From assembly GCA_001790955.1 (NCBI GenBank), contig MGDP01000202.1, forward strand, positions 1-39,807: 39,807 nt of DNA, given 5' to 3'. Each line of letters starts with the position of its first letter. Within the stretch, counting starts at the first letter, position 1. The notes below the pieces were generated by a model. The model did no database searches. It had not been told where the DNA came from and saw only the letters and a program-made list of their open reading frames with translations. This stretch comes from Candidatus Tectomicrobia bacterium RIFCSPLOWO2_12_FULL_69_37. GTDB lineage: Bacteria > UBA8248. Shown piece by piece: positions 1-39,807 of this stretch. Both the position numbers and the translations under genes were made by a program.

Positions 1-2277
1 ATCCGCGCCCGCACCTACGACGTCCGCCAGGCGGTCTTCCGCGAGTACGACCGGAACAACTTCAACGAGCCCACCATGCGGGTGGACCGCTGCCAGACCT
101 GCCACCTGGCCATCGACCGAGCCGGCTTCGAGAAGGCCCCCCAGCCCTTCCGCAGCCACCCGCAGGCCGGCCTCTACCTGAACAAGCACGATCCCGCGGC
201 GGTGGGCTGCACCTCCTGCCACGGCGGCCAGGGGACGGCCATCACCAGCGTCGGCAAGGCGCACGGCTACGTCGAGTTCTGGGAGGACCCCCTCCTCAAG
301 GGCCCCGAGACCCAGACCAAGTGCCGCGCCTGCCACGCCCAGGTGTTCAACATCCCCGGGGCGCCCCACCTCTCCCGCGGCATCTCGCTCGTCCGCGAGC
401 TGGGCTGCTTCGGCTGCCACAACATCCCCGCCACCCAGGACCTGCGCAAGGCGGGCCCCGACCTTACCCGCATCCAGGAGAAGGTCCAGCCCGGCTGGCT
501 CGTGTCCTGGATCAAGCGGCCGCGCGACTACAACCCCCGGACCAAGATGCCCTTCTTCAGCATCGGCGATCAGGAGGCCCTCGACCTCGCCACCTTCATC
601 TGGGGGGCGGGCCAGCGGAAGGCCCCCGCCGAGAAGCCGGAGGGGCTGAACGACCCCGCCCTCATCCAGCAGGGGAAGGAACTCTTCGAGTCCGCCGGCT
701 GCCTGGGCTGCCACATCCGGAACGAGGCCGATCTCAAGCTGGGTGAGCCCGTCAAGGGGGTGGACGGCCGGCCCCTCGTCTACCGCAACCGCGACTTCGG
801 GCCCTCCCTGGGCAAGGTCGCCCAGAAGGTCCAGCCCGACTGGCTCATCCGCTGGCTGAAGAATCCCAAAGCCTACTGGCACGAGACCTCCATGCCGAGC
901 CTGCGGCTCTCGGACGCGGAGGCCAAGGCCATCGCCGCCCATCTGCTGAGCCTCGCCCCGGCCGACCCCAAGGCGGCCTCCGCGAAGCTGGGCGGCCAGG
1001 CCGCCTACGAGCGAGGCAAGAAGCTCGTGGCGAAGCGGGGCTGCTTCGGCTGCCACGCCATCCCGGGCACGGAGAACCTCTCCAAGATCGGCCCGGACCT
1101 CTCCGCCTTCGCCACGAAGAAGAAATTCGAGCTCTCCTTCGGCAACGTGGTGGACATCCCCAAGACCTGGGAAGCCTGGACCTTCGCGAAGATCAAGAAC
1201 CCCAAGATCTACCAGACCGAGCGCGAAGAGCTGCTCATGCCCAACTTCGACCTCTCGGACCCGGAGGCCACCGCCATCCGCACCCTCCTGCGCTCCATGA
1301 TCCCCCATTCCGCCCCGCCCTCCGCCCTGGCGAAGATGGACGACCGGCAGAGGCGGATCGAGGCCGGGCGCAGGATGATCGAGAAGTACAACTGCGTCGG
1401 CTGCCACGTGGTCGAGAACTGGGGCGGTGACCTCCTGCGCCGCTATCCGGACCCGGCCCAGGGCCCCCCCCTGCTGAACGGCGAGGGCGCGAAGGTCCAG
1501 CCCGACTGGTTCTTCAAGTTCCTGCGCAACGTGGTCATCCTCCGGCCCTGGCTCAAGGTGCGGATGCCGAGCTTCCAGATGCCCGAGGAGGACGCCGCGG
1601 CCCTCGTGGACTACTTCGCCGCCCTGGACGACAAGCTGCGGCCCTACGTCCACTTCGACCGGGCGGCGGTGCCTCCCGCCGCGGCGGTGGCCGGCAAGGA
1701 CCTCTTCCAGAAGGCCGAGTGCCTCTCCTGCCACGGGGAGTTTCCGCCCCCGCAGGGCCAGGAGCCCCCGACGGCGCCGAACCTCCGCTTCGCCAAGGAG
1801 CGCCTGCGCCCCGACTGGGTCCTGGACTGGATCCGGAACCCCAACCGGCTCCAGCCCGGCACCAAGATGCCCACCTTCTTCCCGAACGCGGGCCTCAAGG
1901 TGCCCGTCCTCAAGGGCGCCCGGGGCGAGAGGGAGGGCGAGCTGTGGACCTACGCCCTCGATGCGGCCGCCGACCCCGAGTTGCAGGAGAACCAGATCGT
2001 CGGCCTGATCATCGGCGGCCGGACCCACGTGGCCAAGGTCAAGAAAGTGGAGGGCCGGAAGGTCACCCTGACCGGCCTGGGCGACCTGGGGCGCACCATC
2101 GGCAAGGCCGAGATCGAGAATCACGGCGACCCGATCGATCCGGAGGTCCTGGGCGGGGACGCTTACAAGCAGATCGAGGTCCTGCGGGACTACCTGATGC
2201 TGGAGGAGAAGTTCGCGCCCCCCGCCAAGGCCCCCGCGCCCCGGGCCCAGACTCCTCCCGCCCGGCCCCGCGGCTAG
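1..2277 (+). CDS. Multiheme c-type cytochrome (5' truncated by window edge); 8 CXXCH motifs
   Basis: Frame is open from base 1 (IRARTYDVRQAVFREYDRNNFNEPTMRVDRCQTCH...), so the ATG at 76 is probably internal. CXXCH: CQTCH, CTSCH, CRACH, CFGCH, CLGCH, CFGCH, CVGCH, CLSCH. Five repeats end in a likely distal Met ligand (TKMPFF, TSMPSL, LLMPNF, VRMPSF, TKMPTF). Confidence 0.93.
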   Translation: MRARTYDVRQAVFREYDRNNFNEPTMRVDRCQTCHLAIDRAGFEKAPQPFRSHPQAGLYLNKHDPAAVGCTSCHGGQGTAITSVGKAHGYVEFWEDPLLKGPETQTKCRACHAQVFNIPGAPHLSRGISLVRELGCFGCHNIPATQDLRKAGPDLTRIQEKVQPGWLVSWIKRPRDYNPRTKMPFFSIGDQEALDLATFIWGAGQRKAPAEKPEGLNDPALIQQGKELFESAGCLGCHIRNEADLKLGEPVKGVDGRPLVYRNRDFGPSLGKVAQKVQPDWLIRWLKNPKAYWHETSMPSLRLSDAEAKAIAAHLLSLAPADPKAASAKLGGQAAYERGKKLVAKRGCFGCHAIPGTENLSKIGPDLSAFATKKKFELSFGNVVDIPKTWEAWTFAKIKNPKIYQTEREELLMPNFDLSDPEATAIRTLLRSMIPHSAPPSALAKMDDRQRRIEAGRRMIEKYNCVGCHVVENWGGDLLRRYPDPAQGPPLLNGEGAKVQPDWFFKFLRNVVILRPWLKVRMPSFQMPEEDAAALVDYFAALDDKLRPYVHFDRAAVPPAAAVAGKDLFQKAECLSCHGEFPPPQGQEPPTAPNLRFAKERLRPDWVLDWIRNPNRLQPGTKMPTFFPNAGLKVPVLKGARGEREGELWTYALDAAADPELQENQIVGLIIGGRTHVAKVKKVEGRKVTLTGLGDLGRTIGKAEIENHGDPIDPEVLGGDAYKQIEVLRDYLMLEEKFAPPAKAPAPRAQTPPARPRG

Positions 2278-2300
2278 CGCCCGCGCCCGCGAAAAGAAGA

Positions 2301-2340
2301 GAGGCCGCCTCCCGCGGCGGGGGGGCGGCCTCTTCGTTTC
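2301..2340 (+). terminator. Rho-independent terminator after the multiheme cytochrome
   Basis: Perfect 9-bp stem GAGGCCGCC (2301-2309) / GGCGGCCTC (2324-2332) followed by TTCGTTT. Confidence 0.7.
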
Positions 2341-2364
2341 AGCTTCGGCTTGCGCTTCCCATCA

Positions 2365-3075
2365 TCAATGAATGCCGAGCCGCCTCCGCTCCTCGTTCGC
2401 CCGCGCATGGGCGGCCCGGATGGGTTCCGGCACGCGGAAGCGCGGCGCGGCCGCCAAGGTCCACGCGATCGCCCCCTCCAGATCGATGCCGTGGCCCGGG
2501 GAGACGTAGACGGGCTTCACCCCCGCCCGCGTGCGCAGGGCGGCGCCCACCACCTCCCCGCCGGGGGCCCAGAGGGGAGTCCAGCCTCCCCGCGCCCTTG
2601 GGGGCTCCGTCTCCTCCCCCCAAAGCCGGCTCTTGGCGCACCCGGCGGCTCGGAGGCCGAGCCTGAGACCCAGGTGGGAGGCGATGCCGAGACCCCGCGG
2701 ATGGGCGATCCCCTGGCCGTCGAAGAGGACGAGGCCGGGCTTGCGCGCGAGACCCAGGAGGGCCTCCTCCAGGAGGGGGCCCTCCCGGAAGGAGAGGAAG
2801 CCGGGGATGTAGGGGAAGCGGAGTTCCCCGGCCACCAGGGACTCCTCCACCACTTCGAGATCGGGAAAGGAGAGGACGACCACCGCCGCCACCGCCCGGC
2901 GTCCGAAGCGCGGCACGGAGATGTCGGCGCCGGCGATGGTGCGGGGGGGGTGGCGCATGGGCCGCAGGGAGAGACGGCGCCGGAGCGCCCGCTGGAGGGC
3001 CGCCGCCTCGGCGGGGCTGAGGGACCAGGGATGGCGGAGGGAGAGCGCCCGGCCCACCCCGCTAGGCCCGTTCAC
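2365..3075 (-). CDS. nfi: Endonuclease V (deoxyinosine 3'-endonuclease)
   Basis: IAGADISVPRFG, ELRFPYIPGFLSFREGP and LVLFDGQGIAHPRGLGIASHLG are hallmark Endo V motifs; GTG start; overlaps the end of the upstream gene by 14 nt. Confidence 0.92.
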   Translation of the reverse strand: MNGPSGVGRALSLRHPWSLSPAEAAALQRALRRRLSLRPMRHPPRTIAGADISVPRFGRRAVAAVVVLSFPDLEVVEESLVAGELRFPYIPGFLSFREGPLLEEALLGLARKPGLVLFDGQGIAHPRGLGIASHLGLRLGLRAAGCAKSRLWGEETEPPRARGGWTPLWAPGGEVVGAALRTRAGVKPVYVSPGHGIDLEGAIAWTLAAAPRFRVPEPIRAAHARANEERRRLGIH

Positions 3076-4138
3076 CCGGCGCGGCCGGGGTCTTCTCCTC
3101 GGACTCCTCCTCGCCGTCCCGGGGGATGTCGTAGCCCAGCATGCGCTTCATCTCCAGGGTCTGGGAGGTCTCCCCGATCACGATCATGACGTCGCCCCCC
3201 TCTACCACGTAGTCCCCCCGGGGGTTGTAGACGTAGCGCATGGTGCGGGCGGACTTGATGGCGATGATGACGAGGCCGGTGCGCTCGGGGAACGCGATCT
3301 CGCGCAGCGCCTTCCCGGCCCAGGGGCAGTTCTCCTCGGGGACGATGACCTCCTCGATCCGGATGGTCTTGTCGAGTTGGCGCAACATCTGGTCCAGGAA
3401 AGAGACCACCGTGGGCCGGATGGCCTCGGAGGCCATGCGCAGGCCCCCGATGAAGGTGCCCATGACGGTCGCGTTCGCTCCCACGCGCTGGAACTTGTGG
3501 AGGTTCTCCCGGTCGTAGACGCAGCAAATGATGCGGATGCCGGGGACCATCCCCCGGGCCGAGAGCACCACCAGGAGGTTCTCGTGGTCCGTCGGCATGG
3601 CGCTAATGAGGCACTTGGCGTGCTCGATGTTGCCCAGCGCCAGGACGTGCTCCTTGGTGGAGTCTCCCTCGATGTAGAGGGCTTCGCTGGGGAAGAGCTC
3701 CTTGAGGCGGGCCAAGTTCTTCGCGATCACGACGTGGGGGGTCTTCGTCTTGACGAGCTCATCCAGGACGTAGTGCCCCTCTCCCTCGTACCCGCAGAGA
3801 ATGATGTGGCCCCGCAGCCGCTGGATCCGCTTTTGCATTTGCCGGCCCCTCAGGAGGTCCGAAAGGTGCCCCTCGACGAAGAAGGCGGTCACGGTCCCGA
3901 TCCCGTAAGCGAGGACGCCCATCCCGCTGATCAGGAGGAACATCGTGAAAAGCCGCCCCTTCGTCGTGAGGGGGTTCGTTTCTCCGTATCCCACCGTGGT
4001 GAGCGAGATCACCGTCATGAACAGGGCGTCGAGGAACTTCCACTTCTCGACGATCATGTAGCCCGCGACGCCCATGGAGAGGACGAGGGACAGGAGGACA
4101 ATGGGGAAGAGCAAGCGGTGACGAAGTATGTCGAGCAT
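3062..4138 (-). CDS. Two-TM potassium channel with C-terminal RCK (TrkA-N/TrkA-C) domains
   Basis: Pore/filter SLTTVGYGETNPLTTKGR between two hydrophobic segments, then Rossmann motif HIILCGYEGEGHYVLDEL and a TrkA-C-like tail. Confidence 0.9.
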   Translation of the reverse strand: MLDILRHRLLFPIVLLSLVLSMGVAGYMIVEKWKFLDALFMTVISLTTVGYGETNPLTTKGRLFTMFLLISGMGVLAYGIGTVTAFFVEGHLSDLLRGRQMQKRIQRLRGHIILCGYEGEGHYVLDELVKTKTPHVVIAKNLARLKELFPSEALYIEGDSTKEHVLALGNIEHAKCLISAMPTDHENLLVVLSARGMVPGIRIICCVYDRENLHKFQRVGANATVMGTFIGGLRMASEAIRPTVVSFLDQMLRQLDKTIRIEEVIVPEENCPWAGKALREIAFPERTGLVIIAIKSARTMRYVYNPRGDYVVEGGDVMIVIGETSQTLEMKRMLGYDIPRDGEEESEEKTPAAPGERA

Positions 4139-4332
4139 ACGCCCCCGTGCCGCTCCACAGGCGGTGCCCGGAGCGGAGCACCCCTCCCCCGGCCTTGGAA
4201 ATCCACCCCGCCAGCCCCGAACGCAGGCGGCGCGGCCTCACGCCCAGGCAGGCCTCATCGCGCAATCTAGGCCGCTATCATACGCCAACCGCCCCGCCGC
4301 GCACACTCCCGGGGCGGGCGGCGTGAAAGCGC

Positions 4333-6555
4333 TCACTCCCCTTCGCTGTGCTCCCGCACCCCCTCGCGCGGCATCCGCGGGCCCGTGCGGACGACCGAGA
4401 GGATGCCCTTCACGTCGCGGACCTTCTTCATGACCTCCTTGAGGTGCTCCAGGTCGCGGACCTGGACGTCCAGGTGGATGCCCGCGCGGGCGCGGGCCGA
4501 CTCGGCCGTTATGCGCACGATGTTGGACTGGCAGGAGGCGATCGCCGAGCTCAGGCCCGCCAGGACGCCCGGGCGGTCCACGGCGTCCACGGCGAGGGTG
4601 ACCACGTAGAGATCCTCTTTCTTGACGTCCCCCCAGGAAACCTCGACCAGCCGCTCCTCCTCCGACATGATCGGGCGCACGTTGGCGCAGCTCTCGGCGT
4701 GGACGGTCACCCCCCGGCCGCGCGTGATGAAGCCCACGATCGGCTCCCCGGGGATGGGGTCGCAGCACTTGGCGAAGCGGATGAGGATGTCGTCCTGCCC
4801 CTTTACCTTGATGCCCGGCTTGGCCTTGCCGCTCATCCGGGCCATGAGGCGGCGGAAGCGGGACTTCTCGCGCTTCTCGGTCTGGCGGAGGAGCTCCTCG
4901 GGGAGGACCTTCCCGGCCACCTGCCGGGCGGAGAGCCGCCCGAAACCCACCATGGCGAAGAGGTCCTCCTCGCTCTGGATGCCGAGGCCGCGCGCCGCCT
5001 CCGTGAGGCTCCCGGGCGTCAAGTACTCGGCCGGCTTCACCCCGAAGCGGGCGAGCTCGTGCTCGAGGAGCTCCCGCCCCAGGGTGATGGACCGGTCGCG
5101 CTGGGCCTGGCGGATCCAGGCCCGGATCTTCTGCTTGGCCCGGGCCGAGACCACGAACTTGAGCCAGTCCTGGGTGGGGGTGCGGTGGGGGTTGGTGAGG
5201 ATCTCGACGATGTCGCCGTTCTCGAGGCGGGTGCTGAGGGGGGCGATCCGCCCGTTGATCTTGGCTCCCACGCAGTGGTGCCCGACCTCGGTGTGGATCG
5301 AGTAGGCGAAGTCCACCGGGGTGGCCCCGCGCGGGAAGTTCCGCACCTCGCCGCGGGGGGTGAAGACGAAGACCTCGTCCTGGAAGAGGTTGAGCTTGAA
5401 GGAGTCCACGAGGTTGCGGGGGTCGGTCTCCTCCTGGAGGCTCTCCATGATCCGGCGAAGCCACTCGAACTTGTCCGCCACGCCGGAGTCCACTCTCTCC
5501 CCCTCCTTGTAGCGCCAGTGGGCGGCGATGCCCTCCTCGGCCACGCGGTGCATCTCCTTGGTGCGGATCTGGAACTCGACCCGCTGCCCCTGGGTGGCCA
5601 TGAGGGTGGTGTGGAGGGACTGGTAGAGGTTCGCCTTGGGAAGGGCGACGTAGTCCTTGAAGCGGCCGGGGATGGGGCGCCACAGGGAGTGGAGGATGCC
5701 CAGGACGGCGTAGCAGTCACGGATCTCGCCCACGATGATCCGCAGGCCGCTGATGTCGTAGACCTGGTGGAAGTCGAGGTTCTGGGTCTGCATCTTACGG
5801 TGGATGCTGGAGTGGAGCTTGAAGCGGGCCGTCACCGCGGCCTGGATACCGGCTTTCGCCAGCGATTCCTCGACCGTCTGCTTGATCTCCATGAGATAGG
5901 CCTCGCGCTCCGCCATCCCCTCGCGCAGCTTCTCGTCGATCTCGTTGTACTCCTGGGGGTGGAGGTGCTTGAAGGCGATGTCCTCGAGGGCGCCCTTGAG
6001 CCAGCCGATGCCCAGCCGGTTGGCGAGGGGGGCGTAGATCTCGGCGGTTTCCTGGGCGATCCGCTCCCGCCGCTTGGGGGGCAGGTACTCGAGCGTGAGG
6101 GCGTTGTGGAGGCGGTCGGCCAGCTTGATGAGGATGACGCGGATGTCGTGCGCCATCGCGATGAGCATCTTGCGGTAGTTCTCGGCCTCCAGGGCCTGGG
6201 TGTTGGGGAGGTCGATGCGGGCGAGCTTGGTCACGCCGTTGACCAGGGAGGCCACGTGCTCGCCGAAGAGGGTCTGGATTTCCTCCAGGGAGGCGGAGGT
6301 GTCCTCGACGGTATCGTGGAGGAGGCCGGCCGCGACCGTCTCGGGGTCCTGGCGCATCTCGGCCAGGATGCGGCCGACCTCGAGGGGGTGGGAGATGTAG
6401 GGCTCGCCCGAGATGCGGGACTGGCCGCGGTGGACCTTGGCCGTGAAGATGTAGGCCCGCATGAGAAGGTCGGTGCCGCCGGGGGCGTACTCCTCCACCA
6501 GGTCCACGATATCCATGATGCGGGCGGGAGGGCGCCCGGTCAGGACGGGAGGCAT
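4333..6555 (-). CDS. rel: Bifunctional (p)ppGpp synthetase/hydrolase RelA/SpoT
   Basis: HD hydrolase motif (GLLHDTVEDT), synthetase motif PGRFKDYVALPKANLYQSLHTT (RxKD class typical of bifunctional enzymes), TGS domain (VFVFTPRGEVRNFPRGATPVDFAYSIHTEVGHHC), C-terminal ACT. Confidence 0.95.
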   Translation of the reverse strand: MPPVLTGRPPARIMDIVDLVEEYAPGGTDLLMRAYIFTAKVHRGQSRISGEPYISHPLEVGRILAEMRQDPETVAAGLLHDTVEDTSASLEEIQTLFGEHVASLVNGVTKLARIDLPNTQALEAENYRKMLIAMAHDIRVILIKLADRLHNALTLEYLPPKRRERIAQETAEIYAPLANRLGIGWLKGALEDIAFKHLHPQEYNEIDEKLREGMAEREAYLMEIKQTVEESLAKAGIQAAVTARFKLHSSIHRKMQTQNLDFHQVYDISGLRIIVGEIRDCYAVLGILHSLWRPIPGRFKDYVALPKANLYQSLHTTLMATQGQRVEFQIRTKEMHRVAEEGIAAHWRYKEGERVDSGVADKFEWLRRIMESLQEETDPRNLVDSFKLNLFQDEVFVFTPRGEVRNFPRGATPVDFAYSIHTEVGHHCVGAKINGRIAPLSTRLENGDIVEILTNPHRTPTQDWLKFVVSARAKQKIRAWIRQAQRDRSITLGRELLEHELARFGVKPAEYLTPGSLTEAARGLGIQSEEDLFAMVGFGRLSARQVAGKVLPEELLRQTEKREKSRFRRLMARMSGKAKPGIKVKGQDDILIRFAKCCDPIPGEPIVGFITRGRGVTVHAESCANVRPIMSEEERLVEVSWGDVKKEDLYVVTLAVDAVDRPGVLAGLSSAIASCQSNIVRITAESARARAGIHLDVQVRDLEHLKEVMKKVRDVKGILSVVRTGPRMPREGVREHSEGE

Positions 6556-6763
6556 CCGAAGACCCCCTCATTCGCAGGCCCGGGAGGCTCCCGGTGGCCG
6601 CGCGGCCGCAAGAAAAGGGGGCACATCACGGAGGATTCGGACGGAAATCCCCGGCAACGGTCCCCTTCCCCAGGCCTCCCCCAGGCGGGGGAAGCGCTCC
6701 CTAAACGCTATCCGAGGGGCGAAACGCCGTCAAGGAAGGCCGCACAAACCTTTGATTTCTAGG

Positions 6764-6790
6764 AAAAAACCTCCCCCCATCCGGGGGAGG
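6764..6790 (-). terminator. Intrinsic terminator for the minus-strand ferredoxin gene
   Basis: On the minus strand: CCTCCCCC-GGATG-GGGGGAGG hairpin followed by TTTTTT (A6 at 6764-6769 on plus). Confidence 0.8.
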
Positions 6791-6824
6791 CCGCCGGGGA
6801 AACGCGGGAGTTGCGGGCGGGGCC

Positions 6825-7304
6825 TCAGTAGGCCCGCAGGGGAGCTTGGACGAACTGGTGCATGGCGGGCGTCATGTACTCGGCCTCGTCGCCGTGCCGG
6901 GGGACGAGGATGGCTCCTTTGTTGCAGATCTCCTCGCACAGCCGGCAGCCCACGCAGGTGCTCTGGTCCACCACGGCGACCATGGAGTGGTCGCGCTCGA
7001 CGGCCGAGGGGGCCATGCGGATGCAGTCGAAGGGGCAGACGTCCACGCACCAGACGCAGCCGGTGCAGTTCTCCTCGAGGACGTAGGCCTTGGGCATTTC
7101 CTTGTGTTTGATGCTCTGGATGACGCTGCCCTCGCCATCCTGGATGGCCAGGGCCGGGCAGTACTTGCCGCAGACCCCGCAGTCGATGCACAGGGTGGGG
7201 TCGATCTCGTAGATGTCGCGCAGCACGCCCGAGATGGCGTCGGTGGGGCAAACGGGCTCGCAGACCCCGCACCCGATGCAGGCGTCAAAGATGAAGTGGG
7301 GCAT
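6825..7304 (-). CDS. Polyferredoxin with four 4Fe-4S type Cys clusters
   Basis: CIGCGVCEPVCP, CIDCGVCGKYCP, CTGCVWCVDVCP and CVGCRLCEEIC in 159 aa. Confidence 0.9.
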   Translation of the reverse strand: MPHFIFDACIGCGVCEPVCPTDAISGVLRDIYEIDPTLCIDCGVCGKYCPALAIQDGEGSVIQSIKHKEMPKAYVLEENCTGCVWCVDVCPFDCIRMAPSAVERDHSMVAVVDQSTCVGCRLCEEICNKGAILVPRHGDEAEYMTPAMHQFVQAPLRAY

Positions 7305-7510
7305 GTCGGAACGCCTCGCATCCGGTCAACACATCGGAGCCCCCGGCGGAAAAGAGGCTCTCTTCCTTGCGTCAATCACTTCTAGGGGGTTCGGTCCGAT
7401 TTGTCAAGCCGGGGCCCGGAAACAGTTGCCCGGGCCGCGTTTTTGCCCCAGAATGCCCCTGCCGGGCCCTCGCGCGGCCCGCGCCCGCGACCCCATGAGA
7501 CGAGGAGCGC

Positions 7511-7678
7511 ATGGAACACTTTCTCGAGATTTTGACCAAGCCCGACAACATCCCCATCGCTATCATGATTCCCCTGGTGGGGTTCTGCGTGTGGTGGGCC
7601 ATCTCCCAGGGCATCCGGCACGACCGGCTGATCAAGCAGGGCAAGAAGGATGGCGTCTACGACGAGATGATCCGCTGA
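7511..7678 (+). CDS. Small single-TM membrane protein (55 aa), absent from the ORF track
   Basis: Translation MEHFLEILTKPDNIPIAIMIPLVGFCVWWAISQGIRHDRLIKQGKKDGVYDEMIR; one hydrophobic helix and a charged tail; ORF just under the track's length cutoff; GAGGAG-type SD upstream (ACGAGGAGCGCATG). Confidence 0.75.
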   Translation: MEHFLEILTKPDNIPIAIMIPLVGFCVWWAISQGIRHDRLIKQGKKDGVYDEMIR

Positions 7679-7727
7679 GCGGGCGCTCCCGAAAGCCGCG
7701 CCCCCCTGCCCTCCCCTGGGGAACCCC

Positions 7728-8237
7728 ATGCTCGAGCTGATCGCCTTCGCCCTGATCATGGGCTTCATCGTCATCCTCTTCGTCCGCCGCACCAGCTCCA
7801 ACATCGCCCTTGAGGCCGACGCCGAGCGGACGCGGGACGACCGCGAGATCCAGATCCTCCGGCGGATGCCCGCCCGCTCCTTCGAGCACATGCTCCACGA
7901 GCTGCTCGAAAACATGGGGATGCGGATCGTCGAGACCCGCTGGGTGAACGAGGAGGAGATCGACATCCTCGCCCACAACCCGGCCCCCGTGATCGGGGGG
8001 GACTACATCGTGCACGGCATCCTTGTCCCGGAGGGAGACTTCGTCACCTCCATCCGGGTCATCGGCCTCTCGGACACGGTCCGGGCCGAGCGGGCGCTCA
8101 AGGGCATCCTCATCACCACGGGCTACTTTACCGAGGAGGTCCAGAAGTACGCCGAGGGGGCCCCGATGGAGCTCATCAACGTCTCCCGCTTGCGGGAGAT
8201 CCTCAAGGAACACGGCATCCTCTGGCCCGCCGCCTAG
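7728..8237 (+). CDS. N-terminally membrane-anchored Mrr-like (restriction-endonuclease-fold) protein, probably degenerate
   Basis: N-terminal TM MLELIAFALIMGFIVILFV; Mrr-like pattern FEHMLHELLENMGMRIVETRWVNEEEIDILAHN ... ALKGILITTGYFTEEVQKYAEGAPMELINVSRLREILKEHG. Confidence 0.7.
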   Translation: MLELIAFALIMGFIVILFVRRTSSNIALEADAERTRDDREIQILRRMPARSFEHMLHELLENMGMRIVETRWVNEEEIDILAHNPAPVIGGDYIVHGILVPEGDFVTSIRVIGLSDTVRAERALKGILITTGYFTEEVQKYAEGAPMELINVSRLREILKEHGILWPAA

Positions 8238-8254
8238 CCCCCTCCCTCCCGGCG

Positions 8255-8282
8255 AAAAAAAACCGCCTCCCCGGGGGAGGCG
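8255..8282 (-). terminator. Intrinsic terminator of the Rieske/cytochrome b operon
   Basis: Minus-strand hairpin CGCCTCCCCC/GGGGAGGCG (8264-8282) followed by T8 (A8 at 8255-8262 on plus). Confidence 0.85.
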
Positions 8283-8324
8283 ATCCGTCGGCTTTCCGGT
8301 TCCCGGCCTAGGACGCGCTTCCGC

Positions 8325-8435
8325 TCACGCCCGCCACAGGTAGAGGGCTGTGGCGGCCGCCAGGGCCAGCGCCGCGAGGCGCAGGCCGCACGCATCCCAC
8401 CACAGGTGCTTCCGCTGCCTCCCTTCCTGGGTCAT
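8325..8435 (-). CDS. Tiny membrane protein (36 aa) at the 3' end of the cytochrome bc operon, absent from the ORF track
   Basis: Translation MTQEGRQRKHLWWDACGLRLAALALAAATALYLWRA; SD-like GAGGTGG just before ATG; starts 18 nt after the petD-like stop and lies before the terminator. Confidence 0.6.
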   Translation of the reverse strand: MTQEGRQRKHLWWDACGLRLAALALAAATALYLWRA

Positions 8436-8453
8436 GCCGCCACCTCGAAACCC

Positions 8454-9233
8454 CTAGATGTTGAGCCAGGGCGTGACAAGGATGTACTTCACGTTGAGGA
8501 AGATCCGCAGCACCATCTTGGCCACGAGCCCCATCATCGTCACGAAGAGGAAGCTCTTGATGGCGAAGCGGACGACCCCCACGTTCACCAGCGCCTTGCG
8601 CTTCCAGACGTACCAGGCCGGGATAGCGGCGTACCACGCCAGGATGCACGCCGCCCCCACGGCCGCCTGGGCCCAGTAGCCCCGGAAGCCCAGCAGGTAG
8701 GGCAGGTCCACGTTCGTCAGGGCGACCACCTTGTGGGGGTCCCACTCCTCCCAGGGCATGAAGAAGTTCCAGCCCGGGCCCCGCAGGAAGGTGCCCTGGA
8801 TGACGAGCCAGACCCAGAGAACCAGGAAGCCGAACTGGAAGGTGAGGATGGCGAAGCGCCGCTCGCCGAAGGTGTAGTAACCGTTCCCCTTGGGGTTCAC
8901 GTCGATGAAGGGGATGGCCATCAGCCCGATGATGATGAAAGTGGGGAGCACCACGCCCGCCATCCACGGGTCGAAGTAGACCAGCATCTCCTGGAGACCC
9001 AGGAAGTACCAGGGCGCCTTCGAGGGGTTCGGCGTCGCCGAGGGGTTGGCGGGCTCCTCCAGCGGCGCGTCCACCAGGATGGACCACGCCGTGAGCATGA
9101 TCGTCACGATGATCGCGCACATGAACTCCAGGCGCGTCAGGTAGGGCCAGACGTGGACCTTGTCGTTCACCCGCTCCCAGCTGGTGCGGGGGAGATCCTC
9201 GGAGGTGCCGACGATCTTGTCTTCTCTCGCCAC
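8454..9233 (-). CDS. Cytochrome b C-terminal / subunit IV-like protein with extra C-terminal TM helices
   Basis: APWYFLGLQEMLVYFDPWMAGVVLPTFIIIGLMAIPFIDVNPKGNGYYTFGERRFAI resembles the cytochrome b C-terminal domain/PetD; at 259 aa it is longer than b6f subunit IV (about 160 aa). Confidence 0.88.
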   Translation of the reverse strand: MAREDKIVGTSEDLPRTSWERVNDKVHVWPYLTRLEFMCAIIVTIMLTAWSILVDAPLEEPANPSATPNPSKAPWYFLGLQEMLVYFDPWMAGVVLPTFIIIGLMAIPFIDVNPKGNGYYTFGERRFAILTFQFGFLVLWVWLVIQGTFLRGPGWNFFMPWEEWDPHKVVALTNVDLPYLLGFRGYWAQAAVGAACILAWYAAIPAWYVWKRKALVNVGVVRFAIKSFLFVTMMGLVAKMVLRIFLNVKYILVTPWLNI

Positions 9234-9264
9234 TTCTTCACTCTCCCGAGACGGTCCCCGGGGC

Positions 9265-10053
9265 CTAGAGCGGCCCCGAAATACCCCCGTCCTTCCGGAT
9301 GCGCCAGAAGTGCACCATCATCAGGACCGAGGCGATCAAGGGGATCACGATGCAGTGGAGCACGTAGAACCGCAGCAGCGTGGGCGGACCGACGATGGTG
9401 CCCCCCAGCAGGGCGGAGCGGGCGTCGAAGCGGGGCGTCACCCCCACCATCTCGGCGAAGGGCCCCTCGTGGCCGAGCAGGGGCGTTGCCCGGGCCATGT
9501 TGGTCCCCACCGTGACCGCCCAGATGGAGAGCTGGTCCCAGGGGAGGAGGTAGCCCGTGAAGCTGAGCAGCAGGGTCAAGGTGAGCAGCATCACGCCGAT
9601 CACCCAGTTGAACTCCCGCGGGGGCTTGTAGGAGCCCGTCATGAACACCCGCATCATGTGCAGCCAGACGGCGATGACCATGGCGTGGGCAGCCCAGCGG
9701 TGCATGTTCCGCATGAACATGCCGAAGGGAGCGTCGAACTCGAGGTACTTCATGTCGGCGTAGGCGTACTCGCCCACCGGCCTGTAGTAGAACATGAGGA
9801 TGACGCCCGTCACCGTCAGATAAAGGAACAGCAGGAAGGTGATGCCGCCCATGCACCAGGTGAAGCGGATCCGGATGGCGTGGCGGCGGATCTTGGTCGG
9901 GTGCAGATGGAGCCAGAGGTTGTCCACCACCATGAGGACCCGGTTGCGCGGGGTGTCCTCGTAGCCGTGGCGGAACATGGATCGCCACACTTGCGAATCC
10001 AAGATGTTGCGCTTCATCTGCTCCAGGCTGAAGCGCTCCTTGAGGCTCGGCAT
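9265..10053 (-). CDS. Cytochrome b6-like (cytochrome b N-terminal) subunit
   Basis: His ligand pairs MHRW...WLHM and [18 protein letters not shown] (14-residue spacing as in cytochrome b6), [21 protein letters not shown]; Cys in FTWCMGGIT matching the b6 heme-cn Cys. Confidence 0.94.
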
Positions 10054-10110
10054 CCGAATCCTCCGTCGTCCGGGGCTCGCCCCCGAATCAAGGCGTCAGG
10101 CCAAAGCGGC

Positions 10111-10668
10111 TCAGATGTTGAGGAAGGCGTCCGAGCTGGACCACTCCCCCTTCTCCTGGCGGAAGGATTTGCCCTTGTCGATCAGCAGCTGGCCGTCATC
10201 GGCCAGCGCGATTCTCACCCGCTCGAGGGGCCGCGGCGCGGGGCCCTCGAAGTTGACGCCGGTGCGCCGGAACCCGCTGCCGTGGCAGGGGCACTTGAAC
10301 TTGTTCTCGGTGGCGAGCCAGGCGGGGGTGCAGCCCAGGTGGGTGCAGATGGCGGAGAGAGCGTAGAAACCGTTCTCCTCCCGTATGATCCACACCCGCT
10401 GGGAGGCCACGAAGCGCGTGTCCACGGCCCCCACCGCGTAATCCGCCGGGAGGCCCGCCTTGAACTGCGTGGGAGGCTCGAAGAGCACCCGGGGGAAGAG
10501 GAACCGCAGGAAGCCCAGCAGGCTGACGGCGAGGCTCCCCAGGATCCCGAGCCAGCCGGTGTAGTTGAGGAAGCGCCGGCGGTCCATCCCCTGGGGCTGC
10601 CGCTGGGTTTCGGCCTCGTACTCCGCGGGCAGCTTGACGTTCGGGGCCTTCAATCTCGTGGGACTCAT
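10111..10668 (-). CDS. Rieske 2Fe-2S protein of a cytochrome bc-type complex
   Basis: CTHLGC...CPCHGSGF Rieske box and N-terminal TM. Start set to MSPTRLKAPN at 10668 (SD GAGGAGAGC) rather than the longer track ORF start at 10764. Confidence 0.93.
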   Translation of the reverse strand: MSPTRLKAPNVKLPAEYEAETQRQPQGMDRRRFLNYTGWLGILGSLAVSLLGFLRFLFPRVLFEPPTQFKAGLPADYAVGAVDTRFVASQRVWIIREENGFYALSAICTHLGCTPAWLATENKFKCPCHGSGFRRTGVNFEGPAPRPLERVRIALADDGQLLIDKGKSFRQEKGEWSSSDAFLNI

Positions 10669-10873
10669 GCTCTCCTCAAAATGATCACGTCCGGCCGGAG
10701 GGCGGCCCGCCGCCCCCGCGCCCGGAGAACCGCATCCCGGAGGGCGCTCTCTCCTGGCGGCCATCCCCCGCCCCTCCGCGGGCGGCGGACGGGAGAAGGT
10801 CAGGCCAGGATCGACGGCCCTGGCTGCAACGGCCCCTTGTGCTTTCTGTTCTTACGGCCACCCAGGGGGCCTG

Positions 10874-11548
10874 TCAAGGCCGCGCGCCCCCGTTGTGGCG
10901 GGCGATGGCCTCGGCGATCTGCCCGGCCGCCTCGGACAGGAGGTTCTTCAGGCTCTCGGCCATGGCCTCCACGAACCCCTGGGGCGGCTGGGACTTGGCC
11001 TCGGCCGAGTGCGAGAGCTGCCGCTGGAGAAGCACCTTCCCCGAGCGCCGCTCGACGAGGAAAATCTCGACCTGGGCCAGGGCGGAGAACTTCCCGTTGG
11101 GCGAACCCACCTCCTCGAAGCGCTTCACCCGCCCCCGGACGAGGTAGTCGGAGGCGGCCCCGCCCGAGGCCCTTACGACTTCCTTGAAGCGGCGGGAGGC
11201 TTCGAGATGGTCCAGGAGGCGGTCGGTCACGAACTCGTCCGGCCGCGCTCCCCACCGCTCATAGGGGTAGAAGTCCACCCGGTAGGGCACCTTGCGGTAC
11301 ACCATCCGGTCGGTGCGGTAGACGGCGTCGGAGCGGAAGCTCTCCACCCCCACCGTCACGGGGAGCGCCTGCCCCGCTTGGGGGGCGGCGGGCACGAGGT
11401 AGTCGATCACGAAGAAGCGGGTGTCGGGGATCTGGCCCCCGCCCACCCCGCACCCGCCCGCCAGGAGGGCCGTCAGGCAGGCGGCCGCCCGGGCCAGGCG
11501 CCCGAGGGGCGGAGCGGGCACGGTCCGTCTTGCAGCCGGGGTCGTCAT
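10874..11548 (-). CDS. ABC-type transport auxiliary lipoprotein (Mla/Pqi-associated)
   Basis: Start MTTPAARRTVPAPP with a lipobox-like LLAGGC signal; TRFFVIDYLVPAA...; TGATG coupling with the MCE gene stop. The 856-aa track ORF merges this gene with an unrelated reading of upstream DNA. Confidence 0.82.
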   Translation of the reverse strand: MTTPAARRTVPAPPLGRLARAAACLTALLAGGCGVGGGQIPDTRFFVIDYLVPAAPQAGQALPVTVGVESFRSDAVYRTDRMVYRKVPYRVDFYPYERWGARPDEFVTDRLLDHLEASRRFKEVVRASGGAASDYLVRGRVKRFEEVGSPNGKFSALAQVEIFLVERRSGKVLLQRQLSHSAEAKSQPPQGFVEAMAESLKNLLSEAAGQIAEAIARHNGGARP

Positions 11549-12864
11549 CACTCGCGGAACTCCCGGGGAGCCGCGGGCGGCTTGAAGATGACCTGGGAGG
11601 GCCGCTCGCGCAAGGTGGTGGTCAATTCGCTCAGGTTGCTGGCCGTTTCGCGCAAATCGGTGATGAGGAGCTCGATGTCCTCCCGGTGGCTGGCGACGGT
11701 CTCGTCGAGCCGGCTCATCAGGGAGCGGGCGCGCTGGAGGGCCAGGCGCAGTTCCTCGGCCGCTCCGGAGAGGCGGGTGCCCTCCTTGCCGCCCGCGACC
11801 TCGGTCAGCACTTTGTTCACCCGCTCGGATACTTCGCTGAAGTTGACGACGATGGTCCGCAGCTCCCGTCGGTTGGTCTCGAAGAACTCCAGGACCTTCT
11901 TCGACACCCCCTCGATCGCCCCGAGGGCGGACCCGAAGTCCTTGCCCCCTTCCCGCAGGGTCTGGCGGGCCTGGTTCCCCACCCCGCGGATTTCGCCCCG
12001 GAGGGCCTCGCCCGTCTCGCTCACTTCCTTCTGGAGGAGGCGGTCGAGGGGCTCGATGCGCTTCTGGAGGTCGGAGACCAGGGTGGAAGCCTGCCCCGCC
12101 AGGCCGGAGTAGGCCTGGGCCGTGCGGTCCACCTCGCGGAGGGACTCCCGGGCCCGGCGCAGTGTCTGATTGACCTCCGTGACCATCGGCTCGATGTTCT
12201 TCTCCAAGCGATCCGAAACCCGCGCCACCGCTTCCAGGAAGCGGTTGATGTTCTGCTCGTTGCGCGCGCTGAGGATGCTCTCGGCCCGGGCGAGCACCCG
12301 GTCGGTGGTGGCGATGACCTTGCCGGCCTGGCTCCGGACATCGTTCATCAGCCCCTTCGCGTCGTTCGCGACGGACTCCACCGTCTCGCCTAACCCCCCC
12401 AGGATCTTGTTGACCTTCTCCGCCGCCCCGCGGGCCTCGTTGATCACCTCCTGGAAGCTGGCCGCCTCGATCCCGCGGATGACCACCCCGGGTTTCAGCA
12501 GGGGCGCCTTGGGGGTGCCGAGGGTGAAGGAGAGGTACATTGAGCCGGTGATGCCCACCGAGGTCACCTCGGCCTTGCTGTCCTGGCGGATGGGGGTCCC
12601 GCGCTTCACCCGAATCGACGCTTCCATCATGGAGGCGTCCGCCTTGGCGATCCCCACGCCCTCGACCCGGCCCACCTTCAGGCCCCCCAAGGCCACGAGG
12701 CTCCCGTTCTCCAGGCCGGCCACGTTGCGGAACCGCACGCGGTACTCGTCCTCCCCGCCCGTCACGGCGATGCCGGTGAGGACGAGGATGAAAAGGGCCA
12801 GTATGGCGAGGCCCGCGGCCACGAACACCCCGACCTTGACCTCGTGCGCCTTGTTCCTGGGCAT
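11548..12864 (-). CDS. mlaD: MCE/MlaD-family substrate-binding protein with long helical C-terminus
   Basis: KVGVFVAAGLAILALFILVLTG N-terminal TM, then MCE domain VRFRNVAGLENGSLVALGGLKVGRVEGVGI...ITGSMYLSFTLG. Confidence 0.92.
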   Translation of the reverse strand: MPRNKAHEVKVGVFVAAGLAILALFILVLTGIAVTGGEDEYRVRFRNVAGLENGSLVALGGLKVGRVEGVGIAKADASMMEASIRVKRGTPIRQDSKAEVTSVGITGSMYLSFTLGTPKAPLLKPGVVIRGIEAASFQEVINEARGAAEKVNKILGGLGETVESVANDAKGLMNDVRSQAGKVIATTDRVLARAESILSARNEQNINRFLEAVARVSDRLEKNIEPMVTEVNQTLRRARESLREVDRTAQAYSGLAGQASTLVSDLQKRIEPLDRLLQKEVSETGEALRGEIRGVGNQARQTLREGGKDFGSALGAIEGVSKKVLEFFETNRRELRTIVVNFSEVSERVNKVLTEVAGGKEGTRLSGAAEELRLALQRARSLMSRLDETVASHREDIELLITDLRETASNLSELTTTLRERPSQVIFKPPAAPREFRE

Positions 12865-12867
12865 GCG

Positions 12868-13722
12868 CTAGAGCTCCCTTCTGCCACCGGCCGTCAAGTA
12901 GTCCAGATACTGCTTCGGATCCACCCTCTCCTCGTCGGCCTGGCGGTGGAAGAACTGCTGCACGCGGGGATGGGTTTGGCGCATCACTTCCTCCAGCCTG
13001 CCCACGGCCACCGCCTCCCCCTTGAAGAGCATCAGCACCCGGTCGGCGATCTTCTTGACGCTCTCCATCTCGTGGGTGACGACCACGATCGTCATGCCGA
13101 AGGTGGCGCGGAGCCGGAGGATGAGCTCGTCCAGCCCCGCCCCCGCGATGGGGTCGAGCCCCGCCGAGGGCTCGTCGAAGAAGAGCACCTGCGGGTCCAT
13201 GGCGATGGCCCGCGCCAGCCCGGCCCGCTTCTTCATGCCGCCCGAGAGCTGGTCGGGCCGGAGACGCTCGAACCCCGCCAGGTCCACCAGCCCGAGCTTC
13301 ATCCTCACCTGGATGCCGATGTTGGCCTCGGGCAGGTCCGTGAACTCCCGCAGCGGCAGCGCCACATTGTCGCCCACGGACATGGAGTTGAACAAGGCGC
13401 CCCCCTGGAAGAGCACCCCCATCCGGCGGCGCAGCCTCTCCCACTCCTCCTCATCGTAATCCACCGTCTCGTGGCCGAAGATCTTGATGGAGCCGCTCGA
13501 GGGCCGGAGCAGCCCGATGATGTGCCGCAGGAGGGTGGACTTCCCGCTCCCGCTCCCCCCGAGAATGACGAATATCTCTCCCTTGAGGATGTCGAAGCCC
13601 ACGTCCTTGAGGATGTGGCGGTCCCCGAAATACGTCTCGAGGTTGCGCACCTCGATCACCGGCTCCCCGGCGGGAGCGGCCCCGGCGGAAGCGCCCTGAC
13701 GCCCGGCGGCCGTCTCGTTCAT
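12868..13722 (-). CDS. mlaF: ABC transporter ATP-binding protein (MlaF-like)
   Basis: Walker A GGSGSGKSTLL, signature LSGGMKKRAGLARAIAMDPQVLFFDEPSAGLDPI. Confidence 0.94.
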   Translation of the reverse strand: MNETAAGRQGASAGAAPAGEPVIEVRNLETYFGDRHILKDVGFDILKGEIFVILGGSGSGKSTLLRHIIGLLRPSSGSIKIFGHETVDYDEEEWERLRRRMGVLFQGGALFNSMSVGDNVALPLREFTDLPEANIGIQVRMKLGLVDLAGFERLRPDQLSGGMKKRAGLARAIAMDPQVLFFDEPSAGLDPIAGAGLDELILRLRATFGMTIVVVTHEMESVKKIADRVLMLFKGEAVAVGRLEEVMRQTHPRVQQFFHRQADEERVDPKQYLDYLTAGGRREL

Positions 13723-13726
13723 CGCC

Positions 13727-14536
13727 TCACTCGATCACGTAGAAGAAAGTAGTGAATACCAGGTTCGCGAAGATGACCAGGAAGATCGAGACCACCACGG
13801 AGTTGGTGGTCGACCGCCCTACCCCCTCCGCCCCGCCCTCCACGTGCACGCCCAGGTAGCAGCCCACGGTGGCAATGATCCCGCCGAAGACGCAACTCTT
13901 GGTGAGGCCCCGCATCACGTCGCCCATGTCGATGGCGTCGGCCGTGTGCCGGAGGTACTGCCACGAGCCCAGGTCCACTACCGTGACGGCGACGAGCCAC
14001 CCGCCGAAGATGCCCATGAAGTCCGCCAGCAGGGTGAGCAGCGGGACCGCGATGGCCATGGCCAGCACCCGGGGGACGATGAGGAAGCGGGTCGGGTGGA
14101 GGCCCATGGTCGAGAGGGCGTCCACTTCCTCGGCCATCTTCATGCTCCCGATCTCGGCGGTGAAGGCCGAACCGCTCCGCCCGGCCACGATGATCGCCGT
14201 GAGGAGGGGCCCCAGCTCACGCGTCGTCGAGAGAGCCACGGCGTTGGCCACCAGGAGGAGTTGCCCGAAGCGCTTCAGGAGGGAGGCGCTCTGGAGGGCC
14301 GAGATCATGCCCACGAAGAGATTGATGAGGACGACGATGGGGATGGCGTCCCACCCGATCCGCACCCCCTGCTCGATCACGCTCTCCCACCGGATGCCCG
14401 CCCGCTGGCGCTTCCAGGGGGCGATGAAGAGCCAGAAGGCGATGTCCTTGAGGAGGAGCCACACGTCGCGAACCACGTCCACGGTGTGGATGGCGGCCCG
14501 CCCCAGGGCGGCCAGGGTCTCGTCCCGTCCAGGCAC
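13727..14536 (-). CDS. mlaE: MlaE-family lipid ABC transporter permease
   Basis: ELGPLLTAIIVAGRSGSAFTAEIGSMKMAEEVDALSTMGLHPTRFLIVPRVLA is the MlaE signature. Confidence 0.95.
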   Translation of the reverse strand: MPGRDETLAALGRAAIHTVDVVRDVWLLLKDIAFWLFIAPWKRQRAGIRWESVIEQGVRIGWDAIPIVVLINLFVGMISALQSASLLKRFGQLLLVANAVALSTTRELGPLLTAIIVAGRSGSAFTAEIGSMKMAEEVDALSTMGLHPTRFLIVPRVLAMAIAVPLLTLLADFMGIFGGWLVAVTVVDLGSWQYLRHTADAIDMGDVMRGLTKSCVFGGIIATVGCYLGVHVEGGAEGVGRSTTNSVVVSIFLVIFANLVFTTFFYVIE

Positions 14537-14539
14537 GGC

Positions 14540-14878
14540 CTAGAGCCCCTCTTGCGCGCTCGCCAGGTCGGCGAAGATCTCGAAGACGTCGGTCAGCCGG
14601 GCCAGGTCGAACACCTGCTTCACCTTGGGCGTCAAGGCGGCCAGGCGGAACTTCCCCCCGTAGCCCATCGTCTCCTGGAGCCCCTCCACCAGGGTGGCGA
14701 TGCCCGAGCTGTCCATATAGGTCACCCCGCCGAGGTCCACCAGGATGGCGGGCGCCTTCTTCTTGGCGAGGCCGAGCAGGATGTCGCGGACCTTGGGCGA
14801 GTTGGACATGTCCACCTCGCCCGACACGTGGACCAGGGTGGCCTTGCCCATCTCCTTCGTCTCGATCTGCATCCTCAC
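14540..14878 (-). CDS. STAS-domain protein (anti-sigma factor antagonist / MlaB-like)
   Basis: VHVSGEVDMSNSPKVRD...ILVDLGGVTYMDSSGIATLVEGLQ; DSSG phosphoacceptor-type motif (codons around 14705-14713). Confidence 0.92.
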   Translation of the reverse strand: MRMQIETKEMGKATLVHVSGEVDMSNSPKVRDILLGLAKKKAPAILVDLGGVTYMDSSGIATLVEGLQETMGYGGKFRLAALTPKVKQVFDLARLTDVFEIFADLASAQEGL

Positions 14879-15294
14879 CCCTTCCTGGCCGCTGGAAGCC
14901 GCTTGCGCATGGTCAGGCAGGTCCCCTCGGCGCCGCAGTCCTCGAATTCCACGCTGTCCATCACCTTCCGCATGAAGTGAACCCCCAGCCCGCCCGGCCG
15001 CACGTCGGCGAGGTCGCGCGGCTGGATGCGGCCGGGGTCCACCTTCCTGCCGAAGTCCCTCAGGGTGAAGGCGACGGCCCCCTCCTCAAGCTTCCCCTCG
15101 CAGATGATTGGCTTGTCCGCCGCGCCGCCGTAGCTGTGGCGGATGATGTTGGCGCACGCCTCGTCCACGGCCAGCACGATCATGCACCGGCCATCCTCGT
15201 CCAGCCCGCCCATGGCGCAGAGCGTGTCCACCGCGGTCCGGACCATCCGCAGGAAGGCCGGGTCGGACGGCACCTCGATCTGAAAGCGCCGCAC
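14875..15294 (-). CDS. RsbW/SpoIIAB-like HATPase anti-sigma factor / serine kinase
   Basis: N box VDEACANIIRHSYGG, G1 LRDFGRKVDP, G2 PGGLGVHFMRKVMD; ATGA overlap with the STAS gene. Confidence 0.9.
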   Translation of the reverse strand: MRRFQIEVPSDPAFLRMVRTAVDTLCAMGGLDEDGRCMIVLAVDEACANIIRHSYGGAADKPIICEGKLEEGAVAFTLRDFGRKVDPGRIQPRDLADVRPGGLGVHFMRKVMDSVEFEDCGAEGTCLTMRKRLPAARKG

Positions 15295-15298
15295 CCGC

Positions 15299-16633
15299 TC
15301 ACTCCCCCCAGGAAAGGGAAACCATGGTCATGTCGTCGGCCTGGGGGGCATCCCGGGTGAAGCGCTCGACCGCCTCGTGCACCCCGGAGAGAAGCCCCGA
15401 GGCGCCGCGCGGCGCGCCCGCGGCGGCCGCGAGGAGACGCTCCTCGCCGAAGAGCTCCCGATCCTTTCCCCGCGCCTCGAGGATACCGTCCGAGTAGATC
15501 AGCACGGCGTCCCCCGGCGAGAGGTTGAGGGCTTCCTCCCGGAACTTGGCCCTGCCCAGCATCCCAATCGGCGGCCCGGCGGCTCCGCCCACGAAGCGCG
15601 CTCCCCCCCCTTTCTCCGCCAGGATCAGGGGCAGATGGCCCGCGTTGGCCACCTGGAGGGCGCCCGAGGCGGGATTCAGCACGGCGTAAGCGAAGGTGAC
15701 GAACATCCCGCGCATCCCCCCCTGGCTGAGGCTCTGGTTGAGCGACTCCAGCACCTCGCCCGCGGGCGCCCCGCCGGAGCAGAACAAGCGGAACTCGCTC
15801 ACCACCCGGGCCATGTAGAGGGCCGCCGGGATGCCCTTTCCCGACACGTCCCCCACGCAGGCGCCCAGGCGCCCGTCCGGAAGGCTCGTCACGCAGTAGA
15901 GGTCCCCGCCCACCTCCTGGGCCGAGCGGCTGAAGGCCCCCAGCTCGAACCGCCCGGCCCCGTCCACGGGCAGGGCGGCCGGGAGGAAGCTCTTCTGTAT
16001 GGAGGCGGCCATCTCCATCTGCTGGTCGAGGAGGTGGCGCCGCACCTCCGCCTTGTGCAGGCGGGCGTTCTCGATGGCGACCGCCACCTGTCGGCAGAAG
16101 CTGAAGAAGAGCTGCAGGTCCAGCTCGGTGAAGGGGCGCCCGTCCATGTGGTTGAGGACCTCGCCCACGCCGATCACCTTGTCGTGGACGATGAGGGGCG
16201 CGGCCAGGATGGAGCGGGTCACGAAGCCCGTCTTCTCATCCGCCTGCGCGAAGAAGCGGGCGTCCTTCCTCACGTCGGCCACGAGGAGGGGCTGGCTGGA
16301 TTCCATCACCGAGCCGGCGATGCCCTTGCCCTTCGGGACGCGGATGGTCTTCAGCTCCTCGACCCCCACGTCTCCCACCGAGGTCTGGAACTCGAGGCAC
16401 TGCTCCGCCTCGTTCCAGAGCATGACGGAGGCCGCCTCGGCCCCCATGATCTCCTTGGCCAGCTTCATGACGCGCTGGAGGACCTCGTCCAGGTCCAGGG
16501 TGGAGGAGATGAGGGCGGTCACTTCCATGAGGTGGGCGAGGTTGTCCACCCGCTCCCGGAGGGCGCGCATCTGTTGCGTCTTGCCGGCGGCCCTCGGGCG
16601 GGCGGCCCGCTTCGCTCCGGCGGCGGTGCGCAT
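15299..16633 (-). CDS. GAF-domain PP2C-type (SpoIIE/RsbU) serine phosphatase
   Basis: GAF-like N-terminal half and VGGDLYCVTSLPDGRLGACVGDVSGKGIPAALYMA with C-terminal YSDGILEARGKDRELFGEERL. Confidence 0.92.
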   Translation of the reverse strand: MRTAAGAKRAARPRAAGKTQQMRALRERVDNLAHLMEVTALISSTLDLDEVLQRVMKLAKEIMGAEAASVMLWNEAEQCLEFQTSVGDVGVEELKTIRVPKGKGIAGSVMESSQPLLVADVRKDARFFAQADEKTGFVTRSILAAPLIVHDKVIGVGEVLNHMDGRPFTELDLQLFFSFCRQVAVAIENARLHKAEVRRHLLDQQMEMAASIQKSFLPAALPVDGAGRFELGAFSRSAQEVGGDLYCVTSLPDGRLGACVGDVSGKGIPAALYMARVVSEFRLFCSGGAPAGEVLESLNQSLSQGGMRGMFVTFAYAVLNPASGALQVANAGHLPLILAEKGGGARFVGGAAGPPIGMLGRAKFREEALNLSPGDAVLIYSDGILEARGKDRELFGEERLLAAAAGAPRGASGLLSGVHEAVERFTRDAPQADDMTMVSLSWGE

Positions 16634-16852
16634 GGACGCGATCCCTTCCGCGCGGGAGACTCCCAGCGGGAGCCCCCAGGGAACAGCCGCGGCGCCTCGG
16701 ACAGCGACCCGCCCGGAGGCGGGCGGGCGGCAACCGCTTGAAAAAAATCGAATTGAGGGAAAATCCCCAGGCCGATGCTACCAGATGGGGCGCCGGGGGG
16801 CAATTTCCCCACGGCGCCCCGTGACGGGGATTCTCGCCAGGCCCGCCCCGCC

Positions 16853-18613
16853 CTACTTGGGCGGGATGATGGGCAGCATCAAGTAGGCGTCCCGGCCGCC
16901 CCCGGCGTGGAGGGTCACCTTGCCGCCGAAGACGTCCTTGGGGCGGTTGTCGGGGTCGTTGTGGGTCATGCCGCCGGTGCCCCGGGTACCGTAGTGGAAC
17001 TTCTTGGCGAACTCGCTCAGCTCCCCGGTGTACTCGTAGTCCTTGCTCCGGACCGAGAGGGCCAGCTTCCAGCCCTTGGGCACGACGATGCACGAGCTCA
17101 CGATCTCCACGTCGCACTCGTAGACCTCGCCGGGCCTCAGCGGCTCAACCTTGTCATGGGGATGATAGGGCCGGTAGGGCTTGGAGAGCTTCGGGTCCAG
17201 CGCCCGGTGGGAGGCCCGCAGCCAGCCGTTGGCGATGGGGGTGTTGGGGTCGGTGGAGCCCATGAAGGTCAGCTCCTTCCCCTGTGGGTCGAACACCCGG
17301 ACGACCAGGAAAAGGTCGGCGTCCCGGGTGGAGGAGGAGAGAAAGACCTTGGCCGCCATGGGGCCGGTGATCTCGGTGTCATTCTCCGTTGCCGGGAGCC
17401 AGAAGGTGAGGCCGTCGCCCAGGGCTTCGTACTCCGCCTTCAGCGCCTGGGCGGGGGGCTTGGTGTCGAGGCTCAGCCTCTCCGGGTTGAGGTAGAACTT
17501 AGTCCACTGGGTCCGGGCGATGGGCCACTCGTTCTCGTGCCGGAGGACAAACCTGGGGCCGGGGCGGCGGATGTTGAGGGTCACGGGCGGGGTCTTGTCC
17601 CAGCCGTTATCGACGCCCTTGAGAAAATGGTCGAAGAACTTCTTCTGGAGGGCCAGGCCGTAGTTGCTCGAGAAGAGCGACCAGTGGGAGTCGCCGTGGG
17701 CCTCGAGCCACTTCTGCTTGGAGGCCGCTTCGAGGTAGCCGTTGAAGTTCCCCCGGGGGTGGATGCCCTGCCCGCCCCAGTTGGCGCAGGAGAGCAGCGG
17801 CACCTCGACCTTGGAGAAGTCCGCCCGGCGCGACTTGTGCCAGTCGTCGTCGAGGGGGTGCTTCTTCAGCTCCTCGAAGGCGTTGACGCGGTTCTTGGCC
17901 AGCTCCTCGTCCGAGAGGGTGACCGGGCCGGCGGCCGGCTCGCCCGTGTTCGGGTTCCGCTTCCCCCTCTCCCCGTACCCGTGCTGAACGTGGGCCACCT
18001 GGACCTTGGACCACATCTCCGCGAACTGGCTCAGGATGCCGCCGTGGTAGCCCGAGTCGCGGTAGGGGTCGTTCCCCCCCTCCCAGGGGATGATGGCCGC
18101 GAGGTGGGGCGGCTTCTGGGCCGCGACGCGCCACTGGTTCCGGGAGTAGTAGGAGATGCCGAGCATCCCGACCTTGCCGTTGCTCCAGGGCTGGGTGCCC
18201 GCCCACTCGATGCACTGGTAGAGGTCGTCGATCTCCCTAGGGCAGTTCACGTCCAGGAAGCCGGGCGACCAGCCGGCGCCGCGCGAGTCCACGCGCACGC
18301 AGACGTAGCCGTGCGGGATCCAGCGCTCCGGGTCGGTCACCTCCCAGTTCTGGTACTTGTTGGTCGAGCCCTGGAGGATCTCGGGGTAGTCCTCGGCCAT
18401 CTTGTTCCACTGGTGGGGGTACCCGTCCTGGTAGGCCACCCCCTTCCCGTACACCCCGTAGGTCAGGATCGCCGGGTACCTGCCGTCCGGTACGGGACGG
18501 TAGACGTCCGCGCGGAGGACGGTGCCGTCGTCCACCGGGATGCCCTGGTGCCAGGTGATCTTCATGCCGTCCCGCACCTCGGTGCGCTCGTTCACCTTCG
18601 GGGCTTGGCTCAT
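16853..18613 (-). CDS. CocE/NonD family hydrolase (X-Pro dipeptidyl-peptidase S15-like)
   Basis: DVYRPVPDGRYPAILTYGVYGKG, RGAGWSPG, GKVGMLGISYYSRNQW nucleophile region, C-terminal jelly-roll. Start set to MSQAPKVNERTE at 18613 (SD GAGGAGAG). Confidence 0.9.
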   Translation of the reverse strand: MSQAPKVNERTEVRDGMKITWHQGIPVDDGTVLRADVYRPVPDGRYPAILTYGVYGKGVAYQDGYPHQWNKMAEDYPEILQGSTNKYQNWEVTDPERWIPHGYVCVRVDSRGAGWSPGFLDVNCPREIDDLYQCIEWAGTQPWSNGKVGMLGISYYSRNQWRVAAQKPPHLAAIIPWEGGNDPYRDSGYHGGILSQFAEMWSKVQVAHVQHGYGERGKRNPNTGEPAAGPVTLSDEELAKNRVNAFEELKKHPLDDDWHKSRRADFSKVEVPLLSCANWGGQGIHPRGNFNGYLEAASKQKWLEAHGDSHWSLFSSNYGLALQKKFFDHFLKGVDNGWDKTPPVTLNIRRPGPRFVLRHENEWPIARTQWTKFYLNPERLSLDTKPPAQALKAEYEALGDGLTFWLPATENDTEITGPMAAKVFLSSSTRDADLFLVVRVFDPQGKELTFMGSTDPNTPIANGWLRASHRALDPKLSKPYRPYHPHDKVEPLRPGEVYECDVEIVSSCIVVPKGWKLALSVRSKDYEYTGELSEFAKKFHYGTRGTGGMTHNDPDNRPKDVFGGKVTLHAGGGRDAYLMLPIIPPK

Positions 18614-18663
18614 CGGGCTCTCCTCTACACATGATGAATCCGGGATGAAACGCCGCCGGGCGC

Positions 18664-19653
18664 CTAGAGCCCCGCCCGGCTCTTGCCCTTGACCGCCTTG
18701 TTCACGACGTTGACCGGCCACTCCCCCGTGAGCACCCGCCTCACCTCGTTCGGGGCCCCCGCCTGGAGGCCCACCATGGCCTGCTCGCTGTACCAGGCGG
18801 CGTGGGGGGTGATGACGACGTTCTCGCGTCCCCGCAGGGGGTGGGGATTGGGGAGGGGCTCGGGGTCGGTGGTGTCAAGGGCGGCGCCAGCGATCTTCTT
18901 CGCGTCCAGCGCGCGCACCAGGGCGTCGGTGTTGATGATGGGCCCACGGGAGCAGTTGACGATGAAGGCCGTGGGCTTCATCAGGGCGAACGTCTCGTCG
19001 TTCATCATCCCGCGGGTCTGGGGGATGAGGGGGGGATGGACGGAGACGAAGTCCGCCTCCCGGAGCAGGCCGTTCAGTTCCACCTTCTTGCCGGGGGCCG
19101 GGAACTGGCCCGCGCTCACGAAGGGATCGGTGAACAGGACCTTCATCCCGAAGGCGGCGGCGCGCACCGCCACCTCGCGGGCGATGTTCCCGAAGCCCAC
19201 GAGCCCCAGCGTCCGCCCCGCGAGGCGGAACATGGGCTTGCCGGGCGGCACCTCCCAGCGCCCGGCCCGGACGATCCGGTCGTAGAGCGGGATCTTCCGC
19301 GCGCAGGAGACGAGGAGGGCCATGGTGTGCTCGGCCACCTCCTCGATGCAGTAGGTGGGATTGTTGGTGACGATGATACCCGCCTTCGTGGCGGCGTCGA
19401 GGTCGATGGTGTCCACCCCGATGCCGTAGCGGGCGATGATCTTGCACTTGGGCATGCGGGCCATGGCCTCGGCGGTGATGGGCCCGGCGTAGGTGTTGAG
19501 CAGGGCGTCGCAGTCCGCCGCCTGGGCGAGGAACTCGTCGGCCTTCTTGGTCTGGAGGGCCACCAGCTCCGCGATGCCCTCCAGGGTCTTCTTCTCCACG
19601 TCCAGCGAATCCCAGACGTAATCGGTCAGGACCACCTTCGCCTTCGCGGCCAT
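18664..19653 (-). CDS. D-2-hydroxyacid dehydrogenase (CtBP-like subfamily)
   Basis: RYGIGVDTIDLDAATKAGIIVTNNP, LGLVGFGNIAREVA, VNCSRGPIINTDAL, ITPHAAWYS. Confidence 0.93.
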   Translation of the reverse strand: MAAKAKVVLTDYVWDSLDVEKKTLEGIAELVALQTKKADEFLAQAADCDALLNTYAGPITAEAMARMPKCKIIARYGIGVDTIDLDAATKAGIIVTNNPTYCIEEVAEHTMALLVSCARKIPLYDRIVRAGRWEVPPGKPMFRLAGRTLGLVGFGNIAREVAVRAAAFGMKVLFTDPFVSAGQFPAPGKKVELNGLLREADFVSVHPPLIPQTRGMMNDETFALMKPTAFIVNCSRGPIINTDALVRALDAKKIAGAALDTTDPEPLPNPHPLRGRENVVITPHAAWYSEQAMVGLQAGAPNEVRRVLTGEWPVNVVNKAVKGKSRAGL

Positions 19654-19828
19654 GGCTTCCCCCTTCTTTCCACCGGTTCATGCGAGCGGCGCGCGCGGCG
19701 CCCTAGGGAGGGCGTGAGATCAAACTGGTGCGGATGCTATCGCAGCCCACCGGGCCGATCAAGGCGTTGACCCCCCGCGTGCGCTGTGGTACCCCCTACC
19801 CACTTTCGCCCGCCGTGCCGGAGGCCCG

Positions 19829-20398
19829 ATGAGCGACATCCAAGCCCTCCGCCTCACGCCGGCGGAATGCGTGCTCGTCGTGGTGGATGTTCAGGAGCGC
19901 CTCATGGCCGCCATGCCGGAGGAGGTGCGGCGGCAGGCCATCGGCCGCATCCAGGTTCTCCTCGCGGCCGCCAAGCGGCTCTCCTTCCCCGTGGTCGTCA
20001 CCGAGCAATACCCCAAGGGCCTGGGCGCGACCGTGGGCGAGGTCGCCTCCGCCCTTCCTCCCGGTACGGCCCCCCTGGCCAAGATGGCCTTCAGCTGCTG
20101 CGGGGCCGAGGGCTTCATGGCGCGCCTCCGGGGCCTCGACCGCACCAAGGTGCTCCTCACGGGGGCCGAGACCCACGTGTGCTGCTACCAGACCGCCCTG
20201 GACCTGCTCGAGCACGGCTTCATCGTCCACGCCGTGGCGGACGCCCTCTGCTCCCGCTCCAAGCTGAACTGGCGCACGGGCCTCGCGGCCCTGGAGCGGG
20301 CCGGGGCGGTGCCCACCACGACCGAGCAGGCCCTCTTCGACCTCCTGCGGGTGGCCGGGACCGAGGACTTCAAGGCCCTCTCCCGGCTCATCCGCTGA
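19829..20398 (+). CDS. Isochorismatase-family cysteine hydrolase
   Basis: VLVVVDVQERLM (Asp), APLAKMAFSC (Lys), LLTGAETHVCCYQTALDLLEHG (Cys). Confidence 0.92.
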   Translation: MSDIQALRLTPAECVLVVVDVQERLMAAMPEEVRRQAIGRIQVLLAAAKRLSFPVVVTEQYPKGLGATVGEVASALPPGTAPLAKMAFSCCGAEGFMARLRGLDRTKVLLTGAETHVCCYQTALDLLEHGFIVHAVADALCSRSKLNWRTGLAALERAGAVPTTTEQALFDLLRVAGTEDFKALSRLIR

Positions 20399-20431
20399 CC
20401 CGCCCCCGCCCGCAAAGGAACGGCCGGCGAC

Positions 20432-21526
20432 ATGACAGGCGAGCCCAGGAAGCGGATTTGCGTGATCTTCGGCGGCCGCTCTGCCGAGCACGAGGTGAGC
20501 CTCGACTCGGGCCGCTCGGTGATGGAGGCGCTCGACAAGGGGCGCTACGAGGTGGTGCCCCTGCTCGTGAGCCGGGAGGGCCGCTGGCTCCTCCTGCCTT
20601 CCCCCAAGGCGGCCGGGGAGGAGGGCCGGGAGGTGATTCTCTCCCCCGCTCCGGGCCGGCCCGCCCTGCTGCTCGCGGAGGGTGGCGGGGAAGCCGCCCG
20701 GGTGGACGCCTTCATCCCCATGATCCACGGCACCTTCGGGGAGGACGGCACCCTCCAAGGCCTCCTCGAGCTGGCCGACATCCCCTTCGTGGGCTCGGGC
20801 TGCACCGCCTCGGCCGTCTCGATGGACAAGGGCATCACCAAGGCCGTCCTGCGGGCCGCGGGGCTCCCCGTCCTCCCCACCCTCACGGTCACCAAGGGCC
20901 GCTGGGAAGCGGACCGGAGGGGTGTCCTCTCGGAGGTGGAGTCGAGATTCACCTTTCCCGTCTTCGTGAAGCCCGCCTCCCTGGGGAGCAGCGTGGGCGT
21001 CCACCGGGTGGAGAGCGGCGGCCGCGCGGAGAAGGCCATCGCGGACGCCATGGGCTACGACGTCAAGGTGCTCGTCGAAGAAGACGCCCAGGGGCACGAG
21101 GTGGAGTGCTCGATCCTGGAGGGCCCCGCGGCCGGGGAGATCCTGGCCAGCCCCCTGGCCGAGATCCGGCCCAAGACGGGCTGGTACGACTACCGGGCCA
21201 AGTACACCCCCGGCCTGACCGAGATCCTCATCCCCGCCCCCCTGGACGAGAGCGTGGCGGAGCGCATCCGCGCCCACGCGCGGACGGCCTTCCTGGCCCT
21301 GGGTTGCTCGGGCCTGGCACGGGTGGACGGCTTCTTCCGCGAGCGGACGGGCGAGACCTACATCAACGAGGTGAACACCCTGCCCGGCTTCACCCCGCTC
21401 AGCGGCTATCCCAAGATGATCCAGGCGGCGGGCATCCCCTACGCGGCCATGCTGGACCGGCTCATCGCCTGCGCCTTCTCCCGCGCGGAGCAGTCGCGGG
21501 CCCGGAGCTTCCGCCGCCTGGGCTGA
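20432..21526 (+). CDS. ddl: D-alanine--D-alanine ligase
   Basis: ICVIFGGRSAEHEVSLDSGRSV, VFVKPASLGSSVGVHRV, GWYDYRAKYTPG, INEVNTLPGFTPLSGYPKM. Confidence 0.95.
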   Translation: MTGEPRKRICVIFGGRSAEHEVSLDSGRSVMEALDKGRYEVVPLLVSREGRWLLLPSPKAAGEEGREVILSPAPGRPALLLAEGGGEAARVDAFIPMIHGTFGEDGTLQGLLELADIPFVGSGCTASAVSMDKGITKAVLRAAGLPVLPTLTVTKGRWEADRRGVLSEVESRFTFPVFVKPASLGSSVGVHRVESGGRAEKAIADAMGYDVKVLVEEDAQGHEVECSILEGPAAGEILASPLAEIRPKTGWYDYRAKYTPGLTEILIPAPLDESVAERIRAHARTAFLALGCSGLARVDGFFRERTGETYINEVNTLPGFTPLSGYPKMIQAAGIPYAAMLDRLIACAFSRAEQSRARSFRRLG

Positions 21527-21612
21527 GGGGCGGCCCTTCCCGGGTCCCCGCTTCCCCGCTATCCTGGGCGTCCCTTTGCGGCTGTCCGCGCCATCTGTGG
21601 GAGGCGGCGGCG

Positions 21613-22479
21613 ATGTGGCTGCTTGAGGCGATTCTCTACCTCGTCATATTGCTGTTCATCCTGTTCCAGGTGATGACCTACTCCATCCGTTGGCACGATG
21701 AGGCCAGGCTCCGGGGGGAGGAGCGCAGCATCTGGGAGTGCTCTCCCCGCCTGCTCCTATCCGTCCTGGCCGAGATGGCCTGCTACGCGCTCATGCTGCT
21801 CCTCCTCGGGGCGGACCTCATTATCTTCCTGGTCCGGGCCGTCCTGGGCCGCTTCGGGTTCGCGCCCGGCTCCAGAGGGCAGCGGCCTCCGGCCCCGCCG
21901 GCCGGCCGGCCTGTGGTGCTCCTGCACGGGCTCGGGATGCGGGGCCTCACCGTGTGGCCCCTGGCCCTGCGGCTGCGCTGGGAGGGCAGGACCGCCCACA
22001 TCTTCACTTATTGGCCCCCGGGGAGGACGGTCGAGGACTTCGCCCGGCAGCTGCACGGCTTCCTGGAGGGACTCCGCCGGGAGCGCGGCTGCGAGGACTT
22101 CGACGTTGTGGCCCACAGCCTGGGGGGCCTGGTCGCCCGCTGCTGCATTCGGATGTACGAGGGGGACCACCGCATCCGGCGCCTCGTGACCCTGGGCACC
22201 CCCCACGGGGGGAGCGAGCTCTGGCGGTTCTCGATGTACGGGCCAGGGCGGCAGCTGCGGCCGGGGGGCGAGCTCCTCCGCGCCCTGGACGAGACGGGCC
22301 TCCCGGCAGGGGTGGAGGCCTGGGCGATCGCCTCCGATTTCGACGAGATGATCATCCCCAACGCGAACGCCCGCTGGGAGGCCCCCGGCGTCACCAACAT
22401 CGCCGTGGAGAACCTGGGCCACGCCCGGATGATCTTCAGCGGAAAGGTCTACGGTCACATCCGCGAAGCGCTCTCCTAG
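21613..22479 (+). CDS. Membrane-anchored alpha/beta hydrolase (lipase/esterase-like)
   Basis: Starts MWLLEAILYLVILLFILFQ; two N-terminal hydrophobic segments; VVLLHGLGMRG, VVAHSLGGLVARCC, TLGTPHGGSEL. The track ORF start at 19786 is a spurious upstream extension. Confidence 0.85.
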   Translation: MWLLEAILYLVILLFILFQVMTYSIRWHDEARLRGEERSIWECSPRLLLSVLAEMACYALMLLLLGADLIIFLVRAVLGRFGFAPGSRGQRPPAPPAGRPVVLLHGLGMRGLTVWPLALRLRWEGRTAHIFTYWPPGRTVEDFARQLHGFLEGLRRERGCEDFDVVAHSLGGLVARCCIRMYEGDHRIRRLVTLGTPHGGSELWRFSMYGPGRQLRPGGELLRALDETGLPAGVEAWAIASDFDEMIIPNANARWEAPGVTNIAVENLGHARMIFSGKVYGHIREALS

Positions 22480-23465
22480 CCCCCTTCACCCGCGCACCCC
22501 GCCAGGAAAGCCGCCGCCCGCCCCTCCGCCCAGTAGACCGGCGAGCGCGGGCTGCGCCCCGACACGAAACCCACATGGCCGCCCCGCGGCAGGAGCTCGC
22601 CCGTGAGCCAGGGAGAGCCTTGGACCGCCTCGTCCGGGAAGGTGGAGGCCGGGACGATGGGGTCGTCCGCCGCGCTCAGGAGGAGCGTGGGGACCCGGAT
22701 GCCCGGCAGGTAGCCGAGGCAGCTGGAGCGGGCGTAGTAGTCCTCCTCGTCGGCGAAGCCGTGCAGGGGAGCCGTGTACCAGCGGTCCAGCTCGGCGATC
22801 GTGCGGATGCGCAGCACCCGCTCGGGGTCCAGGAGGCCCGGGTAGCGGCGCGCGACGTGGCGGCACTTGGGCCGGAGGCTGGAGAGGAGGCTCCAGCGGA
22901 AGAGCGCCCCGCCGGGCGAGTCCAGGCGCCGGGCGGACTCCCCGGGAGCGAAGGGAACCGAGATCGCGGCCGCGCCCCGCACGGCGGCGGGAACCTCCCC
23001 GCCCCGCTCCCCGAGCCATTTGAGGAGCACGTTCCCCCCCAGCGAGAACCCCGCCAAGAGCAAGGGCCCGTCCAGGTGCTCGGTCAACCGCTCGACGACA
23101 AATTGGAGGTCCCCGGTCTCGCCGCTGTGGTAGAAGCGAGTGGTGAGGTTGGGCTCGCCGCTGCAGGAGCGGAAGTTCAGGGCCGCCACCCCCCATCCGT
23201 GCCGGGCGGCCTCGCCCGCCATCCCTTGGACATAGTGGGAGCCGGAGGATCCTTCCATGCCGTGCAGGACCAGGAGGGTGGGGGTACCGGGGCGCCGCGG
23301 ATCCAAGAAATCGAGGTCGAGGAAATCCTCGTCCGGCGTCCTCCAGCGCTCGCGGCGCCAGGGCAGGGGCCGGGGCCGGCGGAAGAACGACCCCCACGTG
23401 CTCTGGAGCATGGGGCCGGAGCAAAACCAAGCGGGGTGGAAAGGGGCTGTCCCCTCCATCAGCAC
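22476..23465 (-). CDS. YheT-family alpha/beta hydrolase
   Basis: LLVLHGMEGSSGSHYVQGMAGEAARHGWGVAALNFRSCSGEPNLTTRFYHSGETGDL and LLAGFSLGGNVLLKWLGERG. Confidence 0.92.
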   Translation of the reverse strand: MLMEGTAPFHPAWFCSGPMLQSTWGSFFRRPRPLPWRRERWRTPDEDFLDLDFLDPRRPGTPTLLVLHGMEGSSGSHYVQGMAGEAARHGWGVAALNFRSCSGEPNLTTRFYHSGETGDLQFVVERLTEHLDGPLLLAGFSLGGNVLLKWLGERGGEVPAAVRGAAAISVPFAPGESARRLDSPGGALFRWSLLSSLRPKCRHVARRYPGLLDPERVLRIRTIAELDRWYTAPLHGFADEEDYYARSSCLGYLPGIRVPTLLLSAADDPIVPASTFPDEAVQGSPWLTGELLPRGGHVGFVSGRSPRSPVYWAEGRAAAFLAGCAGEGG

Positions 23466-23481
23466 CTCGGCGGAGATAGGA

Positions 23482-24441
23482 TCAGGCGCCGATGCCCCGG
23501 CGGACGCCGTCCGGGCGCAGAAACTCCCGGTAGACGTCCTCGCGGGTCAAGGGGGGATCGAAGCAGCGGCTGACCTGGTGCTTCTGCATGAGCACCTGGT
23601 AGAGGCCCAGCGACCCGGAATAGAAAGAGGCCGAGGAGGAGGCGAGCCAGACCCGGTAGACGCGGTACTTGCGCTCGCCCACGAGCCGGCGGATGCGCTC
23701 CGCGTTCTCCTCCAGGCGCTCGAGCCAGTGGCGGCAGGTCCGGGCGTAATGGAGGCGCAGGCTCTCGACGTCGAGGATCTCCCACCCCTGGCGCTCCATC
23801 ACGTCCATCATGTGGGTGATGTTGTCCAGCTCTATGTTGGGAAAGACGTGCTTGAGCAGGAAGTCCGTCTGGCTCGTGTGCTTCCAGAACTTGTTGGCGG
23901 TGATCCCGTGGTTGAGGAAGAGGCCGCCGTCCCTCAGCCGCTCGCGGACGGAGGCGAAGAACATGGAGTAGTTCGCGATGCCCACGTGCTCGATGATGCC
24001 GATGGCGGAGATCTTGGAGAAGGTGCGGTCGCGGGGGAAGTCCCTGTAGTCCATGTGGTGGATGCGGCAGCGGTCCTCGACCCCCTCGCGGCGGGCCCAG
24101 TCCTGGCCGTACTCGGCCTGGGCGCGAGAGAGAGTGAAAGCCGTGGCGTTCACGCCGCAGTGCTTGGCGGCCCAGATGGCGAGGCTGCCCCATCCGCAGC
24201 CGATGTCCAGGTAGTCCTCCCCGGGAGAGAGGCGGAGCTTGCGGCAGACGAGGTCCATCTTGTCCCGCTGGGCCTGGGAGAGGCCGCCGTCGGGCTTCCG
24301 GTAGTAGGCGCAGGTGTAGACCATGTTCTCGCACAGGAAGGTCTTGTAGAACTCGTTGGAGAGATCGTAGTGATGGGAGATCGCCTGGGCGTCGAACTCC
24401 TTGCTCCGCGTCTGAAGCATAGCGACCCCATGCTCTTTCAT
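23482..24441 (-). CDS. Cyclopropane-fatty-acyl-phospholipid synthase-like SAM methyltransferase (catalytic domain only)
   Basis: QAISHHYDLSNEFYKTFLCENMVYTCAYY, YLDIGCGWGSLAIWAA, IGIIEHVGIANYSMFFASVRERL. The ~98-aa N-terminal extension in the track is out-of-frame reading of the neighbouring gene. Confidence 0.92.
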   Translation of the reverse strand: MKEHGVAMLQTRSKEFDAQAISHHYDLSNEFYKTFLCENMVYTCAYYRKPDGGLSQAQRDKMDLVCRKLRLSPGEDYLDIGCGWGSLAIWAAKHCGVNATAFTLSRAQAEYGQDWARREGVEDRCRIHHMDYRDFPRDRTFSKISAIGIIEHVGIANYSMFFASVRERLRDGGLFLNHGITANKFWKHTSQTDFLLKHVFPNIELDNITHMMDVMERQGWEILDVESLRLHYARTCRHWLERLEENAERIRRLVGERKYRVYRVWLASSSASFYSGSLGLYQVLMQKHQVSRCFDPPLTREDVYREFLRPDGVRRGIGA

Positions 24442-24469
24442 GCGGACGCCCGCGCGTCCGGAAGATCCC

Positions 24470-25561
24470 TCAATGTACCACGAACTTCCGCAACCAAGAG
24501 TTCCGCCACACCACATTCCCCAGGGCCCGGAAGACGCTCTCCGGCAGGCGGCTGGCCAGCCTTCCGATCCAGTTCTCCTCGCCGCTCCCGTAGAGCGCCA
24601 CGACGGCCTTCTCGTACTCCAGGAGGCTCCGGCCGGACTCGATCCAGCCGAGGATGACCTCCGCCGCTTTGCAGGCGCTCCGCACGGCGGGTCCGATGCC
24701 CTCCCCGCTGAAGTCGCGCGCCAGGCCCGCCGCATCCCCCACGAGCACGAACCGCTCCCCCGCGATCTGGCGGGGGGCGCGCCTTCGCACGGAGTAGGCG
24801 TGCCCCCTGAACGGCGTCAGGTTCGCCTCCCGGGGGAGCCGCTGCACCCGCCTTAAATGCGCCAGCAGGGCGTCCAGCCGATCATGGATGTTCGGCGTCT
24901 TGGCGAAGCGGCCCACCCCGATATTGAGGAAATCCCCCTTGGTGACGTACCAGGCGTAACCCTTGAAGTCCGGCTCAGGGAACAACTCCGGGAGACCGTA
25001 GTAGGGCGTGAACTTCCGCAGGCGCTCGGCGCCGATACGAGTCTCGCTCTCCTGGGTCAGGACGACCGTCTCCCCGTCTGAAACCTCGCCCAGCGTCCGC
25101 GCGACCGGGCAGGTGTGCCCTCCCGCCCCGACGACCACCGGAGCCTCGAAAATCTCCCGGCCCGCATCGACGCGGGCGAGGTCCCGCCCCGCCTCGACAC
25201 CGCGGACGCGGACTCCCTCGCGCACCGTCGCGCCCGCGGCCTCGGCCCGGCACAGCAAGAAGGTGTCGAACTCCTTCCGGATGATCCCGTAGTTGGCGGG
25301 CTCTTTCCACCGGGTTTCCTGGTAGGAATCCCCGACGCCGAAGTACACCGCGTCCCACGGCTGGATGGTGTGGGGGTAGTCGCCCGGACGGATCTCGAGA
25401 TCGGCGAGCGCCTGCTTCGTCACCCAGCCCGCGCAGAGCTTCACCCGGGGGAACGTCGCCGCGTCGAGAACGAGGACCTTCTTCCCCGCCCGGGCAAGGC
25501 GCCAGGCGGCCGTGCTTCCGCCCGGCCCTCCGCCCACGACGATGACGTCCCAGGCGCTCAT
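24470..25561 (-). CDS. FAD-dependent oxidoreductase, geranylgeranyl reductase-like family
   Basis: MSAWDVIVVGGGPGGSTAAWRLARAGKKVLVLDA and VLVGDAAGLARDFSGEGIGPAVRSACKAAEVI. Start at 25561 (ATGA overlap with previous gene), not 25996 as in the track. Confidence 0.9.
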   Translation of the reverse strand: MSAWDVIVVGGGPGGSTAAWRLARAGKKVLVLDAATFPRVKLCAGWVTKQALADLEIRPGDYPHTIQPWDAVYFGVGDSYQETRWKEPANYGIIRKEFDTFLLCRAEAAGATVREGVRVRGVEAGRDLARVDAGREIFEAPVVVGAGGHTCPVARTLGEVSDGETVVLTQESETRIGAERLRKFTPYYGLPELFPEPDFKGYAWYVTKGDFLNIGVGRFAKTPNIHDRLDALLAHLRRVQRLPREANLTPFRGHAYSVRRRAPRQIAGERFVLVGDAAGLARDFSGEGIGPAVRSACKAAEVILGWIESGRSLLEYEKAVVALYGSGEENWIGRLASRLPESVFRALGNVVWRNSWLRKFVVH

Positions 25562-25896
25562 TCCCCGATCCTTCTCAGCTTCAGGGCGAGCGCGATGCGC
25601 CGTAGCAAGGGGATCGTGATCTCCTCGAAGGCGTCCGCCGCCCGCATGGACTCGATCATGTCGCCGTCCATTTCCAGATCGCCGTCGCAGTAGGCTTCGG
25701 CGAATTCGCTGGCGGTGGGGTTGCGGAAGACGCGGCGGAAGGCACCGGCGGAGCGGAAGGTGACGGTCAGGGGGCAGACCTCCCGGCCTGTCCGGACCTC
25801 GGTTCCATCCCAGAGGCGGAACGTGACCCCGTAATCGGCCGACGCGAGCACCTCGCGGAGGATCTCGGCCGCCCCGGCGGCGGGGGAAGCGGGCAC
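25558..25896 (-). CDS. Stand-alone CFA-synthase N-terminal (SCP2-like) domain protein
   Basis: YGVTFRLWDGTEVRTG...VTFRSAGAFRRVFRNPTASEFAEAYCDGDLEMDGDMIESMRAAD resembles the N-domain of CFA synthases. GTG start at 25896 preceded by a strong SD (AAAGGAG, 8 nt). Confidence 0.8.
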   Translation of the reverse strand: MPASPAAGAAEILREVLASADYGVTFRLWDGTEVRTGREVCPLTVTFRSAGAFRRVFRNPTASEFAEAYCDGDLEMDGDMIESMRAADAFEEITIPLLRRIALALKLRRIGE

Positions 25897-26074
25897 GGCG
25901 AATTCTCCTTTCAGAAGGGGGCAAGCGCGACGGCCGGCAAGGCGTCTCCCCTTCCCGGTATTCTCCCCTTCGCTGCCCGCCCGGGAGGACGGGCACACCG
26001 GCTTCCCAATACCGTCTTCGATTATGGCGGGAAAGGCCCCGGTGTCAACCGGAGGGACGCGCCCACGCGGCCCC

Positions 26075-26932
26075 TTAGCGGTTCGAGGTCACCAGCACCA
26101 CCCCCGCCACAATCAAGACCACGCTCAACGCCAATCTCAGTGTGATTCTCTCCCGTCCCCGGAGGAGGATGGGGGTCAGGAAGAGGGTGAACAGGGGAGC
26201 GGTCGAGACGACGGGGGAGACAACGGCCACCATCCCCCCCCGGAGCGCGTAGAGAAGGGTCATCTGGGCGGCGGCTTGGCTCAACCCTGCCAGGACGAAG
26301 AAACCCGCCGACCGGGGGGGCAGGGCGAAGGGCCTCGCGGCGCCGCCCATCCGGAACAGCAGGGGCGCCGCGACGGCCGCGGCGAGCCCCTGGAGAAAGG
26401 CCTCGAACAACAGGGGCTCGTGCCCCCCGAACCCCAGCTTGCGGAGGGTGTGGGCCAGCCCGAAGCACGCGGCCGAGGAGAGGGGGAGGAGCATATCCCG
26501 GGGCCGCACCCGGCCAATCCCTCCGCCCGAGAGGAAATATACCCCCGCCACCACCACCGCGATGCCCAGCCAGATGACGGGCGCGGGCCGCTCCCCCAGG
26601 ATGAAGAAGGCCCAGATGGCCCCGAAGAAAGCGTTCACGTTGCAGAGCGAGCTCGTCGGCGCGACCCCAATCTTGTCGATCGAGCGGAACATCAGGAGAA
26701 GGGAGAGCGCCGGGGAGACTGCCCCGGCGGCCAGGAACGCCCCCCAGTACCACGAGAACCCCAGACCGGAGAAATTGACCGTCACCAGGGAGGCCGTGAA
26801 GAACAGGAAATTCACCTCCACGACCAACAGGCTCCCCGTCTGGGGGTTGCTCCCCTCCATCCCCCTCCGGGTCAGGATGCCCGACAGCGCGAAGAAAAAA
26901 GCCGGGATTACCGCCACCAGTTCGAGAGGCAC
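26075..26932 (-). CDS. EamA/DMT-superfamily transporter
   Basis: About ten hydrophobic segments; duplicated EamA-type pattern (SLCNVNAFFGAIWAFFILGERPAPVIWLGIAVVVAGVYFL). Confidence 0.85.
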   Translation of the reverse strand: MPLELVAVIPAFFFALSGILTRRGMEGSNPQTGSLLVVEVNFLFFTASLVTVNFSGLGFSWYWGAFLAAGAVSPALSLLLMFRSIDKIGVAPTSSLCNVNAFFGAIWAFFILGERPAPVIWLGIAVVVAGVYFLSGGGIGRVRPRDMLLPLSSAACFGLAHTLRKLGFGGHEPLLFEAFLQGLAAAVAAPLLFRMGGAARPFALPPRSAGFFVLAGLSQAAAQMTLLYALRGGMVAVVSPVVSTAPLFTLFLTPILLRGRERITLRLALSVVLIVAGVVLVTSNR

Positions 26933-26953
26933 AAAGCTCTCCGGGGAAATGCG

Positions 26954-27916
26954 CTACCGCTCCGGGCGGGCGAGCGCCTCCGGGTTCACCAGGTTGACGG
27001 GGCGCCGCCCGGCGAGGGCAAGCTGCATGTTCTCCGCCGTCCGGTCCATGGCCGCCTGCTGGCACTCCGGCGTCCGGGAGGCGTGGTGCGGGGTTATGAG
27101 GACGTTGGGAAGGGAGCGGAGGGGATGCGCGTCCGCCAGAGGCTCCGGGTCGGTCACGTCGAGGCCCGCCGCCGCGATGACGCCCGCGTGGATGGCTCTC
27201 AGGAGGTCCTCCGTCACCACGGCGGGGCCGCGGGAGACGTTGATGAGGATGGCCTCCTTCTGCATCCTGGCCAGGGTCTGGGCGCGGATCATGCCTTGGG
27301 TCCCGGCCGAGAGGGGCATGCAGAGCAGGAGGAAATCGGCCCGGGGCAGCAGCTCCTCGAAGGAGAGGAACTCCATCGCGACGCCGGGGACGTAGGCCGG
27401 GTCCGGGGTGCGGGTGTTCACGAGGATCTTCATCCCGAAGCCGTTCCCGATGCGGGCCGCCCGGCGCCCGATGTCCCCCAGGCCCACGATCCCCAGGCTC
27501 TTGCCGGCCAGCTGGACGTGGGCCATGTGCTCCCAGGTCTTCTGGTCTTCCTTCATCCAGGCGTGGCGGGCGAGGTAGAGCATCATGAAGAAAGCGTGCT
27601 CGGCCACTGAGAGGCCCCGGACGCCCTCCGCGTTGCACACCATCACGCCTCGCTCGGTCGCGGCTTGGGTGTCGATGTTGTCCACGCCCGCTCCGGGCTT
27701 CACCACTACCTTGAGGCGGGGAGCGGCGTCCATCATCTGGGCGGTCACCGGCTTGAAGACGGTCAGGATGCCCTCCACCTCCCCCAGCAGCGGCATGATA
27801 GCCTCGGGAGTGTAGGCGGAGGGACGGATGATCTCGTTCCCGGCCCCGAGCCAGTCCTTCCCCACGTTCCACTGCGGGGTCTCATAGAGGGGGTCGACCA
27901 GGATCACTTTCGCCAC
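26954..27916 (-). CDS. D-2-hydroxyacid dehydrogenase (phosphoglycerate dehydrogenase-like)
   Basis: KPGAGVDNIDTQAATERGVMVCNAEG, LGIVGLGDIGRRAARIGNGFGMKI, INVSRGPAVVTEDLL, LITPHHASRTPE. Confidence 0.93.
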   Translation of the reverse strand: MAKVILVDPLYETPQWNVGKDWLGAGNEIIRPSAYTPEAIMPLLGEVEGILTVFKPVTAQMMDAAPRLKVVVKPGAGVDNIDTQAATERGVMVCNAEGVRGLSVAEHAFFMMLYLARHAWMKEDQKTWEHMAHVQLAGKSLGIVGLGDIGRRAARIGNGFGMKILVNTRTPDPAYVPGVAMEFLSFEELLPRADFLLLCMPLSAGTQGMIRAQTLARMQKEAILINVSRGPAVVTEDLLRAIHAGVIAAAGLDVTDPEPLADAHPLRSLPNVLITPHHASRTPECQQAAMDRTAENMQLALAGRRPVNLVNPEALARPER

Positions 27917-27949
27917 CAGGGGCTCCTTCCATGGCCTGAGTGAATGGCT

Positions 27950-28987
27950 TCAGTCGTGATCGAGAGTCTCTTCCACGGAGACGGTCCGCCGCTCGGCATG
28001 GCTCCTGAGAATGCTCCGCATGATGGCCAGGGCGCGGATGCCGTGGATGCCGGTCACTTCGGGGTCCCTTCCCTCCCGGATGCTCCGGGCGAAGTCCGTG
28101 AATTGCTCCCGGTTCGCCTGGCCCCGGCCCTCGACGAAGCTGCATCCCACATCGAGGGTCTCAGCCTCGACACGACCAATCTTGTCTACGGAACGCAGGA
28201 GCCGGGGCATGGCCTCGGTCGAAAGGCTCAGGTTCGCCTCGGTCCCGTGGATGGAGTACAGAAAGTTGAAGGGAGCGATGTAGCTCCCGGCGATGGTGCC
28301 GATGAGCCCGCTGCGGAAGCGCAACACGGCCGCCGCCGCGTCGTCGGTCGGGCAGGGGCCGCCCACCTTGGCGATGGCGGCGCTCACCTCGGCAATCTCT
28401 CCGAAAAGGTACTCCAGGATGTCGCCAATGTGAATGGTGTAGCTGTAGAGGGGACCGCCCGGGTTCTCGGCCGGGTTCCAGCGCATGCTCTGGGGGCCGG
28501 CCGTCAGGCCGTGGTTGCTGGAGAAGGAGGTCACGACCAGGCTCAGGAGGCCGAGCGTCCCCCGCTCGACCACCTCCTTCGCTTTGCGAAACATGGGCCA
28601 GCGGCGGAAGTTCTGCCCGATGTGGAGGCGCACCCCTGCCTCCCGGCAGGCGGCGTCGATGGCCTTGGCGTCCTTGATGCTGAGGGCCATGGGCTTCTCG
28701 AGGTGGATGTGCTTGCCGGCGCGGGCGGCCGCCACGGCATGCTCCCGGTGGACGCTGTTCGCCGAGACGATGACGACGGCTTCGGTCTCGGGATCCTGGA
28801 GCATCTCGTCCAAGGAGCCGAAGTTCCGCCCCCCGTACTTCTTCACAAAGGCCTCTCGGCTGGCCGGGGTGCGGGCGAACCCCCCCGTCACGCGGACCTC
28901 CTTCGAGGCGAGAGCCGCCTCGGCCAGCACCTCGCCCCACCAGCCCAGCCCGATGAACGCGACGCCGATCGGCCCTTTCCCGCTCAT
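27950..28987 (-). CDS. Gfo/Idh/MocA-family NAD(P)-dependent oxidoreductase
   Basis: GVAFIGLGWWGEVLAEAAL, VIVSANSVHREHAVAAARAGKHIHLEKPMALSIKDAKAI. Confidence 0.93.
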   Translation of the reverse strand: MSGKGPIGVAFIGLGWWGEVLAEAALASKEVRVTGGFARTPASREAFVKKYGGRNFGSLDEMLQDPETEAVVIVSANSVHREHAVAAARAGKHIHLEKPMALSIKDAKAIDAACREAGVRLHIGQNFRRWPMFRKAKEVVERGTLGLLSLVVTSFSSNHGLTAGPQSMRWNPAENPGGPLYSYTIHIGDILEYLFGEIAEVSAAIAKVGGPCPTDDAAAAVLRFRSGLIGTIAGSYIAPFNFLYSIHGTEANLSLSTEAMPRLLRSVDKIGRVEAETLDVGCSFVEGRGQANREQFTDFARSIREGRDPEVTGIHGIRALAIMRSILRSHAERRTVSVEETLDHD

Positions 28988-29071
28988 CTGCCCCTCCGCC
29001 TTTCCGGATCACGAAATACGCCCGCAGCCCCTCACGGCGCAACCGCTCTTCAGACTGGAGCGCAGGGAACT

Positions 29072-30163
29072 CTAACCGATGATCTTGAGCTCGGGAACCG
29101 AGAAGGGGGCCGAGGAGTTGTGGATGGCCACCTGGAGGGCCACGTTGCGGGCCGCCTCGCGGAAGGCGCGCGCGACCGAGCTCTCGGGCTCCCCCGCCAC
29201 AATGGGCGTACCCCGGTCGCCCCCGAGCCGGATCTGGATGTCCAGGGGAACCGAGCCCAGGAAGGGAACCTCGTAGCGCGCGGCCGCCCGCTGGCCGCCG
29301 CCCGTGTCGAAGATGTCCTCGCGGTGGCCGCACTGCGGGCACTGGTAGTAGCTCATGTTCTCGATGATGCCCAGAATGGGCACGTCGGTCTTGCGGAACA
29401 TCTGGAGGCCTTTGCGGGCGTCCAGCAGGGCGATGTCCTGCGGGGTGGTGACGATGACGGCCCCGGCCAGGGCGACCTGCTGGACGATGGTGAGCTGGGC
29501 GTCCCCGGTCCCCGGCGGGAGGTCGAGCACCAAGTAGTCCAGCTCTCCCCAGAGGGTGTCGCCGAGGAACTGGACGAGGGCCTTCATCACCATCGGGCCT
29601 CGCCAGATGACGGGAGAATCCTCCCCCACGAGGAAGCCCATGGACATCACCTTCACGCCGTGGGCCTTGAGGGGATAGATCTTGTTGTCGTCCGCGGCGA
29701 GGGGCCTTTCCCCCTGGAGGCCCAGCATGAGGGGTTGGCTGGGGCCGTAGATGTCGGCGTCCAGGATGCCCGTCTTGGCTCCATCCATGTGGAGGGAGAG
29801 GGCCAGGTTCACCGCCACGGTGGACTTGCCCACCCCGCCCTTCCCGCTCGCCACGGCGAGGATGTTCTTCACCCCGGGGATGGCCATCTTCCCCTGGACG
29901 GCGGGACGGGCCGAGACGTGGCTCGTGAGCCGGACGTTGACGGTTTTCACCCCGGGCAGGGTGCCCACGGCCAGGCGGCACTCGTCCATGAACTGCTCCT
30001 TGCGGGGATGGGCGGGCGTGGTGAGCTCCAGGGTGAAAGCCACGGCGTCGCCGCAGACGTTCACGTCCTTCACCATCTTGAGGCTCACCAGGTCCTTTCC
30101 CAGATCGGGATCTTTCACTTTTTTCAGGGCTTCAAGAATTTGATTTTGCGTGACTTCTGCCAT
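29072..30163 (-). CDS. mrp: Mrp/ApbC-family Fe-S cluster carrier P-loop ATPase
   Basis: N-terminal MIP18/DUF59 domain (ILEALKKVKDPDLGKDLVSLKMVKDV), VASGKGGVGKSTVAVNLAL, DADIYGPSQPLMLG, ENMSYYQCPQCGHREDIF. Start at MAEVTQ (30163). Confidence 0.94.
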   Translation of the reverse strand: MAEVTQNQILEALKKVKDPDLGKDLVSLKMVKDVNVCGDAVAFTLELTTPAHPRKEQFMDECRLAVGTLPGVKTVNVRLTSHVSARPAVQGKMAIPGVKNILAVASGKGGVGKSTVAVNLALSLHMDGAKTGILDADIYGPSQPLMLGLQGERPLAADDNKIYPLKAHGVKVMSMGFLVGEDSPVIWRGPMVMKALVQFLGDTLWGELDYLVLDLPPGTGDAQLTIVQQVALAGAVIVTTPQDIALLDARKGLQMFRKTDVPILGIIENMSYYQCPQCGHREDIFDTGGGQRAAARYEVPFLGSVPLDIQIRLGGDRGTPIVAGEPESSVARAFREAARNVALQVAIHNSSAPFSVPELKIIG

Positions 30164-30468
30164 GGGACACATCTCCCCGGGTCATTCGGTCGCGAAATCA
30201 ATCCGGATGGCTCCTTCCGGCCGCGAAAAGCCTTGGTCCGCAGGGGCCATGCGGCGCAGGGCATCTTAGGAGGGGGCCCTTTTCGCTGTCAATCGGACGA
30301 ATCCACTCCGACACGGGTGTCCTCCGGCGGTTGACGCCGGATGGCGCCCCCCCGTAACTTCCTACCTGTAGGTCCGGTTTACATATTCGCGACAAGGGAA
30401 GGCTTCAGGAGCCCCCCAGCCTCCGGCTCCGGCCCGCCGAGGCACCGACGAGGAAGGAGAGCCGAGCA

Positions 30469-31269
30469 GTGGATATTGTCGTCTGCATCAAGCAGGTGCA
30501 GGACCCGGACATCCCCCCGCGGGACTTCAAGGTGGACGAGGAGAAGATGATGGTCGTGCCGCCGGCCAACGTGCCGCCGGTCATCAGCACTTTCGATGAG
30601 AACGCCATCGAGGCGGCCATCCAGCTCAAGGAGGCCAAGGGCGGGAAGATCACCGTCGTCACCATGGGCGGCGACAAGGCCAAGGACTCCCTCAAGAAGT
30701 GCCTCGCCATGGGCTGCGACGAGGCCGTGCTCCTCCAGGACCCGGCCTTCGACGGCTCGGACGCCTTCGGCGTGGCCCGGGCCCTGGCCGCCGCCGTCCG
30801 CAAGATCGGGAAATTCGACATCCTCATGTGCGGCCGGCTGAGCAGCGACTGGAGCTACGGCACCACCCCGCTCGCCCTGGCCGAAGCGCTGAACCTCCCG
30901 AGCGTGACCCAGCTCCAGAAGATCGAAGCGAGGGACGGGGGCCTGCGCTGCGAGCGGGCGCTCGAGGACGGGGTGGAGGTGGTAGACGTCTCGACCCCCT
31001 GCCTCCTCACCGTCAGCAACGAAATGAACAACCCCCGCCTCCCCTCGGTGAAGGGCATCCTGACAGCCTCGCGGAAGCAGATCCCGCTCTGGAAGGCCGC
31101 GGACCTTGGGGTGGACGCGGGCAGCGTGGGGGCGGGAGCGGCCACCCTGGAGCTCACCAAGCTTTACAAGCCCGTCTTCACCGGGCAGTGCGAATTCATC
31201 ACCGGCGAAACGCTGGAGGAAGCGGCTGAGAACCTCGCCCTTCGCCTCCGGGCGGACAAGATCATCTGA
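30469..31269 (+). CDS. etfB: Electron transfer flavoprotein subunit beta
   Basis: GTG start; VVCIKQVQDPD...NAIEAAIQLKEAKGGKITVVTMGGDKAKDSLKKCLAMGCDEAVLLQD. Confidence 0.95.
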   Translation: MDIVVCIKQVQDPDIPPRDFKVDEEKMMVVPPANVPPVISTFDENAIEAAIQLKEAKGGKITVVTMGGDKAKDSLKKCLAMGCDEAVLLQDPAFDGSDAFGVARALAAAVRKIGKFDILMCGRLSSDWSYGTTPLALAEALNLPSVTQLQKIEARDGGLRCERALEDGVEVVDVSTPCLLTVSNEMNNPRLPSVKGILTASRKQIPLWKAADLGVDAGSVGAGAATLELTKLYKPVFTGQCEFITGETLEEAAENLALRLRADKII

Positions 31270-31282
31270 GGAGGCTTCGGGA

Positions 31283-32275
31283 ATGGCCAAGGATGTACTC
31301 ATACTGGCGGAGCGGGCGGAGGATCGCCTCGCTCTGGTGAGCAGCGAGCTGTGCGGGGTGGGCCGCAAGCTGGCCGGCGAGACGGGGGGCGCCCTCGTCG
31401 CCGTCCTGCTGGGCGGCGCGGGCACTCAGGAACTGGCCAAGGGGCTCATCGCCCTGGGGGCGGACAAGGTGATCGCCGCCGAGTCCAACCACCTCAAGGG
31501 CTATACCAACACCCTCTACACCCAGGTGACCGACGCCGCGGTGGGCCAGGTCTCCCCCTCCATCTTCTTGGTGGCCAACACCTCCATCGGGCGCGACGTG
31601 GCCCCGCGGATCGCCTTCCGCCGGGGGGCGAGCTACGCCTACGACTGCACCGAGCTCTCCATCGAGAACGGACGCCTCGCCGCCGTGCGGCCCGTCTTCG
31701 GGGGGAGCGCCATCAGCCACGTGCGCTCCCGCACCGAGGCCCTCGCCGTGGCCTGCACGCGGGCGAAGGCCTTCCCCCTCGCCGAAGTGCAGCAGGGCCG
31801 CAGCGGAGAGATCACCTCCCTCGAGGTGAAGGTCGAGTCGGGCGCGGTCAAGATGAGCTTCGTCGAGACCAAGTACGTCGAGGCCGAGGGCGTGCGCCTC
31901 GAGGACGCCGAGATCGTGGTGAGCGGCGGCCGGGGCCTGGGCGGAGCCGAGAACTTCTCCTACCTCCAAGCCCTCGCCAAGGTGCTCAAGGCGGCGGTCG
32001 GAGCCAGCCGGGCCGCCGTGGACGCGGGCTGGGCGCCCACCCAGATCCAGGTGGGCCAGACGGGCAAGATCGTGGGCCCCAACCTCTACATCGCCGTCGG
32101 CATCTCGGGAGCCATGCAGCACATGGTGGGGGCCGGGCCCAGCAAGAACATCGTGGCCATCAACACCGACCCGGAGGCGCCCATCTTCCAGCGCGCCAAG
32201 TACGGGGTGGTAGGGGATTACCGGAAGGTGATCCCCGCCTTCACGAAGAAGTGCGAGGAGCTGCTGAAGAACTGA
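31283..32275 (+). CDS. etfA: Electron transfer flavoprotein subunit alpha
   Basis: MAKDVLILAER...VSGGRGLGG...GASRAAVDAGWAPTQIQVGQTGKIVGPNLYIAVGISGAMQHMVGAGPSKNIVAINTDPEAPIF. Confidence 0.96.
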   Translation: MAKDVLILAERAEDRLALVSSELCGVGRKLAGETGGALVAVLLGGAGTQELAKGLIALGADKVIAAESNHLKGYTNTLYTQVTDAAVGQVSPSIFLVANTSIGRDVAPRIAFRRGASYAYDCTELSIENGRLAAVRPVFGGSAISHVRSRTEALAVACTRAKAFPLAEVQQGRSGEITSLEVKVESGAVKMSFVETKYVEAEGVRLEDAEIVVSGGRGLGGAENFSYLQALAKVLKAAVGASRAAVDAGWAPTQIQVGQTGKIVGPNLYIAVGISGAMQHMVGAGPSKNIVAINTDPEAPIFQRAKYGVVGDYRKVIPAFTKKCEELLKN

Positions 32276-32292
32276 TGCGACGCCGGAGGCGA

Positions 32293-32334
32293 GAAGAAGC
32301 GGGGGGCGGTCCGCCGCCCCCCGCTTCTTCTTTC
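32293..32334 (+). terminator. Strong hairpin terminator between convergent etfA and XRE-S24 genes
   Basis: Perfect 17-bp stem GAAGAAGCGGGGGGCGG (32293-32309) / CCGCCCCCCGCTTCTTC (32314-32330), 4-nt loop TCCG, followed by TTTC. Confidence 0.8.
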
Positions 32335-33052
32335 AGACGAAGGGCTGGTAGGCCCAGACCACCCGGCCCACGATGCGCTCCTCGGGATCCTCGTCCGGAA
32401 GGTCCAGGTGAGTGACCGGCTCCTCCCGGTTCTCGGGGATGAGCCAGAGGCGGGGGGGGGTCCACTGGAGCCGCTTGAGGGTGCAGCCGCCCGCCTCGTC
32501 GCGGACGGCGTAGATGCCCTCGGGCTTGATGGCCTTGTCCTTGCGGTCGATGGCCACGACGGCCCCGGGCTGGATGAGGGGGAGCATGCTGCGCCCCATC
32601 TCCCGGCTCACCCGGACGGCCACCAGGTCCTTTCGCCGGCCGATTTGGGAGACGTGGATGAGGGCGTACTCCTCGATCGCCTCCTCCACGATGCGGCTCT
32701 TGCCGGCGGCGATGGCGCCTGCGACCAGAGGGACGGCCCGGAAGTCGGGGTCCGCCACCCGCCCCGGGCCCTGGACGCCGTCCGCCACCCGGACCGCCAC
32801 GTCGAGGGGGCGCGGCTCCTCCCGCTCGGGGGCCCCCCGCCGGCCCAGGAGCCAGTCCACTGTCACCCCGAGGACATCTGCGATGCGCAGGAGCCTCCCC
32901 GCGCCGGGCTCGTTCTTGCCCTCCTCGTAGCGGACGAGGTTGGCCCAGGAGATTCCCGCCCGCCGGGCCAGTTGATTGGGGTTCAGGCCCCGCCGCTTGC
33001 GGGCCTCGGCGATTCTCTTCCCCATCTGCTTGGAGTCGGAGGGCTTGGCCAT
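32333..33052 (-). CDS. XRE-family regulator with C-terminal S24 (LexA/CI-like) peptidase domain
   Basis: HTH MGKRIAEARKRRGLNPNQLARRAGISWANLVRYEEGKNEPGAGRLLRIADVLGV; S24 part with AGAIAAG, GRSMLPLIQPGAVVAIDR (Ser) and GGCTLKRLQW (Lys). Confidence 0.88.
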   Translation of the reverse strand: MAKPSDSKQMGKRIAEARKRRGLNPNQLARRAGISWANLVRYEEGKNEPGAGRLLRIADVLGVTVDWLLGRRGAPEREEPRPLDVAVRVADGVQGPGRVADPDFRAVPLVAGAIAAGKSRIVEEAIEEYALIHVSQIGRRKDLVAVRVSREMGRSMLPLIQPGAVVAIDRKDKAIKPEGIYAVRDEAGGCTLKRLQWTPPRLWLIPENREEPVTHLDLPDEDPEERIVGRVVWAYQPFV

Positions 33053-33186
33053 AGGCAGGAAGGCGATCGCCTATCCCCGGGCGGAGGGGAAGCCAGGAAA
33101 TTCGTTCTCGCTATCCTAGCATGGCGGACAAAAAGCGAAAAGGCGTTTTTTTAATCTCCTAGCCCCTAGAAAAAGCACCGTCCCGC

Positions 33187-33873
33187 CTAGTCGTTCAGGA
33201 TAGCCACCGCCCGGATGGGGCTGCCGGTTCCTTCCTTGATCTTGAGAGGGAGGCCGATGAACTGGAACTGGCCCTTCCCGATGAGCTCCTCCAGCTGGAC
33301 GAGGCTCTCCATGTGAGTGATGCCCAGCTCGTGGCAGGCCTTGTGGACGAGGGAGTTGACGTTCCCCTCCGGGCCCGGGCGCATGGAGTCGATGCCGAAG
33401 CTCACGATACCCTGCTTGGCCAGCCACTCGGTGGCGGCGACGTTCACGCCGGGGTTGTCGGTGTTGTAGGCCGGCTTCGGAAAGGTGCGCGCGTGGTGGC
33501 CCGTGCACAGGAGGACGGTGCCCCCCTTCGGGATCGGAGCCCCGGCCTTCGCCGCCGCCTCCTCGAGGTGCTTCGGGGTGATCTCCGCCCGGGGCGCCAT
33601 GTGGCGCAGGTCGAGGCACACGCCCGGGACAATGCACCTCTCCAGCGGGAACTTGTCGATGCTCGTGCCGGTCTTGTGGAAATGGCGCGGGGCGTCGAGG
33701 TGGGTGGTGCCGTGGTCCGGCATCGAGAAGTACATGACGGCGTTGCCCCACACGTTGCCCGAGTCCCGGAAGGCCTCGTCGTGATCTTTCCACACCCCCA
33801 CGATGATGGAGGGCTGGCCAGGGTACTGGGGAGTGCGGTGGTAGATTTCGCGGCTCAAGTCGATGATCTTCAT
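33187..33873 (-). CDS. Cyclase-family metal-dependent hydrolase (kynurenine formamidase-like)
   Basis: IDLSREIYHRTPQYPGQP and DHGTTHLDAPRHFHKTG (HxTxHxDxxxH metal motif). Confidence 0.88.
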   Translation of the reverse strand: MKIIDLSREIYHRTPQYPGQPSIIVGVWKDHDEAFRDSGNVWGNAVMYFSMPDHGTTHLDAPRHFHKTGTSIDKFPLERCIVPGVCLDLRHMAPRAEITPKHLEEAAAKAGAPIPKGGTVLLCTGHHARTFPKPAYNTDNPGVNVAATEWLAKQGIVSFGIDSMRPGPEGNVNSLVHKACHELGITHMESLVQLEELIGKGQFQFIGLPLKIKEGTGSPIRAVAILND

Positions 33874-33897
33874 TCGCCCTCTCCTTGGGGTCCGCTC

Positions 33898-35139
33898 CTA
33901 GGCGGTGCAGCGAAGGATATGGAGGCCGTGGTTCTTGTCGGTCAGGTAGATGAACCCCCGCCGGTCCACCAGGACGTCCTCGCTCTGGGTGACGAGGGCC
34001 TTGGGGAGCATGCCCAGGCGCCTCCGAGGGTCCGAGGGCACGTAGTAGGCGATCTCCCGGGGATGGACCGGGTCCCGGAGGTCGTACACCCGGAGGCCGG
34101 CGTTGAAATAGGTGAGGTACACCCGGTCGTCGCGCTGCTCCATCCAGGGGAGACCCTGCGGGTGGTGCTGGTTGTGGGGGCCGAAGCGCCCGCCCCGCTC
34201 GCAGAAGTTCTTGTGGCTGTAGCCGGGCGGGGGGTCAGGCACCGGGAAGAGGCTCATGAGGCGCGGGTTCGTCTCGTCCTTGATGTCGATGACGGCGGCG
34301 TAGTTGAGCGGCTCGTCGCAGTTCTCCTTGAGGGCTTCGCTGTTGGCGATGGCGATGCCCCGCTTCACGAAGGGGTACACCGTGTGCATGGCCAGGGTGC
34401 TGCCGAGAGGGGGGTGCACGTTCAGCCGCCCGACGAACTTGGGCGAGGCGATGTCCTCGATGTTGAGGATGACCATCCCGCCCCCGGCGTAGGGGACGTA
34501 GGCCCGCCCGCCCTCGGCGTGGGCGGGGCCGTGGTTGAAGACGCGCCTCCCTTCCCCGCCCCCGTGGGTGACGCCCCCTCCCCCCTTCTCCTGCTCGGGC
34601 AGCCACCAGCGGCAGACCTCCGCGGGCTTGGAGGGGTCCTGGAGGTCGATGACCCGGTAGATGTTCCCGTCGTAGCCCGGGCAGTAGGCCGAGAGATGGG
34701 CGTAGCGGCCGCCGTTGTAGAAGTTGCGGTGGGTGCCCTGGGCGCCGGTCTCCCAGTGGGAAAGGAGGCGGGGGGAGGCGGGATCCTTCCCCACATCCCA
34801 GATGAAGACTCCCTCCTTCTCGGGCGGATCGTCGGGGCGCGGCCCCCAGCCCGCCGGAATCTTCTCGAGCGAGGTGACGAGCAGGCCGTCGGCCGCCTGC
34901 ACCTGGAGGGTCCAGGTGTTGTCCGGGCCGGGGATGAAGCGGAGGTACTGGGGATTCTCCGGGTCGGTGACGTCCAGCACGCTCCAGCCGCTCACCCAGA
35001 AGCAGGAAAGGTAGAGGTAGAAGCGGCCGTTCGTCTCCTGCATGGCGATCTTGAAGGCGGGCCGGTCCTCCAGGCCGTGGTAGCCCACGAACTCCATGTT
35101 CCAGGCGGCCAGGGCGGCCGGCGCCTGCGCTGACGTCAT
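33898..35139 (-). CDS. LVIVD-repeat beta-propeller-like protein
   Basis: Repeats such as WSVLDVTDPENPQYLRF, RVIDLQDPSKPAEVCRW, RVYDLRDPVHPREIAYY. Start at MTSAQAPAALAAWN (35139). Confidence 0.8.
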   Translation of the reverse strand: MTSAQAPAALAAWNMEFVGYHGLEDRPAFKIAMQETNGRFYLYLSCFWVSGWSVLDVTDPENPQYLRFIPGPDNTWTLQVQAADGLLVTSLEKIPAGWGPRPDDPPEKEGVFIWDVGKDPASPRLLSHWETGAQGTHRNFYNGGRYAHLSAYCPGYDGNIYRVIDLQDPSKPAEVCRWWLPEQEKGGGGVTHGGGEGRRVFNHGPAHAEGGRAYVPYAGGGMVILNIEDIASPKFVGRLNVHPPLGSTLAMHTVYPFVKRGIAIANSEALKENCDEPLNYAAVIDIKDETNPRLMSLFPVPDPPPGYSHKNFCERGGRFGPHNQHHPQGLPWMEQRDDRVYLTYFNAGLRVYDLRDPVHPREIAYYVPSDPRRRLGMLPKALVTQSEDVLVDRRGFIYLTDKNHGLHILRCTA

Positions 35140-35299
35140 CGCCCCCTCCCTGCGGGCGCGCCTCGGTGGCACCCCCGCCCCCGGTGATCTTCTTCGCATG
35201 ATCGCTGCGCGGTGCCCTCCCCATATGTACCCCACCGGCGCGCGGTGGTAAAGTAGCCGGGCCTGCCTCCGGCCCTCGCTCTTCCTGGAGAGCGCCGCT

Positions 35300-36703
35300 G
35301 TGGAATTCCCCTACTATCCCCTCAACGACTTCGGCCCCGCCATGAAGGGGATGGTGATCGGGGGGCTCGGCATCTTCCACGTCTTCCTCGCCCAGTTCGC
35401 CATCGGGGGCGGGATGCTCATGTGCTACTTCCAGTGGCTCTCCCAGACGGGGCGGGAGCCCGCCGCCCGGGAGGCCCTGGACGGCTACTTCAAGTTCCTC
35501 GTCCTTGTGAGCTTCGTGGCGGGCGCCCTGACCGGGGTAGCGATGTGGTTCACCACCATTCAGATCAGCCCGCGCACCATCGGGATGATGGTGGAGGAGT
35601 TCCACTGGATCTGGGCGACCGAGTGGACCTTTTTCTGCCTGGAGGTGGCGGCGGGCTACGCCTACTACCGCTGCGGCGGGGGGCTCGCCGACCGCGCCCG
35701 CATGACCCTGCTCGCCCTCTACTCCCTGGCGGCCTGGTTCAGCCTCTTCTGGATCAACGGCATCCTCTCCTGGCAACTCACCCCCGGGGGGTGGACACCC
35801 GCCGGCAGCGTGTGGGCGGGCTTCTTCAACCCGAGCTTCTGGCCCTCCCTCTTCTACCGGACCTTCGCCGCGATGAGCATCGCCGCCCTGGTCGCCTGCG
35901 TGGTGGTGAACGCCCATCCTCGGCTTAGCCTGGGGGAGCGCGACGCCCTCATCCACCGGGCGGCCCACTTCCTCATCCCGATGGCGCTCATGCCCGTCCT
36001 GGGGCTGTGGTACCTCTACGCCATCCCGCCCGACAGCCGGGCCTGGGCTCTCGGGGGGAGCGCCGCCATGACCCTCTTCACCGGGGTGGCGGCGGGAGCC
36101 TCCCTCTTCGTGGGGCTCTACGCCCTGATCGGCCTGAACCTCCAGCGCGTCACCATCAACGGGGCGACGGCCACCCTCCTCTGCGGCCTGGCCTTCGTGG
36201 CCACGGGGGGCGGAGAGTTCGTCCGCGAGGGGGTGCGGAAGCCCTACACCGTCCGGGGCGCCCTCTTCTCCAACTCCATCGCACCCTCCGAGGTCGCCGA
36301 GCTGCGGCGCGTGGGCTCGGTGACCCGCGACCCCTACCCCCTCCGCCATCCGCAGGCCTATCCGAACGACCAGGTGCGGCTCGGGGCCAAGGTCTTCCGC
36401 TTCCTGTGCGGCGTCTGCCACACGATGGACGGGGCGAACGGCCTGGTGCATCTCGCGGGAACCTGGACCCTCGAGCAGCTGCGCCTGAACATCGCCAAGC
36501 TCCAGCTCACCAAGCCCTTCATGCCCCCTTTCGCCGGGACGGCGGACGAGCTGGAAGCCCTCGTCCAGCTTATCTCCTGGACCCGGGCTGGGCGCCCTGA
36601 GGATTGGCCCCTCTCGAACGAGGTTCCCACCATCGTCCAGATCGACCGATGGCTCCAGGAGGCGGGGATTCACCCGGCCTCCCAGCGGGAGGGGAAGCGG
36701 TGA
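35300..36703 (+). CDS. Cytochrome bd-type oxidase subunit I (CydA-like) with fused C-terminal cytochrome c domain
   Basis: CydA-like helices (GIFHVFLAQFAIGGGM; GEFVREGVRKPY resembling the GRQPW-region ExxR), then FLCGVCHTMDGANGL ... LTKPFMPPFAG (heme c CXXCH and distal Met). Confidence 0.85.
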   Translation: MEFPYYPLNDFGPAMKGMVIGGLGIFHVFLAQFAIGGGMLMCYFQWLSQTGREPAAREALDGYFKFLVLVSFVAGALTGVAMWFTTIQISPRTIGMMVEEFHWIWATEWTFFCLEVAAGYAYYRCGGGLADRARMTLLALYSLAAWFSLFWINGILSWQLTPGGWTPAGSVWAGFFNPSFWPSLFYRTFAAMSIAALVACVVVNAHPRLSLGERDALIHRAAHFLIPMALMPVLGLWYLYAIPPDSRAWALGGSAAMTLFTGVAAGASLFVGLYALIGLNLQRVTINGATATLLCGLAFVATGGGEFVREGVRKPYTVRGALFSNSIAPSEVAELRRVGSVTRDPYPLRHPQAYPNDQVRLGAKVFRFLCGVCHTMDGANGLVHLAGTWTLEQLRLNIAKLQLTKPFMPPFAGTADELEALVQLISWTRAGRPEDWPLSNEVPTIVQIDRWLQEAGIHPASQREGKR

Positions 36704-37827
36704 GCGCCCCCTTCCCGTTGGGCTTCCCTGCGCCGACCGCCTTCTACCTCTCCTTCTACGTCCTCACCCTGCTCATCCACGTCATGTTCATGAGCTACGT
36801 TCTGGCGGGGACGGGATACCTGGTGGCCGTCCATTTCCTCCCCGGCGGCTTCGCCGGCTCCCGCCACCGGGCGCCCCTGGCCGAGATCCTGCGGGACTGG
36901 ATGCCCTTCGCCCTGAGCGGGGCCATCACGGCGGGGGTGGCGCCGCTCCTCTTCGTCCAGATCCTCTACCAGCGGGCCTTCTACACGGCGAACATCCTGC
37001 TCTTCCACAGGTGGATGGCCATCCTCCCCGTCCTCATCGCGGGCTTCTACCTGCTCTACCTCCTCAAGATCCGCTGGGTCACCGAGGGCCCCCCGGCGCG
37101 GGGAGGCTTCATCGCCCTCGCCGCCTGGCTCTGCTTCGGCTTCACCGGCTACTCCTGGACGGAGAACCACCTGCTGAGCCTCCAGCCCGCGGCCTGGCCC
37201 GTCTTCTTCGGCGCGGACTCCCTCTTCTTCTGGACCGGGGCCCTTCTCCCCCGCCTCGGGCTGTGGGCCGCGGGGACCATTCCCGTGATGGCGCTCCTCC
37301 TGGGATGGCAGTTCCGCCTCACCTACGAAGGCACTCCCTACGTTCCCCCCTATGAGATCCGCCGCCTGGCGCTCGTCGCCCTGGCGGGCCTTCTCCTGAG
37401 CGCCCTCGCGGGAGTGGGATACGGCTCCTTCCTCTCGCCCGCCGCCCGGGAGTTCGTCCAGGGGGCGGCGGGCGAGCCCTACCTCGGCCTCGCCCTGATC
37501 GGCTGGCTGATCCAGGCCGCGATCTGGCTCACCGTCTGGAAGAGGGCCTCCCTCCGGCCCGGGCTCCTCGGGGCGGCCTCGCTGGGGGCTTTTCTCTCGG
37601 TGCTGGGGATGACGGTGCTGCGCGAGGGGGTGCGGATCACCTCCCTGCCCGCCGGGCGCCTCTACGCGCTTCACGAGCGGGCGTCCCAGGTGGGGGGCCT
37701 GCCAGTCTTCCTCTTCTTCCTCGTCCTGAACGCCGCCCTCGTGGGCTGGTGCATCGTCCTGGCGCGAAAGGCGAAATCCTCCCCCGGGCCGGGGGAGGAT
37801 CTGCGGGACCTGCTGGACCGGCGGTGA
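36700..37827 (+). CDS. Second integral-membrane subunit of the noncanonical bd-type oxidase (CydA-like/CydB-position)
   Basis: GTG start overlapping the upstream TGA (GTGA at 36700-36703); 375 aa with many hydrophobic helices (FYLSFYVLTLLIHVMFMSYVLAGTGYLV...); cotranscribed position. Confidence 0.75.
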   Translation: MSAPFPLGFPAPTAFYLSFYVLTLLIHVMFMSYVLAGTGYLVAVHFLPGGFAGSRHRAPLAEILRDWMPFALSGAITAGVAPLLFVQILYQRAFYTANILLFHRWMAILPVLIAGFYLLYLLKIRWVTEGPPARGGFIALAAWLCFGFTGYSWTENHLLSLQPAAWPVFFGADSLFFWTGALLPRLGLWAAGTIPVMALLLGWQFRLTYEGTPYVPPYEIRRLALVALAGLLLSALAGVGYGSFLSPAAREFVQGAAGEPYLGLALIGWLIQAAIWLTVWKRASLRPGLLGAASLGAFLSVLGMTVLREGVRITSLPAGRLYALHERASQVGGLPVFLFFLVLNAALVGWCIVLARKAKSSPGPGEDLRDLLDRR

Positions 37828-37831
37828 GCGC

Positions 37832-38626
37832 CTAGCGCACGGCGTTGGTCTCCCCGCCGTCCACGGTGATGGACTCGCCCGTGATGTAGCTCCCCATGTC
37901 CGAGCACAGGAAGACCACCAGCTTGGCCACGTCGTCCACCCGGACGAAGCGCCCCATCGGGATGGCCGCCAGCCGATCCCGTGCCACGTCGTCCACGCTC
38001 GTCCCCGTCAGATCGGCGATCCGCTGCTGCTGGATGGTCATCCGCGGGGTCTCGGTCACGCCCGGGTTCACCGCGTTCACCCGGATGTTCCAGGGCGCTA
38101 CGCGCCGCGCGAGCTGGTGCTTGTAAGGCAGCAGCATGCCGTTCGACATGCAGCCCGAGCCGTGCCAGACCGAGGTGTGGACGTGGGCGAGCCCCAGGGT
38201 GAAGACGATGCTCCCCCCTCCCCGGGCCTTCATGTGGGGGACGGCCGCCTTGACCAGCCGAACCGCAGCCCGGACCTTGAGGTTGATGGAGAGGTCGATG
38301 TCGCCGTCCGTGGTCTCGGCGGGGTCGGAGCGGCGGGCGGTGCCGGCCACGTTCACCAGGAAGTCGAGCGCGCCCAGGCGCTGGACCGTTTCCCCGACGG
38401 CCCACTCGGTCCTGCCCGGCTCGGTCAGGTCCGCTGGAAGGGCCTCGGCGCGCCCACCCGCCCTCCGGATATCCTGGACGACCTCATCCAGGTTCTTGCC
38501 GTTGCGGGCCACCAGGGCCACCGCCGCCCCGGCCCGGGCGAGCCACTCCCCGCAGCCCCGGCCGATGCCCTGGCTCCCGCCCGTGACCAGGGCGCACTTC
38601 CCGCTCAAGTCGATGGAAACCGCCAT
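37832..38626 (-). CDS. Short-chain dehydrogenase/reductase family protein
   Basis: ALVTGGSQGIGRGCGEWLARAGAAVALVARN, LVNVAGTARRSDP, NIRVNAVNPGVTETPRM, GSYITGESITVDGGETNAVR. Confidence 0.92.
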   Translation of the reverse strand: MAVSIDLSGKCALVTGGSQGIGRGCGEWLARAGAAVALVARNGKNLDEVVQDIRRAGGRAEALPADLTEPGRTEWAVGETVQRLGALDFLVNVAGTARRSDPAETTDGDIDLSINLKVRAAVRLVKAAVPHMKARGGGSIVFTLGLAHVHTSVWHGSGCMSNGMLLPYKHQLARRVAPWNIRVNAVNPGVTETPRMTIQQQRIADLTGTSVDDVARDRLAAIPMGRFVRVDDVAKLVVFLCSDMGSYITGESITVDGGETNAVR

Positions 38627-38801
38627 CCGTCCCCTCCCTCCCGATTCCGAGCGCCCGGACGGCCCCGGCGCGCGGGGGACCTCCCCGGCCGGATTCCGTC
38701 CAAAAGATGTGCCGAAACACCCGATTTTACCTATATTGAGTTTCAGGAAGCCAATCGGCCTGAATCATTCCCCCGCAACCTTATCCTCTAGAGAGAGCGA
38801 C

Positions 38802-39807
38802 ATGGCCAAAAAGACGATCGCGGGCATCGACGTGCGGTCCAAACGGGTCCTCATGCGGGTGGACTTCAACGTCCCCCAGGACAAGGGCGGCGCCATCACC
38901 GACGACCGCCGCATCCGGATGGCCCTGCCCAGCATCCGGCACATCCTCCAGGGAGGGGGCCGGCTCATCCTGGCCAGCCACCTCGGCCGCCCGAAGGGAG
39001 ACGACCGGGAGGCCAACCAGCAGTGGACCCTCGCCCCCGTGGCCAAGCGCCTCGGGGAGCTGCTCGGCCAGCCGGTGGCCTTCGCCCCGGACTGCGTGGG
39101 CCCCGAGGCCGAGAAGGCCGCCGCGGGCCTCATGGACGGGGGGTGCTGCCTGCTCGAGAACGTCCGCTTCCACTCCGCCGAGGAGATCAAGGACAAGGAC
39201 GGCGCCAAGGACCCGGCCCTCAAGGAGAAGAAGGCGGCCTTCGCCCGGCAGATGGCCGCCCTGGCCGACGTCTACGTGAACGACGCCTTCGGCACCTGCC
39301 ACCGCGACAACGCGAGCATGCTCACCGTCCCCCAGGCGATGGCGGGCAAGCCCCGGGTGGCCGGCTTCCTGGTGGAGAAGGAGCTCAAGTACCTGGGGGA
39401 CGCCCTGAACAGCCCGAGGCGGCCGTTCGTGGCCATCCTCGGGGGGGCGAAGGTCTCGGACAAGATCGGGGTCATCGAGGCGCTGCTCGCCAAGTGCGAC
39501 CACGTGCTGATCGGGGGCGCGATGGTGTTCACCTTCATGCGGGCGGCGGGCCAGAAGACGGGCAAGAGCCTGGTCGAGGAGGACAAGGCGGCCGAGGCCG
39601 CCCGCCTGCGGAGCCTCGGCGGCGCGAAGCTCCAGCTCCCGGTGGACATCGTCGCGGCGGCGGAGATCAAGCCCAACGCGCCCTCCCAGGTGACCGAGGG
39701 GGACATCCCCGGCGAGCTGATGGGCCTGGACATCGGCCCCAAGTCGGTGGAAGCGTTCTCCCGCCTCATCGCCGGGGCGAAGACCGTGGTGTGGAACGGC
39801 CCGATGG
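38802..39807 (+). CDS. pgk: Phosphoglycerate kinase (3' truncated by window edge); not in the ORF track
   Basis: Translation from ATG at 38802: MAKKTIAGIDVRSKRVLMRVDFNVPQDKGGAITDDRRIRMALPSIRHILQGGGRLILASHLGRPKG...LLENVRFH...DVYVNDAFGTCHRDNAS...GGAKVSDKIGVIEALL...VVWNGPM; runs off the right edge. Confidence 0.97.
   Translation, partial: MAKKTIAGIDVRSKRVLMRVDFNVPQDKGGAITDDRRIRMALPSIRHILQGGGRLILASHLGRPKGDDREANQQWTLAPVAKRLGELLGQPVAFAPDCVGPEAEKAAAGLMDGGCCLLENVRFHSAEEIKDKDGAKDPALKEKKAAFARQMAALADVYVNDAFGTCHRDNASMLTVPQAMAGKPRVAGFLVEKELKYLGDALNSPRRPFVAILGGAKVSDKIGVIEALLAKCDHVLIGGAMVFTFMRAAGQKTGKSLVEEDKAAEAARLRSLGGAKLQLPVDIVAAAEIKPNAPSQVTEGDIPGELMGLDIGPKSVEAFSRLIAGAKTVVWNGPM

Follow-up and report, generated by a model that had tools for sequence, protein, structure and literature searches.

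Cytochrome bd oxidases are known mostly from quinol-oxidising CydAB enzymes, several of which are drug targets. One family apart from these, OR-C, was reportedly defined by Murali, Gennis and Hemp in 2021 through a CydA-type subunit that bears heme c and through the lack of a quinol site. PMC13189123 and PMC10839748 name OR-C and OR-N as bd families next to qOR, the quinol-oxidising one; OR-C is also named in PMC11707229. In E. coli bd-II, heme b558 is ligated by His186 and Met393, b595 by Glu445 and heme d by His19 (PMC8585947). No paper on the biochemistry of OR-C was found in the literature searched, nor any measured activity, heme spectrum or electron donor for the clade described here.

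In this paper we analyse a gene pair, A and B, in a 39,807-nucleotide stretch of DNA (the window) from a metagenome-assembled genome (MAG) of Candidatus Tectomicrobia (3.3 Mb; 91.6% complete). An earlier note, made from the sequence of the window, had read the pair as a noncanonical bd-type oxidase, with a heme c domain fused to it and a divergent second subunit, whose heme content and electron donor may differ from the usual ones. Both open reading frames and their GTGA coupling are present where the note placed them (Table 1). We consider it probable that A and a CydA'-like B, both of CydA type, together form a cytochrome-c-oxidising O2 reductase of the bd superfamily and of the OR-C kind.

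Table 1. Features of the A-B gene pair, in positions of the window.
Feature	Position	Strand	Description	Basis
Subunit A ORF	35300..36703	+	467 aa; GTG start; GGAG 9 nt upstream	
Subunit A	35300..36703	+	CydA superfamily; 8 predicted TM helices and C-terminal cytochrome c domain	hhalign, AlphaFold, Foldseek
A His27, TM1	35378..35380	+	aligned with His19 of E. coli CydA, which ligates heme d (PMC8585947); 56/56	hhalign
A Glu108 and Glu115, TM3	35621..35644	+	aligned with E. coli E99 and E107; 56/56 each	hhalign
A Tyr186-Arg187	35855..35860	+	Tyr/Phe at the position of b558 ligand His186, then a family-specific invariant Arg	
A E306-F-V-R309-E310-G-V-R313	36215..36238	+	b595-site motif; E310 aligned with E. 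coli E445, R313 with R448; E306 replaces W441	
Class-I cytochrome c domain	36362..36589	+	CGVCH at 36407-36421; distal Met408 at 36521-36523	Pfam, profile match
GTGA	36700..36703	+	stop/start overlap, A-B coupling	sequence
Subunit B ORF	36700..37827	+	375 aa; GTG start; polytopic partner of A	
Subunit B	36700..37827	+	CydA-type paralogue	hhalign to A family, AlphaFold
B His27, TM1	36778..36780	+	aligned with A His27; found in 50/50 clade members and in all sister-clade partners covering the position	
B His157, end of TM4	37168..37170	+	window clade 45/50, sister clades 0/24; possible heme ligand	
B R308-E309-G-V-R312, end of TM8	37621..37635	+	in register with A R309-E310-G-V-R313	hhalign

The closest relatives are groundwater MAGs of Candidatus Tectomicrobia (L002, at 94% identity) and two genomes of the same genus. 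The two genes are kept together in Planctomycetota, Myxococcota, Tectomicrobia, one Verrucomicrobiota MAG and others, with identities in A of 57-71% (one as low as 49%) among these carriers of the window clade. In metagenomes the clade is often met with among Planctomycetota and Myxococcota. Sister clades in Desulfobacterota and Geobacteraceae have the same pairing at about 30% identity.

As a single sequence, subunit A has no PF01654 match at E<=1, and neither A nor B reaches the cut-off of any NCBIfam family, so automatic annotation can miss the clade, and its respiratory potential is probably under-called. PF01654 is matched directly by 15 of 34 relatives of A, and hhalign aligns the A family with canonical CydA over 301 columns (probability 96.8, E 2.3e-10; reversed-profile controls below 1%). 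Direct sequence searches of the PDB with A or B returned no matches, and the A profile found cytochrome c domains there and no bd structure, so that a comparison of folds was needed. The AlphaFold model of A (pLDDT 89.5, pTM 0.85) has eight TM helices followed by the C-terminal domain, and its top 20 Foldseek matches in the PDB are all bd oxidase subunits (20/20), the best being 9r2g_A, the CydA of M. smegmatis qOR-2 (E 4.9e-7, TM-score 0.69 by target). By profile and by predicted fold, subunit A is a cytochrome bd superfamily protein.

Conservation in A was counted in an alignment of 56 family members. H27, E108, E115, R187, E306, R309, R313, C370, C373, H374 and M408 are present in 56/56 and E310 in 55/56, in agreement with the first description of a CydA-like membrane part with its His in GIFHVFLAQF (H27) and its ExxR in FVREGVRKPY (E310/R313). 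The region of the b558 ligand, FVHTVASGY (E. coli 184-192), had been matched by eye to LFYRTFAAM, and hhalign gives the same alignment, free of gaps, in which H186 becomes Y186. Tyr stands at this position in 14 family members, Phe in 41 and Gly in one (n=56), and His is absent from it both in the A family (n=56) and in all other heme-c rows. M393 of E. coli falls on A264, a position held by Ala, Ser, Gly or Thr across the family; with H186 and M393 both replaced, the heme b558 site is without either ligand. The E. coli quinol loop (K252/E257) lies in an alignment gap, and the TM6-TM7 spacing in the model of A is 13 residues where E. coli has that loop. Two invariants of the A family have no canonical counterpart, R187 beside the lost His and E306 instead of W441. 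The noncanonical anatomy proposed in the earlier note thus stands, as a bd fold with a conserved heme c domain that has lost both b558 ligands and the quinol loop, rather than a CydA in which all standard ligands and the loop are present.

The active-site set and the heme c are also kept in the sister clades, and the features of A just described are shared by all heme-c relatives with an intact active site. Three proteins of the host's own family (L092, L093 and L094; 590-690 aa) keep a CxxCH motif, but the TM1 His, the two TM3 Glu and the ExxR are gone from them; from these residues they look like non-catalytic derivatives or proteins of a different function.

After TM8 the membrane part runs, as first described, into a mono-heme cytochrome c domain, in which CGVCH (C370-GVC-H374) and the distal Met in PFMPPF (Met408) are found in 56/56. 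PF13442 (Cytochrome_CBB3) is matched by 34/34 aligned family members, the A profile matches cytochrome c6 structures, and the fused heme c is invariant in the more than 80 members examined. The positive-inside rule, applied with four residues of padding on the loops, predicts a periplasmic N-terminus and a periplasmic heme c domain in 56/56. Longer relatives occur at L061, L064, L066, L068, L075, L077, L080 and L084, where CydA-like ORFs, 848-887 aa long and each with eight CxxCH motifs, consist of the bd membrane part, one heme c and then a cytochrome c7/MtrC-like multiheme tail; several of these ORFs have a B-type gene upstream.

With its quinol-handling parts lost and a cytochrome c domain of its own, the pair probably draws the electrons for O2 reduction from cytochrome c, a change of donor that we infer from the sequence. 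An archaeal CydAA' without a quinol site reportedly still oxidised quinol, so a missing quinol site is no proof of such a change. If the quinol site has moved, into B or to where A and B meet, quinol bound there could reduce the heme c or the active-site hemes, and the pair would then be a quinol oxidase after all, as canonical bd enzymes are. Quinone pockets beyond the Q-loop site are present in E. coli CydB and near CydX (PMC13189123), and B has clade-specific conserved polar residues; but the Q-loop and the b558 ligands are absent and the invariant fused heme c would be superfluous in a pure quinol oxidase, and we regard quinol oxidation by the pair as improbable.

The partner gene had been described as divergent and as not reading like ordinary CydB, and the profile comparisons sharpen this to homology with the first subunit. 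By hhalign the B family matches the A family (probability 93-94, E 1.6e-7), and so do its subsets alone, the window-clade partners at 88% and the Desulfobacterota partners at 91%, against 7.5-10% for CydB and 3% or less for canonical CydA or the OR-N-like group; all reversed-profile controls for B were below 3%, and those for its match to the A family below 1%. On these profiles subunit B is of CydA type and paralogous to A, the subunit with heme c, and its identification as CydB is rejected. The AlphaFold model of B (pLDDT 88.2) has CydA 5doq_A as its best PDB match (TM-score 0.64) with CydB chains nearly as good, so that in the model fold alone cannot tell CydA-type from CydB. If B were a very divergent CydB, the complex would be an ordinary CydAB to which a heme c tail is added. 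This reading would agree with the gene order, which is the same as in cydAB, and with the match of the B model to the CydB structure 9r2g_D (TM-score 0.63/0.70). It is very improbable in the face of the profile values (88-94% with A) and of the TM1 His and RExxR that B keeps in register with A.

Subunit B is without the TM3 glutamates, and a second O2 site in it is therefore unlikely. Heme is typically ligated by His, and the b595 of canonical CydA has a Glu ligand. In the window clade His157 of B is joined by E309 (46/47, as against 1/23 in the sister clades) and by Arg104 (49/50), whereas the sister-clade partners have mostly Met, Leu or Phe at 157, Asp, Ser, Ala or Gln at 309 and Phe, Tyr or Trp at 104. 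Since the conserved His157 and Glu309 are both of residue types that ligate heme, an extra heme in B is possible, and this clade-specific His and Glu, as a candidate extra-heme site, may be a new point. That B is in fact a heme-binding CydA', with a TM1 His and ExxR taken from a CydA ancestor and a clade-specific H157 acting with E309 and R104, we hold to be doubtful. If true, one oxidase would contain two heme-carrying CydA-type subunits together with heme c, B might hold a bis-liganded b heme or there might be a second path for electrons, and the heme layout would be unlike that of any solved bd enzyme.

The A-B unit stands by itself; its neighbours in the window are a divergent LVIVD-repeat gene and a convergent short-chain dehydrogenase gene. 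No conserved neighbour or recurrent cytochrome c donor was found among 43 flanking genes with 62 Pfam families, none of which occurs in more than 3 loci. A LexA/CI-like repressor with HTH_3 and Peptidase_S24 domains is encoded at 32333-33052 (minus strand), and at 8454-10764 (minus strand) there is a Rieske gene with a split cytochrome b, its N- and C-terminal halves being separate genes, as in a b6f-like bc complex. The host genome, at its 91.6% completeness, has no canonical cydA or PF01654 gene; it has heme-copper oxidases, cytochrome c assembly and maturation genes and bc-type cytochrome b genes. Given the bc-type cytochrome b, the Rieske protein, cytochrome c maturation and the heme-copper oxidases, a pool of reduced periplasmic cytochrome c is plausible in this host.

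In the mechanism that we propose, electrons would pass from a bc-type complex to a periplasmic c-type cytochrome and from there to the fused heme c of A, which would stand in for quinol and heme b558. The fused heme c would in turn feed a b595/d-like (or all-b) di-heme centre in A, and O2 would be reduced at this retained di-heme site. Such an enzyme would be electrogenic and could act as an additional, probably high-affinity, oxidase alongside the heme-copper oxidases of the host. The presence of those oxidases also fits a main role outside respiration, in the removal of O2, NO or peroxide or in cytochrome c linked peroxide reduction; the Desulfobacterota sister clades occur in mostly anaerobic sulfate reducers, and canonical bd enzymes detoxify too (reviewed in PMC10839748). 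We think such a role hardly probable, as A keeps the full set for proton and O2 chemistry (the equivalents of E99, E107 and E445) and many carriers come from groups that include aerobes.

Two trees were built, a quick one of 80 CydA-type rows and a careful one of 60 rows. Placement in such a tree had been suggested as a check, and in the 80-row tree all heme-c rows form one branch (SH-aLRT 99), apart from canonical CydA and from a heme-c-less group. The window clade is a single group in both trees (99 in the 80-row tree, 100/100 in the 60-row tree). The quick tree had made transfer from Planctomycetota to the host seem likely; this reading was dropped, as the careful tree does not resolve where the host falls within the clade. 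The heme-c-less group resembles bd-like oxidases with 14 TM helices that PMC3578206 describes; such oxidases now go by the name OR-N. Directly upstream of a heme-c-less OR-N-like CydA gene, and overlapping or abutting it, a 445-aa protein is encoded at L117:14-1348 and L119:2319-3653; the copy at L117 is a radical SAM protein that has SPASM and PCP_red domains and may modify heme or protein for the OR-N-like oxidase.

If the proposed electron path is true, a cytochrome-c-fed bd enzyme without b558 would, inside a single fold, set O2 chemistry apart from quinol chemistry and reveal which parts make up the irreducible core. The value of the present analysis lies in its clear residue-level description, in the finding that the second subunit is homologous to the first, and in an extra-heme idea that can be tested.

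Compared with canonical qOR CydAB (E. coli bd-I), subunit A shares the fold and has the equivalents of H19, E99, E107, E445 and R448; it differs in being without H186, M393, W441 and the Q-loop, in its invariant R187 and E306 and added cytochrome c domain, and in having a partner that is not CydB. OR-N CydAA' of Nitrospira/Nitrospinota is like the A-B pair in having no quinol site, a CydA-type paralogue as proposed partner and a likely cytochrome c donor (PMC10839748). The OR-N-like proteins compared here (A5) differ in their length of 568-670 aa, lack a heme c motif and form a separate branch, and the OR-N subunit has 14 TM helices and no heme c where A has 8 and a heme c. Closer in design are the heme-c CydA-like clades of Desulfobacterota (L060-L081), which share the ligand set, the heme c domain and a B-type partner, and are unlike A in being about 30% identical to it, in having mostly 3 or 8 CxxCH motifs, and in partners with Met or another residue at 157 and Asp, Ser or Ala at 309. 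That heme-c-containing bd clades had been described and were mostly uncharacterised was said at the outset, and the pair indeed falls in no well-studied clade; it is a member of a kind already known from genome surveys and hardly studied biochemically. On its sequence features and the reported definition of the family, the best reading files the A-B pair under the published OR-C kind, with which it shares a heme c domain on a CydA-type subunit that has no quinol site.
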